A DNA stretch of 64,000 bases from an uncultured Aurantimonas sp. (lineage in GTDB: Bacteria > Pseudomonadota > Alphaproteobacteria > Rhizobiales > Rhizobiaceae). Location: positions 186,001 to 250,000 of the forward strand of contig CANKZU010000001.1 in NCBI GenBank assembly GCA_947488615.1, written 5' to 3'. The position numbers and the translations under genes are program-made. This document shows, piece by piece, positions 1 to 64,000 of this stretch (the first letter of the stretch is position 1; each line of letters opens with the position of its first letter). Below the pieces are notes generated by a model. The model saw nothing but the letters and a program-made list of their open reading frames with translations. It made no database searches and was not told where the DNA came from.

Positions 1-239
1 ACATAGAGCCCCGTCCGGTCTTCCCGGATCAGTGTCCAGGTCCCGACTGGGCGGGCGGGATCGTGCTGCCAGAGCATGCGAATGCCGGACGAGCCCCGCG
101 TCACCACGGATGCGGTGAAGGCGCCGGGCTCGATGATGTCACCCGCGAGGTCGGCGTCGCCGAAGATGGCGGCGTAGCCCCGCAAACGGCCGGAGGCGTC
201 GGGCCCGGCGAGTTCGATCAATGCCTGTTCGTAGGTCAT
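1..239 (-). CDS. HK97 family phage prohead protease (GTA gp4-like), cut by window start
   Basis: Reverse complement from the ATG at 239 reads MTYEQALIELAGPDASGRLRGYAAIFGDADLAGDIIEPGAFTASVV...; G(Y)AAIFG..D..GDII.PGAF is typical of prohead protease; stop of the upstream gene overlaps its ATG. Confidence 0.85.
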   Translation of the reverse strand, partial: MTYEQALIELAGPDASGRLRGYAAIFGDADLAGDIIEPGAFTASVVTRGSSGIRMLWQHDPARPVGTWTLIREDRTGLY

Positions 240-577
240 CGGTTCCTCCAGGGCGCCTTGTCCCGGACACTGAACAACCCCTCCGCGAAGCGCGCGAGAA
301 TGCCGAGCGCCCACCAGGCGCAAAGGCTGGCCGAGGCCGAACCCATCAGCACCAGCTCCATCGAGCTCAAGGTCTCGTCGAGTCCCAGATGCTCGGCCAG
401 CATCAGCCCGGCTGGTGGGCCGAAGACGACGCCGGTGACGATCCCTATGAGAAATCGCGACGCCGCCTCGCGCCGCCCGTGCGGCAACAGATAGGCGACC
501 GAGATGGCCGATCCCGCGACAGCGCCGGCGATCTTGGCGACCCACAGCGCCAGGGCCGACAGCGGCTCGGCGCTCAT
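236..577 (-). CDS. small GTA-cluster membrane-like protein (DUF6107-like)
   Basis: 113-aa ORF between portal and protease genes, hydrophobic segments, ATGA overlap with next gene. Confidence 0.7.
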   Translation of the reverse strand: MSAEPLSALALWVAKIAGAVAGSAISVAYLLPHGRREAASRFLIGIVTGVVFGPPAGLMLAEHLGLDETLSSMELVLMGSASASLCAWWALGILARFAEGLFSVRDKAPWRNR

Positions 578-735
578 CGTGGTCGCCTTGCGCTGACAGC
601 GCCGGGGCGGAGCTTCATATTGACAATCGCATGGGCTGGTTGCATCGTTCTGTCGTCCTGAAATCTTGTGGGCGAAACAAGCCCTTGGAGCGGAACCGAT
701 CGGTTGCCGCTCTTTTTTGGGCGGCGATTTGGGCG

Positions 736-1953
736 TTACTCCTCTGCCCCGTAGCCAACGGCGACGCGCTTTTCCGAACGCGACAGGAAGTCCGCCGCGC
801 CGACCCGCGCCCAGAGCGCCTCTCGTTCGGCGCTCAGGCCGTCCACCTGGTCGAGATCGACGCCGAGCCTAAGTTCGGGCGCCGCGAAATGCCCCCCGAG
901 CCAATCGCCGATCGCTCCGCTCAACCGGTTGATCAGGGGCAGCACGGTCAGCCGGAGGAAGGCGCGGTTCGCCTCGGCATAGTTCGCGTAGGTCAGATCG
1001 CCCGGTATGCCGAGCAGCATCGGCGGGACGCCGAAGGCCAGCGCGATGTCGCGCGCCGCGCCGTTGCGGGCTTCGATGAAGTCCATGTCCTTCGGCGACA
1101 GCGCCATCGCCTTCCAGTCCAGCCCGCCTTCGAGCAGCATCGGACGCCCGGCGCGCGCCGATCCGGCATAGCCGCTTTCGAGCTCCACCTTGAGGCGGTC
1201 GAATTGCTCCGGCGCGAGATTGCCGCCGTCGGCCGGCTGGTAGACCAGCGCCCCGGACGGGCGCGCGGAATTATCCAGCAGCGCCTTGTTCCAGCGCGAT
1301 GCCGCATTGTGCAGGTCGAGCGCTGTCTGCGCTGCCGCGAGTGGCGAATAGCCGGCCATCTCCGCCAAGGGATGGAACAGACGCACATGCAGGAGCGCGC
1401 TTGGCTTGCCGTCGCTGCCTTCGACAGCGATGCGGCGGACCGAATGGCCAGCCCTGTACTCGTAGCCGTCCGGCCATCCGTCGCGTCCTTCGATGATCCG
1501 GATCCGATCCGGACGCAGCGAATACAGCGCTTTGATCTCGCTTTCGAAGTTTGCCACCTCGAGATAGGCGTTGCCTGACAAGAGCAGATGTCCACACAAC
1601 GTCTCGACGAGGCTCGGCCCATCCGTCGCGCTGTTCGGCCGGCGCATCAGATCGAGGATCGGATGCCGGACGACCTCATTCGGGCCGTCGTAAAGAACAA
1701 AGGGGATGGCCGCCGCGGTCTCCGCGATCAGTCGCACCGAACGGTAGACGATCGGGTTTTGCATGAAACCGAGCCGCGCCAGCGCCTCATAGGACCGCTC
1801 GCTCCAGGCGCCGGGATCGCCCGCTCCCGAGAACACCAGCGTGCCGCCGGCATAGCCCGCGCCCTTGCTTTCTCGTCCCGCGGCATTCGCACCAACGGGC
1901 GCGCGCGTCTGCGCGCCGCCGAGCCAGCCGGCGATCGTCGTCATCAGTCCCAT
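736..1953 (-). CDS. phage portal protein (GTA gp3-like)
   Basis: MGLMTTIAGWLGG...; NPIVYRSVRLIAETAAAIPF, FGVPPMLLGIPGDLTYANYAEANRAFL portal signatures; start chosen at 1953. Confidence 0.9.
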   Translation of the reverse strand: MGLMTTIAGWLGGAQTRAPVGANAAGRESKGAGYAGGTLVFSGAGDPGAWSERSYEALARLGFMQNPIVYRSVRLIAETAAAIPFVLYDGPNEVVRHPILDLMRRPNSATDGPSLVETLCGHLLLSGNAYLEVANFESEIKALYSLRPDRIRIIEGRDGWPDGYEYRAGHSVRRIAVEGSDGKPSALLHVRLFHPLAEMAGYSPLAAAQTALDLHNAASRWNKALLDNSARPSGALVYQPADGGNLAPEQFDRLKVELESGYAGSARAGRPMLLEGGLDWKAMALSPKDMDFIEARNGAARDIALAFGVPPMLLGIPGDLTYANYAEANRAFLRLTVLPLINRLSGAIGDWLGGHFAAPELRLGVDLDQVDGLSAEREALWARVGAADFLSRSEKRVAVGYGAEE

Positions 1954-1991
1954 CGATGTCTCCAGATTGTCGTCTTCGGCGGCCGTTCGGT

Positions 1992-3353
1992 TCAGAACCC
2001 ACGCACTCGGGGTTCCCGCGTCGGCCCCATCAGGGCCGTCACGGCCCAAACCAGCGCGTCGAGCCGGTCGGGCGAACGGCCGCCCGTCAGCCCATCCGGG
2101 CCGAAATCCGCCATTTCATCCTCGAGCTCGGGAAACCGTCCCGCATGGCGCACGCGGCCCTGTTCGTAAAGCGCCGCCACCGGCTCGGCCCGCACCCATT
2201 TGCCGCGGCTTGCCCGCACGGCCCGGAACGGCACATGCGGTGCACAGGTCCGGATCACCGCCTCGACCATGTCGCCGCCCTGATTGACCTCGGCGATGAT
2301 CCTGTCGGCCGCCAGCCGCTCGTAGAGCGCCACCGCGGCCCCTGCCCACTCATGCGGCTTGACCCCTTGGCGCGAGGCATCCGCAAGCACATAGACGATG
2401 CCGTCGGCGGCACAGCCGGCCGCCATGATGCCGCATGCATCGGAGCGTGCCGTCGCCGTCGCCGGCGGATCGATCGCCACCACGATGCGCCGCAAATCCG
2501 GCGCGGCCCTGACGCGGGCGCGCTCGATCGCTTGCAGATCGAACAGCGCGTCCTCCCGCGCTTCGATCATCAGACCTTCCAGTTCCTGCCGCCCGAGCCG
2601 GGAGCCGCCATAGCGGGTCTCCATCGCGGCCAGAAAGCCAGGCGCGAGATTGCGGGCGTTCTCAGCCGTTCGCATGTGGCTCGTCACCGTCGCCGGATCG
2701 GTGATCAGCCGCTTCAAAAGCGGGATCGGCCGCGGTGTCGTCGTAAACAGCGCCCGGGGCTGCTCGCCAAGGCGCAGTCCGAACTGCAAATTGTCGAAGC
2801 ACGCCTCGCCATGGACCCATTTGGCGAACTCGTCGCCCCAGGCCGCATCGAATTGGTAGCCGCGCAGCGCGTCCGGGTCCTCGGAAGAAAAGATCTGCGC
2901 GACCGCGCCGTTCGCGAAGACCACCCGGCGACGGCTCACCTCGAAAACTGGTCGCGGACCTGTCGAGACGGCCATCAGGCCGCTTTCGCCGTCGACCATC
3001 ACCTCGCGCGCATCGCCGAGCGTCTCGGCGATCAGTGCGATCCTGCCGTGCGGCCGGGTGGCGAATAGCCCATTGCCCGCCGCCATTGCTTGCACCCATT
3101 CCGCGCCGGCCCGGGTCTTGCCCGATCCCCGACCGCCGATCAGCAGCCATTGTCGCCATGCGCCGGGCGGCGGCAATTGGGCTGGCCTTGCATAGGACGG
3201 CCACACCGGCATCGCGGCCCGAAGCGCGGATGCCGGAGTTTGCTCAAGGGTATCGCCTGTCCGATGCCAGAATTCGGGGTCCGATAGGTGATGGTCGTCC
3301 TCTTCCGCACCATCCGCCACCGCCTCCCCTTCACGCTCCGCAGCGTCCGTCAT
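1992..3353 (-). CDS. terminase large subunit / DNA-packaging protein (GTA gp2-like)
   Basis: Walker A-like LLIGGRGSGKTRAGAEWV, YQFDAAWGDEFAKW, downstream nuclease-like region. Confidence 0.92.
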   Translation of the reverse strand: MTDAAEREGEAVADGAEEDDHHLSDPEFWHRTGDTLEQTPASALRAAMPVWPSYARPAQLPPPGAWRQWLLIGGRGSGKTRAGAEWVQAMAAGNGLFATRPHGRIALIAETLGDAREVMVDGESGLMAVSTGPRPVFEVSRRRVVFANGAVAQIFSSEDPDALRGYQFDAAWGDEFAKWVHGEACFDNLQFGLRLGEQPRALFTTTPRPIPLLKRLITDPATVTSHMRTAENARNLAPGFLAAMETRYGGSRLGRQELEGLMIEAREDALFDLQAIERARVRAAPDLRRIVVAIDPPATATARSDACGIMAAGCAADGIVYVLADASRQGVKPHEWAGAAVALYERLAADRIIAEVNQGGDMVEAVIRTCAPHVPFRAVRASRGKWVRAEPVAALYEQGRVRHAGRFPELEDEMADFGPDGLTGGRSPDRLDALVWAVTALMGPTREPRVRGF

Positions 3354-3835
3354 CAGGACCCTGCCGGCACGCCGGCCGGTTCATCGGCGTCCCGCTTCAT
3401 TGATGTCGGGGCCGTCCCGTCGCTCGGCGGGGTCGCGGCGTCGCCGGCGAACGCGCCCGTAGCGGTGTCGAACAGCGCCGGTCCAGCCCGCCGTCGCGCA
3501 TCGAGGTTGCGCAGCCGGTTCAACAACTCCTCACGAAGCCGCGCCGTCTCGGCCCCGTCCTCATCACCGCCCTGGGCGGCGAGCATTTCGAGTCGCCGCA
3601 ATTCCAGAAGCTTTTCCAATGTGCGGGTCATTTGGACCAGCAGATCGATGCGTTCCTTGGCCGCCGCAAATTCCCGCGTCCTGTCCGTCCCGACGCCGGC
3701 AGCACCCTTTGGTCGCCCAACCGCGGTCTGGCCGAGCGCCTCCTTTACCGGTTTATATTCCTTTATCGCGATTTCGAAGATGTCGATCTCGCGCGTCAGC
3801 AGAGCCAGCAACCGATCCGATGGCAGCTTCACCAT
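3353..3835 (-). CDS. putative GTA small terminase-like protein
   Basis: Immediately upstream of TerL with overlapping stop/start; MVKLPSDRLLALLTREIDIFEIAIKEYKPVKEALGQ; position and size. Confidence 0.55.
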   Translation of the reverse strand: MVKLPSDRLLALLTREIDIFEIAIKEYKPVKEALGQTAVGRPKGAAGVGTDRTREFAAAKERIDLLVQMTRTLEKLLELRRLEMLAAQGGDEDGAETARLREELLNRLRNLDARRRAGPALFDTATGAFAGDAATPPSDGTAPTSMKRDADEPAGVPAGS

Positions 3836-4008
3836 GTGTCGCCTCACCCTCATCTACCACGAATATTCGCTGGAAAAGCGAGAATACGCCACAGAAAAGG
3901 CGGCTGAGGTGAAGACCCCGCCGCCCGCAATTTCTCGACTGTATGTGAAAGCTAACAAAGCACCGTGACGGTGTCAAGGAATATTTTCATATTTCTGATC
4001 GAACCCGA

Positions 4009-4521
4009 TCAAGCCGCATCGTCCATCGGGTTCGTCCCGGGCCATTCCGCCACGTGCTCTTCGTAGTCCTCCATCTCCATCCCGACTTCGCTGACCGTGC
4101 GGTCGCGCACCGATATGCCCGCTTCATGCACGGTCTCCCGATCGCCGGATACCAGGTGGTGCCACCAGTAGAGATCGCGCCCCTCGCCCACCAGGCGATA
4201 GGCGCACGTCGGAGGCAGCCAGGTCAGCTCGCGCACTTTTGCCGCATCGAGCGCGACGCAATCCGGCACGGTGGCTTGCCGATTCTCATAATCGCGGCAC
4301 CGGCATGCGTGGCCGTCGAGCAGCTGACAACTCACATTCGTCCACGCGATCTCACCGGTATCCCAGTCTTCCAGCTTGTTCAGGCAGCAGCGTCCACAGC
4401 CGTCGCACAGCGATTCCCACTCCTGCGAACTCATCGCCTCGAGCGGTTTCTCACGCCAAAAAGGCTTGTTGCCGAAATCACGCATGGGCGAAATGTCTGA
4501 CCTTTCTCGCGACTTTTTCAT
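4009..4521 (-). CDS. YcgN family cysteine cluster protein (UPF0260)
   Basis: [19 protein letters not shown]-rich cluster, [28 protein letters not shown]. Confidence 0.93.
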
Positions 4522-4641
4522 GTGGTCTAGGTATATGGGAACGACAGGGTTTTCTAAAGGGACGTTGGTAACCGGGGGCTCGCGGGCGGCACGCTTTGGC
4601 GCCGCTGCGACGGACCGCTGCCCCCCGACGACAGTGACAGG

Positions 4642-6801
4642 TTGAAGTTGCAGAACTCCTCGAAAAAAACTCTCCGGCGCCGGCAGCCGTCACGGTTGAT
4701 CGAGATCGATGCCTGGATCGACTCGAGCCTGTGGCGGTTTTTCCGCGCGTTCGCCGCGTGGTGGGAAAACATCACCATTGTCTCACGCAAGTTCCGGGCG
4801 CGCGGTTTCAACCGGTTCGTCTTCGAAGTCGCCGGGGAAGGCATGACTCTGGGCCTGGCGGGATTCGTCCTGCTCTTGGCGCTCGCGCAACCGGCAATGA
4901 AGGTCACGGCCAAGGGACTGCCGCAGGAAACCGACTTCTCGGTCCTGTTCCTTGACCGCCATGGCGATGAGATCGGGCGACGCGGCGTGCTCAGGTCGGC
5001 TGCGGTGCCGATCGATGAATTGCCCGACGCGTTCGTCAAGGCAGTGCTGGCGACCGAAGATCGGCGATTCTTCGAGCATTGGGGGATCGATCTGTTCGGT
5101 CTCATGCGCGCGATGTCCGAAAACGCTCGCGCCGGAGGCGTCGTGCAGGGCGGCTCCACCCTGACCCAGCAGCTCGCCAAGAACCTGTTCCTGTCGAATG
5201 AGCGGACCCTCGATCGCAAGATCAAGGAGGCGTTCATCTCCCTCTGGCTGGAAGCCAATCTGACCAAACGGGAAATTCTCGCGATGTATCTCGACCGCGC
5301 CTATATGGGCGGCGGCAGCTTCGGGGCCGCCGCAGCAGCCGAGTTCTATTTCGATAAGAACATTCGCGACGTCTCGATGGCGGAGGCCGCGATGCTTGCG
5401 GGTCTCTTCAAGGCTCCCGCCAAATACGCTCCTCACATCAATTTGCCCGCGGCCCGCGCCCGTGCGAACGAGGTTCTGACCAATATGGTCCAGGCCAGTT
5501 TCGTCACTGAGGGTCAGGTCGTGGCCGCTCGTCGGCAACCGGCCATCTCCGTTGACCGTTCGGTGACGCAGTCGCCCGACTACTTCCTCGATTATGCCTT
5601 CGAGGAGGTCCAGCAGATCGCTCGCGACAGCGGCCTGAAGCAGCGCAATTTCGTCGCCCGCGCCACGATCGACCTGCGGCTTCAGCAGCTCGCGGATGAG
5701 GCGGTCGAATACCATCTACGGCAGTTCGGCACAAAATACGCCGTTGATGAAGCCGCGATGGTAGTGCTTGGCGACGATGGCGGCGTGCGCGCCGTGGTCG
5801 GCGGAAGGGACTACGGCATCTCGCAGTTCAACCGCGCCACGAGGGCGCTGCGGCAGCCGGGTTCCTCGTTCAAGGTCTTCATCTATGCCGCGGCGATGCA
5901 GGCCGGAATGAAGCCGGGCGACACCATCGTCGACAGCCCCGTCACCATCGGCAATTGGTCGCCGCAGAATTACGGCCGATCGTTTGCCGGCAGGGTGACG
6001 CTAGCCAATGCCCTGGCCCGCTCTTTGAACGTACCGGCCGTCAAGCTCAGCCAGCAAGTCGGCATGGACACTGTGACCGCGACGGCGAAGGCGATGGGCG
6101 TTGAATCTCCTCTGCGCGGCGACAAGACGATGGCGCTCGGGACGAGCGAAGTGACGGTCCTCGACCAGGCCACGGCCTATGGGGTTTTCGTCAATGGCGG
6201 CATGGAGACCCGGCGGCACGCGATCACGCAGCTAACGGATGCGTCCGGCAAGACGCTTTGGGACGTCCGCAATGATCTGCCGCCGCCCCGCCGTGTCCTC
6301 AGCGAGGAAGCAACCAAGTCGATGAACGAAATGCTGGTCGGCGTCACCGAGCGCGGCACTGCAAGGCGGGCGCAGCTTTCGATGACCCGTGTCGGCGGCA
6401 AGACGGGCACGACGCAGAGCTATCGGGACGGCTGGTTCGTCGGTTACACCGGCAATTTCAGCGCTGCCGTCTGGTTCGGAAACGATAGCTTCAAGCCGAC
6501 CAACAATTTGACGGGGGGTTCGCTACCGGCAATGACCTGGCAGCGCTTCATGGAGACGGCACATCAGAATATCGAATTGAAGCCGATCCCGTTCATCGAC
6601 AACCCGTTCCCGGAAGAGAAACGCGAGGTTGCCGCAGCCGATGGCGATACGCCGACGGCCCGCGGCCCCCAAACGCTCAGGAAAGCTGCGGAGGATGTTC
6701 TGGCCGACATAGCCGAGCGGCTCGAAACCTTGCCGCCGCTTGAGCCAGAGCAACTGGCAGCGGCGCGATCGGCGGCCGATGCGGCGCCGGCGCAGCAGTA
6801 A
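4642..6801 (+). CDS. PBP1A family penicillin-binding protein (transglycosylase/transpeptidase)
   Basis: [54 protein letters not shown]; start possibly TTG. Confidence 0.93.
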
Positions 6802-6819
6802 GCCTCCCGTAGCCTCAGA

Positions 6820-6935
6820 CCTCGCGCGGAATGAGGAAACGTGGGAACCGGTATTCCGCCCGCATTCCGCGCTCACTGACTGGAACCGATCACTTTCATG
6901 AAATCGGATCGGCTTGATCCTATTTCATCGTGATC
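6820..6935. repeat. dispersed intergenic repeat copy R1 (about 116 bp)
   Basis: Strong similarity by eye to 13602..13718; contains palindrome ATGAAATCGGATC-GGCTT-GATCCTATTTCAT at 6898..6928. Confidence 0.85.
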
Positions 6936-6957
6936 TATCGGACCGGATAATCGGCTT

Positions 6958-7542
6958 ATGCGTTACACCCTTCTCGTCCTGATTGCCCTAGCTATCGCGC
7001 TCGGCCTCGGTGGCTGGTCCGCGAACTGGGCGCTGGACGAATCGGCGGAGATCGGTACCGTCACGGTAGGCCCTTGGGCGGCTAATCCATTTGCGGGCTC
7101 CCCCGAAGCCGACCCCTATTCAAAGGCCCGTTTGGCACGGGTGGGCAATCTGACGCTTGGCATTGGCGAAGGCATCTTGTTCACCGCCGACAGCGACAGT
7201 GCGGATCGGCCGCTGCGCCGCCAATGCCAATATAGGATTGCCGGACAAACTCCGCCCACCCGGATCTGGACACTCTCCCCGTATACGCCGGAAGGCCGGC
7301 TGATCCAGCCCGGCGCCGGCAGGGCCGGATGGCTTACCTCGCACAATCTGATGCGGGCCGAGGATAATTCCTTCGTGGTCGCGATCGGCCCTGTGGCAAG
7401 AGCCGGTAACTGGCTGGCCACGTCTGGCCAAGGGCCACTCGTCCTCGCGCTGGCACTGTATGATACGCCCGCCAGCGCATCCAGTGGCGTCGACAGTCTT
7501 TCCTTGCCTGATATCGAATTGGAGACCTGCTTCGATGGGTAA
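6958..7542 (+). CDS. DUF1214 domain-containing protein
   Basis: SKARLARVGNLTLGIGEGILFTADSDSADRPLRRQCQYRIAGQTP; paired with DUF1254-like gene. Confidence 0.75.
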   Translation: MRYTLLVLIALAIALGLGGWSANWALDESAEIGTVTVGPWAANPFAGSPEADPYSKARLARVGNLTLGIGEGILFTADSDSADRPLRRQCQYRIAGQTPPTRIWTLSPYTPEGRLIQPGAGRAGWLTSHNLMRAEDNSFVVAIGPVARAGNWLATSGQGPLVLALALYDTPASASSGVDSLSLPDIELETCFDG

Positions 7543-8158
7543 GCTGCTTCTTGCCGTCGCGATCGGCCTGGTGGGCGCCGTCATCGTTCACATTGCCGTG
7601 ATTTTCGCCATGCCGCGGGTCGCCGGAAACAATGCATGGGCACGCTTCTCCAACCTTGGTCAAATATACGATATCGTCAGCGTCGAGCCGTTGCGCAGCG
7701 CCGGATCGGACGCGATCGCGCCCGCGCTGGGGTCCGACCGGCAGGATTTCGCCTTTGTCGATCCCGCATTCGTCACCGCGAGCTGCCGCTTCTCGGTCGC
7801 GAATGGGCCGGTTCGCATCCTTGCCAATTATGACGAGAGCCCCTTCTGGTCGGCCTCGATCTACGACAGGCGCGGCGACAATCTCTACAGCATCAACGAC
7901 CGGTCGGCCGTTGATGGCATGTTCAATCTTCTCGTTGGGAGCAAGGAACAGATCGTCGAGTTCAATGCCGACCTCGACACGGACACCGAGGAGACCACGA
8001 TCCCGGTGGAACTCGACCTGAGCGAAGGCTACATGACCATTCGCGTGTTGGTCGATGAGGAAAGCAAACGCCCTTCTGCCAGAGCCTTCGTCAATTCACT
8101 GCGATGCGAGCCAATCGAACCGGCGGTGGCGAGCCGTCCGGACAATCGCGACAGCTGA
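7535..8158 (+). CDS. DUF1254-like membrane-anchored protein
   Basis: MGKLLLAVAIGLVGAVIVHIAVIFAMPRV...; overlaps the end of the upstream gene; conserved partner of DUF1214 genes. Confidence 0.7.
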   Translation: MGKLLLAVAIGLVGAVIVHIAVIFAMPRVAGNNAWARFSNLGQIYDIVSVEPLRSAGSDAIAPALGSDRQDFAFVDPAFVTASCRFSVANGPVRILANYDESPFWSASIYDRRGDNLYSINDRSAVDGMFNLLVGSKEQIVEFNADLDTDTEETTIPVELDLSEGYMTIRVLVDEESKRPSARAFVNSLRCEPIEPAVASRPDNRDS

Positions 8159-8542
8159 GCCCGACGGTTTTGACCAACCGCCCTCCTGAAACGATCGTTA
8201 TGACGATCGCTTTCTATCTCGGTCGCGTGGCGTGCCGGTCGAAGCGGTGTCTCGCCCCGTCGAGCGATTCACGACGAATACAGGGCAAGAGGACGATCTC
8301 GCCCTTCGATTCATGCGAGCGGATTGCGTTCCGCCGGCCTGCCGGGGCCGGGCTACGGGGCACAAATTTCAGAACGACTGTCACGGTCCGCTTCCCTTCC
8401 GGCTGGCCGACTTCATCGGCACCGGCGCGTTGCTCGCCGGCCTCCTTGCAAGAGCAGACCTCAGGAGGGTTAACAGCTTGCTAAGAAATCTTGCGTAATT
8501 CTTCGCGGCGAGGAAACCATTGATCAACCATCCAGGAGTCCC

Positions 8543-9601
8543 ATGAAGGACGTCGTGCCGAGCATTTTTCGAATGCTCGAAAAGCAGGCCGGCCAAGGCG
8601 GTTTCGACACGATCGTGACTGCCGCCGTCACCAGCTTCGCCGCCCATCGTAATCCGAGCGAGCGGCAGGCGCACGAATTCGGTCGGCTTGTCGCCCCGGC
8701 CTGGGGCAAGATCGGCACCAAGACACAACGGGCGCTCGCGGCGGCACTCTCCCAGTCCCCGCGGGTACCGCGAACCATCGTCGAAAAACTCCTCGCCGCC
8801 CCGATCGACACCGCGGCGCCATTCCTGCTTGCGAGCCCCTGCCTGACTGCCGACGATATCGAGACGCTCGCCAACCGGTCGAGCCCGAAGCTGCAACGAA
8901 TCCTGGACCGGCGGCGAGCGGCCGAGCAAGCAACGCTCCAACAGCTCGCCGAGGCGAGTATTCCGGCCGCAGTGCCTGCTCACTCAACGGCGCCCGCGGG
9001 CGCGACCAAAGAAGCAGCGAATGTCGTCACATCCGACATGAACAGCGCGGCCAGGTCACACACGGACGAACCATCGAACGCCAGCGCGGCACGCGCCACC
9101 CTGCTTCGCCTGGCTGAACCCGGAAAGCATCTGGCCAAGCCTGAGGCCAGCGCACCGACAACGGTCGTCGGCATCGTCGAAATGGCTCGGGCTGGATGCA
9201 CGAATTTGGCCTATGATGGCCTCGCGCTCATGCTGAAGGTCCCGGATTCTCGCATGCGGGAGACGATCGACGATCCGACCGGCGAGATCCTCGCGGCGGC
9301 GCTGAAGGCGATCGGCGTGGGGCCGGCCGACGCCTTGACGATCATCATGCTGCTGAAACCGCGGGTCGGCCTGGACATCGCGGCCTTCACCGCGATGAAG
9401 TCCGCCTATCGCGACCTGGACGTCAACGAGTGTCGCGGCCGCTTCGAGCTTTCCTCCGCGCCCCCCGCACGCAAGCCGGCCATCCACCAACGCCAGTACG
9501 CGGATCTTGAACCGAGAATCGAAGCGTCGGCCCCTCGCCCGGCCTTCGGCCGCCGTCGCGCGCTGCCGAGGCAAAACGAACAATTCAGCGCCAAACGCTG
9601 A
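8543..9601 (+). CDS. DUF2336 domain-containing protein
   Basis: ALSQSPRVPRTIVEKLLAAPIDTAAPFLLASPCLTADDIETL repeat-like helices typical of DUF2336. Confidence 0.8.
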   Translation: MKDVVPSIFRMLEKQAGQGGFDTIVTAAVTSFAAHRNPSERQAHEFGRLVAPAWGKIGTKTQRALAAALSQSPRVPRTIVEKLLAAPIDTAAPFLLASPCLTADDIETLANRSSPKLQRILDRRRAAEQATLQQLAEASIPAAVPAHSTAPAGATKEAANVVTSDMNSAARSHTDEPSNASAARATLLRLAEPGKHLAKPEASAPTTVVGIVEMARAGCTNLAYDGLALMLKVPDSRMRETIDDPTGEILAAALKAIGVGPADALTIIMLLKPRVGLDIAAFTAMKSAYRDLDVNECRGRFELSSAPPARKPAIHQRQYADLEPRIEASAPRPAFGRRRALPRQNEQFSAKR

Positions 9602-9695
9602 CGCTTCACGGCTGCAAGAATGGCTGACGATCTCCCGGCGGCTGTTCCGCGCAGGTCAATTCGCTGGCAGCGACAGACCGGCCCGTCGATACAGA

Positions 9696-10028
9696 TCAGC
9701 CCTCGACGATCTGGAGAAAGGTCGGCGCGTCGTCCGTTTCGATTTCGACCACCCAGAAGTCCGGGTCGAACCTGGCCTCACGCGCGAAGCGCGCGTCAAG
9801 CGCGGCCTCGTCATCTATCGGTTCCGGCATGAATTGCCGCATGCCGCTGTCGTCGCTGAGGCTTTGAACAGCCGGCCCGAAGAGCTGGATTTCCCCGGCG
9901 CGGTTCCGCGTCACCACGAAGATCGCGCCGGCCGCATCGGCCCCTTTGCGGGCCACAACGGCAAATTCACCCGCGGAGAACAGGCGGCGGACGAGTTGCG
10001 CCACAAAGAGTTCGCTGGTTATGCGCAT
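9696..10028 (-). CDS. DUF1491 family protein
   Basis: MRITSELFVAQLVRRLFSAGEFAVVARKGADAAGAIFV. Confidence 0.8.
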   Translation of the reverse strand: MRITSELFVAQLVRRLFSAGEFAVVARKGADAAGAIFVVTRNRAGEIQLFGPAVQSLSDDSGMRQFMPEPIDDEAALDARFAREARFDPDFWVVEIETDDAPTFLQIVEG

Positions 10029-10044
10029 CGCTACGGCACCGACC

Positions 10045-10854
10045 TCAATCGACTGCGCCAATTTCGATCAGACGCTCGAGAATCCGTGCATCCGGCGAAC
10101 CGGTGACCTCCAGCCCCTCCAGAGCCTCGAAGGTGCGGATGGCAGCCCGGGTCCGCTCACCGGGGATGCCGTCAGACGAGAGTTCGGCGACCTGCGCCGC
10201 CGTCAGGCCAGCCTGGATACGGCGCACGAGTTCGTCCTGGGCGAGCGCGGCGAGGCCGGATTCAGCCAGTCCCTCGGGAATTTCTGCTGAATCGTTGGCC
10301 ATGCCGGGGCTGCCGCCCATCCGCTCGTCGAGGCTGGCGAATTCGTCCGGTCGTCGCGAGGGGTTGGGCGCCTCCGCCGAAGCCTGCCTGATCTGCGCGA
10401 TCAGCAGCGGCGTTGCCGCGCCGTCGGTTGTCAGCCCATGCGTCTTTTGAAAGTCGCGGATCGCCGCTTCCGTCGCCGGACCCGGCTTCCCATCGACCTG
10501 CGCGCGGTAATGGCCGATTGCCGCAAGTCCCGCCTGAACTTCCCGAACAAGCGGAACCGGCATCAATCCTTGCGTGTTCGTCAGACGCGGGCGCTCGATA
10601 CCCTCGCCACCGCCCCGCGTGGCCAGGATCGGGCTGGGGTGCGGTCCGGCCTGGCCATAGATCGCATTACCGGCCATTCCGACGAACAACACGCCGAAGG
10701 CCGTCAGCCCGGCAGAAAGCGCCGGACGCCGCCAGACGCCGGCCGCAGTCGCCGTGACGCCTCGTTTTCCGAACGCCAGAACTCGACCGCCGAAGCTAGG
10801 CCGTGCGCCGCGTCGCGGGGTTTTTCGGTTGGGTTGTCGTTTTTGTACGGGCAT
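10045..10854 (-). CDS. peptidoglycan-binding domain protein
   Basis: Two PG_binding_1-like repeats: VQAGLAAIGHYRAQVDGKPGPATEAAIRDFQ and IQAGLTAAQVAELSSDGIPGERTRAAIRTFE. Confidence 0.85.
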   Translation of the reverse strand: MPVQKRQPNRKTPRRGARPSFGGRVLAFGKRGVTATAAGVWRRPALSAGLTAFGVLFVGMAGNAIYGQAGPHPSPILATRGGGEGIERPRLTNTQGLMPVPLVREVQAGLAAIGHYRAQVDGKPGPATEAAIRDFQKTHGLTTDGAATPLLIAQIRQASAEAPNPSRRPDEFASLDERMGGSPGMANDSAEIPEGLAESGLAALAQDELVRRIQAGLTAAQVAELSSDGIPGERTRAAIRTFEALEGLEVTGSPDARILERLIEIGAVD

Positions 10855-12712
10855 CGCTGAGTGCTACAATATTTTCCTTGAGAGTCTGTGACTTGTCCGC
10901 TTGTCGGGTGCAGTCGGTCGGCAGGCGCACGGTCACCATGGTGCCGATCCCTGGCTGGCTGCGAATGGTCATGGCACCACCATGCAATTCCGCCAGCCCT
11001 TTCACCAGGGAAAGTCCGAGCCCCGTACCTTGATAGCGACGTGCCGGCCCGGAAGACAGCTGGGTAAAGGGGCGGCCAAGCCGCTCGATATCGGCTTCGG
11101 CGATCCCGATGCCGGTGTCGCTCACCGAAATCTCGATCGCTCCGGCATCGATCTGGCTCTCCAGCGTGATGACGCCCGAATCCGTGAATTTCACCGCGTT
11201 CGACAAGAGGTTCAAAAGTATCTGGTGACAGGCACGCTGGTCGGCGACAATCGTCTCGCCCTGGCAACTGGAGCGCACGTCCAGTCGCAGGCCCTTGCAC
11301 CGCACTTCCTCGCGCACGACGCCGGCCGCAGTGGTGACCGCTTCGTCCATCGAAAACTGTTCGGGCGTCAGTTCGTATCGACCGGCCTCGATCTTGGACA
11401 CGTCGAGCAGCGAGTTCACGACCGACAGCAGATGCTGGCCCGATTGGCGGATGAGGCCGACATATTCCTTCTGCCGTTCGCTCTCGAACCCGCCGAAGAA
11501 TTCTTGATCCAGAATGTCGGAGAAACCGATAATGGCGTTGAGCGGCGTGCGAAGCTCGTGACTGACGGCCGCCAGGAACTGACTCTTGGCGGCGGAGGAT
11601 TGGTGCGCGGCATCGAGCGCCGTCTGCAGTCCCTGGGCCACTTGGCCTTCTTCGACAGCGAGCGTCATGGCGATATGGACGAGAGCCGCCGGATCGTCGG
11701 CCGCCGTGGCGGCAAGGAACCGCATGACGGCCGGCACATATTGTCCGTCCGGACGCCGAAGCCGCGCTTCGACGCAAGAGCCACGGCCGTCAGTCTTGGC
11801 GTCGGCCATCGCCTTCAAGAAGGCGATACGATCGGCCACCAGCACGCTGTCGAGAAGCTGCTGCCCCTGAAGATCCCCGTCATTTTCCGAAAACAGTGTC
11901 CGCGCGCCCTGCGAAGCGAAAACGATCCGTCCCTCGACGTCGAGGCTCAGCATCGCCGCGCCGAATAGCTCGGCGGCATCGACCATCGGAAGAACCGATA
12001 TCCCCGCCGGATGCCCCTCCTGTGCCGGGCGCTTCGCGCTCCTGCGGGCCACGGTTGCGAAATAGACCAGGAACAGCACGGCCGACGCGAGGTCGGCAGG
12101 CTGGATCGTCAGGGCGTTTCCGGGAAGGAACACCGCCACGCAGGCAACGGCCGACGTCGAGCCGGCGAGGCCGAGAGCCAGCATGCGCCGTCCCGCGATG
12201 GCCGCTTCCCCCGGCGCGATCGCCAGCACGAGAAGCCAGGCCGCGAGCGGGGCTTCGACAGCGTAGGCGATCAGCCCGAGTGTTATGGAGAGAAGTGAGC
12301 CGGCAAGCCAGGCGACATGGTCCAGCGCGCCGGTTGCGGAGAGATAGGCGGCGGCGGCCAGAATAAGGCTCGCGATAATCATCGGCGCCGCAACGGCAAG
12401 AGCGCCTGCCTGAAGCACGGCGAGCACCGGCGAAGCGATTGCCATGAGGAGACCGGCGACAATGAGCGCGCCGATCGCGCACCCCTGGAGCCGGCGCTCG
12501 CTTGGAACATGGACCTTAGCCGCAACGAGCTCGTCCAACCGTTCGCGAAGTTGAGACACGGCGCCGGCCGATGCCGCCACTGCCCGACCGTTGTTGGAGG
12601 CCTCTATCATACACGCACTCGCATTCGCCTCGCCGCGCGGGTCCACCATTATGAAGATGCCGGGCCCAGTGGCTTGATCGCGATAATGCGGACCACCGTT
12701 TAAGGAAGCCAT
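10796..12712 (-). CDS. PAS sensor histidine kinase, DivJ-like
   Basis: H-box AVSHELRTPLNAIIGFSDIL, N-box LLNLLSNAVKFT, GTGLGLSLVKGLAELHGG; N-terminal TM segments; LGRPFTQ as in DivJ/PleC-type kinases. Confidence 0.85.
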   Translation of the reverse strand: MASLNGGPHYRDQATGPGIFIMVDPRGEANASACMIEASNNGRAVAASAGAVSQLRERLDELVAAKVHVPSERRLQGCAIGALIVAGLLMAIASPVLAVLQAGALAVAAPMIIASLILAAAAYLSATGALDHVAWLAGSLLSITLGLIAYAVEAPLAAWLLVLAIAPGEAAIAGRRMLALGLAGSTSAVACVAVFLPGNALTIQPADLASAVLFLVYFATVARRSAKRPAQEGHPAGISVLPMVDAAELFGAAMLSLDVEGRIVFASQGARTLFSENDGDLQGQQLLDSVLVADRIAFLKAMADAKTDGRGSCVEARLRRPDGQYVPAVMRFLAATAADDPAALVHIAMTLAVEEGQVAQGLQTALDAAHQSSAAKSQFLAAVSHELRTPLNAIIGFSDILDQEFFGGFESERQKEYVGLIRQSGQHLLSVVNSLLDVSKIEAGRYELTPEQFSMDEAVTTAAGVVREEVRCKGLRLDVRSSCQGETIVADQRACHQILLNLLSNAVKFTDSGVITLESQIDAGAIEISVSDTGIGIAEADIERLGRPFTQLSSGPARRYQGTGLGLSLVKGLAELHGGAMTIRSQPGIGTMVTVRLPTDCTRQADKSQTLKENIVALSDARTKTTTQPKNPATRRTA

Positions 12713-13031
12713 AAACCATGCCGCCTTCCACGCCGCCTGCGCACAGGATTACCGGCCTGCAGGCAGATTCGGACCTTGATGATTGCCGTTATGGTTAATG
12801 CTTCGCGTCAAGACCGTCGCCCGCTGCCGACACCGCCGCGATTGTGGGGCGGTCATGGCCCGAAAGAAGCTGTGGACAAGCGGCGGGAGCAGCGACCCGT
12901 AAAATTTGAATCAAACATGTCTCGCAGTTTCAACGCAGCCTTTGTCCCCCGCCGGCATTATGCCTTCACGAAACGCAATTTACCGGGCCAAGATAATCGC
13001 CCCTCACCGGCAAGCGTCCAAAGGCAAATCG

Positions 13032-13550
13032 ATGATCCGGTTCATTCTGAAATCAGCGTTCTTTCTCGGCATCGTCGCGATGCTTCTTCCGGGCGGCGGC
13101 CAGGGCGACGAGGCCGGCCGAAATCAGGTCGACATCTTTTCCACCTTTGTCGGCGCCCAGGCGGCGATCGCCGACTTGTCCAGCTTTTGCGACCGGGCAC
13201 CGGCGGCGTGCGATGCGGGCGGCAATCTGGCCCGTTTCGCCGGCGAGCGGATCGGAGACGGAATTGCCCTCGCCTACAATCTCGTCGAGACCGAGCGAGA
13301 TGGCCGTCCCGCCCCCAGGAATTTGGCGGCGTCCCCGCCCTCAGGATATCCGGACTCGATCGTCACCGGCGCGGTCGACCGCACCCTGTCGCTAGCATCA
13401 TCGCGCACAACGGAGGCGAGCCAGCCTGTCGCCATGCCAAGCCTCGATGGGCCGCCGAACGCGCGACATGTCGTGCTTCCTTCCGCCGCGATCCCCGGAC
13501 ACGCCCGCCTATCGCGCCTGCCGATCCCGCGTTCGGCGCCCCGCACCTGA
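13032..13550 (+). CDS. DUF5330-like small exported protein
   Basis: MIRFILKSAFFLGIVAMLLPGG...AQAAIADLSSFCDRAPAACDAG. Confidence 0.7.
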   Translation: MIRFILKSAFFLGIVAMLLPGGGQGDEAGRNQVDIFSTFVGAQAAIADLSSFCDRAPAACDAGGNLARFAGERIGDGIALAYNLVETERDGRPAPRNLAASPPSGYPDSIVTGAVDRTLSLASSRTTEASQPVAMPSLDGPPNARHVVLPSAAIPGHARLSRLPIPRSAPRT

Positions 13551-13601
13551 CATCAGCGTCCCGTAGCCTTATATCGAGCGTGCCGCCGGACAAGGACGGC
13601 A

Positions 13602-13718
13602 CCTCGCGCGGGATGAGGACAAGTGGGGACCGGTTGCCCCGCTCGCATTCCGCCCTGACTGACTGGAACCGAACATGGTCATGACATCGGATCGAATCGA
13701 TCCTATGTCATCGTGATC
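13602..13718. repeat. dispersed intergenic repeat copy R2 (about 117 bp)
   Basis: Matches 6820..6935; palindrome ATGACATCGGATC-GAATC-GATCCTATGTCAT at 13681..13711. Confidence 0.85.
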
Positions 13719-13739
13719 GAGGGCCGCTCGGGAGAAAGA

Positions 13740-14162
13740 ATGCCGACGATCGAAGACATCACCGCCGATTTCGAGTTTCTCGACGATTGGGAAGATCGCT
13801 ACCGCTACCTGATCGAACTCGGGCGTTCGCTGCCGACCATACCGGAGGCTGAACTCAACGAGGCCAACAAGGTCCGCGGCTGCGTCAGTCAGGTTTGGCT
13901 GATCAGTCGAACCGACGATGCCAGCCCGCCCCATCTGTCGTTCCTCGGTGAATCCGACGCCCATATCGTTCGCGGTCTTGTCGCCATCGCCCTTGCGCTT
14001 TTCTCCGGTCGGACTGCGCCCGAGATTCTGGAGGCCGATGCCGAGGCGACCTTCGCGCGACTGGGGTTGCAGGACCATCTGACACCGCAGCGCTCCAACG
14101 GTCTGCGTTCGATGGTTGCGCGGATCAAGGACGACGCGCGGCAGGCGCTCGCCGCCGCTTGA
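13740..14162 (+). CDS. sufE: SufE family protein
   Basis: FEFLDDWEDRYRYLIELGRSLP, NKVRGCVSQVWL (catalytic Cys motif). Confidence 0.95.
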   Translation: MPTIEDITADFEFLDDWEDRYRYLIELGRSLPTIPEAELNEANKVRGCVSQVWLISRTDDASPPHLSFLGESDAHIVRGLVAIALALFSGRTAPEILEADAEATFARLGLQDHLTPQRSNGLRSMVARIKDDARQALAAA

Positions 14163-14198
14163 GCCTCACCGCCACTCGTTGCGCCGGGTGCCGAAGAC

Positions 14199-14699
14199 TC
14201 ACCCGCCGTCGATCGACGGGCGGTAATCCTCTGTTCCCCATTGCCGGATGCGCGAAGGCCGTAAACGGTCGGTGCCGACTAGCCCGTAATGGCGAGCCAG
14301 AACGCCGAGGCCGGCTTTCAGCAGTAGTTTGGCTGAGCGTGCGGGCCATTGCCGTTCCCGCTCAACGGTTTCCAGCCCCTTCAGGAAACAGCAAATGTCG
14401 ACGAGAACGCCCGCGAGTTCCGGTCCGACAGCCTTGATCGCGGCATTGACCCGTTGCCGCGCGTCGATCGCCGAGTCCGACAAATCGCCCGCACCGCACC
14501 GCCTCCCCTTCTCGCGGAGCTGGGCGTCCCAACGTTGCGTGACCCCGGGCATCAACTGACCGCGCGTGAAATCGACCCGCAGCCGCTCGCCGGCCAGCGC
14601 TTCCGCTTCGGCCAGGAACGGCTCGCCGCCTTTGCCGCGTCGCTGGGCCAGCCGCGCCAACGGGGACTCGTTTGGATTGTAGCCCGCAAAGGCCGCCAT
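14199..14699 (-). CDS. DUF6456 domain-containing protein
   Basis: NPNESPLARLAQRRGKGGEPFLAEAEALAGERLRVDFTRGQLMPGVTQRW. Confidence 0.75.
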   Translation of the reverse strand: MAAFAGYNPNESPLARLAQRRGKGGEPFLAEAEALAGERLRVDFTRGQLMPGVTQRWDAQLREKGRRCGAGDLSDSAIDARQRVNAAIKAVGPELAGVLVDICCFLKGLETVERERQWPARSAKLLLKAGLGVLARHYGLVGTDRLRPSRIRQWGTEDYRPSIDGG

Positions 14700-15160
14700 C
14701 AGGCGTCTCCCCGCACACATCCCCGATCGCATGTTTCGAGCGCCGCGCGGACCGCGTGTGCCAAGCCTTCCAAGCGCTCGACAGCGGAATCGAACGCCTG
14801 ATCGTCGCGTCGATCCTCGATGCGGCGGATGGCATAGGCGATCGTCGTGCGGTCGCGCCCGAACCCCTCGGCCATCGCGGACAAGGGAATCTGGAAGGCG
14901 ACATGGGCCAGATACATGGCGACGTGCCGGGCCTCGCAGACGCTGGCGATCGCTCGACCCGGCCGCTCGATCTCCCGCACGGGGATGGCGAAGAAGGCGC
15001 CGGCGATTTCCCTTGCCAGCCGGCAGGTGCGCGAAACCGCCTGGTGATCGATCCCGGTGACGGGGCTGGCCTCGGCTTTCCCCCGCCCCGCATCGCCGCA
15101 AGCGACGGGTGCCGGAGGGAGCGGTCGGGTGGAAGCCCGGTCTGCGGAAAAGGACTGCAT
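14699..15160 (-). CDS. DnaA C-terminal-type helix-turn-helix protein
   Basis: RHVAMYLAHVAFQIPLSAMAEGFGRDRTTIAYAIRRIED resembles DnaA domain IV; SD AGGAGGTCAAACGCG before ATG at 15160. Confidence 0.8.
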   Translation of the reverse strand: MQSFSADRASTRPLPPAPVACGDAGRGKAEASPVTGIDHQAVSRTCRLAREIAGAFFAIPVREIERPGRAIASVCEARHVAMYLAHVAFQIPLSAMAEGFGRDRTTIAYAIRRIEDRRDDQAFDSAVERLEGLAHAVRAALETCDRGCVRGDA

Positions 15161-15306
15161 CGCGTTTGACCTCCTGTTGGCGGCGACCATCCGTCTATAG
15201 GTCATTGCTGCCAAAAGGGGAAATAATTCCTATTTTATTCAGCGATACTGATCGAAACCCGCATAATTTTCGGATATTCTGACTTTTCGCCGCCTTAGAA
15301 AAAAGG

Positions 15307-15314
15307 ATTTTATC
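15307..15314. repeat. 8-bp target-site duplication ATTTTATC, left copy
   Basis: Identical to 18039..18046, directly flanking matched inverted repeats. Confidence 0.9.
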
Positions 15315-15344
15315 CCCAATTATATACTTGAGAAAGCAGAATCG

Positions 15345-15536
15345 ATGTGCGAGGGTGATTCTCGACAGGCCGGCATTGAAAGAGCTGAGGAAATAGAGGT
15401 TACTCCGCCTATGATCGGTGCTGGAAAGCGCGTTCTTGATGAGTGGGGCCTAGCGGATGATTTAGCGGCGGTGGATATTGGATTTTTGACCGAAATATAT
15501 CGTGCCATGCATCGCGCTTCTGCTGATGTTTGTTGA
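15345..15536 (+). CDS. small hypothetical passenger protein
   Basis: 63 aa, VTPPMIGAGKRVLDEWG...FLTEIYRAMHRAS resembles a small family common in rhizobial mobile DNA; overlaps the 3' end of the minus-strand ORF 15409..16089. Confidence 0.45.
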   Translation: MCEGDSRQAGIERAEEIEVTPPMIGAGKRVLDEWGLADDLAAVDIGFLTEIYRAMHRASADVC

Positions 15537-16089
15537 CCACTTCGTTTCCTGCGATGTAATTTTCGTAGCTCTGAAAAAGTTCCGAAAGAAATAGAAGAAG
15601 CAATTTTTGCGCAATCATCGTTTTCGTTTCGATGAAGCCATAGTGTTCGGGTCCGTTTTTTCGAAACGACTTAATGTCCATTTTTGATCGCGTTTCCGAT
15701 TGTTGTTTTTCCTTTTGGGTTGAGAGGGCAAAAGTCACCCCTTCCTTAGTCCAGAACCTAACTACGATATAATGTACGACCTTATTACGAAATGAGGTTG
15801 CCTTTGATGTCTTCTCCAGTAGCGACTTGTAGAACGGTTCGGTTCCGGACCACCTGGAATGCTGCAAGGCCGACTCCAGTATGTTGTTTCTAGTGGATGC
15901 ATTCGAGACGCTGAAAAGGACGGCATTAGCGAGGCTCGGATCGCAGGGCATGGCGTGCGCGAGAAGGTCAGCCATCGCCATCTCTAAGTGAGCGTAACTG
16001 TCGATGTATTCGCTCCGCGCTACCTGAAAACGGGTGTAGGCTTGCTGGATTTCTTCGACCGTCATCGAATTTTGAGGAGTGTCCGGCAT
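15409..16089 (-). CDS. hypothetical passenger protein with HEPN-like motif
   Basis: AT-rich ORF; SFRNKVVHYIV contains RX4H; alternative start at 16107. Confidence 0.6.
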   Translation of the reverse strand: MPDTPQNSMTVEEIQQAYTRFQVARSEYIDSYAHLEMAMADLLAHAMPCDPSLANAVLFSVSNASTRNNILESALQHSRWSGTEPFYKSLLEKTSKATSFRNKVVHYIVVRFWTKEGVTFALSTQKEKQQSETRSKMDIKSFRKNGPEHYGFIETKTMIAQKLLLLFLSELFQSYENYIAGNEVVNKHQQKRDAWHDIFRSKIQYPPPLNHPLGPTHQERAFQHRS

Positions 16090-16237
16090 GTCAGAACCTC
16101 GGGACAATAAGAATCAGGATAAAGGCGACGAGGTTCTTCGCCGCCTGCTGAAGACCCCGCCCCATCCGAAGACCGGGAAGGGCGAGAAGCCAGCCAAAGA
16201 GGAAAAGCCGAATGAGCTTAGCCATGATGGACGATAA
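16088..16237 (+). CDS. 49-aa micro-ORF, paralogue of the next ORF
   Basis: MSEPRDNKNQDKGDEVLRRLLKTPPHPKTGKGEKPAKEEKPNELSHDGR; similar to 16224..16358. Confidence 0.6.
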   Translation: MSEPRDNKNQDKGDEVLRRLLKTPPHPKTGKGEKPAKEEKPNELSHDGR

Positions 16238-16358
16238 CTCGGATGACCAAAAACGGGACCAGGTTCTAAAGCGCCTTCTCGAAACGCCTCCCCAGCCTAA
16301 GGGCGGGAAGCCGGAGAAGGAAGGCGAGACGAAGCCGAAGAAGGATGTCCGAAAATGA
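16224..16358 (+). CDS. 44-aa micro-ORF, paralogue of the previous ORF
   Basis: MMDDNSDDQKRDQVLKRLLETPPQPKGGKPEKEGETKPKKDVRK; overlaps both neighbours. Confidence 0.6.
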   Translation: MMDDNSDDQKRDQVLKRLLETPPQPKGGKPEKEGETKPKKDVRK

Positions 16359-16582
16359 GCTTCATGCAACGCGAGATTGAACGCCTCAACAGCGCCATCA
16401 ATTCTGGTTTGGGCGAACGCTCGGAACTGTATGCCGCCCAGCAGGCCCTTTCGTGGGCAATGGAGCCGGGCGGCATCAAGTCACCTTATGCGATGATTAT
16501 GGGCACTCGGGTAAACTCAGAAGATTGTTTGGCTCATCCCCATCAGCCTCCGTCTTCAGATACTTGTTCCCAAATCGGCTGA
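16355..16582 (+). CDS. small hypothetical passenger protein
   Basis: ATGA overlap with the previous ORF; SELYAAQQALSWAMEPGGIKSPYAMIMG; 3' part overlaps the minus-strand DUF3892 gene. Confidence 0.5.
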   Translation: MSFMQREIERLNSAINSGLGERSELYAAQQALSWAMEPGGIKSPYAMIMGTRVNSEDCLAHPHQPPSSDTCSQIG

Positions 16583-16778
16583 CGGCGACGACGACCCGAA
16601 CTCGATCGCCGCTTGGGCGATCGACGTAGAAATCCCATTCGCTGCGCTCTATTTTGCCTATTGCATCAGCAAGGGTGAGCTTCCACTGGGAACTGGCGAA
16701 CCCGCCGACATGTGTGATGGCGTGATATGCGTCTACCCGTGGATTTTTGTTGATGCATTTGATCTGCGCGGTGTTCAT
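16497..16778 (-). CDS. DUF3892-like protein
   Basis: IKCINKNPRVDAYHAITHVGG...KLTLADAIGKIERSEWDFYVD. Confidence 0.7.
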   Translation of the reverse strand: MNTAQIKCINKNPRVDAYHAITHVGGFASSQWKLTLADAIGKIERSEWDFYVDRPSGDRVRVVVAVSRFGNKYLKTEADGDEPNNLLSLPECP

Positions 16779-17004
16779 GCTGTTGATGTCCTGTGATGAT
16801 CGCCACAGGAGGGATTGCAGAAACCGACGACTCAGCTATGGTCCGAAGCGTGATCATGAGAAGCCCTCCAACGGCTTCGTTTCGAAGATGGCGACGGTCT
16901 GAACCACCGTCGCCATTTCGCATTGCGGACTGATTCTAGGTTGCAAAGCAAGTCTTAACTACGACTTACCTTTGCGTATCCACCAGAGTCTTCGCGCTTT
17001 CTGC

Positions 17005-17976
17005 TTAAGCGTTCGCGGCTTCACCAATCCGCCGATAGGTCAAGCGCTTTCCCTCGATGCCGGCAAGGGCCTTGTCGCGACGCTGGATATCCGAGACGCC
17101 TAGCTTCGTGCGGGCGTTGTAGCGGAAATCGAACTCCGCCAGATAGCGGTGAAGGTGGGACTCGCCGCAGTGGTGATAGACGCCCTTCATGCCGCGCTTG
17201 AAGATGCCGAACACGCCTTCGATGCTGTTCGTGTTGACCGGGCCGCGAGCATATTCGCCAGCGGTGTGACGGATGGTCTCGTGCCCGCCTTTGAACTCGG
17301 TTCCCAGCGTCGTGTAGAGGCGGCTTTCGTCGGTGTAGAGGATGCTTTCGCGGGAGACGTTGGCGACGACGATGTTGCGGACGGTTTCCTTGTTGGCCTT
17401 CTCGGCATGGAACATGCGGACCCTGCCGCCGCGCTCGACTAGGCCGATGATGGCGCGCTTGTTCGCGGCCTTGCCGCCCTTGATGAAGGGGGTGCCGTCC
17501 GTCTTCATGGTCGGCTTGCGGCCTTCCTTGTCGCCGAAATAGGTCTCGTCAGCCTCGATCGTCTTGCCATTGCCGCCAAGCGGGCCGGACGTGGCAACGT
17601 CGTCGCGCATGGCCTCGCGAATGCGGTGGCACATGAACCACGCGGTTTTGTAGGTCACGCCCAACATGCGGTGGATCTGGTGCGCGGACATGCCCTTCTT
17701 CGATGACGTGAGAAGGTGCGTTGCGAGCAGCCACTTGTTCAGGGCGATCTTGGAGCGCTCGAAGACGGTGCCCACGGTTACGGTGAACTGCCCACGGCAT
17801 TCCTTGCACTGGAACAGCCCGGCGCGGTGAGCCTTGCCGGACAACTCTGTGATTGTTGTCCTATCGCAGTTGCCGCAATGGGGGCAGATCGGGCCGTTCG
17901 GCCAGCGGATCGCCTGCAAATGCTCACGGGCCTTGTCGGCATCTGTGAAGATTGGGTTGAGAAGGTCTGTGGTCAT
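17005..17976 (-). CDS. IS1595 family transposase
   Basis: CPHCGNCDRTTITELSGK zinc-binding N-terminus, IEADETYFGDKEG, TNSIEGVFGIFKRGMKGVYHHC, FDFRYNAR. Confidence 0.95.
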   Translation of the reverse strand: MTTDLLNPIFTDADKAREHLQAIRWPNGPICPHCGNCDRTTITELSGKAHRAGLFQCKECRGQFTVTVGTVFERSKIALNKWLLATHLLTSSKKGMSAHQIHRMLGVTYKTAWFMCHRIREAMRDDVATSGPLGGNGKTIEADETYFGDKEGRKPTMKTDGTPFIKGGKAANKRAIIGLVERGGRVRMFHAEKANKETVRNIVVANVSRESILYTDESRLYTTLGTEFKGGHETIRHTAGEYARGPVNTNSIEGVFGIFKRGMKGVYHHCGESHLHRYLAEFDFRYNARTKLGVSDIQRRDKALAGIEGKRLTYRRIGEAANA

Positions 17977-18038
17977 CGGGCTAACTCCTTGAGCCCTTTA
18001 TGGCATATCAGCGCTGCTTTGTCACGTATATAATTGGG

Positions 18039-18046
18039 ATTTTATC
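18039..18046. repeat. 8-bp target-site duplication ATTTTATC, right copy
   Basis: Identical to 15307..15314. Confidence 0.9.
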
Positions 18047-18099
18047 CCCCACGACGCCAACTGGCGGACCCTTTGCGGAATCCTCACCGGAGCGTCCGC

Positions 18100-18564
18100 A
18101 TGACCAGGTATCTCGACCTTTCTCCTCTCACGGCCGCGCTCGAAGGAGCCGCTCGCAGCCACGCCGAGGCACGGCGGCGCGAGGCGCAGCGGGATCTCTC
18201 CCGCCTCGAACTCGCGATGCTGCTGCGCCGGTTCGGCTTGGAGCAGCGGGCACTGTCGGATGCCGTGGCCAAGGATGACGCCGCCGGCATCTCGGCAATA
18301 GAAGCGGGGACCTTGCGGGCCAAGGTTCGCGCAGAACTTGGTCTGCTGACGCGTCTCGCCCGACGGCGCGATCCCCGCTACGACATCAACCGGCACATTG
18401 CGGTCATGCGCCTTGCCCGGTGGCTGAAGGGTGGTCGATCCTGGCACCTGCACGAGACCGAACCCGGCTCCGGCCGCTCGAAAAACCGGCGCTTTCGTCG
18501 CACCGTCGCCCGTCAGTCAGACGGCCGGCCGAGGCGGAAATTCCAACGCCCGGCCCTGTTTTGA
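18100..18564 (+). CDS. hypothetical protein
   Basis: MTRYLDLSPLTAALEGAARSHAEARRREAQRDLSRLELAMLLRRFGLEQRAL; next to the DnaA-like gene across the transposon. Confidence 0.65.
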   Translation: MTRYLDLSPLTAALEGAARSHAEARRREAQRDLSRLELAMLLRRFGLEQRALSDAVAKDDAAGISAIEAGTLRAKVRAELGLLTRLARRRDPRYDINRHIAVMRLARWLKGGRSWHLHETEPGSGRSKNRRFRRTVARQSDGRPRRKFQRPALF

Positions 18565-18720
18565 TCTACGACGAACGACTTAGACGGCGACCGCCGACAT
18601 TTCTTGACAGGGCTCCTCTCGCTGCTTCACAACCACATCCAACCGCAAGGTCAGGATATTGCTGCCGGCTCCGATGCCGGCTGGTCTGGTCGTTTGCGTT
18701 TGTATGGGAGGATTATCGAA

Positions 18721-19944
18721 ATGCGTATGATGAAATTGCTTCTCGCCGGCTCCGTCGCGGCCGCCGCGCTTGTGCCGGCCACAGTCGGCGCGCAGGAAGT
18801 CTCGAACGATGTCGTCAAGATCGGCATTCTGAACGACCAGTCCGGCGTTTATGCCGATTTCGGCGGTCAGTCGTCGGTCGAGGCGGCGAAGATGGCGATC
18901 GAGGATTTCGGGGGCGAGGTTCTCGGCAAGCCGGTCGAACTCATCTCGGCAGACCATCAGAACAAGGCCGATATCGCCTCGAACATCGCCCGTGAGTGGT
19001 ACGACGTACAGAATGTCGACGCCATCATGGAGCTGACGACATCGTCCGTCGCCCTCGCCGTCCAGGGCCTGTCGCGCGAAAAGCAGAAGATCACCATCGT
19101 GACCGGCGCCGCGACCACGGAACTGACCGGCAAGCAGTGCAGCCCCTACGGCTTCCACTGGGTCTACGACACCCACGCCCTGGCCGTCGGCACCGGCGGC
19201 GCGCTGGTGAAGGCCGGCGGCGACAGCTGGTTCTTCCTTACCGCCGATTACGCCTTCGGCTATTCGCTGGAAGAGCAGACCGGCAATTTCGTCAAGGAAA
19301 ACGGCGGTGAAGTTCTCGGCGCGGTTCGCCATCCGCTCGGCACCACCGACTTCTCCTCCTTCCTCCTCCAGGCCCAGAGTTCCGGCGCCAAGGTCATCGG
19401 CCTCGCCAATGCCGGTCTCGATACGGCCAGCGCGATCAAGGGCGCGGCTGAATTCGGCATCGTTCAGGCCGGCCAGAAGCTCGCCGGCCTGCTGTTCACG
19501 CTGGCTGAGGTCCACGGCCTCGGACTCGAGGCGGCGCAAGGGCTGAACCTCACCGAAGGTTGGTATTGGGATCAGAGCGACGAGAACCGCGAATTCGCCG
19601 ACCGCCTGATGGAGCGGACGGGAAGCCGGCCGAACATGATTCATGCCGGCACCTATTCGGCCGTGACCCAGTACCTCAAGGCGGTCGAGGCTGCCGGCAC
19701 CGACGCCACCGACGCCGTGTCCGCCAAACTGCACGAGATGCCGGTCGAAGACGTTTTCGCCAAGTCCGGCAAGGTGCAGGAAAACGGCCGGATGGTCTAT
19801 GACATGTTCCTGTTCGAGGTGAAGGCACCGGCCGATTCCAAGGGTGAATGGGACTACTACAAGGAAGTCTCCTCCGTCCCTGGCAGCGACGCCTTCTTGT
19901 CGGTCGAAGACTCCGGCTGCGACGTCGCCAGCTTCAAAAACTGA
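18721..19944 (+). CDS. ABC transporter substrate-binding protein (branched-chain amino-acid type)
   Basis: Signal peptide; VVKIGILNDQSGVYADFGGQSSVEAAKMAIEDFGG. Confidence 0.93.
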   Translation: MRMMKLLLAGSVAAAALVPATVGAQEVSNDVVKIGILNDQSGVYADFGGQSSVEAAKMAIEDFGGEVLGKPVELISADHQNKADIASNIAREWYDVQNVDAIMELTTSSVALAVQGLSREKQKITIVTGAATTELTGKQCSPYGFHWVYDTHALAVGTGGALVKAGGDSWFFLTADYAFGYSLEEQTGNFVKENGGEVLGAVRHPLGTTDFSSFLLQAQSSGAKVIGLANAGLDTASAIKGAAEFGIVQAGQKLAGLLFTLAEVHGLGLEAAQGLNLTEGWYWDQSDENREFADRLMERTGSRPNMIHAGTYSAVTQYLKAVEAAGTDATDAVSAKLHEMPVEDVFAKSGKVQENGRMVYDMFLFEVKAPADSKGEWDYYKEVSSVPGSDAFLSVEDSGCDVASFKN

Positions 19945-20148
19945 CGCATTTGGCGTGGCCGGCGAGGCAAGGCTTCGGCGCCTTGCTTCTCGGCCGCGCC
20001 AGCTTGGGCGCCGCGACTGCCCAGATCTATGTGAAATAGGCAAAGTTTGGGCTTGAAGTCCGGCGCGTCGACCGGTCCAATGGCACCTGCGCATCGGCCG
20101 CCCCGGGGAGGTGGCGACCGGTCTTTTGTGAACTGGGAGGACCGATTG

Positions 20149-21378
20149 ATGACGACCAAGCGCCCTGTCGCGACAGCACTCGCCGCCAGCCTCGCCGCGG
20201 CTGTCGCCTGGCCGGCAACAGCCCAGGACGTGTCGAACGACGTCGTCAAGATCGGCATCCTCAACGATATGTCGGGCGTTTATGCCGACACGGCGGGCCA
20301 GGGCTCCGTGGCGGCGGCTGAACTCGCCATCGAGGATTTCGGCGACACCGTGCTCGACAAACCGATCGAGATCATTTCGGCCGATCACCAGAACAAGGCG
20401 GATGTCGGATCGAACATCGCCCGCGAGTGGTATGACGTGCAGAACGTCGACGTCATCATGGACCTGACGACATCCTCGGTGGCGCTCGCCGTTCAGGGTC
20501 TCTCGCGCGAGAAGAAGAAAATCACCATCACCACCGGCGGCGGCTCCACCGAGATCACCGGCGGACAGTGCAGTCCTTACGGCTTTCACTGGGCCTACAA
20601 CACCCGCGCCTTGTCGCAAGGCACGGCCGGCTCGCTGGTCAGGGGCGGCGACGACACCTGGTTCTTCGTCACCGCCGATTACACCTTCGGCGATTCGCTA
20701 CAGGGTGAGGCCACCAAGGTCATCGAGGCAAATGGCGGCCAGGTCCTCGGCGATATCCGCCATCCCTTGTCGACGACTGACTTCTCCTCCTTCATGCTGC
20801 AAGCGCAGAGTTCGGGCGCCAGGGTCATCGGGCTCGCCAATGCCGGGCTCGACACGGCGAACGCGGTCAAGGCGGCGACCGAGTTCGGTCTCGTTCAGGC
20901 CGGACAGAAACTGGCCGCGCTTCTGATCACCCTGTCCGAGGTCCATGGACTGGGCGGCGAGGCGGCCCAGGGTCTCAACCTCACCGAAGGATGGTATTGG
21001 GACCAGAGTGAAGAGAACCGCGCCTTTGCCGAGCGCTACATGGACAAATTCGGCAAGATGCCGAACATGATCCATGTCGGTACCTACTCGGCCGTTCTGC
21101 AATATCTGAAGGCCGTCAAGGAAGCCGGAACCGACGAGACCGAGGCGGTGGCCGACAAACTTCACGAGATGCCGGTCGAGGATCTGTTCGCCAAAAAGGG
21201 CAAGGTGCTCGCCAACGGCCGCATGGTCTACGACATGTATCTCTTCCAGGTGAAGACGCCGGATGAATCAACCGGCCCGTGGGATCTGTACAAGGAGGTT
21301 GCGACCGTGCCGGGAGACGTCGCCTTTGGAACGGTCGAGGATAGCGGCTGCGACCTTGCGACCTTCGCCACGAAATAA
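20149..21378 (+). CDS. ABC transporter substrate-binding protein (paralogue of upstream gene)
   Basis: VVKIGILNDMSGVYADTAGQGSVAAAELAIEDFGD; near-collinear with 18721..19944. Confidence 0.93.
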   Translation: MTTKRPVATALAASLAAAVAWPATAQDVSNDVVKIGILNDMSGVYADTAGQGSVAAAELAIEDFGDTVLDKPIEIISADHQNKADVGSNIAREWYDVQNVDVIMDLTTSSVALAVQGLSREKKKITITTGGGSTEITGGQCSPYGFHWAYNTRALSQGTAGSLVRGGDDTWFFVTADYTFGDSLQGEATKVIEANGGQVLGDIRHPLSTTDFSSFMLQAQSSGARVIGLANAGLDTANAVKAATEFGLVQAGQKLAALLITLSEVHGLGGEAAQGLNLTEGWYWDQSEENRAFAERYMDKFGKMPNMIHVGTYSAVLQYLKAVKEAGTDETEAVADKLHEMPVEDLFAKKGKVLANGRMVYDMYLFQVKTPDESTGPWDLYKEVATVPGDVAFGTVEDSGCDLATFATK

Positions 21379-21443
21379 TTCGTCGACGGGGGGAGTCCGG
21401 CGACGCCGGCTCCCTCCCACCAGCATCCCGACCCCGACAGGAG

Positions 21444-22220
21444 ATGAATGCGCCGATGAGCGTTTCCCCGCAGGAGGCGATTCTTTCCGCCCGCGGCCTT
21501 ACCAAGGAGTTCTTCGGCTTCAAGGCCGTGAACGGCGTCGATCTCGACGTCCGCGAAAATACCATCCACGCCCTGATTGGCCCCAACGGCGCCGGCAAGA
21601 CCACCGTCTTCAACCTGCTGACCAAATTCCTGACCCCCACGGAAGGCAAGATCGCCTTTCGCGGCAAGGATATCACGGGCCTCAAGCCCGCCGATGTCGC
21701 GCGGCTGGGGTTGGTGCGCTCGTTCCAGATCTCGGCGGTGTTCCCGCATCTGACCGTGCTCGACAACGTCCGCGTCGCTTTGCAGCGCAAGGCAAATCTC
21801 GGCACGCAGTTCTGGCGTTCCAACAGCGCGCTCGACCGGCTCGACGACCGTGCCCATGAGTTGATCGCGGCCGTCGGCCTGGACGAATATGCCGAGCTCG
21901 ACGCCGCTGAACTCCCCTATGGGCGCAAGCGCGCCCTTGAGCTCGCGACCACGCTTGCCCTCGACCCGCCGGTGCTTCTGTTCGACGAGCCGATGGCCGG
22001 CATGGGCGCCGAGGACATCGGCCGCATCTCCGACCTGATCCGGCGAATCGCCAAGGACCGCACGGTCTTGATGGTTGAGCACAATCTCAACGTCGTCGCC
22101 GACCTGTGCGATTACGTTACGGTGCTGGCGCGCGGCGAAATCCTCGCCGAAGGCGACTACGACACGGTCAGTTCCGACCCGCGCGTGCGCGAAGCCTATA
22201 TGGGAACCGAAGATGAGTGA
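21444..22220 (+). CDS. livG: ABC transporter ATP-binding protein, LivG-like
   Basis: LIGPNGAGKTTVFNLLTKF, LFDEPMAGM. Confidence 0.92.
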   Translation: MNAPMSVSPQEAILSARGLTKEFFGFKAVNGVDLDVRENTIHALIGPNGAGKTTVFNLLTKFLTPTEGKIAFRGKDITGLKPADVARLGLVRSFQISAVFPHLTVLDNVRVALQRKANLGTQFWRSNSALDRLDDRAHELIAAVGLDEYAELDAAELPYGRKRALELATTLALDPPVLLFDEPMAGMGAEDIGRISDLIRRIAKDRTVLMVEHNLNVVADLCDYVTVLARGEILAEGDYDTVSSDPRVREAYMGTEDE

Positions 22221-22932
22221 GCCGTCCGGCGCTTCCCCCCTGCTCGAGGTCGAGAACCTCCACGGCTGGTACGGTGAAAGCCATGTTCTGCATGGTGTCT
22301 CTCTCGATCTCCACGAAGGCGAGACGATCACGCTGCTCGGCCGCAACGGCGCCGGCAAGACCACCACGCTGCGCGCCATCATGAATCTCCTGCCGAAGCG
22401 CGAAGGCACGATCCGCATCGCCGGTCAGGACATGATGAAGGTCCCGGTTCACAAGACCGCCTATTCCGGCATCGGCTACGTCCCCGAGGAGCGCGGCATC
22501 TTCGCGACCCTGTCGGTCTCGGAAAACCTGATGCTTCCGCCGCGCGTCGCGGACGGCGGCATGAGTGTCGAGGAAATCTACGAGCTCTTTCCCAATCTCG
22601 CCGAACGGCGCAATTCCCCCGGCACCAAACTGTCCGGCGGCGAGCAGCAGATGCTGGCCATTGCCCGTATTCTTCGCACCGGTGTGCGGATCATTCTTCT
22701 TGACGAACCAACCGAGGGGCTGGCGCCGGTCATCATCCAGCGCATCGGAGACGTCCTCATGGAACTGAAGAAGCAGGGCATGACGCTGCTTCTGGTCGAG
22801 CAGAATTTCCGCTTTGCCAGGAAGGTCGCCGACCGCTTCTTCCTGATGGAGGATGGGCATATCCTCGAGAGTTTCCCGACGTCGGAACTCGATTCAAAAA
22901 TGGACCGGCTACATGAAGTGGTGGGGGTATAA
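22213..22932 (+). CDS. livF: ABC transporter ATP-binding protein, LivF-like
   Basis: LLGRNGAGKTTTLRAIMNL, LSGGEQQMLAIARIL, LLDEPTEGLAPVI. Confidence 0.92.
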   Translation: MSEPSGASPLLEVENLHGWYGESHVLHGVSLDLHEGETITLLGRNGAGKTTTLRAIMNLLPKREGTIRIAGQDMMKVPVHKTAYSGIGYVPEERGIFATLSVSENLMLPPRVADGGMSVEEIYELFPNLAERRNSPGTKLSGGEQQMLAIARILRTGVRIILLDEPTEGLAPVIIQRIGDVLMELKKQGMTLLLVEQNFRFARKVADRFFLMEDGHILESFPTSELDSKMDRLHEVVGV

Positions 22933-22938
22933 CGCCAA

Positions 22939-23826
22939 ATGACTATGATCTTCGGCATTCCACTCCCGGCGCTGCTCGGCCAGCTCCTGATCGGCTTCAT
23001 CAACGGCTCGTTCTACGCCCTCTTGAGCCTCGGGCTCGCGGTCATTTTCGGGCTGCTGCGGGTGATCAACTTCGCCCATGGCGCCCAGTACATGCTCGGC
23101 GCCTTCACCGCCTATCTGATCCTGTTCTACACTGGCCTCGGCTTCTGGCCGGCGCTGATCCTGGCCCCGCTGATCGTCGCGATGCTCTCGGCCGTCATCG
23201 AGCGCACCATGCTGTCGCGCCTCTATGATCTCGACCATCTCTACGGCCTGCTCTTCACCTTCGGCCTCGCGCTGATCATCGAAGGCACCTTCCGCTATTA
23301 TTTCGGCGCGGCGGGCCAGCCCTACGCGACGCCAGCGCTCCTGTCCGGCGGCACCAATCTCGGCTTCATGTTCCTGCCGAACTATCGCGGCTTCGTCGTC
23401 GTCGCCTCGCTGGTCATCTGCATCGCCACCTGGCTGTTGATCGAAAAGACCAAGCTTGGCGCCTATCTGAGGGCCGCCACGGAGAACCCGCAGCTCGTTC
23501 AGGCCTTCGGCGTCAATGTCCCGATGCTCTTGACGCTGACCTACGCCCTCGGGGCAGGCCTCGCCGCTCTCGCCGGCGTCCTCGCCGCGCCGATCTACCA
23601 GGTCAGCCCGCTGATGGGCTCGAACCTGATCATCATCGTCTTCGCCGTCGTCGTCATCGGCGGCATGGGGTCGATCCTCGGGGCGATCGTTTCCGGCTAT
23701 CTCCTCGGCATTCTCGAGGGCCTGACCAAGGTCTTCTATCCCGAGGCCTCCAACATCGTCGTCTTCGTCATCATGGCGATCGTGCTGATGGTCCGCCCGG
23801 CCGGGCTGTTCGGGAAGGAAGCCTGA
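22939..23826 (+). CDS. livH: branched-chain amino-acid ABC transporter permease, LivH-like
   Basis: INGSFYALLSLGLAVIFGLLRVINFAHGA. Confidence 0.92.
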   Translation: MTMIFGIPLPALLGQLLIGFINGSFYALLSLGLAVIFGLLRVINFAHGAQYMLGAFTAYLILFYTGLGFWPALILAPLIVAMLSAVIERTMLSRLYDLDHLYGLLFTFGLALIIEGTFRYYFGAAGQPYATPALLSGGTNLGFMFLPNYRGFVVVASLVICIATWLLIEKTKLGAYLRAATENPQLVQAFGVNVPMLLTLTYALGAGLAALAGVLAAPIYQVSPLMGSNLIIIVFAVVVIGGMGSILGAIVSGYLLGILEGLTKVFYPEASNIVVFVIMAIVLMVRPAGLFGKEA

Positions 23827-23827
23827 T

Positions 23828-24844
23828 ATGACCAATTCGCAAGTCACCAGCGTCGAACCCAACGTGATCCGCGACGGCGAAGGCTCGGCCGAGGGGTCTC
23901 CCGCACGCCAGGCCGGGCAGCGCGACCTGTCGACCGTCGGCCTGGTCATCGCGGTCATCGCGCTCGCCGGGCTCCTCGCCGCGCCGTTCTTCGTCTATCC
24001 CGTCTTCATCATGAAGGTGTTGTGCTTCGCGCTCTTCGCCACCGCCTTCAATCTCCTGCTCGGCTATGTCGGGCTCTTGTCCTTCGGCCACGCCGCCTTC
24101 TTCGGCGGCGCCGCCTATTTCACCGCCCACGCGGCCAAGGTCTGGGGCTGGGAGCCCCTGTCGGCGATCCTGCTCGGCGCCGTCGGCGCCGGTGGAATTG
24201 GCTTCATCGTCGGCTTTCTCGCCATCCGCCGCCAGGGCATTTATTTCGCCATGGTGACGCTGGCGCTGTCGCAGATGATTTTCTTCATCTTCCTGCAGGC
24301 GCCCTTCACCCACGGCGAGGACGGCATCCAGGGCGTGCCGCGCGGCCATCTCCTCGGGCTGATCGACCTCAACGATCCGCTGAACATCTACTATTTTGTC
24401 CTGGCGATCTTCCTGTTCGGCTTCTTCGCCGTCTGGCGCATCGTCAACTCGCCCTTCGGCCACATCCTCAAGGCGATACGCGAAAACGAGAACCGGGCGA
24501 TTTCCCTGGGCTACCGGGTGGATCGCTACAAGCTGGGCGCCTTCGTCATGTCGGCGGCGATCGCCGGCTTGGCTGGCTCGACCAAGGCGATCGTCTTCCA
24601 GATCGCGACGCTCACCGACGTCGCCTGGCAGATGTCCGGCGAGGTGGTGCTGATGACGCTGCTCGGCGGCATGGGAACGATCTTCGGGCCGACCATCGGC
24701 GCGGCGCTCGTCGTCACCATGCAGAACTACTTCGCCACCTCCGACTTCCCGGTCACCGTCATCATCGGCATCATCTTCGTGCTCTGCGTCCTCTTGTTCC
24801 GGCGCGGCATCATCGGCGAGGCGATCCGTCTGCTGCGGCGGTAA
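23828..24844 (+). CDS. livM: branched-chain amino-acid ABC transporter permease, LivM-like
   Basis: LLLGYVGLLSFGHAAFFGGAAYF, AIRENENRAISLGYRVDRYK. Confidence 0.92.
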   Translation: MTNSQVTSVEPNVIRDGEGSAEGSPARQAGQRDLSTVGLVIAVIALAGLLAAPFFVYPVFIMKVLCFALFATAFNLLLGYVGLLSFGHAAFFGGAAYFTAHAAKVWGWEPLSAILLGAVGAGGIGFIVGFLAIRRQGIYFAMVTLALSQMIFFIFLQAPFTHGEDGIQGVPRGHLLGLIDLNDPLNIYYFVLAIFLFGFFAVWRIVNSPFGHILKAIRENENRAISLGYRVDRYKLGAFVMSAAIAGLAGSTKAIVFQIATLTDVAWQMSGEVVLMTLLGGMGTIFGPTIGAALVVTMQNYFATSDFPVTVIIGIIFVLCVLLFRRGIIGEAIRLLRR

Positions 24845-24885
24845 AGAAGGAAGCCCCGGCGTCAGGCTTTCGGCAAGGCGGGGGC

Positions 24886-26955
24886 CTATTCCACGAACAC
24901 CTGGCTGCGCGCGGCGGCACCCGCCGCGTCCACCACGGCGATATCGACAAAGCCGGGTTCGCTCGCCCGCCATTTCGATTGGCGTTCGAGCGCGTCGCGG
25001 ACGACCGGGCGCCCATCCACATACCAGGTAAAGGGCGGTCGGCCGTTGCGCACCTTCAGGAAGAGGTCGGCGCCCTGCCCTTGACCGAGTCCGATTTCGA
25101 CCTTCGCCGCTTTCGGCGGGAACACGATCTCCGGCTGCAGTCCGTTCTGAGCCAGGTCCGCGGCGCGTCCGACTCGTCGCATCGGCGGCGGCAGCCCGCC
25201 GCCGGCCGAGGCGAGGATGCCCGGCGGCGGTCCCGGCAGCCGGGTCACCGGTCCGAGCCGGGCGAAGACGTCGCGCATCACCGGCGCGGCGCTGTCCTGG
25301 CCGACCAGCCCCGCCACCGGCGCTCCGTCCGGCCGACCGAGCCACACCCCGACCACATGCTTGCCGTCATAGCCGACCGTCCAGGCGTCGCGGTAGCCGT
25401 AGGACGTCCCGGTCTTGTAGGCGACGTCGCCGGGCGAGCCCTTGGTCGTGGTCGTCGCACCGGCGAGGATCGACGTCACATACCAGGCCGCCTGCGGCGA
25501 CAGGATGCGCTTGCCCTGCCCGGCCACCGCGTCCTGCTCGACATGCAGGGGCATCGTCACACCACCATTGGCGATGCCGCCATAGATTCGCACTAGATCC
25601 TCCAGCGTCAGTCCCAGCCCGCCGAGCCCGATGGCCAGGCCCGGCAGCGAGCGGTCGCCGAGTTCCGGCCGGGCGCCGGCCCGTTTCATGCGATGCAGCA
25701 GCCGGGCCGGGCCGGCGGCGCTGAGCAGTTCCACCGCCGGCAGGTTGCGCGACAATTGCAGAGCCCGCCGCGCCGTGATGACCCCCTCGAAGACGCGGTC
25801 GAAATTCTGCGGCGTATAGCCGGCGAATCCACCGGGCGAATCGTCGACGAGGCTTTCGGGATGGGCCAGCCCGCGCTCGAAGGCGAGCCCGTAGATCAAT
25901 GGCTTCAAGGTCGACCCCGGCGAGCGGAGCGCCCGGGTGAGATCGACGAAGCCCTGCCGCTCGCGGTCGAAGAGATCGGGGGAGCCGACCTGCGCCAGCA
26001 CCTCGCCCGTCGCCGCATCGGACACGAGGATCGCGAGGCTGACCGGTTTTTTCAGCGTCTTCGCCTTGTCCCGCGCATAGGCTTCCAGCCGCTGCTGCAC
26101 GCCTTTGTCGATGGTCAGGCGAATGCGCGGCCTGTCCGGCTCTTCCCCATGCAGACGTACCGCCGTGTGCGCGGCGAGCATCGGCAGGGCGCGGCGTCCG
26201 GCCGGCATCGCCTCGCGCTCTGCCCTTGTCGCCTCCCGCTCGTCGAGAACCCCGAGCGTCTCCATTCGTTTCAGCACCCGATCGCGGGCCGCCTTCGCCC
26301 GGTCGGGATAACGGTCCGGCCGGTAACGCTCGGGCGATTGCGGCAATGCCACGAGCAGCGCCGCCTCCGCCGCCGTCAGCCGCTTCGGCTCCTTGCCGAA
26401 GAAGGACAGGCTCGCCGCCCGCACGCCCTCCAGATTGCCGCCATAGGGCGCGAGTTGCAGATAGAGCGACAGGATCTCCGCCTTGCTCCGCGTCCGTTCC
26501 AGCGCAATCGCGACGAGCACCTGTTCGCCCTTGGCGGCAAGGCTTCCCGTCGGCAGTCGGCCGAGCATCCGCGCGACCTGCATGGTCAAGGTGGAGCCGC
26601 CCGAGACGATGTGGCGATGGATCAGCGTTTCCCACGCCGCCCGCAGGAAGGCACGCGGATCGACCCCGCCATGGTCGGCGAAGCGCTTGTCCTCCCAGGC
26701 GAGCAACATGGCGAGATAACGTCGGTCGACATCGTCGGCCCCGGCTTCCAGCCGCCACCGGCCGTCGTCGCTCGCAAACGCGCGCAGCAGGGCGCCGTTC
26801 CGGTCGACCACCTCGATTCCGGTTCGCGGCGCCGCGAAGGCCACGATCCGCGCCGCGACCGCGCGTTCGAAGGCCGCGAGGCCCCAGCCGATCGCGACGA
26901 TCGCGCATAGCAAGAGAATGATCCCTGTCTGCGCCAGGCGGCGTTGCGGCGACAT
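24886..26955 (-). CDS. pbpC: penicillin-binding protein 1C
   Basis: SGGSTLTMQVARML, LRSPGSTLKPLIYGLAFERGL, YKTGTSYGYRDAW, C-terminal BiPBP-like domain. Confidence 0.93.
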   Translation of the reverse strand: MSPQRRLAQTGIILLLCAIVAIGWGLAAFERAVAARIVAFAAPRTGIEVVDRNGALLRAFASDDGRWRLEAGADDVDRRYLAMLLAWEDKRFADHGGVDPRAFLRAAWETLIHRHIVSGGSTLTMQVARMLGRLPTGSLAAKGEQVLVAIALERTRSKAEILSLYLQLAPYGGNLEGVRAASLSFFGKEPKRLTAAEAALLVALPQSPERYRPDRYPDRAKAARDRVLKRMETLGVLDEREATRAEREAMPAGRRALPMLAAHTAVRLHGEEPDRPRIRLTIDKGVQQRLEAYARDKAKTLKKPVSLAILVSDAATGEVLAQVGSPDLFDRERQGFVDLTRALRSPGSTLKPLIYGLAFERGLAHPESLVDDSPGGFAGYTPQNFDRVFEGVITARRALQLSRNLPAVELLSAAGPARLLHRMKRAGARPELGDRSLPGLAIGLGGLGLTLEDLVRIYGGIANGGVTMPLHVEQDAVAGQGKRILSPQAAWYVTSILAGATTTTKGSPGDVAYKTGTSYGYRDAWTVGYDGKHVVGVWLGRPDGAPVAGLVGQDSAAPVMRDVFARLGPVTRLPGPPPGILASAGGGLPPPMRRVGRAADLAQNGLQPEIVFPPKAAKVEIGLGQGQGADLFLKVRNGRPPFTWYVDGRPVVRDALERQSKWRASEPGFVDIAVVDAAGAAARSQVFVE

Positions 26956-26984
26956 CGCTCAGCCTCCGGGCAGCGCCGGGGTCG

Positions 26985-29900
26985 TCACCGCAGCGGCCCG
27001 ACGACGGAAACCCGGCCTTCCTCGGTCCGGCCGCGTCGGCTGGGATCGTACATGTTCTGCACCAGCGCGGCGGGGTGGACGAAGGCCCCCGGCGAGACGG
27101 CGCGCACGACATAGGCGAAGCGCTGGGTTGCGGTATCGCCGCCGCCCTGATCGACCGCCGCGAGGAAGCGGTCGGCGCGAAACTCGGTATGGGCAGCCTC
27201 GCCGGTCAGTTCCAGCCAGTCGAGTGCCGCCACATCTCCGCTCCGCAGGATCGCCGGGTTGTCGATCTCGAAGCCGGCCGGCAGCGGGTCGTCGATCATC
27301 AGCCGCGCCGGACCGCCGTCGATCGGCGTCATCTCGACGACCGCGACGAACCGCTCCCCTTGGCCGATTTCGGCGATATCCGCCGGTTCGCCGTCCAGCG
27401 TGTAGTAGCTGCGAGCGATGGCGTAGCCATCGGCGGACGCGGGCGGGGCGATACGCGGCACGCCGCGCAGGGTGATGTCGGCGGCGACCGGCGTCGTTGC
27501 GCGATTGGCGACGTCCAGACCCGACACCAAGTCCTCGGCGTCGAAGACGGCGGAATACGGTCCATCCACATCGCGGCCGGCGACGGTCAGCTTCGGCGGA
27601 TTGCTGGCCAGCAGCGCGTGCGCGGCCAGCAGCGACCAGGCGTCCTCCTGGGTGCTGGTGTAGCGCTGGTTCTGTCGCCCGGCGTTCACCTGTTGGACGA
27701 GATCGTCGAAGGACAGTCCGTCGATTTCGGTCTCCAGCCCCAGCGTCAGGATCGCCGCGTCGTCCCTGAGCGGCGTCCCGTAATCCGTGCGACCGGAGTT
27801 CACAGCTTGCCACTCGAGCGCATCGGCGATCGCCGCGCGGAACACCCGCTCCGCCCGCACCCGGTCGCCATAGAGCGCCAGCGCCGCGGCGATCTGCCCC
27901 TTGGCCAGCGGCGTCGGGAAATTCGACAGCTCATTGTCGGAATAATAGCGCAGGTCACCGATCGCGGCCCGGCCGTTGCGCGCCAGCACGTAGGTGGCAT
28001 AAGCGACCGGCCCCCAATCCGGCGCGTCCGGCAGATAGGCGAGGCTGTTGCGCAGATTGTCGATTGCCAGCGCGAAGGCTTCCTCAGGCACCGTGTAGCC
28101 GCCCTCGCGCGCACGGGTCAGGAAATCCGTGACATAAGCGTCGAGCCACAGATCGCCGTAATCCGGCCGCCACAGGCCGAATCCGCCATTCGACGACTGA
28201 TTGGCGAGCACGCCGGCGATCGCATCGTCGACGCGCTTTGTGATGTCCTCCGTGCTGCTGAAACCCGCAAGACCGGCAGCCAGGATGGTTCGGTCCAGAT
28301 AGACCAGCGGCATCGCGCGGCTTGTGATCTGCTCGGTGCAACCATAGGGGTAGAGGTCGAGCCCCCGTACCACCCCGGCCACGTCGAAGCGTGCCGCGCC
28401 GGTGACGCTGACGGTCGCCGCCGCCGTTCCAGGAACGAAGTCGTCGAAGAGATCCGCGCCGAGATCGAGCCGGCCGCCACTCGCCGCCAGTGTCACGGCA
28501 CTCTTGTCGACGGTTTCCGGCGCGATCGAGCGAACTGGCAGCGCAAAGCTTTTCGACAGGATCTCGCCGTCCGGCAAGGTCAGGACGAGGTCGAAGCTGG
28601 CGTCGCCCACGGCCTCGGCCGTGACCGGAACCAGAAGCCGCTCCCGCGCGCCCTCGGCCAGCGCGAAGCGCTCGCTCGCCTCTTCGCCCAGCGAGACGAT
28701 GCCGGTGCCGCCCGAAAGCGCCAGCGTCACCTCCCCGGTCGCCCCTTCCACATGCGTCACGTCGATCGCGATGCGGGAAGTGTCGCCCGGCGCCAGAAAG
28801 CGCGGCTGGCTGACCGCCAGGACGACCGGGTCGCGTACGACCATCTCGGCATTCGCCTCGCCGACGCCGGTCTTGGTCCAGGCCAGCGCCATCAGTTTCA
28901 GCGTGCCGTTGAAGTCGGGAACGTCGAGCGTGATCGTCGCCTTGCCGTCGTCTCCCGCGGTCACGAGGCCGGAGAACAGGGCAACGAGATCCTCCATCGG
29001 CGGCGGGCTCTGATAGCTCGCGCCCGCGTCGCCGCCCGAGCGCACGGTGCCCGGCGCGCCCTGCATGCGGTCGATGAGCTTGGAATAGAGATCGCGGATT
29101 TCGACCCCGAGCCGGCGCTTGCCGAAATAATAGCCCGACAGCGACGGCGGCTCGAAGCCGGTGATGTTGAGTATCCCGACATCGACAGCGGCCAGCGTCA
29201 CATAGGCCGTCTCGCCCGGCTCGACGCCCTCGACCGCAATCGAAACGTCGACGCTTTGCCGCGGCGTGATTTTGTCCGGCGCCTCTAGCGAGACCGTCAG
29301 AGCACGATTGCCCGGATCGACACTGGCATGGGCGAGGCCGAGCGCCCGGCCGGGCATCCGCTTGGCGTCGATATCCATCGGCCGGTAGACGATCGCGGCG
29401 ATATAGGCGCCCGGCCCCCAATCGCGGGTGACCTCAAGCCTCACCTCGCCGCCATCGGCGCCGATCTCGGCGGTCTTGGTGGTGATGACGCGCTCGTCCA
29501 TCACCAGCACTTCGGCGGTTCCGGCAAAGCGCGGTTCGATATGGACGATCGCCGTATCGCCGACGCGATAGCGCGGCTTGTCGAGCGAGACCTTGGCCAT
29601 GTCGGGCGTGTCGAGCGACGATGCCGCGACATACCAGCCCGCCTCGAAGGTCACGCTCGCCGGCCCTGCCATTCCAGCGGGATCGCGGACGACGAGCTCG
29701 TATTCGCCCCACTCGACGGGCAGCGACAGCGCGGCCGGTTCGTCCTCCCCGATGTCGATCGTACCGCTGGCGACCCGCGCGGAGGTGCGCACCGGCTCGT
29801 AGTTCCAGCTGCCGTTGCTCGCGTACCATTGGAAGCGCGTCGTGACCTTGTTGAGCACCCACTCCGCGCCCGCAAGCGGCCTCCGCGCCCGGTCCGCGTC

Positions 29901-32483
29901 GATCGCGATCAGGTCGAATCCCGCATCGCTTCCCTCGCCGACCGACCCGTCGAAGCGCGGCTTGATGCCAAGGCGTGGCTGCGCCCCGGCCAGCGGCAGC
30001 GTCAGCGTCCGCTCGACGGGACGGCCGCTGGTGTCAACGACGCGAACCTGCAGCGAGGCGTCGAGCGGCTTCGTGGTCACCGGCGGCGCAAAGGCGGCGA
30101 GCGCGATCGTGGCATTTCCCTCGGCGTCTGTCATGGCGCCGTCGAAGGGCTGGCGCAGCGCCGTCGTGTCATCCTCGGCGAGGCCGAAACGATAGCCATC
30201 GAAACCCGCGATGCTCTCGTCGGCGCTCAGCACGGCCTCGCCATTGACCTCCAATTCGCCGGCCGGCGCGCCGAAAAGATAACGCGCCGCGACGTCGATC
30301 GCCGGCGGCGCGGCGGGGTCAAGAATATCGGCGGAAGAGGTCAGCGCGAAATCGATCTTCTCCGGCTCGAAATCCTCCACGATGAAGCTTTCTTCCGCCA
30401 GCGCCGGCTGCTCGGGATCGGTGTGCAGCGCCACTTTCCAGATCCCGCGCATGGCGTTCTCGGGCAGGTCGAGCCCGAAGGCGAATCCGCCGGCGCCTTC
30501 GTCGGCGACCTGCCGGCGACGGTATTCGACGCCATCCGGGCGGGTGACGATTTCCGTCAGCGACAGCCCCGTGACGGCCTCGCCCTTGGCGTCGCGCACC
30601 AGCCCGGTGAAGAACGCGGTCTCGTCAGTGCGATAAATGCCGCGTTCCGAGGTGAGGAAGACATCCAGCGGACCGGCCGGTGGCCGCCCATCGACGCCCC
30701 GGTCGGTCAGATCGAAGGGCGATTGCGTGAGATCGAGAAAGACGAAGTCGGAACTGCCGTTTTCCGCGGTCAGCACCGCCGGTCGGTCGCCGCCGGTGCC
30801 GCGCAACAGCCCCGCCGGCAGCCGCGCATGGCCGGCCGCGTCGGTCGTGGCGGAGCCGAGAATCTGATTGTTCGCCGCGACGAGTTCGAGTTCGACGCCG
30901 TCGATCGGTTCGGCGCTCCCGAGCGAACGGGCGAAGACGTGAAAACCGTCCTCGGCGGTAAAGCTGGTCAGCCCGATATCACTGACCACGAACCACTGGG
31001 TGGCGAAACTGTCCTGATATTGCGGGCCGTTCTTCGCCTTGGCGGACAGGATGTAGACGCCCGGCTTGATGTCGGGCGCGATCGCCGACACCGGAATCGC
31101 CGTTGTCACTTCCTGGTTGGTCTCGCGGACAACTGTCACGGTTCCCGTCCAGACATCCTCGCCGCTGCTGCTGGCGACCTCGTCGATCTGCCAGTCGGAG
31201 AGCTGGCGCAGGAAGCGCTCATCGCTGATCGCCCGCGACAAGGCCCGGTCGCCGATCCGCTGCAGCCGCGCCTCGATTTCGTCGGTGTTGATCGTCGTCA
31301 CCGGGATCGTCGCCTCGCCGCCCGCCGGCAAGACATAGGCAGTGGTGGCAAAGCGCACCGACGGATCGCGGTCGCGCACATAGACGATGGTCTCGACCGA
31401 TCTGGTCAGGGTCTCGCCATCAGCCGAGGTGATCCCCGGACGCGCGACGATGCGGTAGCGTTCGCCATGCTTCACGCCATCGACGCAGATCTGCGATCCG
31501 TTCGCCGTCACCGGCAGCGTTTCGCCGTCTTCCACCCGCACATAGTCGCCGACATTTTCCGAACGCGTCAGCGCGGTCGACAGCGCGTCGGAGAAATTCA
31601 GGCAAATGCGCGGGTTCGCGGCATTGTTGTCAACAGCATTGTCGACGATCCGGAAGCCGTGCTCAGCCACGACGGCGTCGAGACGCGAACGCGCGGCGCT
31701 TGTTTCAGCAACATCCAGGCTCCGCCGGTAAGTCTTGATCGAAAGCTTCCAGTTTTCCGCCGCCTCATAGGCTTGAGCGAGCGCCCGCAGCGCCTCGGCC
31801 GCCTCCTCGTCGCTGGTCCCCGTCACATAGGCGTTGATCGCGCCGAACTCCCGCAGCCGGTCGTTGCCGGGCCGCTCGCCATATTGTTCGGGATTATAGG
31901 CCAGCGCCGCCTCGGCGATGCCCTGCCAGGCGCGATGGGCCAACGGATCGCGCTTCAGCGCCTCGCGCCAGATACGGATGGCATCGGGATAGGTCAGTGC
32001 CGTCGCGGCGTTTCTGGCAAGCTCGTCTACCGATTGATCGTCATAGGCGGCATCGCGCTCCTCGTCGGCGAGTTCGAGGCGCAGCCGCATGGCTTCGTCA
32101 AGGGCCGAGCGCGGCAGGAAATCCAGCCCAGCGGCGCGTTGCTCGACGCTGTTCTCATCGAGAGCGGCCGCCACGACAATCTTGCCGGAGACGGCACCCG
32201 CGACGGTCCTGAGTTCGCCGATCTCCTCCTTCAGGAAGCACCATTGGCTCTTGGTATTCAGCGTGAACGCCTTGCAGCGATCATCACCCAGACAGGCGGC
32301 CGTGCAACGGTCGAGATCGACATCCTTCAGTATGTCGTAGTCGCGGCCGAAATAATCGGCGCCTTCGGTCGTGATGACGCGCCGCTCGCCGGCCTCCTGC
32401 GCGTAAGATGAGGGCGCGATGAGGACCGCAAAACCGATCGCGATCCCCGCCAGGACTGTTGGAAGATTGCCGACGCGAACCAT
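26985..32483 (-). CDS. bacterial alpha-2-macroglobulin family protein with N-terminal PAN-like domain
   Basis: Thioester motif LYPYGCTEQITSR; MG domains; N-terminal GADYFGRDYDILKDVDLDRCTAACLGDDRCKAFTLNTKSQWCFLK; adjacent to pbpC. Confidence 0.93.
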   Translation of the reverse strand: MVRVGNLPTVLAGIAIGFAVLIAPSSYAQEAGERRVITTEGADYFGRDYDILKDVDLDRCTAACLGDDRCKAFTLNTKSQWCFLKEEIGELRTVAGAVSGKIVVAAALDENSVEQRAAGLDFLPRSALDEAMRLRLELADEERDAAYDDQSVDELARNAATALTYPDAIRIWREALKRDPLAHRAWQGIAEAALAYNPEQYGERPGNDRLREFGAINAYVTGTSDEEAAEALRALAQAYEAAENWKLSIKTYRRSLDVAETSAARSRLDAVVAEHGFRIVDNAVDNNAANPRICLNFSDALSTALTRSENVGDYVRVEDGETLPVTANGSQICVDGVKHGERYRIVARPGITSADGETLTRSVETIVYVRDRDPSVRFATTAYVLPAGGEATIPVTTINTDEIEARLQRIGDRALSRAISDERFLRQLSDWQIDEVASSSGEDVWTGTVTVVRETNQEVTTAIPVSAIAPDIKPGVYILSAKAKNGPQYQDSFATQWFVVSDIGLTSFTAEDGFHVFARSLGSAEPIDGVELELVAANNQILGSATTDAAGHARLPAGLLRGTGGDRPAVLTAENGSSDFVFLDLTQSPFDLTDRGVDGRPPAGPLDVFLTSERGIYRTDETAFFTGLVRDAKGEAVTGLSLTEIVTRPDGVEYRRRQVADEGAGGFAFGLDLPENAMRGIWKVALHTDPEQPALAEESFIVEDFEPEKIDFALTSSADILDPAAPPAIDVAARYLFGAPAGELEVNGEAVLSADESIAGFDGYRFGLAEDDTTALRQPFDGAMTDAEGNATIALAAFAPPVTTKPLDASLQVRVVDTSGRPVERTLTLPLAGAQPRLGIKPRFDGSVGEGSDAGFDLIAIDADRARRPLAGAEWVLNKVTTRFQWYASNGSWNYEPVRTSARVASGTIDIGEDEPAALSLPVEWGEYELVVRDPAGMAGPASVTFEAGWYVAASSLDTPDMAKVSLDKPRYRVGDTAIVHIEPRFAGTAEVLVMDERVITTKTAEIGADGGEVRLEVTRDWGPGAYIAAIVYRPMDIDAKRMPGRALGLAHASVDPGNRALTVSLEAPDKITPRQSVDVSIAVEGVEPGETAYVTLAAVDVGILNITGFEPPSLSGYYFGKRRLGVEIRDLYSKLIDRMQGAPGTVRSGGDAGASYQSPPPMEDLVALFSGLVTAGDDGKATITLDVPDFNGTLKLMALAWTKTGVGEANAEMVVRDPVVLAVSQPRFLAPGDTSRIAIDVTHVEGATGEVTLALSGGTGIVSLGEEASERFALAEGARERLLVPVTAEAVGDASFDLVLTLPDGEILSKSFALPVRSIAPETVDKSAVTLAASGGRLDLGADLFDDFVPGTAAATVSVTGAARFDVAGVVRGLDLYPYGCTEQITSRAMPLVYLDRTILAAGLAGFSSTEDITKRVDDAIAGVLANQSSNGGFGLWRPDYGDLWLDAYVTDFLTRAREGGYTVPEEAFALAIDNLRNSLAYLPDAPDWGPVAYATYVLARNGRAAIGDLRYYSDNELSNFPTPLAKGQIAAALALYGDRVRAERVFRAAIADALEWQAVNSGRTDYGTPLRDDAAILTLGLETEIDGLSFDDLVQQVNAGRQNQRYTSTQEDAWSLLAAHALLASNPPKLTVAGRDVDGPYSAVFDAEDLVSGLDVANRATTPVAADITLRGVPRIAPPASADGYAIARSYYTLDGEPADIAEIGQGERFVAVVEMTPIDGGPARLMIDDPLPAGFEIDNPAILRSGDVAALDWLELTGEAAHTEFRADRFLAAVDQGGGDTATQRFAYVVRAVSPGAFVHPAALVQNMYDPSRRGRTEEGRVSVVGPLR

Positions 32484-32674
32484 GGGATTCTCCCTGTCAA
32501 CATCGTTCAAGCTTACGACGAAGCAATGGCGTCCGCCAGCGTATTCGGCGGGCACGGCAGAATGATCTTCCGACCTTATCCCTCAACCAAACGATCGCAT
32601 TTTAACGATCTGCGACTTTACGTCACCCACGGCTCGCCATTACCGATTTATTCAGAAACGCGCCGTCATAACGT

Positions 32675-34840
32675 ATGGGAATCGAGGCGCCCATGCATAG
32701 CTCACTTACCAGGAAGATCACGCAGGTGCTGATCGGCACGATGATCGTGGCCGCGTCCATCGTGGTCGCCGCCATCATTTGGATGTCCGTCGAGCATGAC
32801 AGGCAAGCCGCGGCGAGCTCCAAGACCATGGTCGAAGGGGGTGTCGCCGGTATTGGCGAGACACTCGACACGATCGCCATCGACTACGCGTGGTGGCAGG
32901 ACGCTTGGGACAACGTGCGGGCCTTGAACGACGATTGGGTTCTGTCGAACATGGGTTCGGGTGTCACCGAATCCAGCACGATGGATCTTCTGTTGATCGT
33001 CCAACCTGACAAGACGATCCGATATGGCTGGAACACCAACTCTGGCGACACCCCGGATCCCACGGTGCTGTCACGCGACGTGATCGAGCAGATGTTGGAG
33101 AAGATCGACCTGATCCCCATCGATGACGTCACACCCGTCCATATGACGGCACGGGTTGGCGATTCCGTTTACGTGCTGGCGGCGGCAAGGATCTCGCCGG
33201 AGGAGTTGAGTGGGATCGAGAAGAGTGAGTTTCCCATTGGGATATTCGGGTTCGTCTTGAGCGATGAGCGCATTGCGGAGCTCGGACAAAAGTTCCTGAT
33301 CGCGGATCTGACCCTTGCGCCGTTTGGCGCCTCGCAAAAGGCAACCAATGTCTTGCGGGCGGATGACGGCGGTCCGTTGGCTCAGCTCGAATGGACTCCG
33401 TATCAACCTGGCGATGAGCTTCTCAAACAGGCTGCCATTCCCGTCGCCATCGCATTTGGCCTCTTCACCTTGGCCGGTTGGGCTGCCACGAGAAGCGCCC
33501 ATCGGTCGGCCGACACTCTCGCTGGCAAGGAGGAAGAGGCGTCGAGAGCCGCCCGCCATGACGTGCTGACCGGTCTTCCCAATCGACTGCAATTCAGCGA
33601 GAAGCTGAACGACAGATCGATCGTAGAGACTTGCGGCAGGGGCGAATGCGCGGCGCTTTTCATCGACCTGGACGGCTTTAAGAACGTCAACGACACGATC
33701 GGGCATGCCGGAGGCGACGAACTGATCGAAGCGTTCGCGAACCAACTTCAGGCAGTGCTTCCACCGGACTCCTTCGCCGCGCGCGTCGGTGGTGACGAGT
33801 TCAACATTTTGATCGCCTCGCCCGAACCGCGGCAGGCCGCCGAGGACCTCGCCGCCGCGATCATTCAAGCGCTGAAAACGGACTTCCAGGTCAACGGAAA
33901 ATCGTTCCGGATTTCGGCGTCGATCGGTTACGCCGTTTCCCGCGACGGAAGCGCATCGCCGGCCGAGATCGTCCGACACGCCGACGTTGCGATGTACGAA
34001 GCAAAACGCCGACAGTCGGGCGAGTCAGTCCTGTACGCGCCGGATTATGAATCCGATATCTACAAGAACCACAAGATCGAGGAAGCCCTGCGCGATGCCA
34101 TTCGCGCCGGCGAACTGGAGGTCTATTACCAGCCGGTCGTATCGGCCGGCACCGCCGAGCTGCAAGCGGTCGAGGCCCTTGCCCGGTGGACCTCCCCGGA
34201 ACTCGGTCCTGTATCGCCGGTGGTCTTCATTCCGATCGCCGAGCAAACCGGGCTGATCGTCGAACTCGGCCAATTCATCTTCCGCCGCGTTTTCGCGGAC
34301 TTCGCTTCAATTCCGGAGTTGCGGGTGAGCATCAACGTATCGCCGGTTCAATTACGCGATCCGATGTTTGTCGATACCCTTGTCGCCATGACAACCGGCG
34401 CGCAAATTCCACCCGAGCGCATCTGTCTGGAATTGACCGAGGGAATTCTGGTTACGCATCCCGATCTCGCGCGACAGAAACTCGAAGCGTTGAAAAAGGC
34501 CGGTTTTACCGTGGCCCTCGACGACTTCGGCACCGGCTTTTCGTCGATCGGATATCTCCGCCAGCTTCCCTTCGACACGCTGAAGATCGATCGCAGCTTC
34601 ATTTCCGAAATGGAACGAAGTCCGCAGGCCGCAAGTCTCGTTCACTCCATCACCGCCCTCGCGAAAGCGCTGGATCTGGATGTCGTGGCCGAGGGTGTCG
34701 AAACGGCCGGCGAGCAACGGCTGTTGCGCCTGACGGGCTGCGACTACCTTCAGGGCTATGCCTTTGGCAAACCGATGCCGATCGGCGAATTGCGGGATCG
34801 CTACCAGTTGGGCGCACAGCCGACGCGCCAAACCGCTTAG
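32675..34840 (+). CDS. membrane GGDEF-EAL protein with CHASE4-like sensor domain
   Basis: DALTGLPNRL-like HDVLTGLPNRLQF, RVGGDEFNIL (GGDEF), EALARWTSPELG (EAL-type), LDDFGTGFSS; N-terminal WxDAW CHASE4-like. Confidence 0.9.
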   Translation: MGIEAPMHSSLTRKITQVLIGTMIVAASIVVAAIIWMSVEHDRQAAASSKTMVEGGVAGIGETLDTIAIDYAWWQDAWDNVRALNDDWVLSNMGSGVTESSTMDLLLIVQPDKTIRYGWNTNSGDTPDPTVLSRDVIEQMLEKIDLIPIDDVTPVHMTARVGDSVYVLAAARISPEELSGIEKSEFPIGIFGFVLSDERIAELGQKFLIADLTLAPFGASQKATNVLRADDGGPLAQLEWTPYQPGDELLKQAAIPVAIAFGLFTLAGWAATRSAHRSADTLAGKEEEASRAARHDVLTGLPNRLQFSEKLNDRSIVETCGRGECAALFIDLDGFKNVNDTIGHAGGDELIEAFANQLQAVLPPDSFAARVGGDEFNILIASPEPRQAAEDLAAAIIQALKTDFQVNGKSFRISASIGYAVSRDGSASPAEIVRHADVAMYEAKRRQSGESVLYAPDYESDIYKNHKIEEALRDAIRAGELEVYYQPVVSAGTAELQAVEALARWTSPELGPVSPVVFIPIAEQTGLIVELGQFIFRRVFADFASIPELRVSINVSPVQLRDPMFVDTLVAMTTGAQIPPERICLELTEGILVTHPDLARQKLEALKKAGFTVALDDFGTGFSSIGYLRQLPFDTLKIDRSFISEMERSPQAASLVHSITALAKALDLDVVAEGVETAGEQRLLRLTGCDYLQGYAFGKPMPIGELRDRYQLGAQPTRQTA

Positions 34841-34858
34841 CTCGAGAACGACCCGACT

Positions 34859-35512
34859 TTATTCCGCCAGCGCCCCGATGAGTCGCCGCGCTTCCGCGAT
34901 CTCGTCCATATTGATCGCGTGTCCCGGCTCCGGATAGAGCTTTGCCGTCACCTTCGCGCCCCGGTTGCGCAGATGCTCCGCCGTTTCCCGAACACGCGTG
35001 GCAGGAATGAACGGGTCGCGCTCGCTGCACCCCATGAACACCGGCAGCCCGGCGAGATCGCCCGAATCCGGCCGCTGCGCCACCGACGGGCCGATCAGCC
35101 CGCCGCTGAACCCGAGGACACCCGCCACCCGCCCCGGATTGCGCGCGGCAAATTCCAGCGCCAGACAGGCGCCCTGCGAAAACCCCGCCAGCACGATGCG
35201 CTCACTGTCGAAGCCGACCTCGGCCAGCGCGCCGAGGATCATGTCGATCCGGTCGAGCGCGGCCGACAGATACGGCTCGTTCGCCGCGATCGGCTCCATG
35301 AACGGGCGCGGATACCAAGCCCCGCCCTCGGCCTGCGGCGCGAGAGCGGCGAGACCCGGCAGGGCGATCGCCTCGCCGAGGCTGAGGATGTCCTCGGCCG
35401 TGGCGCCGCGCCCATGCAGGCAAAGCATGACGCGCCGCGCGTCGGCGAGGGGCGCGCCCGCATGTTTCAGCCGATGCTCTTTGAGAAGCGCCGTTCCGTC
35501 CCGTTCCGTCAT
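34859..35512 (-). CDS. alpha/beta hydrolase (phospholipase/carboxylesterase, MhqD-like)
   Basis: LCLHGRGATAEDIL, VLAGFSQGACLALE. Confidence 0.88.
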   Translation of the reverse strand: MTERDGTALLKEHRLKHAGAPLADARRVMLCLHGRGATAEDILSLGEAIALPGLAALAPQAEGGAWYPRPFMEPIAANEPYLSAALDRIDMILGALAEVGFDSERIVLAGFSQGACLALEFAARNPGRVAGVLGFSGGLIGPSVAQRPDSGDLAGLPVFMGCSERDPFIPATRVRETAEHLRNRGAKVTAKLYPEPGHAINMDEIAEARRLIGALAE

Positions 35513-35532
35513 GGTCGATTCCCTCTCCTGGC

Positions 35533-36480
35533 TCACCCGAGCGGCTTCAAATTGGCTTCGATCCGCGCCCGATTCGGCTCCAGGAAGGGCGGCAGCGACA
35601 GGCTCTGGCCAAGGCTTTCCATCGGCTCGTCCACCGCGAAGCCCGGCCCGTCCGTGGCGATCTCGAAGAGGATGCCGTTGGGCTCGCGGAAATAGAGCGA
35701 GCGGAAATAATAACGCTCCACCTCGCCGCTCGACGGCACGCGAAAGCCCTGCACCCGCTCGGTCCATTCGTGCAGTTCATCGATATCGGCGGCCCGGAAC
35801 GCCACGTGATGCACGCCGCCGGCGCCCTGCCCGGCCCGTGGCAGGTCTGGCTCGACCGCCACATGCAGCTCCGCCGCGGGTCCGCCCTCGCCCATCTCGA
35901 AGGCATGGACGCTCGCCCCGTCCGCCTCGTAGGTCCGCGCCTTTCGCATGTTCATGATCTGCGTCAGGATCGGCTCGGTCCGGCCGAGATCGGGCACCGA
36001 CATGACGATCGGGCCGAGGCCGCGGATCTGATGCGTCTCAGGCACGCTGCTGCCATCCCAGGAGTTGGAATCGCCCTTGCCGCCATCATCGACCAGCCGC
36101 AGGCGCTGGCCTTCCGGGTCCTCGAAGTCGAGCGAGGCCCGGCCGTCGAGATCGCGGATGTCGCCCACCGCGACGCCCGCCTCGCTCAGGCGATCACGCC
36201 AGAAATCGAGGCTCTCGCGGCCGGCGACGCGCAGTCCGGTGCGCGAAATCGCGTTGGTGCCGCGCCGTTCCGGCGCCGCCGGAAAGTCGAAAAAGGTGAT
36301 GTCGGTCCCCGGACTGGCCTTTCCGTCGGCATAGAACAGATGGTAGGCGCTGGTATCGTCCTGGTTCACCGTTTTCTTGACCAGACGCAGCCCCAGCATC
36401 TCGGTATAGAACCGGAGATTGCCGGGGGCGTCGGCGGTAATGGCGGTCAGATGGTGGATGCCCTTCAACGCGATGCTCAT
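35533..36480 (-). CDS. ring-cleaving dioxygenase / VOC family protein (MhqO-like)
   Basis: [52 protein letters not shown]. Confidence 0.92.
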
Positions 36481-36621
36481 GGCGGTTGCTCCGTGCGGTT
36501 CAAATTCCTCGACGAAATAAGCGGCTTCACGCCCCCGATGAAAAGAGGCCGGTTCGTAACGAATCGTCTCTGTTTAATGAACAGCCGTTTTCACATCCCG
36601 AACGAATAGCGGAGCGACGAC

Positions 36622-37287
36622 GTGACTTCCTCCGATTGCACCACCCCCGGAGATCCGAAGACGATCACGCGGGATGCCCTCGCGGACGTGATCGCGGCGC
36701 GGCAAACGTCCGGCCGCCTGATTGTCGCCATCGTCGGCGCGCCGGGTTCGGGCAAGAGCACCTTCGTCGAGCGGCTGCGTGACCGCCTGAACGCCGTGTC
36801 GCCGGGTTCGACCGACATTCTGCCGATGGACGGGTTTCATTTCGACGACGCCGTTCTCGAAGCGCGCGGCGATCGGCCGCGCAAGGGCGCGCCGCACACT
36901 TTCGACGTCGACGGCTTGGCCGTCATGCTCGACCGGCTGCGGGCCGGCGACGGCCGCGACGTGGCGGTCCCGGTGTTCGACCGGGCGATCGAGATCGCCC
37001 GCGCCGGGGCCCGGATCATCGCCGCGTCCACCCCCATCATCCTCGTCGAGGGCAATTATCTTCTCTTCGACGATCCCGCCTGGGCACCGCTGCGCCAGCG
37101 CTTCGACATGACGGTGATGCTCGCCGTGCCGGAGGCGGATCTGGAAGCCCGCCTGACCGAGCGCTGGGTCGGCTATGGCCTCGAAGGCGCCGCGCTTCGC
37201 GACAAGCTGGACGGCAACGACCTGCCCAACATGCGGCTGGTGCTGGAGAAAAGCATGCCGGCGGAATTCATGGTGGCGAATGTGTGA
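36622..37287 (+). CDS. nucleoside/uridine kinase-like P-loop kinase
   Basis: VAIVGAPGSGKSTFVERL, LPMDGFHFDDAVLEARGDRPRKGAPHTFDVDGL; GTG start. Confidence 0.85.
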   Translation: MTSSDCTTPGDPKTITRDALADVIAARQTSGRLIVAIVGAPGSGKSTFVERLRDRLNAVSPGSTDILPMDGFHFDDAVLEARGDRPRKGAPHTFDVDGLAVMLDRLRAGDGRDVAVPVFDRAIEIARAGARIIAASTPIILVEGNYLLFDDPAWAPLRQRFDMTVMLAVPEADLEARLTERWVGYGLEGAALRDKLDGNDLPNMRLVLEKSMPAEFMVANV

Positions 37288-37389
37288 GGCAGGCGTGTGT
37301 TACGCTGACCGATTGCATAACGCCGAATTCAAAGGCAACATCAGGCACCGTCTACGATTCAATTTGCACACCCACAAGGCAACCAATCA

Positions 37390-39093
37390 ATGCATCGAGT
37401 AGTCGAGTCGCATCTTAATGATTTTGCTGATGACCACAACATAAAGGGGGAAAACGCCGATATATTTGAGATATTTGTGCCGTACATATTGGCAAGAAAG
37501 TTCTCTTTTGATTCTATCGATCCGAACACACTTGTATATGAAGGAGCAGATCCGGGAATAGATTCAATATTTTACATATTTAACGATCAATTTATTTCTA
37601 CTGCTGATGAAGTCGAGAAATTATTTAAGTCCAAAAAGAACAATTATGACGTAAAGTGTATATTTATACAATCAAAATCGTCTGAGAAATGGGATAAAGG
37701 CGAAATAAACAAATTCGAAAGCGCTACGTGTGATTTTATAAGCAGCACTACAGCACATGACCTCGGCGAACATCTGAAAGAACGTAAAAAAGTACTCGAA
37801 ATTATTTTAGATAACGTCGGTAAGCTGCGCAATGGACGCCCAGATATTGCTTGTTATTATGTTACAACCGCGTCGAAGGCAAAAGATAAAGAAATCCTGG
37901 CTGCTGCGAAGACCCTACTAAATCGCCTGTGCGACAGTGGATTGTTCGAAAATTCTTCCGTCGAACTTTTAGGGCGCGATGATGTGATTAAATTGTGGGG
38001 CGAGTCGCAGGGCAGTTATGAGGCAAAGTTTTCGGTAATTGGCGCATCTTCATTTCCAAAAAGTGATGGTATAGAGGAGAGTTATGTATGCACGCTTTCA
38101 GCCAAAGAATTTGTTGAGAAAGTGCTTACAGATGAAACGGGCTCGCTGCGTAAAGGTATATTTGATGAAAATGTACGTGACTTCATCGATTTCGACGACA
38201 GCCTCATTAATAATGAGATACTCGAATCTTTAAACGATGTAAAAAAGAAAAGTCGTTTTGGCATATTGAACAATGGAGTGACTATGATAAGTCCTGACGT
38301 TCGATTGCAAAGTAACGAAATATATGTTTCCAATTACCAAATTGTCAATGGCTGTCAGACGTCAAATGTCTTGTTTGAGGGCAGAAATACGCTTGATAAG
38401 AGCGCCACACTTATGGTCAAAATTGTTGAGACAGACAACCAAGAAATAATTGATGACGTAGTTCGTGCAACAAATCGGCAGAACAAGGTCGAAGAGTACC
38501 AGTTTTTAGCAACCCTGAAAACAGTAAAGGCTGCGGAGCGCTATTTTGCCGCTCGGGGCGGTGACGAACAACATAGATTATTTTTCGAAAGAAGGCCAAA
38601 TCAATTTAGTGGAGAAAATATACCTTCGATTAGAGTTTTTAACCTGAAAGAGGTGGCGAGATGCACGGGCGCTATGTTTTTTGATCGTCCGGATCTTGCG
38701 AGCAGATATCCGAATGTACTCGTTGAGGATTTGCACAATATTGTTTTCAATCCAGAGAACAAGGAGGAAATATTCTATGCGTCCGCATACGCCCTTTATC
38801 GACTAAAACTTCACCACGGCAACACTCGTATCGATCCAATATTCTTCAAACTTAGATGGTATGCGTTGATGGCGCTACGCTATTTTCTCATAAAAAAGCC
38901 TCGAAAACCCACTGCATCTCGGGTCGAAGATGACTGCAAAGTGCTGATGGATTTTGTTTCGAAAAACGACGACAAAGCGATGAAGAAATGGGATGAAATT
39001 GCTTCACGCCTTTACGGGCTGGGCGAGATCGACCGCGATAGGCTACGGACCATTCGGTTTGTTTCAGAAGTTCGCGATGCTATGCTGAAATAA
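37390..39093 (+). CDS. AIPR family (abortive infection phage resistance) protein
   Basis: AT-rich ORF; ILNNGVTMISPDV...NYQIVNGCQTSNVLFE AIPR core; N-terminal GID...IFIQSK. Confidence 0.88.
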   Translation: MHRVVESHLNDFADDHNIKGENADIFEIFVPYILARKFSFDSIDPNTLVYEGADPGIDSIFYIFNDQFISTADEVEKLFKSKKNNYDVKCIFIQSKSSEKWDKGEINKFESATCDFISSTTAHDLGEHLKERKKVLEIILDNVGKLRNGRPDIACYYVTTASKAKDKEILAAAKTLLNRLCDSGLFENSSVELLGRDDVIKLWGESQGSYEAKFSVIGASSFPKSDGIEESYVCTLSAKEFVEKVLTDETGSLRKGIFDENVRDFIDFDDSLINNEILESLNDVKKKSRFGILNNGVTMISPDVRLQSNEIYVSNYQIVNGCQTSNVLFEGRNTLDKSATLMVKIVETDNQEIIDDVVRATNRQNKVEEYQFLATLKTVKAAERYFAARGGDEQHRLFFERRPNQFSGENIPSIRVFNLKEVARCTGAMFFDRPDLASRYPNVLVEDLHNIVFNPENKEEIFYASAYALYRLKLHHGNTRIDPIFFKLRWYALMALRYFLIKKPRKPTASRVEDDCKVLMDFVSKNDDKAMKKWDEIASRLYGLGEIDRDRLRTIRFVSEVRDAMLK

Positions 39094-39110
39094 TATCTAA
39101 TATCGCGGGC

Positions 39111-39749
39111 CTAAAACTCGATCCCAACCTGCGCCTTCACGCCCGAGCGGAACGGGTGCTTGATCATCTCCATCTCGGTGACGAGGTCGGCGATCTCGAT
39201 AAGCTCGTCCTTGGCGTTGCGGCCGGTGACGACGACATGCTTCATCGCCGGCTTGCCCTTCAGGAATTCGACCACCTCGGCGATGTCGAGATAGTCGTAG
39301 CGCAGGACGATGTTGAGTTCGTCGAGCAGCACCAGCTGGTGTTCGTCGTCCATGATCAGCGCCTTGGCCCGTTCCCAGGCGGCCTTGGCGGCAGCGATGT
39401 CGCGCTGGCGGTCCTGCGTCTCCCAGGTGAAGCCGTCGCCCATCGCCGTCATCGTCACCTGGTCGGGGAACTTCTCCAGCACCTTGCGCTCGCCGGTCTC
39501 CCACTTGCCCTTGACGAACTGCACGATGGCGACCTTCATGCCGTTGCCGAGCGCCCGGAAGACGAGGCCGAAGGCCGCCGTCGACTTGCCCTTACCCTTT
39601 CCGGTATGGACGATCAGAAGGCCCTTTTCGATCGTCTTGGTGGCGAGGATCTTGTCGCGCGCCGCTTTCTTCTTCTTCATCTTCTCGGCATGCCGGGCGT
39701 CGAGGTCTTCCTCCGACATTCCGTCCGTGATCTTGGCTTTGTCGGTCAT
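39111..39749 (-). CDS. cobO: cob(I)yrinic acid a,c-diamide adenosyltransferase
   Basis: LIVHTGKGKGKSTAAFGLVFRALGNG, LLDELNIVLRYDYLD. Confidence 0.95.
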   Translation of the reverse strand: MTDKAKITDGMSEEDLDARHAEKMKKKKAARDKILATKTIEKGLLIVHTGKGKGKSTAAFGLVFRALGNGMKVAIVQFVKGKWETGERKVLEKFPDQVTMTAMGDGFTWETQDRQRDIAAAKAAWERAKALIMDDEHQLVLLDELNIVLRYDYLDIAEVVEFLKGKPAMKHVVVTGRNAKDELIEIADLVTEMEMIKHPFRSGVKAQVGIEF

Positions 39750-42700
39750 GTTATGCCCTCCGTTTCCGCATCATCCAGCCCGTCCATAACACCCAGTTCG
39801 GCCCGCGCCGAGTTGGAGCGCGGCGTCCACAGGCCCCGGTCGATCGCCTCGGCCAGCTTGTCGCTCATCTCGCGATAGGCGTTCGGATTGTTCTCCAGCA
39901 TGAACGCGCGCACGTCGTCATCGGCGACGAAGGCCTGATAGACCGCATCGAAATGATGATCGCGCACCGCGCCTGTCGTCGCCGAGAAGGCAAAGAGATA
40001 GTCGACCGTCGCAGCGATCTCGAAGGCGCCCTTGTAGCCGTGGCGCATGATGCCGGCGATCCATTTCGGGTTGACGACGCGGGCCCTGACCACCCGGCCG
40101 ATTTCTTCCTCCAGCGTCCGCACGACCGGCCGCTCGGGCCGGGAATGGTCGTTGTGATAGACGACGGGCCGTGTGCCGGAGACATGCTCGACCGCCGCCG
40201 TCATCCCGCCCTCAAACTGGTAGTAGTCGTCGGAATCCAGAAGGTCGTGCTCGCGATTGTCCTGATTCTGGACCACCGCCTCGATACCGGCAAGCCGCGT
40301 CTCGAAACTCGTGCGCTCGGCCTCGCCTTCGGCATCCGCCCCGTAGGCATAGGAGCCCCAGACGAGATAGCTTTCCGCCAGATCACTCTTGTCGTCCCAA
40401 CCCTTTTCGTCGATCAGCGCCTGCAGCCCCGCCCCGTAGGCACCGGGTTTCGATCCGAAGATCCGGAAGCCGGCGCGCTTGTCCGCCTCCTGCGGCGACT
40501 GTCCCTCCGCCAGGAAGGCCTGCCGCTCGGCCGTCATCCGCGCGGCGATCGGGTTGTCCCCAGCCTCCTCCTCCAGCGCGCCGATCGCCCGGACCGCCCG
40601 GTCGAACAAGGCGATCTGGTCCGGGAAGGCATCGCGGAAGAAACCGGAAATGCGAAACGTCACGTCGACCCGTGGCCGCCCGAGTTCGGCGAGCGTCACG
40701 ATCTCGTAGCCGGTGACGCGCCGCGAGGCGCGATCCCAGACCGGCTTCGCCCCGACCAGTGCCAGCGCTTGCGCGATGTCGTCGCCGCCGGTGCGCATGT
40801 TGGACGTACCCCAGGCGGTGAGCCCGATCGAACGCGGCCAGTCGCCGTGATCCTGAAGGTGGCGGATCACCAGGAGTTCGGCCGACTTCGCGCCGAGATG
40901 CCAGGCGGCTTCCGTCGGCACGGCGCGGGTGTCGACCGAAAAGAAGTTGCGGCCCGTCGGCAAGACGTCCGCCCGTCCCCGTGTCGGCGCCCCGGACGGC
41001 CCCGGCGGCACGAAGCGGCCGGAAAGCCCGGCCAGCAGCCCGGCGATCTCGGCCGGCCCCGAGCCCGTCACCGCCGGCTTCAGCCGCGCCGTCACATCCG
41101 CCATGACGACGCCTGTGGATTGCCACTCCGGTTGGGACGCGATCTCGTCCGCGACGAGCTTCGCCGCCAGGAGTTCGATGCGCTCCACCGTATCGCCCTG
41201 GGTCCGCCACGGGTCTGTGGACAGGCTGTGGAGAACCTGTGGACGCGGCCCCTCCCAAGGCGCCGCCATGTCGCAGTCGAGCGGGTCGAAGGGCGCCCCC
41301 TCATCCGCCTCGCTTTGCTCGGCACCTTCTCCCCGCTGGGGAGAAGGATGGCGCGCTTCCGCCAACGCCCCAGGCACGGCCGCCATTCCTCGCCCCTTTG
41401 GGGAGAGGGTGGCCGCGAAGCGGCCGGGTGAGGGGTCGTTTTCCCCCTGCCGCTCTGCGCTAAACAGATCCGCCGCGATCGCCCGGTGCAGCGAGGCCTC
41501 GCCCGGCTTCGTCCCACGCGGCAGCCGCGCCAGCGCCACGACGAGATCGGTCAACAGCCGTCCCTCCGGCGCCAGTCCGAAGACGTGCAGGCCGTCGCGG
41601 ATCTGCATTTCCTTCAGGTCGCAGAGATAGGCGTCGAGCTTTTCCAGCGCCGTCTCCTCGGCGTCCTTCGCCGCGATCCCGGCGTCGTGGTCGAGGCCGA
41701 TGTCTCGGACCAGATCGAGAATACGCCCCTTCAGCAGCGTCAGCCGGCGCGGGTCGGTGCCCGCCGCCTCGTAATATTCGTCGACCAGCGCCTCCAGGTC
41801 GCGCAGCGGCCCGTAGGTTTCCGCCCGCGTCAGCGGCGGCGTCAGATGGTCGATGATGACGGCGCTGGTCCGCCGCTTGGCCTGCGTGCCCTCGCCCGGA
41901 TCGTTGACGATGAAGGGGTAGAGATGCGGCAGCGGCCCGAACACCGCCTCGGGAAAGCAGCCCTCCGACAGCGCCAGCGCCTTGCCCGGCAGCCATTCGA
42001 GATTGCCGTGCTTGCCCATATGGACGACGGCGTCGGCGTCATATGCGGACCTGAGATAGGCGTAGAGCGCCAGATAATTGTGCGGCGGCACCAGGTCCGG
42101 CGAGTGGTAGGTTTCCTTCGGGTCGATGTTGTAGCCGCGCGCCGGCTGGATGCCGACCAGCGTCTCGCCGAAACGCGCCAGCGGCAACGCGAAGGCTGCC
42201 CCGCCGCAATGCGCCACCACGAACGGGTCGCTCTCCGGCTCGCCCCAGCGTTCCGTCACCGCCGACCGCACGGCTTCGGGCAGTTCCACGAAGAACCGTC
42301 GATAGGCCGCGACCGACAGTGTCTCGCGCACGTCCCGCATCGCCGCGCCGGCATTGGTCGGACCGGCCATCAGATGATCGATCAGCGCGTTGCCGGTCTC
42401 CGGTACGTCCGCCACCGGATAGCCCGCCGCCGCCATCGCCTCGAGCACTTCGATCGTCCCGGCCGGCGTGTCGAGCCCTACCCCGTTGCCGAGCCGCCCG
42501 TCCCGGTTGGGATAGTTGGCGAGCAGGATCGCCACCCGCTTTTCCGAAACAGGCTTCCGCCGCAGCCGCGCCCAACGGGCCGCGAGCGCGGCGACGAACG
42601 CCACACGATCAGGCACCGAGCGGTGCGCGACGATGTCCGTCTCGGTGACCGCATCCCATTCGCCGGCCGACTTGAAGGCAATGGCGCGCGAAAGAATCCG

Positions 42701-43663
42701 GCCGTCGACCTCCGGCAGCGCGACGCTCATCGCCAGATCACGGGCCGACAACCCTTGCGCCGATGTCGTCCAGCTTTCCGCCGACCCGCTCGCGAGAACC
42801 GCCTGCAGGACGACCGCCGCCTGTTCCTCGAGCACGGTCGGAACCCGCTCGCCGCCCGGCGAGGACACGGCGAAGCCGGTCAGATTGACGACGACGTCCG
42901 GAGCCCGACCCGTAAACAGCGCCCGCACCGTCTCGATCGAGACCGGGTCCTTCAGGCTGGAAACGAAAATCGGTAGCACCTCCAGCCCCCGCGCCGCCAG
43001 CGCCCGCGCCAGCGCCTCCACCGGCTCGGTCTGCCCGCTCTGCACCAGCGCCCGGTAGAACACGACCGCGGCGAGCGGGCGCGCGCCCGCCTCCCCCTGG
43101 TGGGGAGGGTGAGAAGTGCCAATCTCCAGCACCCCAGCCTTCAAAAGCGGTTGCGCCTCTGCCGGCCATTCGCCGCCGCCAAGGATCGCGCCGCAACCCT
43201 CGAGGAACTTCCCGGCATTCGCCGCGCCGCCCTCGACCAGATACCGCCAGAGCCGGTCGCGTTCGGCGAGCGGGGTCGTGGTGTAGTGGTCGAGCCCCTG
43301 ATCCGGCTTGTCGTCGCCGGGCAGCACCACGAGCTTGGCTCCCGCCGCCTGCGCGTTGGCAAGCAGCGCATCCAGCCCGTAGGGCCAGTACGCCGCGCCG
43401 CCGAGCAGCCGCACCACGACGAGCCTGGCGTGGCGCAACGTTCGCTCGACATAGGCGTCGACCGACATCGGATGCTTGAGGCGCAGCAGGTTGGCGAGAC
43501 GCAGCGTCGGCGCCGCATCGCCGAGGCGCCGGGCCGCCGCCGCAAGGCTGGCGATCTCCGTGTCGGCCGCCGACAGCACCACAATATCGGCCGGCGACTG
43601 GCCGAGGTCGACCGCTTCGCCGCCGTCGTCGATCGTGCCTTTCTGGGCGAGAAGAAGATGCAA
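39746..43663 (-). CDS. cobN: cobaltochelatase subunit CobN
   Basis: MHLLLAQKGTI..., VVHMGKHGNLEWLPGKALALSEGCFPEAVFGPLPHLYPFIVNDPGEGTQAKRR. Confidence 0.96.
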   Translation of the reverse strand: MHLLLAQKGTIDDGGEAVDLGQSPADIVVLSAADTEIASLAAAARRLGDAAPTLRLANLLRLKHPMSVDAYVERTLRHARLVVVRLLGGAAYWPYGLDALLANAQAAGAKLVVLPGDDKPDQGLDHYTTTPLAERDRLWRYLVEGGAANAGKFLEGCGAILGGGEWPAEAQPLLKAGVLEIGTSHPPHQGEAGARPLAAVVFYRALVQSGQTEPVEALARALAARGLEVLPIFVSSLKDPVSIETVRALFTGRAPDVVVNLTGFAVSSPGGERVPTVLEEQAAVVLQAVLASGSAESWTTSAQGLSARDLAMSVALPEVDGRILSRAIAFKSAGEWDAVTETDIVAHRSVPDRVAFVAALAARWARLRRKPVSEKRVAILLANYPNRDGRLGNGVGLDTPAGTIEVLEAMAAAGYPVADVPETGNALIDHLMAGPTNAGAAMRDVRETLSVAAYRRFFVELPEAVRSAVTERWGEPESDPFVVAHCGGAAFALPLARFGETLVGIQPARGYNIDPKETYHSPDLVPPHNYLALYAYLRSAYDADAVVHMGKHGNLEWLPGKALALSEGCFPEAVFGPLPHLYPFIVNDPGEGTQAKRRTSAVIIDHLTPPLTRAETYGPLRDLEALVDEYYEAAGTDPRRLTLLKGRILDLVRDIGLDHDAGIAAKDAEETALEKLDAYLCDLKEMQIRDGLHVFGLAPEGRLLTDLVVALARLPRGTKPGEASLHRAIAADLFSAERQGENDPSPGRFAATLSPKGRGMAAVPGALAEARHPSPQRGEGAEQSEADEGAPFDPLDCDMAAPWEGPRPQVLHSLSTDPWRTQGDTVERIELLAAKLVADEIASQPEWQSTGVVMADVTARLKPAVTGSGPAEIAGLLAGLSGRFVPPGPSGAPTRGRADVLPTGRNFFSVDTRAVPTEAAWHLGAKSAELLVIRHLQDHGDWPRSIGLTAWGTSNMRTGGDDIAQALALVGAKPVWDRASRRVTGYEIVTLAELGRPRVDVTFRISGFFRDAFPDQIALFDRAVRAIGALEEEAGDNPIAARMTAERQAFLAEGQSPQEADKRAGFRIFGSKPGAYGAGLQALIDEKGWDDKSDLAESYLVWGSYAYGADAEGEAERTSFETRLAGIEAVVQNQDNREHDLLDSDDYYQFEGGMTAAVEHVSGTRPVVYHNDHSRPERPVVRTLEEEIGRVVRARVVNPKWIAGIMRHGYKGAFEIAATVDYLFAFSATTGAVRDHHFDAVYQAFVADDDVRAFMLENNPNAYREMSDKLAEAIDRGLWTPRSNSARAELGVMDGLDDAETEGIT
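41296..41435. repeat. Rhizobiales-type palindromic repeat inserted in frame in cobN
   Basis: CCCCTCATCCG...CACCTTCTCCCCGCTGGGGAGAAGG ... CCTCGCCCCTTTGGGGAGAGGGTGGCCGCGAAGCGGCCGGGTGAGGGG. Confidence 0.85.
43089..43113. repeat. short REP-like palindrome in cobN 5' region
   Basis: CCTCCCCCTGGTGGGGAGGGTGAGA. Confidence 0.6.
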
Positions 43664-43675
43664 GGAATGCGCCCG

Positions 43676-44758
43676 CTACTCGGCGGCTTCTTTTGCCGCG
43701 CTACCGGCCAACGCCCGAATCTCGGCCTCGATCCGCACCGCGTCGAGGCCGTCGTGCATCCCGATGACGACCAAACGCGTGGCCCGGGTTTCGCCGGGTG
43801 CCCAGGCGCGGTCGAAATAGGTTTCGATACGCTTGCCGACCGCTTGCACGACCAGTCGCATCGGCTTGCCCGGCACGTCGGCGAAACCCTTCAGCCGCAG
43901 GATGTCATGGGTCGCGATCAGTCTCGACAGTCCCTTCGCGAAGGTCGCGGGATCGGGGACGGCGCCGGCGTCGACGACGAAGCTCTCGAACTCGTCATGG
44001 TCGTGCTCGTGCGCCTCGCCTTCATGCTCCAGCTCGTGATGCGATTTGCGCTCGGCGATGAGGTCTTCCGTGCCGGCCGCGATGCCGAGCAGCACGTCCG
44101 CCGGCAGCTTGCCGCCCTCCGCGGTGACGATTTTCACCGCACGCGCGCTCTTCTGCCCGATCTCGCGCCGCACCCGTTCCAGTGTCGGAGCGTCGACCAG
44201 ATCGGCCTTGTTGAGAACGATGAGGTCGGCTGCCGCGATTTGGTCCTCGAACAGCTCCTCCAGCGGGTTGTCGTGGTCGAGGCTCTCGTCCGCCGCCCGC
44301 TGGGCCGCGACCTTGTCCTCGTCGTAGGCGAAGCGTCCGTCGGCGACGGCCGCCGTATCGATCACCGTGACGACGCCGTCGACGGTCACCCGCGTCTTCA
44401 CCTCCGGCCAGTTGAAGGCCGCGACCAGCGGCTGCGGCAAGGCGAGACCCGAGGTTTCGATGACGATGTGATCGGGCACGCGCTCGCGCTCCAAAAGCTT
44501 GGTCATGGTCGGGATGAAGTCGTCGGCCACCGTGCAGCAGATGCAGCCATTGGTCAGTTCCACCACGTCGTCCTCGCTGCAGGTCTCGATACCGCAGCCC
44601 TTGAGGATATCGCCATCGACGCCGAGGTCGCCGAACTCGTTGATGATCAGCGCTATTTTCCGGCCACCGGCATTCTGCAGGAGGTTGCGGATCAGCGTCG
44701 TCTTGCCCGCACCGAGAAAGCCGGTGATGACGGTGGCGGGAATCTTCTGGCCCTGCAT
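43676..44758 (-). CDS. cobW: cobalamin biosynthesis GTPase CobW
   Basis: TVITGFLGAGKTTLIRNLL, NGCICCTVADDF, HEGEAHEHDHDEFE metal-binding stretch. Confidence 0.95.
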   Translation of the reverse strand: MQGQKIPATVITGFLGAGKTTLIRNLLQNAGGRKIALIINEFGDLGVDGDILKGCGIETCSEDDVVELTNGCICCTVADDFIPTMTKLLERERVPDHIVIETSGLALPQPLVAAFNWPEVKTRVTVDGVVTVIDTAAVADGRFAYDEDKVAAQRAADESLDHDNPLEELFEDQIAAADLIVLNKADLVDAPTLERVRREIGQKSARAVKIVTAEGGKLPADVLLGIAAGTEDLIAERKSHHELEHEGEAHEHDHDEFESFVVDAGAVPDPATFAKGLSRLIATHDILRLKGFADVPGKPMRLVVQAVGKRIETYFDRAWAPGETRATRLVVIGMHDGLDAVRIEAEIRALAGSAAKEAAE

Positions 44759-44803
44759 GGAGTGCCTCCGTTGTCGCGATCGCCTCGACGTTGCCGTCGG
44801 CGA

Positions 44804-45334
44804 TCAGCCCTTCAATATCATCGGCAGGCCAGCAGCGACGAAGATGACCTTCGCCGCGACCGCCGCAACCGCTTGATGCAATCGGCCCGCGTGATCGCGA
44901 AAATCACGGGCCATCTCGTTTTCCGGCACGATCCCGAGCCCGACCTCGTTGGAGACGAGGATCACCGGACCTGGAAGCCTCGCGGCGAGGCAGTCGGCCA
45001 GCGCATGGCATTCCGCCGCGACCGGACGCCCCTCCATCATGAGGTTGGTCAGCCAAAGCGTCAGGCAATCGACGAGGACCACATGCTCCGGCCCGGCTTC
45101 GCGCCCGATCGCGGCAACCAGATCGAGCGGCGTTTCAACCGTTCGCCAGCCGTTGCCCCGCCGCTCCCGGTGCTCGCCGATGCGCGCCTCCATCTCGGCG
45201 TCGAAAGCCCTGCCCGTCGCGAGATAGGCGGGAGCAAGACCGCTTGCTTCGGCCAATCGCTCGGCAAGGGCGCTCTTGCCGGAGCGGGCTCCGCCAAGAA
45301 CGAGAGTGACGCCATCGCCGAGCGATAGGCTCAC
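44804..45334 (-). CDS. cobU: bifunctional adenosylcobinamide kinase/guanylyltransferase
   Basis: [57 protein letters not shown] start overlapping the previous stop. Confidence 0.93.
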
Positions 45335-46095
45335 GCCGCGCGAGTCCCGAACCGGTCCATCACGAAGCCGACGCTGATCCCCAGCAGAACCCAGAACGCG
45401 GCCGCCGTCGCCAGCGAAATGACCGCGAACTCCGCCGCAAGGGTCGGCGGGACCGGGCTCGTCAGGTCGGCGATATGCGGCGCTCCGACCACATGCGGCA
45501 GGGCGAGCAACACCACGCCGGCGACTTTCGCCCATATCTCGCGTTGGAACACCAGAAGGTAAAGCGCCGCCGCCGTCAGCGCGACGACGGCGGCCCACCA
45601 GACCTGCCGCTCGAACAGGTCCGCGGCCGGCATCGCCGGCAATTCCGGTGGGAGTCCGAGCGCGGGCGCCAGCCCCACGGTCGCAAAACCAGCCAAACCC
45701 CACAGAACACCGTTCGATCGGGTGATCGCGCGGCCGGTGAGCAGGCTGGCCGCCGCGAGGATCAGCGCGAAGCCGCCACCCGCCACGATATTCGCCGACA
45801 GCGTGCCCAGCAGGCGACCGAAGAACGGAGATGCGCCCGCGGCTTCATCTTCCGCCCCGACTGCCGTCTCGTGGTCATGGGCCAGAACCAATTCGCCGCC
45901 GAACATCGCCGACACTTGCCGGCTTTCCGTCAGGCGGCCGGAATCGGCGCCGGCCGCCTCGTGTCCTGCCGTCCCGCTCTCGTATTCCTCGGCTTGCAGG
46001 ATCAGCGGAACCACGCCCAAATATTGAACTGGCGTCATCACGACACCGACAAACAGGCCGGCAACCAGCGCGGCCAACAAAAATCTTACAACCAT
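45331..46095 (-). CDS. cbtA: CbtA family cobalt transporter subunit
   Basis: [39 protein letters not shown]; multiple TMs; adjacent to CbtB and B12 riboswitch. Confidence 0.9.
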
Positions 46096-46191
46096 AACGA
46101 TACCCCTTCCGCGCCGACGAGGTCGGGCGGCTTTGAACAACACGAAAAAGCAAAAAGCCCGGTCCGCGCCTAGGCGGCAGGCAAACAATGC

Positions 46192-46368
46192 TTAGTGGCA
46201 GGGGAATCCGTAGGAATGCCGGACATCATGCGCCGTATCATGCACCGCCGCCGAATGGGCGAACCCGATGCCGAAGACGAAAAACGCTCCGAGAACCAGC
46301 GCCGCGAGTCCGGTCGCGATCCGCGTCGGTGCATCGGTGTGCGCGATGCTATGGGTCGTGGCAGTCAT
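46192..46368 (-). CDS. cbtB: CbtB family protein
   Basis: 58 aa, one TM, C-terminal HDTAHDVRHSYGFPCH. Confidence 0.9.
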   Translation of the reverse strand: MTATTHSIAHTDAPTRIATGLAALVLGAFFVFGIGFAHSAAVHDTAHDVRHSYGFPCH

Positions 46369-46404
46369 ATCAACCTCCGTGACGGCCGCGAAATGCGGCA
46401 GGTT

Positions 46405-46650
46405 ACAAGGCCGGCAGGTCTCCTGGCTCACGGGTCGTCGGTCGTCGCCTCGCCTTCCCGAAGCCGAAGCTCCAGTGGCTTTTCCAATTCGTCCATCGAT
46501 GCTCATGGCATTGCCGGCACGAATCGGCGGTGACGACCTCGCCGCTCTACAGTCGCGGGGTCGGCTGCGATGAAGGCCCCCTGCTTGGGTCGGCCCGTCG
46601 CATTCCCTCTTCGCCCCAGCCGCTTGGCAGCCGGGGAACCGTCCTTCGAC
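46405..46650 (-). promoter_or_regulatory. cobalamin (AdoCbl) riboswitch
   Basis: B12 box on minus strand TGAGCCAGGAGACCTGCCGG (46411..46430) upstream of cbtB-cbtA-cob genes. Confidence 0.9.
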
Positions 46651-46816
46651 CGGATCGGGCGTTTCGCCCACTTCCGATCAATTCGTCACAGTAGCGATCG
46701 CAGCCCGTGGCGCAAGCGATTTCGCGTGCAAACAGGGTACCGGAAACGCATCGTGGCCCGGCCGCGCAATGCGCGGTCGGGCCACTCGATCGTGTTCGAT
46801 GGAAGGAAGCCTGGCG

Positions 46817-46966
46817 TCAGCGCGCGGCGGCTTGCTCGCAGGCCTCAACATGCTTGGCAAGCGCCTCGGTCGAGAGAATGGAGCTGATCGTGCGAATGTC
46901 GCGATTCTGGAACTTCGGCGTCTTCTGCAGTTCCTTCAACCGCTCCAGGAGGGTTACTCGGCTCAT
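46817..46966 (-). CDS. 49-aa hypothetical protein downstream of minE
   Basis: MSRVTLLERLKELQKTPKFQNRDIRTISSILSTEALAKHVEACEQAAAR; intact short ORF with purine-rich upstream region. Confidence 0.45.
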   Translation of the reverse strand: MSRVTLLERLKELQKTPKFQNRDIRTISSILSTEALAKHVEACEQAAAR

Positions 46967-47033
46967 GCTGGTCTCCTTTTCCTGTCGGGAGCCGCCGCGA
47001 TCGGGTGAGGCGGGCTCGTTGGGCGAGCGGCCG

Positions 47034-47297
47034 TCAGGCCGCCCGCACGCTAGCGGTCGTGGGGATCTCGATATCGACTTCAAGGGTCGAGACGTTCTCT
47101 CCGCGATCCATTTTGACGCTGACCATGTCGCCATCGAGCTGCACATGCCTGGCGATGACGGCCAGAATTTCCTCCCGAAGCTGGGCCACGAGATCGGAGT
47201 GTCCGACCGTCGCCCGTTCGTGAGCGAGCAATACCTGCAGCCGTTCGCGCGCCATCGGCGCCGAGGTCTGCTTGCTGAAGAAACTGAAAAGGCTCAT
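47034..47297 (-). CDS. minE: cell division topological specificity factor MinE
   Basis: [37 protein letters not shown]. Confidence 0.95.
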
Positions 47298-48109
47298 GCC
47301 GCCCTCCGTCCGAAGAGTTTGCCGAACAGGCCGCGCCTCTCGCCGGGCACCGACATCGGCACCTGTTCGCCGGCAAGGCGGCGGGCAGCGTCTCTGTAGG
47401 CGAGAGCCGGCGCGCTCTGATTCTCGCCGAGCGTCACCGGCGTTCCGAGGTTCGACGCCCGCAAGACATCCATGCTCTCGGGGATAATGCCGAGGAGCGG
47501 GATCGACAGGATGTCGAGAACGTCCTCGACCTTCAACATGTCGCCGCGCTCGGCGCGGGCGGGATCGTAGCGGGTCAAAAGCAGATGCTTCTCGATCCGC
47601 TCGCCGCGCTCAGCCTTGGCGGTCTTGGAATCGAGCAAACCGATGATCCGGTCCGAGTCACGCACCGAGGACACTTCCGGATTGGTGACGACGACGGCCA
47701 CGTCGGCATGGCGCATGGCGAGTGTCGCGCCCCGCTCGATGCCGGCCGGGCTGTCGCAGATCACCCAGTCGAAGGTCTTTTTCAACTCCTCCATCACCAG
47801 CTCGACGCCCTCGGACGTGAGGTTGTCCTTGTCGCGCGTCTGCGAGGCTGGCAGCAGAAAGAGCGTCTCGAGGCGCTTGTCGCGGATCAGCGCCTGCGTC
47901 AGCTTGGCGTCGCCCTGGACGACGTTGATGAGGTCGTAGACCACGCGCCGCTCGGCTCCCATGACGAGATCGAGATTGCGGAGGCCAACGTCGAAATCGA
48001 CGACCACCGTCTTCTCGCCACGCTGGGCCAGCGCCGCACCCAGCGCGGCGGTGGAGGTCGTCTTTCCGACGCCTCCCTTGCCAGAGGTCACCACGATTAC
48101 TTTTGCCAT
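47294..48109 (-). CDS. minD: septum site-determining ATPase MinD
   Basis: [22 protein letters not shown]-terminal amphipathic GLFGKLFGR. Confidence 0.97.
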
Positions 48110-48141
48110 CTTGCTCTCCTGCTTCCCGGCCGCTTGCAGCC

Positions 48142-48903
48142 TCAGCCCAGAATTTCCGCTTTGATCGTGTCACCCTCGAGCCAGACCTGAACGGCCTGGC
48201 CGCGGTATTTCTGTTCCATGTCCTCGGCCGTCTTGTAGAGGCCGTCGATCGCCACCAGCTCGGCTTCGAGCTTGCGGCAGAAGATCCGCGCCGAGGCGTT
48301 GCCGACGGATCCCGCCATCGCCCTGCCCCGAAGCGTTCCGTAGACGTGGATCGAGCCGCCGGCGACGACCTCCGACCCCGATGCCACCGATCCCAGAATG
48401 GTCACGTCGCCCTCCGGAAAGATCACCGATTGGCCGGAACGTACCGGCTCAGTGATGATGATCGACGGCATCGCTTTGACCGGCTGCGGGTCCGGCACCT
48501 GCGCGGTGGTCGGTTTGCTCGCCGCCTTGGATTTCGTCGACTCGGCTTTCTTCGGCACGGGCTCTGCCGCCGGTGGTTCGAAATCAGCCGCTGGCCTGCC
48601 GCCCTTCATCGCCGGCGGCATGCCGAAGCCGAGCAGCGACGCGCGCGCCCCCTCGATTCCCATGATCCGCACGCTGCGCTCGCCGAGTTCGCCGATCAGC
48701 TCCTTCAGCTGCGCCTGGTCGATATCGAGCCCTTCGACGTCGAGCACGATCGGCCGTCCCAGGAAAAAACCGGTAGAGCGCGCGGCGAGGTCATCGAGCC
48801 GGGTCAGCCACGCGTCGAACGGAAGTTCCGGCGCGAGAACGAGGGCGAGAAATGAGCGGCCCTTGAGTCGGATCGGGCGAGTGTCGGTTAGGATCTTGGT
48901 CAT
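48142..48903 (-). CDS. minC: septum formation inhibitor MinC
   Basis: VRSGQSVIFPEGDVTILGSVASGSEVVAGGSIHVYGTLRGRAMAG. Confidence 0.95.
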   Translation of the reverse strand: MTKILTDTRPIRLKGRSFLALVLAPELPFDAWLTRLDDLAARSTGFFLGRPIVLDVEGLDIDQAQLKELIGELGERSVRIMGIEGARASLLGFGMPPAMKGGRPAADFEPPAAEPVPKKAESTKSKAASKPTTAQVPDPQPVKAMPSIIITEPVRSGQSVIFPEGDVTILGSVASGSEVVAGGSIHVYGTLRGRAMAGSVGNASARIFCRKLEAELVAIDGLYKTAEDMEQKYRGQAVQVWLEGDTIKAEILG

Positions 48904-49122
48904 CTCGGTTAATTTTCGGTTGCTAAGGCGATCTAAACGGGATGGGGTTAACCAGTGCTTAACGCGTGGAGCCTGCGCCGGGCTGACGCGAGGCGCCCGC
49001 CCTGGAGACCGATTGTGTCGGTCCCGAGATCGCCATATGGACGTTGCCGACGCACCCATCTCGCTCGCAACCGGCGAGCGGCCTCCTCGCCGGCCGACGG
49101 CCACCTTGCCTGATCGGCCGGC

Positions 49123-50265
49123 TTATTCCGCCGCGAGGCCGAAGCGCGCGCCCTGATGTTCGCCGAGCTTCGGCGCCGGCCGGTCCAGGGAAAGATCGGC
49201 GTCTCCATAAACGATCGGAGTGCGAACACCCGCAATGCCTTGCGGCGCGATTTTCATGTTCCGATGCAGGGTTTGCGGGTCGGCGAAAACGTCCGCGACA
49301 TCGTTGATCGGTCCGGCCGGAACCCCGACCGCCTCGAGGCCCGCCAGAAGGTCGTCGCGCGTCCATGCGCCGATCGCCGCCGTCAGGATCGGCGCGAGAG
49401 CGTCGCGGTTCGCGACCCGCACCTCGTTGGTGCGATAGCGTTCGTCCATGGCCAGTTCGCCCAACCCGAGCACGCCGCAGAGCCGCTCGAACTGACGGTC
49501 ATTGCCGCAGGCGACAATGAGATGGCCATCGGCGACCGGAAAGACCTGGTAGGGCACGATGTTGGGATGGGCGTTGCCGAGCCGCTGTGGCGCGACCCCG
49601 GTGGCGAAATAGTTCAGCGCCTGGTTGGCGAGGACTCCGGCCATGCAGTCATAGAGCGCCATGTCGACGAACTGGCCGCGGCCCGTCCGCGCGCGATCGG
49701 CCAGCGCCGCCTGGATCGCGATTGTCCCGTACAGCCCGGTGAAGATGTCGGCGAAGGCGACGCCGATCTTTTGCGGCTCGCCATCCGCCGCTCCGGTCAG
49801 GCTCATGATGCCGCCCATCCCCTGGATCATGAAGTCGTAGCCGGCCCGGCCCGCATAGGGTCCGTCCTGGCCGAAGCCGGTGACCGAGCAATAGACGATG
49901 CCCGGATTGACGGATTTGAGGCTGTCGTGGTCGAGGCCGTATTTCTTCAGGCCGCCGACCTTGAAATTTTCGATCAGAACGTCCGCCTCGGACGCCAATT
50001 CGCGAACCAGCGCCCGCCCCTCCTCGGTGGCAAAATCCGCCACCACCGACCGCTTGCCGCGGTTGCAGGCGTGGAAATAGGCGGCCGTCCGCTCGCCGTC
50101 CCGTTCGATGAAAGGTGGCCCCCAGCCGCGCGTATCGTCCCCCGCCGGGCTCTCGACCTTGATCACGTCGGCGCCGAGATCGGCCAGCGTCTGGCCGATC
50201 CAGGGACCGGCCAGGATGCGCGCGAGTTCCAGGACCTTCAGGCCGGTATGGGGAGATTGGCTCAT
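49123..50265 (-). CDS. CaiB/BaiF CoA-transferase family protein
   Basis: GLKVLELARILAGPWIGQTLADLGADVIKVE. Confidence 0.95.
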   Translation of the reverse strand: MSQSPHTGLKVLELARILAGPWIGQTLADLGADVIKVESPAGDDTRGWGPPFIERDGERTAAYFHACNRGKRSVVADFATEEGRALVRELASEADVLIENFKVGGLKKYGLDHDSLKSVNPGIVYCSVTGFGQDGPYAGRAGYDFMIQGMGGIMSLTGAADGEPQKIGVAFADIFTGLYGTIAIQAALADRARTGRGQFVDMALYDCMAGVLANQALNYFATGVAPQRLGNAHPNIVPYQVFPVADGHLIVACGNDRQFERLCGVLGLGELAMDERYRTNEVRVANRDALAPILTAAIGAWTRDDLLAGLEAVGVPAGPINDVADVFADPQTLHRNMKIAPQGIAGVRTPIVYGDADLSLDRPAPKLGEHQGARFGLAAE

Positions 50266-50337
50266 GGAGCCGCCGTGCCGCTCCCGGCGCTTCCTGTCAA
50301 GCAGCGCCGGCGTCAATGCGGCAGCTTGAGCCGCGCC

Positions 50338-51162
50338 TCAATCGACGAATGCCCGCTCCACCACATAGGTGTCCGGCCGGCTGTTGGCGCCTTCCACAAA
50401 GCCGCGCGCGTCGAGCAGCTTCTCGGTGTCCTTCAGCATCGCCATGGAGCCGCAGATCATCGCCCGGTCGTCGGTCGGATCGAGCGGCGGAATGCCGAGT
50501 TCGTCGAACAGACGGCCGGTCTCGATCAGCGTGGTGATCCGGTGGCGACGGGTTTCGCCCTCCCGCGTCGCGCTCGCATGAAACAGCAGCTTGTCGCCGA
50601 TGAACTCGCTCATCAATTCGTCCGAGCGGGCCGCCTCGACGAGTTCGCGCCCGTACGTCAGTTCGGCTTCGAACCGGCACGTTTGGGTGAGGATCACCTG
50701 CTCGAACTTCTCGTAGGTCTCGGGATCGCGGACGACGCCCGCAAAGGGCGCAATGCCCGTACCGGTCGAGAACAGGAACAGCCGTTTGCCGGGCTTCAGC
50801 GCGTCGAGCACCAGCGTCCCGGTCGACTTCTTGCGCATCAGCACGGTATCGCCGACGGCAATTTTCTGCAGATGCTCGGTCAGCGGTCCGTCCGGGACCT
50901 TGATCGAGAAGAACTCCAGTTCCTCGTCCCAGGATGGGCTGGCGATCGAATAGGCGCGGAAAACCGGCTTTTCCGCATTCGGCAAGCCGATCATGACGAA
51001 TTCGCCCGAACGGAACCGGAAGCTCTGCGGCCGGGAGATGCGGAACGAGAACAAGCTGTCCGTGTAGTGCGTCACCGACGTGACGGTTTCGGCAAAGACG
51101 CCTGCCGGAATGGGAAAGGCGGTTTCCGGCGTACGCTCCATCTGGAGGGCGAGAGAACTCAT
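50338..51162 (-). CDS. fpr: ferredoxin--NADP(+) reductase
   Basis: RIS RPQSFRFRSGEFVMIGL, AYSIASPSWDEELEFFSIKVPDGPLT, LFLFSTGTGIAPF. Confidence 0.93.
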   Translation of the reverse strand: MSSLALQMERTPETAFPIPAGVFAETVTSVTHYTDSLFSFRISRPQSFRFRSGEFVMIGLPNAEKPVFRAYSIASPSWDEELEFFSIKVPDGPLTEHLQKIAVGDTVLMRKKSTGTLVLDALKPGKRLFLFSTGTGIAPFAGVVRDPETYEKFEQVILTQTCRFEAELTYGRELVEAARSDELMSEFIGDKLLFHASATREGETRRHRITTLIETGRLFDELGIPPLDPTDDRAMICGSMAMLKDTEKLLDARGFVEGANSRPDTYVVERAFVD

Positions 51163-51472
51163 CGGGTTTCGTCCTTATTCATTCGCAATCGGCGCTTTGC
51201 ACCACTCACAGCGGTTCGCCCACCCGGCGCCGGCGCTCGCGCGCCATCTGCCGCCGGCTCTTTACTCCCGTTTGACGGGAGAAGCGGTTGTTGGACCGCC
51301 CGCGACCTCGCCGCCGCTATGATCGTCACGACAGTATATAGTCCCCCCGATACCGCATCGCAGCGTCGTGCGTTCCAATTAACCGCGCGATTGCGGGAAA
51401 TTTTCGCGCTGGGCACGCCGCAAAGGTGGCCTCGGTCTCCACGGCGATCGTCATGTATCCGGATTGCCCCAC

Positions 51473-55258
<3,786 letters not shown>

Positions 55259-55292
55259 GGCGTCATCGATCCCGGTTTCCCGTCCGCAGATC

Positions 55293-55312
55293 ACATAAAG
55301 ATATGCTTATGT
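55293..55312. promoter_or_regulatory. imperfect palindrome upstream of metH, candidate regulator operator
   Basis: ACATAAAGATATGCTTATGT 35 bp upstream of the metH ATG. Confidence 0.45.
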
Positions 55313-55865
55313 CAACAAATCATCACGGCCAAGACCGGCCTGGAATGGCCGCGCGGCATTGCCCGCGCCGCGTATCGCGGCCGGCGTATGCATTCCTCGA
55401 CAGTGGTTTCGCCTCCGGTCGTTCCTTGCCACAACCCAATCTTCGATGCCGCTCTCACGAGCAGCGGGACGCCGGAGGCGAACCCTCCGACTGTTTTAAG
55501 TCAATACGGTCCGCCTCCGGCATCCCGCGCGGCGTTTGGCCAACCCTTCGACACGAAAAACCCGCCTGTTCATGGGGTTCCGTGCGCTGCCGGATCTTCA
55601 CGCCCGTGGCAGGGCGTTCAAGCGGACCGATCCGCAGACCCCTCGATAGTGGGGGACGGTCCGGCGGGAGCAAAGAGCCGTCCGGGCCGCTCGCCCTCCG
55701 GAAGAGCGAAACGTCGCGGACACCGCACCGCCAGGGATTTCTCCCCTTGGCCCAACGAAGGATCCCGGTGATCATTCGCGCCCGTTCCGTGGGCCGGCGG
55801 TGAGAGAAGTATGCGGGAGGGCAAAAGGGTGGGGAGAAATTTTTCTGGGCACGCGGCTTTTTTAG

Positions 55866-56096
55866 AAGAGCGCATCCATCCAAACCTCGTCATCCCGGCA
55901 TTGGATAAAGGCCGGGACGCTTGTCGAAGGACGCGCCCATCCAAGCCGCACGCGCTATGCGCATCAACAGCAACTGCTGGTTCTGATCGATGACTATATA
56001 TGGGTGATGCCCTTCGTGGAGCAGAACGGCATCTTTCTCAAGACGATGTATCCGAGCCGCAAGGCGACGAAACGGTATCAGGAGTCGATTGGATGA
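55866..56096 (+). pseudogene. truncated/frameshifted toxin of a CopG-partnered TA pair
   Basis: Open frame without usable start: ...HPSRTRYAHQQQLLVLIDDYIWVMPFVEQNGIFLKTMYPSRKATKRYQESIG*, overlaps antitoxin start. Confidence 0.6.
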
Positions 56097-56377
56097 AGCA
56101 GCGAAAGGAACCCGAACCGATCTTCGACAGCGAGGAGGAGCGCGCGGAATTCGCGTTTCACGACTCGGACGAATGGGTCTCGGTCGGCAACATTGAGGAA
56201 CAGCGTGCCCTCTTGCAGACGGCGGCGCGGCGCTTCTTGGCCGGCAGTCCCCGCAAACGCATTTCCATCGCCATTCCGGAACGCGATTTGGCGCGGCTCA
56301 AGACCAGGGCGGCCGAAAAAGGCATGCCCTATCAGACTTTGATCAACTCGATCCTGCATGAGTATGTCGAGGGATAA
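56094..56377 (+). CDS. CopG/BrnA-like antitoxin
   Basis: MKQRKEPEPIFDSEEERAEFAFHDSDEWVSVGNIEEQRALLQTAARRFLAG...RISIAIPERDLARLKTRAAEKGMPYQTLINSILHEYV. Confidence 0.85.
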
Positions 56378-56506
56378 TCGCGCGCCGACGCGCGAAGGTG
56401 GCGCGCACGGCCCCGAATGGGTCCCCACGCAAGGCCGAGATGACACGCGAAATGGAGGATGACGACGTGTGGACGACGCCGGCATCCTCTCCGCGCCACC
56501 GCGGCT

Positions 56507-57871
56507 TCATAGACTCGTGTGCAATTCGTCCAGTGACCGCCGCGTCGTCTCGGCGATCGTGTCGATGTGCTCAGCCTCGATGATCAGCGGCGGGCAGAAG
56601 GCGAGGCAATCGCCGATGGCGCGCGAGATGACGCCATTCTTCTGCAGGATGGCGAAGGCTTGCGCCGCCATCGCGCCGGGCGGCTGCATCGCCGTCTTCG
56701 CCTTCTTGTCGGTGACGAGTTCGATCGCCGCGATCAGCCCGACGCCGCGTACCTCGCCGACCAGCGGATGATCCTCCAACTCGCGCAACCGACGCTGCAT
56801 CAGCGTTCCCATCTCGCGCGCGTTCCCGACGAGGTCCTTTTCCTCGATGATCTTGAGGTTTTCCAAGGCCACCGCAGCCGCCACCGGGTGACCCGACGCC
56901 GTAAAGCCGGTACCGAGCGTGCCGATCTCGGCCGACCGGTCGGCGATCGGCTCATAGACCCTGTCGTTGATCAGCAGCGCGGAGATCGGCAGATAGGAGG
57001 AGGACAGCGCCTTCGACAGCGTCATGATGTCCGGCTCGATCCCATAGGTCTGCGATCCGAACATCTCCCCCGTGCGGCCGAAGCCGCAGATCACCTCGTC
57101 GGCCACCAGCAGGATGTCGTGACGCTTCAGCACGGCCTGGATCTTCTCCCAATAGGTCGGCGGCGGCACCACCACGCCGCCCGCGCCCATCACCGGCTCG
57201 CCGATGAAGGCGGCAATCGTCTCCGGCCCCTCCGCCTGGATCATCGCTTCGAGGTCCTCGGCGCAGCGGGTGGCGAAATCCTCCTCGCTCTCACCGTCGC
57301 GGCCCTCGCGCCAGTAATGCGGGCAGGTCGTGTGCAGCACGCCCTCGATCGGCAGGTCGAAATCGCGATGGTTGTTGACGAGGCCGGTCAGGCTCGCCGA
57401 GGCCAGCGTGACGCCGTGATAGCCGCGCATCCGGCTGATGAACTTCTTCTTCCGCGGCTGGCCGAGCGCGTTGGCGCGATAGCGCACCAGCTTCATCATG
57501 GTGTCGTTGGCTTCGGAGCCGGAATTGGTGAAATAGGCCTTCGACATCGGCACCGGCGCCATCGCGACCAGCTTCTCGGCGAGTTCGATCGCCGGCGTAT
57601 GCGATTTGTGGGTGAAGGTGTGGTAGTAGGGCAGCTTGCCCATCTGCTTGGCCGCGGCGTCGACCAGCCGCTGTTCGCCGAAGCCGACGGCGACGCTCCA
57701 CAGCCCGGCCATCGCCTCGATATAGCGGTTGCCGTCGGTGTCGGTCACGAACACCCCCTCGCCCTGGTCGATCACCACCGGGCCGTTCGCCTCGTGCTTG
57801 CGGGCATCGGTGTAGCTGTGCAGGTGGAACGCGATGTCGCGCGCCTCGATCGAGTTCGGCTGAACGGTCAT
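56507..57871 (-). CDS. class III (omega) aminotransferase
   Basis: YIEAMAGLWSVAVGFGEQRLVDAA, FTNSGSEANDTMMKL, VADEVICGFGRTGEMFG, LSKALSSSYLPISALLI. Confidence 0.94.
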   Translation of the reverse strand: MTVQPNSIEARDIAFHLHSYTDARKHEANGPVVIDQGEGVFVTDTDGNRYIEAMAGLWSVAVGFGEQRLVDAAAKQMGKLPYYHTFTHKSHTPAIELAEKLVAMAPVPMSKAYFTNSGSEANDTMMKLVRYRANALGQPRKKKFISRMRGYHGVTLASASLTGLVNNHRDFDLPIEGVLHTTCPHYWREGRDGESEEDFATRCAEDLEAMIQAEGPETIAAFIGEPVMGAGGVVVPPPTYWEKIQAVLKRHDILLVADEVICGFGRTGEMFGSQTYGIEPDIMTLSKALSSSYLPISALLINDRVYEPIADRSAEIGTLGTGFTASGHPVAAAVALENLKIIEEKDLVGNAREMGTLMQRRLRELEDHPLVGEVRGVGLIAAIELVTDKKAKTAMQPPGAMAAQAFAILQKNGVISRAIGDCLAFCPPLIIEAEHIDTIAETTRRSLDELHTSL

Positions 57872-58075
57872 GGGGCATCACTCCGGTTCGACGATGGTTT
57901 CCGATGCCGGCTCTCGGCACGGCGCAGGCATGCTCATGTGCTGTGGTGCGCTGCCACAAGGCATTTGGTCAACCGACCGTACAAAAATTCCGGATGCCGC
58001 GTGTCGCCCGTCGGAATCCCTGCCAAAGCACATGGTCAGCCTTGCGCAAGTTACGAGGACTACCCATTTAGGGAT

Positions 58076-58224
58076 GGTGCAACGCGTCCCTGACACTCAG
58101 GTCGATGCGCCAAAGGCCTTCAGCTTCCCGTCCGACCACGGATGTACTGGCGATTCGGGAAGCGAGGGCCGCACAGTCTCGCAAGAGACGCGGAGCCGCC
58201 GGGAGAAATCCAGGCGGCTTTTTC
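58076..58224 (+). ncRNA. candidate structured small RNA ending in an intrinsic terminator
   Basis: 8-bp stem GCTTCCCG/CGGGAAGC (58123..58130 / 58156..58163), GTCTC-GCAA-GAGAC hairpin (58176..58189), terminator stem and T-run; promoter-like CTTGCG-N17-CCATTT at 58041..58069. Confidence 0.5.
58194..58223 (+). terminator. rho-independent terminator
   Basis: AGCCGCC-GGGAGAAATCCA-GGCGGCT followed by TTTT. Confidence 0.8.
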
Positions 58225-58343
58225 GTTTGTCGCGGCTTGAAGCTCGTCCGATGCTTTGGGCTGCGAGGTCACACGATGCCGGGAAGCCTGTTCGCTCCCG
58301 GCAGAGCTGATGTCACGATCGAAACCAGGAAGCCCACCGACCG

Positions 58344-59027
58344 CTACTTCTGTTCAGCTTGCGTCGCGCCGGGGCTCAGCACCGGCAGCACGATGTCCAC
58401 CGTGCCAGCACCCTCGAAGGTCAGGGTCACCGCAATGCCGGCACCTTGCCGGAACGGCTCGGCGACGTCGAAAAACATCAGGTGTTTTCCTCCCGGCGCC
58501 AGCGAGATCGTCTCTCCCGGGGGGATCGTCAGATCGTCCTTCAGAGCGCGCATTCGCATCACCTCGCCCTCCATCGCCATTTCGTGCAACTCGACCCGTC
58601 CCGCCGCGGGTGACGCCATCGAGATCAGCCGATCGGCCTCCGAACCCGGATTGACGATCGTCAGATAGCCGCCACCGACCTTCGCGCCCGGCAGCATGGC
58701 GCGGGTAAAGCCGTCCCAGATCCGCAGATCGCCGACTACCGCCTGCGAAGACGCAGACGACATGGGCTTTGCCGTCTCGACGCTCTCCTGCATCGCACCG
58801 TGGTCCATTCCGCCGTGCATCCCCTGCGTCGCGACATCGGCGGAGTCGCCGGATTCCGCGATAAGCATCGGTGCCGGCTGGTCTGGTTCAATGGCGAAGA
58901 TCTCTTTGACGGGTGTGCCGTCCGAGGCCGTCGCATCGACAAGCGAGACATCGGCATGGGCATTGGACAACGGGATGCAGGCGACGAGTGCCGCCGCCGC
59001 GAACACGCGGCTGATGAGAATGGTCAT
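58344..59027 (-). CDS. PCuAC copper chaperone domain protein with His/Met-rich N-terminal extension
   Basis: VELHEMAMEGEVMRMRALKDDLTIPPGETISLAPGGKHLMFFDV; linker MHGGMDHGAM. Confidence 0.9.
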   Translation of the reverse strand: MTILISRVFAAAALVACIPLSNAHADVSLVDATASDGTPVKEIFAIEPDQPAPMLIAESGDSADVATQGMHGGMDHGAMQESVETAKPMSSASSQAVVGDLRIWDGFTRAMLPGAKVGGGYLTIVNPGSEADRLISMASPAAGRVELHEMAMEGEVMRMRALKDDLTIPPGETISLAPGGKHLMFFDVAEPFRQGAGIAVTLTFEGAGTVDIVLPVLSPGATQAEQK

Positions 59028-59085
59028 GCTAATCTCCAGAAAGCAGGTGGGCGCGATTCAACGCCCGACAAAGTGCGGATCGGCT

Positions 59086-59502
59086 TCAGGAGATGGTGGG
59101 AGGACTTTGTCCGGCGCGCGCAAACAGTGCCAGCGGCCTGCGATCCGCCGCGACGGGCCAGACCGGCAGATCGACGGACGTGCCGTCGCGGAAAACGGGA
59201 TGCGCCGCAAGCGGGATCCGGGCGTCGCCGGCGATCCCTGCGTGGCAGCAGACTGCAGCAAGGCACGGGCAGTCGACCATGCCGCCAGCACCGCTCGAGG
59301 AATGCCCGGCCGTCCCCTGCCCCGTACAGATGATCGCGCCGGGTCCAGCGCCTTGCGCCGCCATGGCTCCCTGCGCCAACCCACCCACGAGCAGTTGGAC
59401 GAGCAATAGCAGAAGCCCAAGCGCGGCAAAGCCGCTACGCTCTCGTCGCAGGGCCTTCATGGGGCCGGAGGGGGAAACGACGGACATGATCCCCGCTAGC
59501 AT
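59086..59502 (-). CDS. DUF2946-like protein
   Basis: N-terminal TM, Cys/His-containing VDCPCLAAVCCHAG segment; position next to PCuAC. Confidence 0.65.
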   Translation of the reverse strand: MLAGIMSVVSPSGPMKALRRERSGFAALGLLLLLVQLLVGGLAQGAMAAQGAGPGAIICTGQGTAGHSSSGAGGMVDCPCLAAVCCHAGIAGDARIPLAAHPVFRDGTSVDLPVWPVAADRRPLALFARAGQSPPTIS

Positions 59503-59540
59503 GCCGTCCGCACGCCGTCACCTTCATCAATACGGAACCG

Positions 59541-60029
59541 TCAGGCGGCCGGCTTCATACGCTGCCGTGCGATGACGCGGCCGTGGCCGAACAGGAAGCC
59601 ATCGACAGCGAGGCGCCCACCGCCGAAGACGACCAGCGCCAGAGCCATCGCCGCCCAGGGCAGATGAAAATTCGCCCATCCGTCCGGGATCGTCAACTGG
59701 ATGACCGCAGTCATCACCAGCAGACCGAACGCCGCGAAGCGGGTGCCCAGACCCAACACCAGCAGGATTGGCAGGACGATCTCGGCGATCCCGGACAGAT
59801 ACGCGCTGAAGATCGGCAACGGGAAGTCGTACACGCCGCCGAGGATGTGCAGCTTGAACTCCTCGTTGAACAGGTAGCGCGCGCCGCCCGACAGTTGCAG
59901 AAACCCGTCCCACTTCGTCAGGCCCGAGCGGAAGAACGGTACCGCCAGCGCGAGGCGCAAAGCCAGCAGCGGCAGCGAGGGAGGAATGGCCGCAAGGCCC
60001 GCCTCGACGCGGCGCGGCAACTCAGACAT
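59541..60029 (-). CDS. DoxX family membrane protein
   Basis: ALRLALAVPFFRSGLTKWDGFLQLSGGARYLFNEEF; four TM pattern. Confidence 0.92.
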   Translation of the reverse strand: MSELPRRVEAGLAAIPPSLPLLALRLALAVPFFRSGLTKWDGFLQLSGGARYLFNEEFKLHILGGVYDFPLPIFSAYLSGIAEIVLPILLVLGLGTRFAAFGLLVMTAVIQLTIPDGWANFHLPWAAMALALVVFGGGRLAVDGFLFGHGRVIARQRMKPAA

Positions 60030-60822
60030 CGGAGGTCTCCCTGTCCCTGACGGCGCGGACAACGCCAAGATTGATGAGCGCAACCAGCGCTCGTCCGAAA
60101 TCGAATGCGGCGTCCGCCTCGATCGCAGCTTCGGCCGCTTGAGCTAAGGTTCGGCCCGACAACAGAGCGGCAACGAAGCTCTCGTCTGCTGGTGGCAGCA
60201 CGGTCAGGCCTATCCGGGCCTTGGGGCGGGTGACCAGGACGTCCTCGCCGGTCCATTCGACGACCGGCTTTACCGGTTCGACCTGGTGGTTCGACCAGAT
60301 CGTCCCGACCGGAAAGGTGGCGCGGACGAGACGCACGGCCGGATGAGCTTCGATGACCATGTCGCCCAGCCGTTCGGGATCGAGCGCGGCGATCGCCGCC
60401 ATGTCGAGCGCTGGCGCTTCCACGGCGTGATACGATTCCGAGACGGCGATCTCGATCCGCGCAACGTCGGCGAGATAGGGAACCGTGTCCGCCGGCGCGA
60501 ACGAGGCGACGAATGCCGGAAATTCGGCGCCGTATTCCAGCAACACCGGCGAGCGCGGCTTCACCGCCTGAACGAATTCCCGCGCCATGCCACGGAAGAA
60601 GTCGTCTCCGACGAGCTGCCTGGTGACCGGGAAGCGCTTACCGAGCGCCTCCACCAGCGAGACATGCACATTGTTGCGATAGATGGCGAAACGACTGGCA
60701 TCGGGCATACCCCGCCGCGTCGTCAGACCTTTTGGCACGGACGGCGCCTGCCTCGCGGTCAACGCGGCGACGAAGTCGGTCGCGGGCAGCGACGGCGGCT
60801 CAGGCGCGGTCTGGCCGCTCAT
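60022..60822 (-). CDS. bufC: DUF2063 protein (bufferin partner BufC-like)
   Basis: [41 protein letters not shown]. Confidence 0.9.
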
Positions 60823-61733
60823 GCCGCCGACCGGGAAAGCGCTCGGCCGCAACCCTGGCGTTCGAGCGCCATCGCCGTCTCGACGCGGCAAACCTCGTCT
60901 AGCAGCCGTCCAAAAGCCGGCACATCACTGTCCCATTCGACCAAGGTCGCCACCGGTCCGGTCCGCTTCAGCGTATGACGGTAAAGGTCGAAGACGTCCG
61001 GCAGAACCGGCGATCCATGGGCGTCGATCAGTAGGCGCTCGCCGGCATCGTCGACGGTCTCATCATAACCCGCGAGATGGAGTTCCCCCACGTTTTCGAC
61101 GGGAAACCGGTCGATATAGGCGACGGGATCGAGACCGTGATTGACTGCTGAAACCATAACGTTGTTGACATCGAGCAGCAGCCCGCACCCGGTGCGATCG
61201 GACACGGCCGCGAGGAAGTCGATCTCGTCGATCGTCGATTCCTCGAAGAGGAGATAGGTCGACGGATTTTCCAGCAGCATCCGCACGCCGAGAACGTGCT
61301 GTGTCTCGGCGACATGCGCCGACACCCGCTCGAGCGTCGCTTGCGTGTAGGGAAGCGGCAGCAGGTCGTTCAGATAGGCGCTGTCGTGGGTCGACCATGC
61401 CAGATGTTCGGAAAAGCTCTCCGGCCGGTAGCGGTCGATCAGGCGCCGCAGGCGAGCGAGATGCTCGCGGTCGAGCCGCCCCTCCCCGCCAATCGACAGA
61501 CCGACGCCGTGCAGCGACAGCGGATAGCGCGCGCGGATCGCTTCGAGATAGCGGTGCGGTGGTCCGCCCTCTCCCATGTAGTTTTCGGCATGCACCTCGA
61601 AGAAGCCAACGTTTGGCGCAGTATCCAGAATGTCGCGATAGTGCTCGGGCTTCAGGCCGAGACCCGCCGCCGCCGGCAGTGCGGCGCCCGTCTTCGCTCG
61701 CTCGATCGCATCGCGAGCGGGTCCGTCGATCAT
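60819..61733 (-). CDS. bufB: DUF692 multinuclear iron-dependent oxidase (MNIO; BufB-like)
   Basis: [67 protein letters not shown]. Confidence 0.93.
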
Positions 61734-61803
61734 CTCGTTCTCCCTCAGAATGATCCGGGAGAAGACCCGGTGCGAAAGCCGGGCCTTCTGAAAATCGAAC
61801 GAC

Positions 61804-62097
61804 TTAGGCTGGAAGGTCGCGCGTGAGCGGCTCGGTCGAGCCATTGCGGTCGCCGGGCAATTCCATCGTCTCGCAGGTGCCCACCGGCACTGCTTTCCAG
61901 GCATTGCCCTGGTAATCGAGCGACGCGGTACCGGCACAGGTCGTCCCCGGCCCGGCGGCGCAGTCGTTCTGGCCGGCGAGCGCCACGCCGTAGCACTTGA
62001 CGGTTTCCTTGTCCTGAGCCGCGGCTGGGATCGCGGTGGTTGTGAGCGCAGCGGCCAGAGAGCCGGCCAGTGCGAGATTAAATGAGCGACGGTCCAT
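61804..62097 (-). CDS. bufA: DUF2282 bufferin-type RiPP precursor (BufA-like)
   Basis: 97 aa, [78 protein letters not shown]; four Cys after signal peptide. Confidence 0.92.
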
Positions 62098-62139
62098 GGA
62101 GTCCTCCTTCGAGACCTTTGATCGGGCGAGGCGATCATC

Positions 62140-62240
62140 AGAGCGCCGTGCGTCCACCCGGACCCACAAAGAACGCTCTGACATTTGGATCGAGCATCGG
62201 AATGATCCAAAAAACGGATGCCGCTTTTGGGTCCGATACT
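62140..62240 (-). repeat. Rhizobiales double-hairpin intergenic repeat, copy 1
   Basis: Reverse complement AGTATCGGACCCAAAAGCGGCATCCGTTTTTTGGATCATTCCGATGCTCGATCC...GCACGGCGCTCT matches 63605..63706. Confidence 0.88.
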
Positions 62241-62259
62241 CTCGCCCCGCCTCCCGCTT

Positions 62260-62285
62260 TTCGCGCCCCCGTCGCCCAACGTTAC
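62260..62285 (-). promoter_or_regulatory. candidate SigF-type ECF promoter of bufA operon
   Basis: Minus strand GTAACG-TTGGGCGACGGGGGCG(16)-CGAA. Confidence 0.65.
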
Positions 62286-62390
62286 ACGCCTTGGGCTGTC
62301 ACCATGATGTGAACAGGCTTGAGAGCGAGCGACCGAAAATTTTGCGATGCTGCGAAACATCATCACCGCTCCACGCGAAGGACCAACACG

Positions 62391-62942
62391 ATGCCCGTCC
62401 CGCCAGCCGATTTCGGACGACTGGACACGCTTTTGACCTCCGCGAACACGGGGGACGAGAATGCGTATCGTCAGTTTCTTGAGGAGGCCGCGAAAATCCT
62501 GCGGGGATTCGCCAGACGGAAGGCGCCCGCAAGTGCCAGTGGCTTCGATCCGGAGGACCTCGTGCAGGAAATCTTGATGGCCGTCCATGTCAAGCGCCAC
62601 ACTTGGCGAGAGGGCGAACCGGTGGCTCCGTGGCTGTTCGCGATCGCCCGCTACAAAGCGATCGACGCCTATCGCCGACACGGCCGCAGGGTAAACCTCG
62701 ACATCGCGGACTTTACCGACAAGCTTGAGGATCCGGCGACCGTCCCGACCGCAAACAGGCTCGATGTCGCCAAAGCATTGCGGCTGCTCGCCGGACGCCA
62801 GAGAGAGGTCGTGGCCGCGCTGTCGCTCGAAGGACGTTCCGTCGGCGAAACCGCGATCCGGCTGGGTGTGACGGAGGGAGCGGTCCGGGTTGCGTTTCAC
62901 CGCGGGCTGGCCTCGATCGCCGCGAAATTTGGACAGGCCTGA
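62391..62942 (+). CDS. sigF: ECF RNA polymerase sigma factor (SigF-like)
   Basis: [21 protein letters not shown], region 4 [41 protein letters not shown]. Confidence 0.92.
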
Positions 62943-62944
62943 AT

Positions 62945-63583
62945 ATGGACACGCAATTCCTCATCGAAACGCTTGCCTCCGACCGTGATCGCAAAGCGTG
63001 CGACCAAGGCCCCTCGTGGTTGTTCCTCGCGGTCCTGGCAGCCGGCACGACAGGGGTCTTGTTCTTCGCTGCGATCGGATTGCGGCCTGACATCGCCTAT
63101 GCCATCGAAACCGCCCGCTTCATCGTGAAAGTCGTCATCAGCGGCGCCCTGGCCGTAGCGGCCTTTCTCGCCATGCGCACCCTGGCGCGTCCGGGAGCCT
63201 CGAAGAGGCCGCCGCTCGACTGGCTGGTTCTGCCGGGCGGTCTTCTCATGCTCGCCGTGGCGGCGGAATTATATGTCGTTCCGCCGAATCGCTGGGCGGA
63301 TAGCTTGATCGGCACGAACTATGTGATGTGCGTGATCGCTATCGTTTCGCTGGGTACGCCGCTGCTGATCATGTTCCTCTGGGCGTTGCACCGACAGGCG
63401 CCGACGCGGCCGGCTCTAGCCGGCGCGATGGCGGGCCTTGCCTCGGCCTCGGTGGCCGCCTTCTTCTACACTGCCCAATGCCCCAACGACTCGCCGTTGT
63501 TCGTAGCGGTCTGGTACTCGTTCGCTTCGCTGATCCTCGTCGCCGCCGGCGCATTCGCGGGCCACCGTGTGTTGCGGTGGTGA
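62945..63583 (+). CDS. nrsF: NrsF/DUF1109 family anti-sigma membrane protein
   Basis: Six-TM-like protein directly after sigma gene; [20 protein letters not shown]..., [14 protein letters not shown]. Confidence 0.9.
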
Positions 63584-63604
63584 ACCGAGCCTGCCCCACC
63601 GTCT

Positions 63605-63706
63605 AGAGCATCGGACCAAAAAGTGGAATCCGGTTTTTGGATCATTCCGATGCTCAATCAAAGTGTTAGAGCGTCCTTTGTGCGTCCGAATGGACGCACG
63701 GCGCTC
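63605..63706 (+). repeat. Rhizobiales double-hairpin intergenic repeat, copy 2
   Basis: AGAGCATCGGACCAAAAAGTGGAATCCGGTTTTTGGATCATTCCGATGCTC + TGCGTCCGAATGGACGCA hairpin. Confidence 0.88.
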
Positions 63707-63800
63707 TGGCGGCCGAGCGGAGCTCGGCCCGAATAGAGCATCGGCCTCCCCAAAATAGAATCGAACAAGTTACGCTCAAGAGAAGGTGAAATTCTTGACC

Positions 63801-63826
63801 GTAACCTCCCGTCGTCCCTCGACGAA
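63801..63826 (+). promoter_or_regulatory. candidate SigF-type ECF promoter
   Basis: GTAACC-TCCCGTCGTCCCTCGA(16)-CGAA, same architecture as bufA promoter. Confidence 0.65.
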
Positions 63827-63874
63827 TTCACTTTTGAAAGCAACCGCTTTCTGATTTGAATAGAGGAGGCGAAT

Positions 63875-64000
63875 ATGAAGACCGTTCTTATGGGACTGAT
63901 CACAGCGAGCCTCATGCTTCCGGCATCTGCCGTCTTGGCCGGCGGCGGCATCATCCCCGGCTCGGAAGATGCCTACCGCAAGGCGGAAGAGAACACCCGC
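63875..64000 (+). CDS. small exported protein, N-terminal part only (window edge)
   Basis: MKTVLMGLITASLMLPASAVLAGGGIIPGSEDAYRKAEENTR; signal peptide; SD GAGGAGG upstream. Confidence 0.7.
   Translation, partial: MKTVLMGLITASLMLPASAVLAGGGIIPGSEDAYRKAEENTR

What the first reader, a model, noticed from the sequence alone, without database searches (positions are those of the whole stretch)
15307..18046. Intact IS1595-family transposon with passenger genes between a DnaA-like regulator and its divergent neighbour
8-bp duplications ATTTTATC (15307..15314, 18039..18046) flank 25-bp ends that match at 23 positions after inversion. The 2724-bp element holds a transposase and about five small passenger ORFs. 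Precise ends and perfect duplication suggest recent insertion. From memory, some IS1595 subgroups carry passenger genes; this cargo (HEPN-like protein, micro-ORF pair, DUF3892) may be undescribed.
Basis: partly seen in the sequence, partly recalled or inferred. Interest (0 to 1): 0.72.

Follow-up and report, generated by a model that had tools for sequence, protein, structure and literature searches.

The report
Transposon scaffold with swappable toxin-like cargo
A 2.7-kb jumping gene of a known family (IS1595) sits intact in this genome, and about ninety relatives show that it belongs to a modular design: a constant transposase and a constant tiny protein frame two slots whose cargo, mostly RNase-toxin-like genes, is replaced even between close relatives.

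Summary
Element 15315-18038 (2,724 bp) has 25-bp ends matching at 23 positions and 8-bp duplications ATTTTATC. Three congeners carry the predicted empty site. The transposase is IS1595 family. The genome holds one copy, plus two other IS1595 transposons with different cargo.

The wider result goes beyond the finding. I delimited 91 related elements (ends plus duplication) in Alphaproteobacteria. 86 of 91 are 1.8-3.1 kb and none is a bare 1.1-kb IS. They share a scaffold: IR-transposase / slot A / micro-ORF (RRDxxLRRxLxTPPKP) / slot B / small ORF (EITPxMIxAG) / IR. The micro-ORF is in 80 of 91, on a fixed strand. In 46-47 of 84 elements its start codon overlaps the divergent slot-B start in one CATG, as here at 16087-16090. 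Slot B is dominated by an unclassified RNxxxH (HEPN-like) family (41 of 89 against 1.5 expected). Slot A varies; here it is DUF3892. Elements with 94-96% identical transposases carry unrelated cargo, sharing only three DNA islands.

IS1595 elements with passengers are known. The modular layout, micro-ORF, shared start and HEPN-type cargo were not found in the papers searched. New variant of a known kind; toxin, antitoxin and exchange roles are inferred.

The parts
15307..15314 (.). left target-site duplication ATTTTATC
   Evidence: empty site in L007, L008, L009
15315..15339 (+). left terminal inverted repeat CCCAATTATATACTTGAGAAAGCAG (23/25 to the right end)
   Evidence: same end consensus CccAATTATATACTTGACAaAgCA over 91 elements
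15345..15536 (+). small ORF of the 'EIxVTPxMIxAG' family (63 aa), close to the distal end, strand opposite the transposase
   Evidence: HMM match in 30 of 91 elements, always that strand and within 160 nt of the distal end; only a sub-threshold Pfam hit to DUF6127
15409..16089 (-). slot-B cargo gene: 226-aa HEPN-like protein with R101-N-K-V-V-H106; start ATG at 16089
   Evidence: R and H invariant in 30 relatives; RNxxxH in 41 of 89 slot-B proteins against 1.5 expected; Shine-Dalgarno GAGG
16087..16090 (.). CATG: start codons of the HEPN-like gene (-) and of micro-ORF 1 (+) overlap
   Evidence: same geometry in 46-47 of 84 elements with a micro-ORF
16088..16237 (+). micro-ORF 1, first copy (49 aa, GDEVLRRLLKTPPHPK)
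   Evidence: family HMM 3.6e-18; Shine-Dalgarno GGAG
16212..16358 (+). micro-ORF 1, second tandem copy (48 aa, RDQVLKRLLETPPQPK)
   Evidence: family HMM 1.5e-13
16355..16582 (+). possible third ORF (75 aa), ATGA-overlapped with the second micro-ORF; doubtful
   Evidence: no homologue in any related element, no Pfam hit
16497..16778 (-). slot-A cargo gene: DUF3892 protein (93 aa), same strand as the transposase
   Evidence: PF13031 2e-17; also slot A of L051, L068, L097
17005..17976 (-). IS1595-family transposase, 323 aa, intact; Zn-ribbon cysteines and DDE-region residues conserved
   Evidence: PF12762, PF12760, NF033547; alignment A3
18014..18038 (-). right terminal inverted repeat; the element end lies 62 nt upstream of the transposase start
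18039..18046 (.). right target-site duplication ATTTTATC

Best explanation
This is an intact, probably autonomous IS1595-family transporter IS (transposon with passengers) of a modular lineage. Shown: the transposase, ends, target duplication and empty site; a scaffold shared by about 90 elements (IR-transposase, micro-ORF, distal end) with two variable slots; unrelated cargo in elements with near-identical transposases. Inferred: the transposase moves the whole 2.7 kb. Slot B, here a HEPN-like protein, is a predicted metal-independent RNase acting as a toxin or anti-phage effector. The micro-ORF, divergently expressed from the same CATG start, gates or neutralises that cargo, so the element persists as a selfish addiction or defence module. 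New cargo is acquired by exchange at the conserved islands (transposase 3' end, micro-ORF core, distal end).
For: Identity and insertion. Scaffold: 91 non-redundant elements with inverted repeats plus 8-bp duplication (exact in all but two), median 2,447 bp, 86 of 91 within 1.8-3.1 kb. A micro-ORF is in 80 of 91, strand-fixed 64/64 and 16/16, and in 46 of 53 elements not used to build the profile. The micro-ORF hits with E<1e-6 in 298 genomes all lie within about 1.5 kb of an IS1595 transposase (compared by hand). Gating: shared CATG start in 46-47 of 84; Shine-Dalgarno sequences on both strands in the window; micro-ORF motif at the C-terminus of a trypsin-like cargo protein in L058. Cargo: RNxxxH in 41 of 89; invariant R/H; relatives hit HEPN_RiboL-PSP 9e-6, MtlR 2e-4 and DUF4145. 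Other cargo: DUF3800, SocA/Panacea, PIN, NYN, Mrr, methylase, protease. Exchange: pairs with transposases 94-96% identical carry unrelated cargo and DNA identity is confined to three islands. Micro-ORF substitutions favour codon position 3 (91/64/192).
Against: No toxicity, RNase, antitoxin or transposition assay exists. Foldseek found no significant HEPN match for either model. The same micro-ORF accompanies slot-B proteins of unrelated families, which fits poorly with a dedicated antitoxin and could mean a transposition accessory role. 11 of 91 elements show no detectable micro-ORF. The micro-ORF codon test used pairs preselected for amino-acid identity. HEPN-like relatives also occur in loci without an intact transposase.
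Confidence: 0.66

Rival explanations
1. The micro-ORF is a transposition accessory or regulator (binding transposase, ends or host factors) and slots A and B are merely hitch-hiking passengers of miscellaneous function.
For: The micro-ORF is constant while its neighbours are unrelated proteins. Its confident hits are all tied to IS1595 transposases. Its strand relative to the transposase is fixed.
Against: Its start codon is tied to the slot-B start, not to the transposase. It is fused to cargo in L058. In some loci the micro-ORF plus HEPN-like pair is present with only a transposase fragment (L234, L237, L256) or none detected (L235, L251, L255, L257). 11 of 91 elements lack it.
Confidence: 0.3
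2. The conserved micro-ORF region is chiefly a DNA feature (recombination island, promoter or translation platform that lends a Shine-Dalgarno and ATG to any incoming cargo), and its protein is of little importance.
For: DNA identity between elements with different cargo is confined to this 50-100 nt core, the ends and the transposase. The shared block stops at or just before the CATG (L112/L119).
Against: Substitutions favour third codon positions. The family is recognisable at protein level across distant elements, in both strand arrangements.
Confidence: 0.15
3. An ordinary transporter IS of the known IS1595 kind with chance cargo and nothing systematic.
For: IS1595 transporter IS with passengers are established (Siguier et al. 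2009, cited in PMC11891212). More distant IS1595 elements in the order also carry cargo.
Against: The recurrent micro-ORFs, fixed strands, shared CATG start and the dominance of one cargo superfamily are far from random.
Confidence: 0.05

Closest known systems
IS1595-family transporter IS (tIS), e.g. ISNha5 group (Siguier, Gagnevin and Chandler 2009, as cited in PMC11891212)
   Same: IS1595 transposase, 8-bp duplication, terminal inverted repeats, passenger genes not needed for transposition
   Different: Reported ISNha5 passengers are transcription regulators. Here: fixed scaffold, conserved micro-ORF, shared CATG start, HEPN-type and other toxin/defence-like cargo exchanged between close relatives. 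ISfinder subgroup could not be tested; the 2009 paper was not readable here
Toxin-antitoxin pairs in Tn3-family transposons (Lima-Mendez et al. 2020, PMC7157771)
   Same: Toxin-type genes as recurrent passengers inside the transposition module; evidence for exchange of modules between transposons (there at res sites)
   Different: Unrelated transposase family, no resolvase or res site recognised here; no recognisable antitoxin, only a 45-65 aa micro-protein; cargo much more diverse and present in nearly every element
Cargo of Tn7-like transposons (PMC8649781)
   Same: Diverse defence-related cargo carried by a transposon
   Different: Tn7-like elements use a multi-protein transposition machinery (general knowledge); here about 2.4 kb with one transposase and two slots
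HEPN RNase superfamily (PMC3710099)
   Same: RNxxxH (Rx4-6H with N/D/H after R), upstream conserved acidic residue, association with genetic conflict
   Different: No Pfam or NCBIfam family covers the window protein; no fold match found; no nucleotidyltransferase (MNT) partner

Membership tests
IS1595 insertion-sequence family | transposase with DDE_Tnp_IS1595 domain | tested here: met
   PF12762 1.4e-31, NF033547 8.6e-58
IS1595 insertion-sequence family | N-terminal zinc-ribbon (all groups but IS1016, PMC8101967) | tested here: met
   PF12760 1.4e-12; C31, C34, C57, C60 invariant
IS1595 insertion-sequence family | 8-bp target duplication and terminal inverted repeats | tested here: met
   91 relatives
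IS1595 insertion-sequence family | single transposase gene without passengers (plain IS) | tested here: not met
   2,724 bp with at least five further ORFs; hence transporter IS / transposon rather than plain IS
IS1595 insertion-sequence family | ISfinder subgroup (ISNwi1, ISNha5, ISSod11 ...) | not testable with these tools
   ISfinder not available; closest transposase found is 71% identical
Transporter IS (tIS) | IS-like transposase and ends enclosing genes not required for transposition | tested here: met
   passenger status of DUF3892 and the HEPN-like gene inferred from their exchangeability
HEPN superfamily | Rx4-6H motif with polar residue after R | tested here: met
   R101 and H106 invariant in 30 relatives, N mostly after R; 41 of 89 against 1.5 expected
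HEPN superfamily | HEPN fold or profile-level similarity | tested here: inconclusive
   AlphaFold models (mean pLDDT 73 and 82) have no significant PDB match; single relatives hit HEPN_RiboL-PSP 9e-6, MtlR 2e-4, HEPN_LA2681 0.04; the window protein itself has no such hit
HEPN superfamily | RNase activity | not testable with these tools
   needs a bench assay
Toxin-antitoxin module | small neutralising partner encoded next to the toxin | tested here: inconclusive
   micro-ORF adjacent and start-coupled but paired with unrelated cargo types; neutralisation untested
DUF3892 | Pfam PF13031 above gathering score | tested here: met
   63.8 bits against a cut-off of 22.3

The most novel reading that the evidence does not exclude
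A large, unrecognised lineage of small cassette-exchange transposons: a constant transposase plus a constant micro-protein gene form an expression platform whose shared CATG start and conserved islands let unrelated toxin or defence genes be swapped in, making these elements a dispersal and diversification system for HEPN-type and other effectors across Alphaproteobacteria.
Probability: 0.45. Interest if true: 0.82.

Novelty: new variant of a known kind. Interest (0 to 1): 0.68.

Why it matters
IS1595 elements are usually counted as simple insertion sequences. Here nearly every element of one branch carries cargo of a toxin or defence type on the same scaffold, with a micro-protein that belongs to no Pfam or NCBIfam family and is not annotated in the one public plasmid record examined (L068). 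If right, it gives a compact natural system for studying how transposons acquire and control toxic cargo, and a search handle (end consensus, micro-ORF profile) for finding many new HEPN-type effectors.

Tried and rejected
(1) That the cargo is unique to this locus: rejected for the layout, micro-ORFs and DUF3892; true for the particular HEPN-like sequence (two weak matches in 298 genomes, none in plasmids) and for ORF 16355-16582.
(2) A fold-level proof of HEPN: two AlphaFold models and Foldseek gave nothing significant; a profile against PDB sequences gave nothing relevant.
(3) A dedicated, known antitoxin family: no Pfam/NCBIfam family for the micro-ORF.
(4) Proline-rich C-terminal tails shared by cargo and micro-ORF: 13 of 48 slot-B tails against 0-2 in other windows; judged too weak to use.
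(5) Sigma-70 promoter and terminator scan: not above shuffles.
(6) Plain-IS relatives: only one 1,436-bp element among the more distant transposases tested (L219), so cargo is not limited to the nearest branch.
(7) PADLOC: the window protein has no hit; a few relatives match PDC/HEC candidate defence families.

Full report
OBSERVATION. The element occupies 15315-18038 (2,724 bp). Its 25-bp ends match at 23 positions after inversion and are bracketed by ATTTTATC at 15307-15314 and 18039-18046. Because the end begins CCC and the target reads GGATTTTATCCCC, a 13-bp repeat is visible at both junctions. Three genomes of the same genus lack the element and carry the undisturbed site: L007 has GGATTTTATCCCCC in a stretch about 90% identical, and L008 and L009 keep AAAGGATTTTATCCCC although the surrounding intergenic DNA has diverged. 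The full element is single copy in its genome. The insertion lies in the intergenic region upstream of a DnaA-C-domain gene (14699-15214, minus strand) and of a divergent plus-strand gene (about 18100-18564).

WHAT IT CARRIES. Transposase 17005-17976 (-): PF12762, PF12760 and NF033547, with zinc-ribbon cysteines and the DDE-region residues conserved. Slot A: DUF3892, 16497-16778 (-). Micro-ORF 1 in two tandem copies, 16088-16237 and 16212-16358 (+). Slot B: a 226-aa protein, 15409-16089 (-), with FRNKVVH. A 63-aa ORF next to the left end, 15345-15536 (+). A doubtful 75-aa ORF at 16355-16582 (+) has no homologue in any relative. The slot-B gene and the first micro-ORF start in opposite directions from one CATG (16087-16090). 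Each has a Shine-Dalgarno sequence lying inside the other gene's reading region.

RELATIVES. Transposase searches in 298 genomes of the order, in plasmids and in named GTDB genomes gave loci in which I searched for a 22-bp inverted repeat with an 8-bp duplication around the transposase. After removing duplicates 91 elements were delimited. All score at least 16/22; 280 decoys (searched over shorter spans, 3.3 kb) never reached 16. Two have 7/8 duplications (L056, L090). Median length is 2,447 bp and 86 of 91 lie within 1.8-3.1 kb. No element of bare-IS length was found among them. Among more distant transposases (33-40% identity) most also carry cargo and one is 1,436 bp. About 24 of the 80 named-genome loci yielded no ends, several because the contig stops.

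CONSERVED SMALL ORFS. Profiles of two micro-ORF families match 80 of 91 elements at E<0.01: micro1 in 64, always on the strand opposite the transposase, and micro2 in 16, always on the transposase strand. In the 53 elements that played no part in building the profiles the count is 46. Searching whole genomes, the micro1 hits below 1e-6 (including the two of the window) all lie within about 1.5 kb of a transposase listed (comparison made by hand). Micro1 matches no NCBIfam family and has only weak single hits in Pfam. It is not annotated in the Mesorhizobium AR02 plasmid record (L068). A third small family (EITPxMIxAG) is found in 30 of 91, always on the strand opposite the transposase and within 160 nt of the distal end.

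SHARED START. In 47 of 84 elements with a micro-ORF (46 if the dubious L072 is set aside) an in-frame micro-ORF start codon lies in a CATG whose other strand opens at least 80 codons of the neighbouring gene. Over all ATGs opening at least 35 codons in the cargo regions the figure is 8%, and most of those are likely these same pairs. The test allowed a choice among in-frame starts, so it is somewhat generous, but the excess is large.

CARGO. Slot-B proteins fall into one cluster of 47, one of 11 and many small ones. RNxxxH occurs in 41 of 89 against 1.5 +/- 1.2 in shuffled sequences. In a 30-member alignment with the window protein, R101 and H106 are the only invariant residues. That is the catalytic signature of HEPN RNases (PMC3710099). 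Relatives hit HEPN_RiboL-PSP, MtlR and DUF4145 weakly. AlphaFold models were partly confident (mean pLDDT 73, mean pLDDT 82) but Foldseek against PDB returned nothing significant. I therefore call it HEPN-like by motif, not by fold. Other cargo genes match DUF3800, SocA/Panacea, PIN, NYN, Mrr, an N6/N4 methylase, Clp- and trypsin-like proteases and RelA/SpoT. Slot-A genes include DUF3892 in four elements and unrelated small proteins elsewhere.

EXCHANGE. Elements with nearly identical transposases carry unrelated cargo: L128/L130 (96% identical protein), L108/L113 (94%), L113/L127 (88%). Aligning their DNA shows identity confined to the end plus transposase (about 1-1,100), a 50-100 nt core of the micro-ORF and, in most pairs, the distal end; slots A and B do not align. 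In L112/L119 the shared micro-ORF block stops at the CATG. L161/L166 share slot A and the micro-ORF but their slot-B genes do not align as DNA. Micro-ORF substitutions between similar copies favour the third codon position (91/64/192), consistent with a protein under constraint, though the pairs were chosen by protein similarity.

MECHANISM. Shown: an IS1595 element that inserted with target duplication, and a scaffold with replaceable slots. Inferred: the transposase moves the whole unit; the HEPN-like protein is an RNase toxin or anti-phage effector; the micro-protein controls it through the shared start or by binding; exchange occurs at the conserved islands. The main rival is that the micro-protein serves transposition, since its neighbours are unrelated proteins. 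The fusion of a micro-ORF to the cargo protein of L058 and the start coupling favour cargo control, but only experiments can tell.

COMPARISON. Passenger-carrying IS1595 elements (transporter IS) are established (Siguier et al. 2009, known here only through PMC11891212; paper itself not held). TA pairs as integral parts of Tn3 transposons, exchanged between elements, are the closest conceptual parallel (PMC7157771). No paper held in the library was found to link IS1595 elements to HEPN cargo; this is absence from open-licence papers only.

VERDICT. Observation confirmed; interpretation supported and extended; new variant of a known kind.

Noticed in passing
L223, L224, L229, L236, L239, L243, L245, L254, L259, L260 (HEPN-like hit near position 4000 of each; transposase fragment about 0.5-1.5 kb away): In ten loci of the same order the HEPN-like gene lies near a stand-alone ORF that matches only the N-terminal zinc-ribbon/HTH part (about 115-125 residues) of the IS1595 transposase, same strand as the HEPN-like gene, with no catalytic domain. 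This looks like repeated domestication of a transposase DNA-binding domain with its cargo.
   Followed up: partly
own genome contigs C7:72889-73818 and C12:65406-66308 (L071, L072), outside the window: Two further IS1595 elements with perfect 22-bp ends and 8-bp duplications (2,771 and 2,600 bp) in the same genome, carrying different cargo and the micro2 family.
   Followed up: partly
window 15302-15317 and L007, L008, L009: The target AAAGGATTTTATCCCC is conserved between species while the surrounding intergenic DNA diverges, and is nearly palindromic; it may be a regulatory site of the flanking genes. The insertion regenerates a 13-bp copy on each side.
   Followed up: no
L058:6322-7410: Micro-ORF motif fused in frame to the C-terminus of a trypsin-like cargo protein of a related transposon.
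   Followed up: no
window 46396-46658 (-): Cobalamin riboswitch, 75 bits.
   Followed up: no
window 18604-19944 and 20047-21378 (+): Two adjacent similar ORFs resembling ABC-transporter substrate-binding proteins, apparently a tandem duplication (by inspection).
   Followed up: no
L078 (G263 contig C44, 37000-56000): Apparently nested or stacked IS1595 transposons: a 7.1-kb element enclosing two other IS1595 transposases.
   Followed up: no
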